A DNA stretch of 12,464 nucleotides from Rhodanobacter sp. (GTDB lineage Bacteria; Pseudomonadota; Gammaproteobacteria; Xanthomonadales; Rhodanobacteraceae). The stretch covers positions 1 through 12,464 of the forward strand of contig JAPHUU010000024.1 in assembly GCA_026193555.1 (NCBI GenBank), given 5' to 3'. Both the position numbers and the translations under genes were made by a program. The notes under the pieces were generated by a model. The model searched no databases. It was given only the letters and a program-made list of their open reading frames with translations, and was not told where the DNA came from. Shown piece by piece: positions 1 through 12,464 of the stretch (positions are counted from its first letter, which is position 1; every line of letters begins with the position of its first letter).

Positions 1-90
1 CTGAGATGCCCTTGCCTTCCGCTAATCCTTCCCCTTGCCGGGTGGATAGAGGACTTTCACCTCCAAGCAGGTGCGCCCTGCCGGGCGCAC
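1..90 (-). mobile_element. 5' end of a group II (IIC-like) intron, truncated by window edge
   Basis: Read on the minus strand from base 90 downwards, the sequence starts with GTGCG, the group II intron 5' consensus. It forms a perfect 8-bp hairpin (GTGCGCCC, loop GGCA, GGGCGCAC; bases 90-71). It continues with GGAGGTGAAAGTCCTC (about 65-50) and, near the edge, GGATTAGC followed by GCAAGGGCATC. As I recall it, the Oceanobacillus iheyensis group IIC intron has the same order: GTGTGCCCGGCATGGGTGCA, then GGGTGAGAGTCCC, then GTTAGCC and GCAAGGGTGTC. The intron start is one base after the T8 tract of a rho-independent terminator, matching the known insertion habit of group IIC introns. Only the start of domain I is present. 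The rest of the ribozyme and any reverse transcriptase/maturase gene would lie to the left, outside the window. The intron reading is confident; the IIC class rests on sequence recall and the insertion site. Confidence 0.8.
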
Positions 91-91
91 C

Positions 92-122
92 AAAAAAAAC
101 CGGCCGCGCGAGGCGGCCGGTT
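92..122 (-). terminator. Rho-independent terminator of the first Ala-rich lipoprotein gene
   Basis: On the minus strand, 22 bases after the stop codon at 145, a perfect 10-bp stem (AACCGGCCGC / GCGGCCGGTT, bases 98-107 and 113-122, 5-base loop) is followed by a run of eight T (99-92, the first two being stem bases). This is a textbook intrinsic terminator. It appears to have served as the landing site for the group II intron whose first base is position 90. Confidence 0.9.
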
Positions 123-144
123 TCTTGTCTACATACGAAGGGGA

Positions 145-417
145 TTACTGACCCTTCATTGCATCCGAGGCTGGAGCGGTGGAAGCTGCAGCAGGAGCGG
201 CTGCAGTGGAAGCCGGGGCAGCAGCCGTGGAAGCCGGAGCAGCCATCGCAGGAGCAGCCGCGGTTGCGGCCGCTGCAGCCTGCTGGGCTGTATCAGCAGC
301 CTGCTGAGCGGTGTCAGCCGACTTCTGAGCGTCCTGCGCGGAATCCTGCGCGCCGTTGCTGCAAGCCGCCAACAGCGCGACGAGCGCGGAGGCGAGAAGG
401 GTACGCGTAAATTTCAT
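145..417 (-). CDS. Small alanine-rich lipoprotein (paralogue 1)
   Basis: The product has 90 residues. The start is the ATG at 417, which has an AGGAG ribosome site seven bases upstream (425-429); the frame is open further upstream to 507, but that stretch has no signal peptide. Residues 1-19 are a lipoprotein signal peptide (basic MKFTR, a hydrophobic core, lipobox LLAAC with Cys19), so the mature protein is probably acylated. Ser at +2 suggests outer-membrane sorting. Mature residues about 30-50 contain heptads of the ADTAQQA type, suggesting an alanine-zipper helix as in Lpp/OprI-type lipoproteins. The C-terminal half is Ala/Pro/Ser/Thr with a repeated PASTAAA unit and looks disordered. The end MKGQ lacks the terminal lysine by which Lpp attaches to peptidoglycan. 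The gene lies downstream of a paralogue on the same strand and ends at a strong terminator. Function unknown; a structural envelope role is an inference. Confidence 0.85.
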   Translation of the reverse strand: MKFTRTLLASALVALLAACSNGAQDSAQDAQKSADTAQQAADTAQQAAAAATAAAPAMAAPASTAAAPASTAAAPAAASTAPASDAMKGQ

Positions 418-669
418 GGTGGATCTCCTATGCCGTGGAATGCCGTATGGCCGAGTATTAATAACGCTTTCGTTGAAATTTCGCCAGTTCTTTCCCTGAA
501 ACTTCACTGTTTGCCTTGAATCAGTTTAGCCGGCTGTCATTAACGGGACTTTCATGATTGCTTCGGCCGGATCGGGACTCATTTGTGTTTCCCCGCCGGT
601 GAGGTTCGCCGTCGCAAATAAAACGGCTGCACGAGGCGGTCAGTCCTGTCAGTTTGCAGATGCGCGAAC

Positions 670-1074
670 TCAGTGCCCGTTCACGGCGTCCTGCTTGGCG
701 TCCTTGGCATTGCTCGCGGCTGCCTTGGCTGCATCCGCGGCCTTCTTAGCCATGCCGGCAGCGTTGGAAGCGGCCTGGATCGCCTGGTCCACAGCCGTCG
801 AGCTGGGGGCCGGTGAAGCAGAGGCGGCGGTCGCTGCCTGCTGTGCCTGATCCGACGCCATGCTGGCAGCGTCGGCCGCCATCCTGGCCTGATCAGCTGC
901 CTGTTCGGTGGCAGTGGTCGGTGTCTGGGCGGCAGTCTGCTGCGCCGTGTCGGCGGCATGCTTGGCTGCGTCGGCTGATTTCTGGGCATCTTGCGCGGAA
1001 TCCTGGGCGCCGTTGCTGCAGGCTGCCAAGAGTGCGACCAGCGCACAGGCGAACAAGGTATGCGTAAATTTCAT
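670..1074 (-). CDS. Alanine-rich lipoprotein (paralogue 2)
   Basis: The product has 134 residues, starting at the ATG at 1074. The ribosome site is weak (TGGA about 11 bases upstream), unlike the AGGAG of its paralogue. The signal peptide has lipobox LLAAC with Cys19. Residues 11-35 (ALVALLAACSNGAQDSAQDA and on) are almost identical to those of the neighbouring lipoprotein at 145-417, which proves duplication. The mature part is an almost uninterrupted Ala-rich helical stretch (about residues 25-82), then a short Ser/Pro linker (SASPAPSS, about 85-92), then a second Ala/Lys-rich helix to the end (about 93-131), again suggesting a two-segment alanine coiled coil. The C-terminus is NGH, with no Lpp-type terminal lysine. 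No clear terminator follows, so read-through into the downstream paralogue is possible. Family and function are not recognised beyond Ala-rich, Lpp-like lipoprotein. Confidence 0.85.
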   Translation of the reverse strand: MKFTHTLFACALVALLAACSNGAQDSAQDAQKSADAAKHAADTAQQTAAQTPTTATEQAADQARMAADAASMASDQAQQAATAASASPAPSSTAVDQAIQAASNAAGMAKKAADAAKAAASNAKDAKQDAVNGH

Positions 1075-1248
1075 GGTGAGGTTCCATTGCCGTTGGATGT
1101 CGATGAATGCCGTTTGGTCGCCCATGCAAGACACCAGCGTCTGAGTGTGAAACTCATGCTGCCGCTGTATTGCAGGGCGTCCCGAAAGCAAGTCTAGCCA
1201 GCGCCCATGGAAAGAGACCGTGATGGCGGCACCTCATCCGGCTGGATT

Positions 1249-2433
1249 TCAGTCCATGCACTCCACGGCGATCGCCGTCGCCTCGCCGCCGCCAATGCAC
1301 AGCGTGGCAATGCCTCGCTTCAGCCCGCGGGCCTTCAAGGCGTGCAGCAGGGTCACCACCAGGCGGGCACCACTGGCGCCGATCGGGTGGCCCAGCGCGC
1401 AGGCTCCGCCATTGACGTTGACCTTTTCATGCGGGATGCCGAGCTCCTTGATCGGGGTCATGGCAACCACGGCGAACGCTTCGTTGATCTCGAACAGGTC
1501 CACCTCGCCGACCTGCCAGCCAGCCTTGGCGAGCACCTTGTTGATCGCGCCCACCGGCGCGGTGGTGAACCACTCCGGCTCCTGCGAATGGGTGGCGTGC
1601 GCGACGATGCGCGCCAGCGGCTGCAGGCCACGCGCCTTCGCACTGTCGGCGGACAGCAGTACCACTGCCGCCGCGCCATCGGAGATGCTGGATGAACTGG
1701 CCGCGGTGATGGTGCCATTCTCCTTGCGGAAGGCGGCGCGCAGCGTGGGGATCTTGGCGATATCGGAGCGGCCCGGCTGCTCGTCGGTATCGACCTGGAC
1801 GTCGCCCTTGCGGCCACTGACCGTGACGGCGGTGATCTCGTCGGCGAATGTTCCGTTCTTCTGCGCGGCCTGCGCCCGCGTCACCGATTCGATCGCGAAC
1901 GCGTCCTGGTCCTCGCGGGTGAAGTGGTACTTGTCGGCGCACATTTCGCCGAACACGCCCATCGACTTGCCGTCGTACGGATTGGTCAGGCCGTCCCACG
2001 CCATGTGGTCGACCAGCTTGCCGTCGCCGTAGCGGATGCCGGTACGGGCGTTGACCATGTGCGGCGCGTTGGTCATCGACTCCATGCCGCCGGCGACCAC
2101 GATGCTGGCCGAACCGGCCTTGATCAAGTCGTGACCGAGCATGATCGCCTTCATGCCGGAGCCGCAGACCTTGTTGATCGTGGTGCAGCCGACACTCGCC
2201 GGCAGGTCGGCGGCGAGCGATGCCTGACGCGCCGGCGCCTGCCCGAGGTTGGCCGGCAGCACGCAACCCATGATCACCTCGCTGACATCCGCGGGCGCGA
2301 CACCGGATTGCTCCAGCGCGGCGCGGATGGCGGTGGCACCCAGCTTGGGCGTTGGCACGCCGGTGAACTGGCCGAGGAAGGAACCAATGGCGGTGCGCTT
2401 GGCACCGGCGATGACTACGCTGACATCCGACAT
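1249..2433 (-). CDS. Thiolase (acetyl-CoA C-acetyltransferase)
   Basis: The product has 394 residues, the normal thiolase length. It starts at the ATG at 2433 with GGAG about 10 bases upstream; the open frame extending to 2661 is not thiolase-like. Thiolases catalyse acyl-CoA + acetyl-CoA <-> 3-ketoacyl-CoA + CoA. The catalytic set is complete: nucleophile Cys90 in INKVCGSG, NEAF at 317-320, His349 in GGACALGHPIGASG, and Cys379 in CIGGG. The start MSDVSVVIAGAKRTAIGSF and the short, gap-free layout fit the biosynthetic acetoacetyl-CoA thiolase type (AtoB/PhaA-like) better than FadA. Chain-length specificity cannot be read from sequence. The active-site loop reads TAASSSSISDGAAA (243-256), where many thiolases have an Asn (NASGINDGAAA). 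Thiolysis of acetoacetyl-CoA is the last step of leucine breakdown, which links the gene to the dehydrogenases further right. It is divergent from the autotransporter gene. Confidence 0.93.
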   Translation of the reverse strand: MSDVSVVIAGAKRTAIGSFLGQFTGVPTPKLGATAIRAALEQSGVAPADVSEVIMGCVLPANLGQAPARQASLAADLPASVGCTTINKVCGSGMKAIMLGHDLIKAGSASIVVAGGMESMTNAPHMVNARTGIRYGDGKLVDHMAWDGLTNPYDGKSMGVFGEMCADKYHFTREDQDAFAIESVTRAQAAQKNGTFADEITAVTVSGRKGDVQVDTDEQPGRSDIAKIPTLRAAFRKENGTITAASSSSISDGAAAVVLLSADSAKARGLQPLARIVAHATHSQEPEWFTTAPVGAINKVLAKAGWQVGEVDLFEINEAFAVVAMTPIKELGIPHEKVNVNGGACALGHPIGASGARLVVTLLHALKARGLKRGIATLCIGGGEATAIAVECMD

Positions 2434-2487
2434 GGGAAACTCCACTGGAAGGCTGAGGGGCGCGAGCGCCTGGTGAATAACCTGTTG

Positions 2488-2517
2488 ATTATCGCAGTCC
2501 GTCGCAGGTGGCGGCAA
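2488..2517 (-). promoter_or_regulatory. Possible sigma-70 promoter of the thiolase gene
   Basis: On the minus strand TTGCCG (-35, bases 2517-2512) and GATAAT (-10, bases 2493-2488) are separated by 18 bases and lie 54 bases upstream of the thiolase start. The -10 matches the consensus at five of six positions and the -35 at four of six. It was found by eye in the divergent intergenic region (2434-2659). Confidence 0.4.
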
Positions 2518-2659
2518 ATGGGTCGGTTCTGCGTTGGGCGGCACATTTTTCACCTCTCCGGGGGTTGTGCGTTGTGCGATGATTTGGGCCGGGGATGGGG
2601 CTGGGCTGCCCGTACGGGTACTTGGCCATCGGCAAGGATCGAACTGCGCGGGGTGGGCC

Positions 2660-5485
2660 ATGAAGAAAATACTGAATACGGGGTTTCGCTATCGTGAAGC
2701 GGCGCTGCTGGCTGCCGCCGCGCTTGGTTTGAGTGCTTGCGGTGGTGGTGGTTCCAGCAACGTGAAGCCCACTCCCGCCGCACCGGCACCGGCACCCGCA
2801 CCAGCCCCTGCGCCGCCCCCGGCACAGCCGCCGCTGGACGCGCAGCTGGCCATCACCAACACCTATGCCGCCCACAGCCAGGGCTTCACTGGCGCCGGGG
2901 TCATCATCGGCGTGGTGGACAGCGGCATCATGCGCAATCACCCGACGCTGAGCGGACGTGTCACCAAGGAGTTGATCTACGTCGACCCCACCACCAACAA
3001 TACCGCGATCGACGACGTGGTCGGCCATGGCACCTGGGTGTCGGAGATCGCCGCGGGCACGCCACTGGGTGATTTTGCCGGGGGCATTGCACCGGGCGCG
3101 GATCTGGTCTCGGCGCGGGTCATCAGTGACGTTTCACCGCCCAGTGACAGCACCGGCAAGGGCAACCTGGTGACAAGCGCCGATCCGCTGGGACAGATCA
3201 ACACCGACCTGATCGCCAATGGCGTCAAGGTGATGAACAATTCCTGGGGTGGCCTGTACTGGGATGCCAGTGCCACGGCGACAACCCAGAGTTTCCACGA
3301 TGCCTACAGCCCGTTCATCAACACCTGGGGCGGGCTGGTGGTGTTTGCTGCCGGCAATGAATCGGCCGCCAATCCCAGCGACGTGGCGGCGCTGCCCAAC
3401 CGCGCGGCGGATCTGGCAAAAGGCTGGCTTGCCGTGGTGGCGGTGGACAGCAACAACCCGACCCACTTGGCCAGCTATTCGAATGCCTGCGGCATCGCGA
3501 TGAACTACTGCCTGGCGGCACCCGGCGACGTGATCGTCAGCGGCAAGGACGACACCGCCACCAGTCTGAGCTACTGGATCGTGGCGGGAACCTCGCTGGC
3601 GGCGCCACAGGTGTCCGGCGCAGCGGCGCTGGTATGGCAGGCCTATCCGTATTTCACCAACGACCTGGTGCGGCAGACCCTGCTGGGCACGGCCCAGGAT
3701 CTGGGGGCGCCGGGGGTGGATCCGGTCTTCGGCTACGGCGAGCTGGATGTCGGCAAGGCAGTGAATGGTCCGGCGCAGTTCAACTGGGGCGATGTCACTG
3801 TCAGCTTCACGGGCAGTTCCAGCTGGAACAACCCGATCTCCGGTGCCGGGGGTCTGATCAAGCAGGGCACCGGCACACTCAACCTCACGCAGCCATCGAC
3901 TTACGCCGGCCTGACCCAGGTGCAGGCCGGCACGCTGACGGCCAGCTCGCTGGCCTCCAGTGTCAGCATCAGCGGCGGTGCCACCTTGAGCGGCACCCAG
4001 ACCATCGGCGGCAGCGTGACCAATGCCGGCGTACTGGTGGCAAGCGGCAGTGATGTCACGGTGGCGGGAAACTATGCCCAGCAAGGCAGCGGCCGGCTGG
4101 CGGTGTCCCTCGGCTCGGCGTTGAATGTCACCGGTACGGCCAGCCTGACCGGGGGCGACCTGTACGTGATCGGCACGAATTCGGGCTATGTGGTCAGCTC
4201 GCACACCGGCGTGCTGAGCGCCAATGGTGGCCTCACCGGCACGTTCTCTGCGCTCAACACCGCCTCCAACGTGCTGCTCACCGCAACACTCAACTACGAC
4301 GCCAACAATGCCTGGCTGAACGTGACGCAGGTCAGCGTCACGGCGGTGCAGGGAGCCTCCTACACCGCCGCCTCGTATGGTGCTGCACAGCGCGTGCAGA
4401 GCGCCTTCGGGCAGATCAATACGCAACTGATGCAGCCTGCGACGAGCACGGCGACTCCGGTCAGCAGCGGATTCATCAGCGCCGCCGCCAACCTGCAGCA
4501 GTCGCCCAGCGTGGCAACGGTGCAGAATTCGCTGCAGAGCCTCTCCGGCCAGCTGCATGCGGCCAGCGCGCAGATGACCCTGGACGGGATCGACGCCGGC
4601 ACGCGCGCGTTGTCGGAGCGCTTCGATCAGCTGCTCAGCTCGCCCGCACAATCACTCGCCGTCGGCGGCTGGGCGCAGACGCTCGGCTATCAGGGCAGCA
4701 TGGCGCGCAGCGGCTACGGCAACGTCGGTTACGCACTCAACGGATGGATGGTCGGCGCGGACCAGCGACTGGGTGGCAACGGCGTGTTCGGTTATGCGCT
4801 GAGCCAGAGCCAGGGCCGGGGTCTGCTGGCAGCCACCGCCGACCAGGGCAGTAACCGTGCGGTCGAGGGCATGCTCTATGCCGGCCTGATCCGGGGGCCG
4901 TGGTACGCCATGGGCCGGTTCGGTACCGGCAGCTACTACGGCAACATGCGACGTCATGTGCAGCTCGGCGGCACGTTCAGTGACGTGTCCAGCAGCAGCA
5001 ACGGTCGCTATGGCGTCGCCTATGGCGAAAGCGGTTATCAGCTGGCACTGGGCCGCTGGCGGCTGACCCCGTACCTCAACATGCAGTACGTGGATGTCCG
5101 CAATGACGGCTTCCGGGAGCAGGGCGCCGGCGGTTTCGGTCTGCAGGCGCCGCCGCAGAACATCGAGCGCTGGCAGGCCGGCGTCGGCGTGCGCGCGGCG
5201 CAGAGCTGGACGTTCGACAACGGCCGCAAGCTGACCGTGCAGGCGCACCTGCTGCGGCAGCAGGCGTTCGCGATGCATGGCGACGTGCTCGATGCGAGCT
5301 TTACCGGTCTGCAGCAATATGCGCCCGTCGGCGGCATCGGCCTGTCGCGCTACGGCACCGTCGCCGGCATGCGTCTGGACTGGAACCTGTCACCGCGCTC
5401 CGCGGTGCAGCTCGGCTACAACTATTTCTCCGGGCAGTACCAGCGCTCGGGCATGGGCATGGTCAGCTACCGGCTGGCGTTCTGA
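2660..5485 (+). CDS. Subtilisin-like autotransporter serine protease with lipoprotein signal (SphB1/NalP type)
   Basis: The product has 941 residues; I chose the ATG at 2660, which begins MKKILNTGF, because a signal peptide follows directly. Residues 1-27 end in lipobox LSAC (Cys27) with Gly at +2. A GGGGSS stretch and a Pro/Ala-repeat linker (about 36-58) follow. The S8 subtilase domain spans about 65-370: catalytic Asp87 (GVVDSG), His123 (GHGTW), oxyanion Asn233 (AAGNES), Ser312 (GTSLAAP). Cys277 and Cys284 probably form a disulfide. About 395-430 is an autotransporter-associated beta-strand repeat (GLIKQGTGTLNL, then TYAGLTQVQAGTL), continuing as a beta-helix-like stalk to about 560. A helical linker (about 575-660) precedes the C-terminal beta-barrel (about 665-941), which ends in Phe as BAM substrates do. 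Lipid-anchored autotransporter proteases such as Bordetella SphB1 and Neisseria NalP cut other surface proteins at the outer membrane. The substrate here is unknown. The gene converges on isovaleryl-CoA dehydrogenase. Confidence 0.92.
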   Translation: MKKILNTGFRYREAALLAAAALGLSACGGGGSSNVKPTPAAPAPAPAPAPAPPPAQPPLDAQLAITNTYAAHSQGFTGAGVIIGVVDSGIMRNHPTLSGRVTKELIYVDPTTNNTAIDDVVGHGTWVSEIAAGTPLGDFAGGIAPGADLVSARVISDVSPPSDSTGKGNLVTSADPLGQINTDLIANGVKVMNNSWGGLYWDASATATTQSFHDAYSPFINTWGGLVVFAAGNESAANPSDVAALPNRAADLAKGWLAVVAVDSNNPTHLASYSNACGIAMNYCLAAPGDVIVSGKDDTATSLSYWIVAGTSLAAPQVSGAAALVWQAYPYFTNDLVRQTLLGTAQDLGAPGVDPVFGYGELDVGKAVNGPAQFNWGDVTVSFTGSSSWNNPISGAGGLIKQGTGTLNLTQPSTYAGLTQVQAGTLTASSLASSVSISGGATLSGTQTIGGSVTNAGVLVASGSDVTVAGNYAQQGSGRLAVSLGSALNVTGTASLTGGDLYVIGTNSGYVVSSHTGVLSANGGLTGTFSALNTASNVLLTATLNYDANNAWLNVTQVSVTAVQGASYTAASYGAAQRVQSAFGQINTQLMQPATSTATPVSSGFISAAANLQQSPSVATVQNSLQSLSGQLHAASAQMTLDGIDAGTRALSERFDQLLSSPAQSLAVGGWAQTLGYQGSMARSGYGNVGYALNGWMVGADQRLGGNGVFGYALSQSQGRGLLAATADQGSNRAVEGMLYAGLIRGPWYAMGRFGTGSYYGNMRRHVQLGGTFSDVSSSSNGRYGVAYGESGYQLALGRWRLTPYLNMQYVDVRNDGFREQGAGGFGLQAPPQNIERWQAGVGVRAAQSWTFDNGRKLTVQAHLLRQQAFAMHGDVLDASFTGLQQYAPVGGIGLSRYGTVAGMRLDWNLSPRSAVQLGYNYFSGQYQRSGMGMVSYRLAF

Positions 5486-5549
5486 TCCGGGCATCCGCCG
5501 TGCCACCGCTTGCCGGCGATCGGTGAGGGGCGACCGGCGTCACAACATC

Positions 5550-5577
5550 GCGGGCCGGTCGTTTCCGATCGGCCCGC
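5550..5577. terminator. Hairpin between convergent genes, possible bidirectional terminator
   Basis: An 11-bp stem (GCGGGCCGGTC / GATCGGCCCGC, with one G-T wobble on the plus strand) and a GTTTCC loop sit 64 bases after the autotransporter stop and 4 bases after the isovaleryl-CoA dehydrogenase stop. There is no T-tract on either side, so termination is suggested mainly by position between two converging genes. Confidence 0.45.
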
Positions 5578-5581
5578 CTGG

Positions 5582-6739
5582 TCAGGCCTTGCCGTGGAAC
5601 AGCTCGCGCCCGATCAGCATGCGCCGGATCTCGTTGGTGCCGGCGCCGATCTCGTACAGCTTGGCGTCGCGCAGCAGGCGACCGGCCGGAAACTCGTTGA
5701 TGTAGCCGTTGCCGCCCAGCGCCTGGATCGCCTCCAGCGACACCTGCACCGCGTTCTGCGAGGCATTGAGCAGGCAGGCGGCCGGATCGATGCGCGACTT
5801 CACGCCGTGGTCGAACTGCTGCGCCACCATGTAGGCGAAGCCGCGCGAGGACTGCAGCGCGGTGTACATGTCGGCGATCTTCGCCTGCATCACGCCGAAG
5901 GTGCCGATCGGCGCGTTGAACTGCTTGCGTTCGCGCACATAGGGCAGGGTCAGGTCCAGCGCCGACTGCATCAGCCCCAGCGGGCCGCCGGTCAGCACCA
6001 GCCGCTCGGTATCCAGGCCGCTCATCAGCACGCGCACGCCCTCGTTGACCTCGCCCACGATGTTCTCGGCCGGGATCTCGCAGTTCTCGAACACCAGCTC
6101 GCAGGTGTTCGAGCCGCGCATGCCGAGCTTGTCCAGCTTCTGCGCCGTGGTGAAACCCTTCATGCCTTTCTCGACGATGAAGGCGGTCATGCAGCGGCTG
6201 CCGGCGACGCGCGGCGCGGTGCGCATGTAGACCAGCAGCACATCGGCGTCCGGGCCGTTGGTGATCCACATCTTGGAGCCGTTGGCCACCCATACGTCGC
6301 CTTTCAGCTCGGCCTTGCAGGTCATCGAGCCGACCACGTCGGAGCCGGCACCGGGCTCGCTCATCGCCAGCGCGCCGATGTACTCGCCGCTGCACATCTT
6401 CGGGATGTACTTGCGTCGCTGCGCCTCGTTGCCGTTGTGGAAGATGTTCTGCACCGCCAGGTTGGAGTGCGCGCCGTAGGACAGCCCGACCGAACCGGAC
6501 GCACGCGAGATCTCCTCCATCGCCACCATGTGTGCCAGGAAGCCCATGCCGCTGCCGCCGTACTCGGTGGGAATGGTCACCCCGAGCAGGCCCATCTCGC
6601 CGAACTTGCGCCACAGGTCGGCCGGGAACAGGTTCTCGCGGTCGATCAGGTCGGCGCGCGGGGCGATCTCCTTCTCCGCGAAGGCATGCACGGTTTCGCG
6701 CAACAGGTCGATGTCTTCTCCGAGGGGAAACGGGCGCAT
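5582..6739 (-). CDS. ivd: Isovaleryl-CoA dehydrogenase
   Basis: The product has 385 residues, the usual length. It starts at the ATG at 6739 with CGGAG about 11 bases upstream; upstream codons of the open frame overlap the intergenic region and lack homology. It is an FAD flavoprotein oxidising isovaleryl-CoA to 3-methylcrotonyl-CoA in leucine catabolism and passing electrons to ETF. Both acyl-CoA dehydrogenase signatures are present: [12 protein letters not shown] (123-134), and the C-terminal [20 protein letters not shown] followed by [12 protein letters not shown] (362-373). The isovaleryl-CoA subtype is supported by [14 protein letters not shown] (242-255). Its Glu245 matches the catalytic base that in this subtype sits in an internal helix, while the C-terminal position used by other family members carries Ile in YEIGAGT. 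It lies 62 bases after the YccS-like gene on the same strand. That gap holds a -10-like TATCAT (6778-6773) with no good -35, so its own promoter is possible but unproven. The other leucine-pathway genes (methylcrotonyl-CoA carboxylase and on) are not adjacent. Confidence 0.95.
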
Positions 6740-6801
6740 GCGCTGGAACTCCGGGGTTGGTTTAGCCGGTGAATGATAGCGCGTCACCCGTGGCGCCGCC
6801 G

Positions 6802-8982
6802 TCACGCGCCAGCGCGGATCTCCGTGCCCAGCGCGGCGAGCCGATCGCGCTGCGCCACCACCATGCCGAGTTGGGCCAGCACCAGCCGGGTGATCTCCTG
6901 GCTGTCCGCGGTGACCTCAGGCAGCCTGATCGGCATCGTGCCATCGCCGACCGGTGCCGTAGTGCGGGTCGTGGCCAGGGCACCGGCAAGCTCATCGAGC
7001 GCGACGACCGCCAGCGCACCGGCGTGTTCCACCGCCTCCAGCGCGGCGGGTTCGGCGAGCTGCTGGCGGTGCGCGCCCAGCGTGGAAAGATGGCCGAGCA
7101 AGGTGTGCGCCGAGGTCAGGAAACGCAGCAGCAGCTCGCTGCCCTGCCGGTGGCGATCCGGTTCGCGCAACATGTTCGCCAGCACGCCGCTGAGCGCCGC
7201 ATGGGCGTTGTGCGCATCGCGGCGGGCAATCCGATAGGCGAGGTCGTCGTGCCGGCCGCTGGCGTACTGCGCGATGATCCGGGCCAGGTAGCGCGCATCG
7301 GTGCGCACGGTATCGGCAAGCACCTGGCTGAGCTGGCGCCGATGCCAGTCCGGCAGGATGAACCAGGTGGCCAGTGCCGCGATGCCGGCGCCGATCAGGG
7401 TGTCCAGCAGGCGCGGCCACATCATCTCGTAGCCGCTGCCGAGCTGGTTGAAGCACAGCACCACGAACAAGGTGATCGCGGCGGTGGCGATCGTGTAGCG
7501 GCGCTGGCGCGCGGCGAAGAAGACCACCCCGGAAAGCACCAGCAGCAACAGCTGGGCCGGACCGAACAGCAGCAGGTGCAATGCCGCCCAGCCGGCGACC
7601 AGGCCGGCCACGGTACCGGCCACGCGCTGCAGCAGCCGTCGACGCGTGGCGCCGTAGCTGGGCTGGCAGACCAGCAGGGTGGTCAGCAGGATCCAGTAGC
7701 CATTCTGCGGATGCACCACGCGCAGTACCACGTAACCCAGCAGCAGCGCGATCGCCAGTCGCGACGCATGCCGGAAGCGCAGCGATTGCGGCGTGAACTG
7801 GATGCGGATGCGCGCCCAGGCCTCGCCGAGCGAGCGCGGGCCGGGATCCTGCAGGGCGCTGTCGGCACCCGCGGCGGGTGCCGCTGCTGCCGCGCCGCCG
7901 GCCAGCTGGGTCTGGATCGCCGTCATGTTGCGCAGCAGCGCATCCAGTGAGTGCAGCAGCGCCTGCGCAGGCGGCGCGGCCTGCTCGCGCAGCGCGGCGA
8001 TTGCCTTGCGCACGTCGTCCAGCGCCGTGTCCGCCGCGGCGCCGGCCGGCGCCGCCACCTGCAGGCGCAAGGCCTCGGCGCGGCCACGGCAGTCGCGCGC
8101 CTGCAGTCGCAGCAGGTGCTCGCAGCGGAACAGCACGTCGCTGTGGAAAAACGCCGCGGCCAGCGCGTCGTACGGGTAGTGCGACGAGCTCACCCGTTCG
8201 TGAATGTCCTGCGCCACGAAGTACAGCTGCAACTTCGCCGCGGTGGCGCCGCGGGGTCGGCGCGGGCCGATCCGGTCGATCAGCATCAGCCGGGTATCGT
8301 TGAGCGCCCGCACCACCTGTTCGTTTTGCCGGGCCAGCGCCAACTGCAGCGCGTCGCGGTCGAGCCCGGGCAGCGGCGCGAACAGCGCGGCCTTGGCCTC
8401 CAGGTAGTCGGCCAGCGCATCGAACAGCCGCGCCAGCGTCAGGCGGATGGCCAGTTGCGGCGCCAGCGCGCTCCAGACCAGCGACAACGCACCGTACCAG
8501 GCCGCGCCCAGCAACAGGTGCAGCGGAAGCTGCAACAGCGCCGGCGACACCCGGCCAGGCAGGTCCGAGCCGATCATGGTGTACACCGACAGGAGCAGCG
8601 TGGCACCGGCGATCGTGGCGTAGCGCCCGCTCGCCGCGCCCAGCATCACCAGCGCGAACGTGGCCAGCGGCAGGGCCATTGCGAACAGCAGCGGCCACGG
8701 CATCAGCCACTGGACCGCGAACGCGGCGATGGCGAAGCAGGCCAGGGTGACCAGCAAGGTACCCAGGCGGCTGCGCCAGTGGTCCTCGGTCTCCGCCAGC
8801 GCGCAGGCGATCGCGCCGAGCAGGGCCGGAATCGCCTCGGCGAAGCGGCCGGTGAACAGGCTCCAGGCGACGATGCCGCCGAGCGCAAGCAGTACCCGCA
8901 CGCACTCGGCGTAGCGGTCGGAGCCACGCAGGCGGCGCCAGTAATAAGTGGGGGCGGACAAGGGCATCACGGTGGCCAGCAT
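6802..8982 (-). CDS. yccS: YccS-like FUSC family inner-membrane protein
   Basis: The product has 726 residues from the ATG at 8982, or 721 from the ATG at 8967 ([10 protein letters not shown]). Neither has a clear ribosome site, so the start is uncertain by five codons. The layout is that of YccS: an N-terminal block of about six hydrophobic segments (about 26-175), a cytoplasmic helical region (about 180-400) with an Ala-rich low-complexity stretch (about 361-373), a second membrane block (about 405-545), and a cytoplasmic helical tail. The motif [20 protein letters not shown] (428-447) followed by [13 protein letters not shown] is the family hallmark, and E. coli YccS has nearly the same run. 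FUSC proteins resemble the membrane part of aromatic acid exporters (AaeB) and fusaric acid resistance pumps; the transported substrate of YccS is not established. No membrane-fusion partner gene is adjacent. The leucine dehydrogenase terminator lies just upstream, so this gene should have its own promoter between about 8983 and 9022. Confidence 0.9.
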
Positions 8983-9022
8983 ACGTGACGCGGCGCGATT
9001 GGAAGCGCCGCACGCACTCGCG

Positions 9023-9048
9023 AAAACGCCGGCCAGGTGGCCGGCGTT
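9023..9048 (-). terminator. Rho-independent terminator of the amino acid dehydrogenase gene
   Basis: On the minus strand, 25 bases after the TAA stop at 9074, a perfect 10-bp stem (AACGCCGGCC / GGCCGGCGTT, bases 9025-9034 and 9039-9048) with a 4-base loop runs into TTTTCG. The T-run is short but partly encoded in the stem. It separates the dehydrogenase transcript from the YccS-like gene. Confidence 0.8.
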
Positions 9049-9073
9049 CCCTATCGCGGTGGAGTAGTGCCGC

Positions 9074-10177
9074 TTACTGACCGCGCATGCGGCCCTGGAA
9101 GCGAGTGCCGCCGTTGCCCATGTGCGGCAGCTTGATCTTGCCGATCGCGCTGATGCGCTCCTCGGCCAGACGGTCGGCGGCCAGGTAGGTCGGGATGCTT
9201 TCGGTCTTGCTGATCTCGAAGATCCGGCCCAGGTTGTAATAGATCGTGCGCATCATGCGCATCGCGCGCTCGCGGTTGTAGCCGTCGATTTCCAGCGACA
9301 CGTTCATCACGCCGCCGGCATTGACCGCGTAATCGGGTGCATACAGCACACCGCGGCGCTGCAGCTCGTCGCCGATCTCGTCGGTGGCCAGCTGGTTGTT
9401 CGCCGCGCCGCAGATGATCTGTGCCTTGATCCGGTCGATCGTCTGCGCGTTGACGGTGCCGCCCAGCGCGCACGGCGAATAGACGTCCGCCTCCACGTCG
9501 TAGATATCGTCCAGACCCACCGCCTCGCAGCCCAGCTCGTCGACGCAGCGCTGCACCAGCTCCTTGTTGATGTCGGTCACGAACACCTTGGCGCCCTGTT
9601 CGCGCAGCAGCTTGATGAATTCCATGCCGACATGGCCGCAGCCCTGCACGGCGTAGCTGTACTTGCCCACGTCCTCGTTGCCGTGCTTGAACTGCAGCGC
9701 GGCCATCAGGCCCTGCAGCGTGCCGTAGGCGGTGAACGGCGACGGGTCGCCCGAGCCGCCATGCACCTGGTGCACGCCGGTCACGTATTCGGTCTCGCGG
9801 AACACGTATTCCATGTCGTTGACGTCGATGCCGACGTCCTCGGCGGTGATGTAGCGGCCGTTGAGCGAATTGACGAAACGACCGAACGCGCGGAACAGCG
9901 CCTCGGACTTGTCCTTGCTCGGATCGCCGATGATCACCGCCTTGCCGCCGCCCAGATTCAGGCCCGCCACCGCGTTCTTGAACGTCATGCCGCGCGACAG
10001 CCGCAGCACGTCGTTCACGGCTTCCTGCTCGGTCTTGTACGGCCACATGCGCAGACCGCCGAGCGCCGGGCCCAGCACGGTGTTGTGGATCGCGATGATG
10101 GCTTTCAGGCCGGCGTCCTTGTTGTGGCAGAACACGACTTCTTCGTGACCGGTCTTGGCGATGGTTTCAAAGATCAT
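9074..10177 (-). CDS. Leucine dehydrogenase-type (Glu/Leu/Phe/Val) amino acid dehydrogenase
   Basis: The product has 367 residues, close to leucine dehydrogenases (about 365) and shorter than glutamate dehydrogenases (about 415-450). It starts at the ATG at 10177 with TGGAG about 11 bases upstream. It would catalyse NAD-dependent reversible deamination of branched-chain amino acids, e.g. leucine to 2-ketoisocaproate. The N-terminal substrate domain has GPALGGLRMW (36-45) and GMTFKNAVAGLNLGGGKAVI (63-82), with Lys67 and Lys79 in the substrate-binding and catalytic positions. The Rossmann domain has GCGHVG (179-184) and an acidic TDIN (Asp202), which favours NAD over NADP. The GAANNQL (257-263) and YAVNAGGVMNV (283-293) motifs are typical of the family. 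Leucine/valine specificity is inferred from length and motif style; phenylalanine or another branched-chain substrate cannot be excluded. A hairpin at 10277-10308 may lie in the leader, and a terminator follows the stop codon. Confidence 0.92.
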   Translation of the reverse strand: MIFETIAKTGHEEVVFCHNKDAGLKAIIAIHNTVLGPALGGLRMWPYKTEQEAVNDVLRLSRGMTFKNAVAGLNLGGGKAVIIGDPSKDKSEALFRAFGRFVNSLNGRYITAEDVGIDVNDMEYVFRETEYVTGVHQVHGGSGDPSPFTAYGTLQGLMAALQFKHGNEDVGKYSYAVQGCGHVGMEFIKLLREQGAKVFVTDINKELVQRCVDELGCEAVGLDDIYDVEADVYSPCALGGTVNAQTIDRIKAQIICGAANNQLATDEIGDELQRRGVLYAPDYAVNAGGVMNVSLEIDGYNRERAMRMMRTIYYNLGRIFEISKTESIPTYLAADRLAEERISAIGKIKLPHMGNGGTRFQGRMRGQ

Positions 10178-10276
10178 TGGAACGGTAACTCCATGCTTCA
10201 GGGTGCCGGACGGCACCTGACGATGAGTGGTGGGATGGCCGGTACGGCTGGCCAGAACTGAGGAAAACGCCGGAAA

Positions 10277-10308
10277 CTTGTCGCCCCGACGGAGGCCGGG
10301 GCGACAAG
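10277..10308 (-). promoter_or_regulatory. Terminator-like hairpin upstream of the dehydrogenase (possible leader element)
   Basis: A perfect 12-bp stem (CTTGTCGCCCCG / CGGGGCGACAAG) with an 8-base loop lies 99 bases upstream of the dehydrogenase start. On the minus strand it is followed by TTT and, a little later, TTTT. A -10-like TATTAA lies on the minus strand just upstream (10328-10323). If that is the promoter, the hairpin would open the mRNA leader and could attenuate or stabilise it. No gene ends here that would need a terminator, and I see no leader peptide. The role is inferred. Confidence 0.4.
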
Positions 10309-10448
10309 CCAAAGCGCGAAGTTTAATACGTTGATCCCCCGGCGCGATGCCGCAGTGCGTCAAGTCGTCGACGTATGGGGCGCGCGCAGCCCCTTCAAGA
10401 ACGCGGCAGCGAGCAGCGCCTTTCTGCCCGCCGGGCTCTGTGACCGGC

Positions 10449-10479
10449 CCGCCACTGCTGGTCCGCGTCGCAGTGGCGG
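10449..10479. repeat. Perfect 10-bp inverted repeat
   Basis: CCGCCACTGC and GCAGTGGCGG are separated by 11 bases in the gene-free stretch. It lacks a T-tract on either strand, so it is not an obvious terminator. It could be an operator or RNA structure; function unknown. Confidence 0.55.
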
Positions 10480-10490
10480 CCCAGGAGATG

Positions 10491-10514
10491 GCGACCCGTC
10501 AGAGGAGGGGTCGC
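10491..10514. repeat. Perfect 7-bp inverted repeat
   Basis: GCGACCC and GGGTCGC are separated by 10 bases, immediately after the 10449-10479 repeat. With the Gly/Cys-rich base composition here a 7-bp repeat could be chance; the pair of adjacent repeats is the reason for noting it. Confidence 0.35.
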
Positions 10515-10662
10515 GGTCGATGGATGCGAGCCCGGTCGAACTGGCGAGGGTCATGCCGTGGGGCGCGTTCGGCTTGGGGGCGGCCATGCCGGCGTCGCGA
10601 AGTTCCCGATTTGCGGCGGCGCGGCGAGCCACGAATGGCTTCAGGAATGGCGTGCAACGAGG

Positions 10663-10691
10663 TTGACGAGTGCGATATGCTGCAATGCAAT
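10663..10691 (+). promoter_or_regulatory. Probable sigma-70 promoter of the alpha/beta hydrolase gene
   Basis: TTGACG (-35, 10663-10668) and TGCAAT (-10, 10686-10691) are separated by 17 bases, placing the transcript start about 50 bases before the ATG at 10747. The -35 matches the consensus at five of six positions and the -10 at four of six. The local sequence around it is unusually AT-rich for this window. It lies inside the open frame that extends upstream of the hydrolase, which supports the downstream start codon. Confidence 0.5.
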
Positions 10692-10746
10692 AGTTACGCG
10701 ACAGTCACCAGCACGCCACGTTCACGCCGCATCGGGCGAGGTGCGC

Positions 10747-11706
10747 ATGCCGAACCTGCGGAGCCACGCCATGCCTCGACGTTCCGTCGCCACGCCCGCT
10801 CCATCCGCCGCGACTCCCGGCCGGCTCAAGCTCGGCGCGGTGCGGGCCGGCTTTGCGCTGGGCAGCCGGCTGCTGCCCTCGCGCACCCTGAAGCATGCCG
10901 CGCAGCTGTTCGCCACCCCGTTCCCCAGCAGCCGCACGCGCGCGCTGGCCGCTGCCATGGATCCGGCCATGCGGCGCGGCGAAATCATCATCCGCGGCAA
11001 GCGCATCGCCACCTACACCTGGGGCGATCCGGTACGCCAGCCGTATGCGCTGATGGCGCACGGCTGGTCGAGCTTCGGTCTGCGCTTCCAGCCATGGGTG
11101 AGCCACCTGCGCGCGCTGGGCTACGCGGTGGTCGCGTTCGACCAGCCCGGACATGGCCTCAGCGGCGGTCGCTACTGCACCCTGCCGGATTTCGTCGACA
11201 CCACCAACGAGCTGGGGCGCTGCTTCGGCCGCGCCGCGCTGGCGATCGGCCACTCGCTGGGCGGCGCGGCGCTGGTGCTGGCGCAGGACCAGGCCTGGCA
11301 GGCGCAGAAGCTGATCCTGCTGGCGCCGGCGGCCGACATGGTGGCGGCAACCGATCGCTTCCTGCACATGGTGCGGCTGGGCCATAACCTGCGTGCGCGG
11401 TTCTACGACTGGCACGAACGCCATACCGGCACCCATCCGCAGGATCTGCAAGTGCATCGGCATCTGCCGGCGCTCGGCCAGCCGGGGCTGATCGTGCACG
11501 ATCTGGACGACCGCGATGTGCCGTGGGAGGAGGGCGAACGCTACGCCCGCTACTGGCCGGGGGCACGACTGGTCACCACCCAGGGGCTGGGTCATCACCG
11601 CATCGTCGATGCGCCGCAAGTGATCGAGGCATCGATGGCCTTCCTGCGCGGCGAGGATGTCGGCAATCGGGTGATCGGCAGCCCGAACCTGCCGTACGGG
11701 CTGTAG
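10747..11706 (+). CDS. Alpha/beta hydrolase fold protein
   Basis: The product has 319 residues from the ATG at 10747, with GCGAGGTG five bases upstream; an in-frame ATG at 10771 also has a GGAG and is an alternative. The frame is open further upstream to 10558, but that part spans the promoter. The hydrolase core begins near residue 78 after a basic/hydrophobic N-terminal extension. Landmarks are an oxyanion strand AHGWSS (104-109), FDQPGHGLSGG (131-141), nucleophile elbow GHSLGG (Ser170), acid HDLDDRDVP (probably Asp255), and catalytic His283 in GLGHHRIV. The triad is complete, so an esterase or lipase-like hydrolase is expected, but the family is too broad for a substrate call. The gene stands alone between the dehydrogenase control region and the mutase gene 93 bases downstream on the same strand. 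No terminator is visible between them, so the hydrolase transcript could read into the mutase. Confidence 0.88.
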   Translation: MPNLRSHAMPRRSVATPAPSAATPGRLKLGAVRAGFALGSRLLPSRTLKHAAQLFATPFPSSRTRALAAAMDPAMRRGEIIIRGKRIATYTWGDPVRQPYALMAHGWSSFGLRFQPWVSHLRALGYAVVAFDQPGHGLSGGRYCTLPDFVDTTNELGRCFGRAALAIGHSLGGAALVLAQDQAWQAQKLILLAPAADMVAATDRFLHMVRLGHNLRARFYDWHERHTGTHPQDLQVHRHLPALGQPGLIVHDLDDRDVPWEEGERYARYWPGARLVTTQGLGHHRIVDAPQVIEASMAFLRGEDVGNRVIGSPNLPYGL

Positions 11707-11749
11707 GTCCCACGACGCAGTACCCGCGCTGCTCCAAGCGTTCGATGGC

Positions 11750-11774
11750 GAACCCCACTAGAATCGAGGGGTTC
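11750..11774 (+). promoter_or_regulatory. Inverted repeat over a -10-like box upstream of the mutase gene
   Basis: GAACCCC (11750-11756) and GGGGTTC (11768-11774) form a 7-bp inverted repeat separated by 11 bases. The spacer contains TAGAAT (11759-11764), a five-of-six match to a -10 box, 35 bases before the mutase ATG. No good -35 is visible. The layout resembles an operator over a promoter that might need an activator; this is inference from spacing only. Confidence 0.3.
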
Positions 11775-11799
11775 AAGCACATCGAAGTCCGGAGTTGCC

Positions 11800-12464
11800 A
11801 TGAGTTCCCCCGCCAGCCACGTCCCCGCCGCCACCGCGCACGCCGAAACCACCCCGCTGCGCTTCGTCACCGCCGCCAGCCTGTTCGACGGCCACGACGC
11901 GGCGATCAACATCATGCGGCGGATCATCCAGTCGCAGGGCGCGGAGGTGATCCACCTCGGCCACAACCGCTCGGTCGAGGACGTGGTGCGCGCCGCGCTG
12001 CAGGAAGACGCCGACGCCATCGCGCTCAGCTCCTACCAGGGCGGCCACGTCGAGTACTTCAAGTACATGGTCGACATGCTGCGCGAGCGCGGCGCCGGCC
12101 ACATCCGCGTGTTCGGCGGTGGCGGCGGCACCATCACGCCGGAGGAGATCAAGGAGCTCGAGGCCTACGGTGTCGAGCGCATCTACCACCCCAACGACGG
12201 CATGAAGCTCGGCCTCGTCGAGATGATCGAGGATGTCATGCAGCGGGCGCGTGCGGCCGCGACCCGGCGCGCCGAGGCGAAGGCAGCGGCTGTGCCCAAG
12301 GTCGACATCGATGACGAGATCTCGGTCGGCAAGATGCTCTCCACCATCGAGCAGGGCGAGCTGGCCGAGGCCGAGCTGACGCGCCTGCGCAAGCAGTGGT
12401 GGCTGGCCGGCCAGCAGACCCCCGTGCTCGGCCTCACCGGCACCGGCGGCGCCGGCAAGTCGTC
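11800..12464 (+). CDS. icmF: Fused isobutyryl-CoA mutase IcmF, N-terminal part (truncated by window edge)
   Basis: 221 codons are visible from the ATG at 11800, which has GGAG five bases upstream; the frame is still open at the window end. Residues about 20-150 are a coenzyme B12-binding domain. LFDGHDAAINIMRR contains the D-x-H motif whose His32 would be the lower axial cobalt ligand, followed by ALSSYQGGH (75-83) and RVFGGGGGTI (103-112). After an Ala/Arg-rich linker (about 148-170) comes a helical stretch. A Walker A loop GTGGAGKS (214-221) then opens a MeaB-like G-protein chaperone domain. B12 domain followed directly by a G domain is the order of IcmF, where the mutase catalytic domain comes last; ordinary methylmalonyl-CoA mutases carry the B12 domain at the C-terminus. 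IcmF interconverts isobutyryl-CoA and n-butyryl-CoA, and some members act on isovaleryl/pivalyl-CoA. The substrate-binding part is outside the window. Confidence 0.92.
   Translation, partial: MSSPASHVPAATAHAETTPLRFVTAASLFDGHDAAINIMRRIIQSQGAEVIHLGHNRSVEDVVRAALQEDADAIALSSYQGGHVEYFKYMVDMLRERGAGHIRVFGGGGGTITPEEIKELEAYGVERIYHPNDGMKLGLVEMIEDVMQRARAAATRRAEAKAAAVPKVDIDDEISVGKMLSTIEQGELAEAELTRLRKQWWLAGQQTPVLGLTGTGGAGKS

Follow-up and report, generated by a model that had tools for sequence, protein, structure and literature searches.

The window, a 12,464-nucleotide stretch that is the whole of contig C323 in a 465-contig, 89.9% complete Rhodanobacter metagenome genome, opens inside a mobile element. 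We are confident that its first nucleotides are the 5′ end of a group IIC intron, reverse-spliced behind the T tail of a lipoprotein gene terminator, and that this is one of four copies in the genome and most likely ORF-less. The 5′ end of the intron and its junction with the terminator are present in the window, domains V and VI lie on a partner contig, the empty site is found in relatives, and the genome carries several copies. The features of the region are the following.

1..90, minus strand: first 90 nt of a group IIC intron (blastn matches to the starts of ltrA-bearing introns; four 5′ ends in the same genome; empty site in relatives)
71..90, minus strand: first domain I hairpin GTGCGCCC-GGCA-GGGCGCAC, with 8 perfect pairs and the loop GGCA (sequence and fold)
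91..91, minus strand: last base of the 5′ exon, the G between T8 and the intron (alignment with relatives)
92..124, minus strand: intrinsic terminator of the lipoprotein gene with its T8 tail at 99..92, the insertion target (fold; aligns with the terminators of nine relatives)
145..417, minus strand: small alanine-rich lipoprotein gene, MKFTRTLLASALVALLAAC... (list of open reading frames; lipobox read by eye)

Read along the minus strand, the lipoprotein gene (417..145) is followed by the terminator (124..92), the G at 91 and then GTGCGCCCGGCAGGGCGCAC..., which continues to the contig end at position 1. The T8 tract occupies 99..92, and GTGCGCCC lies immediately beyond the single G, at 90..83. 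The intron begins with GTGCG at 90, the start of domain I, and the contig breaks within the intron. The perfect first hairpin pointed out in the preliminary description is indeed there, its 8 pairs running from 90 to 71. The terminator stem is formed by the arms 124..113 and 107..96, with a folding energy of –22.4 kcal/mol (z = –4.3) that none of 200 shuffled sequences equalled. A consensus terminator scan of 1..700 gave no sites, and so the fold and the alignment with relatives were used to define the terminator instead; the scan probably missed it because of pairing between the T tail and the A-tract that precedes the stem. Over the 90 nt of intron the fold is only modestly better than in shuffled sequences (z = –1.4, with 17 of 200 as good), and here it is therefore homology that carries the evidence. 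No Pfam family matches the lipoprotein frame (148–414). A second lipoprotein gene lies at 670–1074 on the minus strand, 78% identical over 174 bases to that at 145–417 and apparently a tandem paralogue. Further into the window, the plus strand holds a 983-aa open frame (2534–5485) whose translation, read by eye, has a subtilisin-like and autotransporter-like look.

In a blastn search the 90 nt match the start of an ltrA-bearing intron on plasmid pAZKH of Azoarcus sp. KH32C (L005; E = 1e-23, 90.6% identity over 91% of the query), and the 5′ end of an intron on the Paraburkholderia plasmid PPGU16_p2 (L006) is 86.6% identical to the window. Similar DNA is found in Paraburkholderia, Caballeronia, Polaromonas, Mycetohabitans, Cupriavidus, Pseudomonas and others, with 307 plasmid records in all. 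A group II reverse transcriptase (RT) is annotated ∼400 nt downstream in two of the four plasmid loci fetched (L005 and L006), and none is annotated in the other two (L007 and L008). The full-length RT-bearing relatives measure 1878 nt (L005) and 1869 nt (L006). The best PDB match of the L005 RT is the GsI-IIC RT (E = 8e-143), and the RTs of both loci carry RVT_1 and GIIM domains while HNH is absent. We file the family as class C on the match of the L005 RT, the domain make-up lacking HNH and the terminator site.

The preliminary description had also looked to the Rfam intron models, and these answer on one side of the insertion. RF00029 (domains V–VI) matches the partner contig C384; no intron family matches the window, which contains too little of RF02001, a domain I model. 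At the gathering threshold no Rfam model matches the window, and none of the nine matches found in 1..600 at relaxed E-values of up to 1 is to an intron family. In L005, L006, L007, L008 and L032 the match to RF02001 begins ∼85 nt past the common start, so that hardly any of that model falls within the window. Since domain I models start further in, a domain I search of the window alone could not refute an intron. RF02001 is thus matched only in the relatives, and the window itself contributes GTGCG and the 90-nt homology.

The other copies in the genome complete the picture. The assembly contains four intron 5′ ends (on C323, C302, C381 and C209) and four 3′ ends (on C384, C327, C220 and C309), and all eight sit at contig ends, as a collapsed repeat would leave them. 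C323 and C302 agree at all 90 nt, and C381 differs at one base; the three further copies are 98–99% alike where both are visible, C209 showing only its first 44 intron bases. Each further 5′ end follows a tract of six to eight T behind a hairpin. RF00029 is above gathering in all four 3′ ends. On C384, assembled as a molecule separate from the window, it lies at the contig start (L061, 26–96), and the intron ends there in ...CCCGAT, of the AY type. Beyond domains V–VI this contig continues with a carboxylase gene.

C384 is the other side of the insertion in the window, with the terminator as target, as follows from the match of its flank to the DNA behind the lipoprotein gene and from the alignment of the junction in relatives. 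A 661-base query comprising the lipoprotein gene and terminator gave some match in 45 of 45 genomes of the genus, and loci from 11 relatives were retained. For nine of the 11, the 3′ flank on C384 matches the DNA behind the lipoprotein gene at 85–88%, from 53–64 nt past the intron end; this match is mostly carboxylase coding sequence, and the junction itself was aligned separately. The remaining two (L094 and L097, the latter cut short by its contig) have no flank match, and the empty site is not shown in them. With the intron removed our site reads T8-G-GCC; the relatives read T8-C-GCC in five of nine and T8-C-GTC in one, with larger differences in the other three. Downstream, the carboxylase start codon is the same in our genome and in the aligned relatives. 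The distance from T8 to this codon is 64 nt in our genome with the intron removed, compared with 86–181 nt in the six relatives measured. The preliminary description had proposed a group IIC intron 5′ end behind the lipoprotein terminator, and this is upheld by the blastn matches to ltrA introns, the T8-G junction, the empty site and the three further copies. It had suggested looking for a domain V, an AY 3′ end and strains with an empty terminator site; the first two are found on C384 (RF00029 above gathering, and the ...CCCGAT end), and the third in 9 of the 11 relatives fetched.

How general is the intron and its choice of site? The 5′ end is present in 8 of 60 genomes (our own and relatives), all eight in the genus, and the 3′ end in 9 of the 45 genus genomes. 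Allowing up to two mismatches, the hairpin occurs in 12 of the 45, a few of these being chance palindromes, and a reversed-pattern control gave two matches. Across the order the 5′ end is found in at least 17 of 398 genomes and at least 13 of 98 genera, lower bounds given that few candidates were scored. The intron start is also present in G010 of the same genus and in a Rhodanobacter metagenome genome (SCRF01000044.1). A run of at least four T within 16 nt upstream accompanies 34 of 41 distinct hairpin sites; this count covers the loci fetched at that stage (not all matches had loci), including the four plasmid loci of other genera, and leaves out reversed palindromes and sites with fewer than 40 bases upstream. 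Among the seven sites lacking such a run, four (L130, L131, the minus strand of L133, and L138) look like chance matches or palindromes, and the other three (L026, L118 and L129) have three T and strong folds. One site that is counted as having the T run, L024, has a weak upstream fold (–4.5).

Does the intron encode a protein? The preliminary description placed the intron body together with its RT beyond the left edge of the window. Part of the body is seen as domains V–VI on C384; the RT is not borne out, as none is assembled and the sequence leading into domain V is that of ORF-less copies. The middle of every copy in the genome is missing from the assembly, leaving length and ORF content not visible. 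No RT was found on searching our own assembly with RVT_1 (PF00078), or on searching the genomes G014, G016 and G019 with the same model; metagenome assemblies tend to lose repeats, so that these negative results are weak evidence. The bases before domain V, readable in three of our four 3′ ends, are GTCGACAG before GAACCGCC in all three, i.e. GACAG before domain V. GACAG or GACGG is found in this position in four loci with no RT upstream (L013, L021, L045 and L165) and in L166, a chimera that combines GACAG with a foreign RT piece. In seven others (L005, L006, L072, L082, L083, L085 and L086) the C-terminus of the RT runs into T before GAACCGCC. There are exceptions to this rule: L183 has T before GAACCGCC with no RT detected, L171 has C with an RT piece, and L053 has neither, with another sequence before domain V and no RT. 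The bases upstream of GACAG in our genome differ from those of the known ORF-less copies. Judged in this way, and with their middle unassembled, the copies in our genome are probably ORF-less.

Complete ORF-less elements occur in related genomes. G019 contains one of 627 nt (L032, 3478–4104), with domains I and V and no RT. A second complete copy, of 628 nt and 92.2% identical to L032, is found in G611 (L185, 2248–2875), which belongs to another genus of the family, and hence we claim no restriction to the genus. The version in G016 (L037) is complete at 693 nt and 73.6% identical to L032. G014 has this ORF-less 3′ part three times (125, 125 and 232 nt), on C101, C10 and C41, each time next to a different flank; the 3′ ends on C101 and C10 are at contig ends, and that on C41 lies inside its contig but is cut at its 5′ side. 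The 187-nt middle of the ORF-less element has no match in plasmids and two partial matches in a phage collection (30 and 18% of the query). It gave none in 369 genomes of the class, an empty answer that is uninformative as at most two candidates per genome were scored among the matches listed.

The copy in the window might instead be an ordinary RT-bearing group IIC intron of ∼1.9 kb, its body unassembled as a repeat. We consider this unlikely, even though the closest full-length relatives (L005 and L006) are RT-bearing, the genome G066 of the genus has a related RT close to the end of a contig, and a repeat of this size could drop out of a 90% complete assembly in 465 contigs. Against it stand the lack of RVT_1 in our own assembly and the ORF-less-type bases before domain V in the three readable copies. 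In the 45 genomes of the genus there are 25 RVT_1 matches. Twenty of these had loci and were compared with the class C RTs of L005 and L006, the five lacking a locus falling outside the comparison. Only one (L151, in G066) reaches 64% identity; 15 others lie at 24–41%, and four have no match. L147, L150 and L152 are group II RTs, 30–36% identical to those of class C. A piece of a class C RT in G067 (61% over 151 residues) is absent from the RVT_1 search results. On contig C230 of G066 (L121) there is a class C intron RT whose usual YADD motif reads YAGD; its frame is broken before the C-terminus, and it lies near the contig end.

The family also includes shrunken and composite forms. Remnants with both ends measure 69 nt (L039), 110 nt (L076), 166 nt (L087), 181 nt (L031), 263 nt (L072) and 336 nt (L128); the 263-nt remnant keeps a C-terminal piece of the RT, and L192, whose 3′ end is uncertain, was left out of this list. 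The 110-nt remnant (3300–3409, in a Rhodanobacter sp. SulCav metagenome genome) contains only the start of domain I and the end of domain VI, and lies after a terminator. Other copies consist of a 5′ end only (e.g. L049, L050, L118 and L120), some 5′ pieces running into unrelated DNA, or of a 3′ part only (L045, L053, L083 and L085). An 826-nt chimera lies after a terminator in G469, a single-contig genome of another genus (L187, 523–1348). It has a class C intron start and a domain V–VI end, and between them a fragment of another group II RT, 34–41% identical to class C RTs, which contains a stop and ends abruptly. We considered the short remnants as mobile mini-introns and rejected this, because no identical short form was seen at two sites; decay after insertion or faulty insertion is the simpler reading.

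Relics of this kind are frequent in both genus and family, and the window could accordingly hold another, either a 5′ piece or an internally deleted remnant that has no function. This we regard as improbable. The copies in our genome are near-identical, and the four 5′ ends are equal in number to the four 3′ ends with domains V–VI, which points to recent multiplication of a single element.

It is very unlikely that intron sequence was wrongly joined to a contig end during assembly. All eight intron ends in our genome are at contig ends, as an artefact would have it, but the same type of junction is found inside contigs of relatives (L031, L032, L072 and L185), and the two halves of the site in the window fit the empty site in relatives. 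That the sequence is a second terminator hairpin or some other repeat family, as its first 20 nt forming a GC-rich hairpin directly after a T tail and the short solo hairpins after other terminators (L118 and L120) might suggest, can be dismissed, given that the similarity to ltrA-bearing introns extends well beyond the hairpin and that domains V–VI lie at the other side of the site.

We therefore return to a probably ORF-less group IIC intron. In the mechanism we propose, the intron entered the DNA by reverse splicing, immediately downstream of the T tail of the intrinsic terminator of the lipoprotein gene. The insertion lies between this gene and one for an acyl-CoA carboxylase-like protein, both on the same strand, and the remainder of the copy is the unassembled part between C323 and C384. 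An ORF-less RNA would be expected to fold into domains I–VI, to splice and to reverse-splice, and its movement would depend on a class C RT from elsewhere. More tentatively, Rhodanobacter and its kin may harbour a class C lineage that has permanently lost its RT and multiplies in trans, in different species and genera (L032, L185, L037, G014 and our own copies); internal jumps of the RT at insertion might then yield miniatures with exact ends, down to 69 nt, and chimeras like L187. If the ORF-less state is true, these bacteria would offer a natural example of introns that lost their RT and then spread, together with a graded series of shrunken introns.

How does this compare with known systems? 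The window presumably shares a GTGYG start and the order of the early domain I motifs with the group IIC intron of Oceanobacillus iheyensis, a Firmicute intron. The ORF-less introns of Thermosynechococcus elongatus are of a different intron class from class C. The plasmid introns of L005 and L006 have the same 5′ end as the copy in the window, the same kind of domain V–VI and the same place directly after a terminator; they encode an RT, whereas in the genome of the window no RT is assembled and domain V is preceded by bases of the ORF-less type. Insertion of class C introns behind intrinsic terminators is already established (PMC8919778 and PMC4424553), and the less usual part, new here, is a class C family that is present in several copies and apparently ORF-less. 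According to a 2015 review (PMC4424553), ORF-less group II introns are rare in bacteria and nearly always occur together with related introns whose proteins may act in trans. In T. elongatus many ORF-less copies share one ORF deletion, and a single deletion followed by spread via the protein of another intron was proposed (PMC2882425). There, RT-encoding introns are present in the same genome and movement was tested, whereas in the genome of the window none is assembled and movement is a prediction. At the small end of the series, the group III introns of Euglena, as outlined in PMC4424553, are ∼90–120 nt long and sometimes have only domain I and VI motifs, a make-up similar to that of the 110-nt L076; those introns lie in genes and are excised, while L076 lies after a terminator with no sign of splicing.
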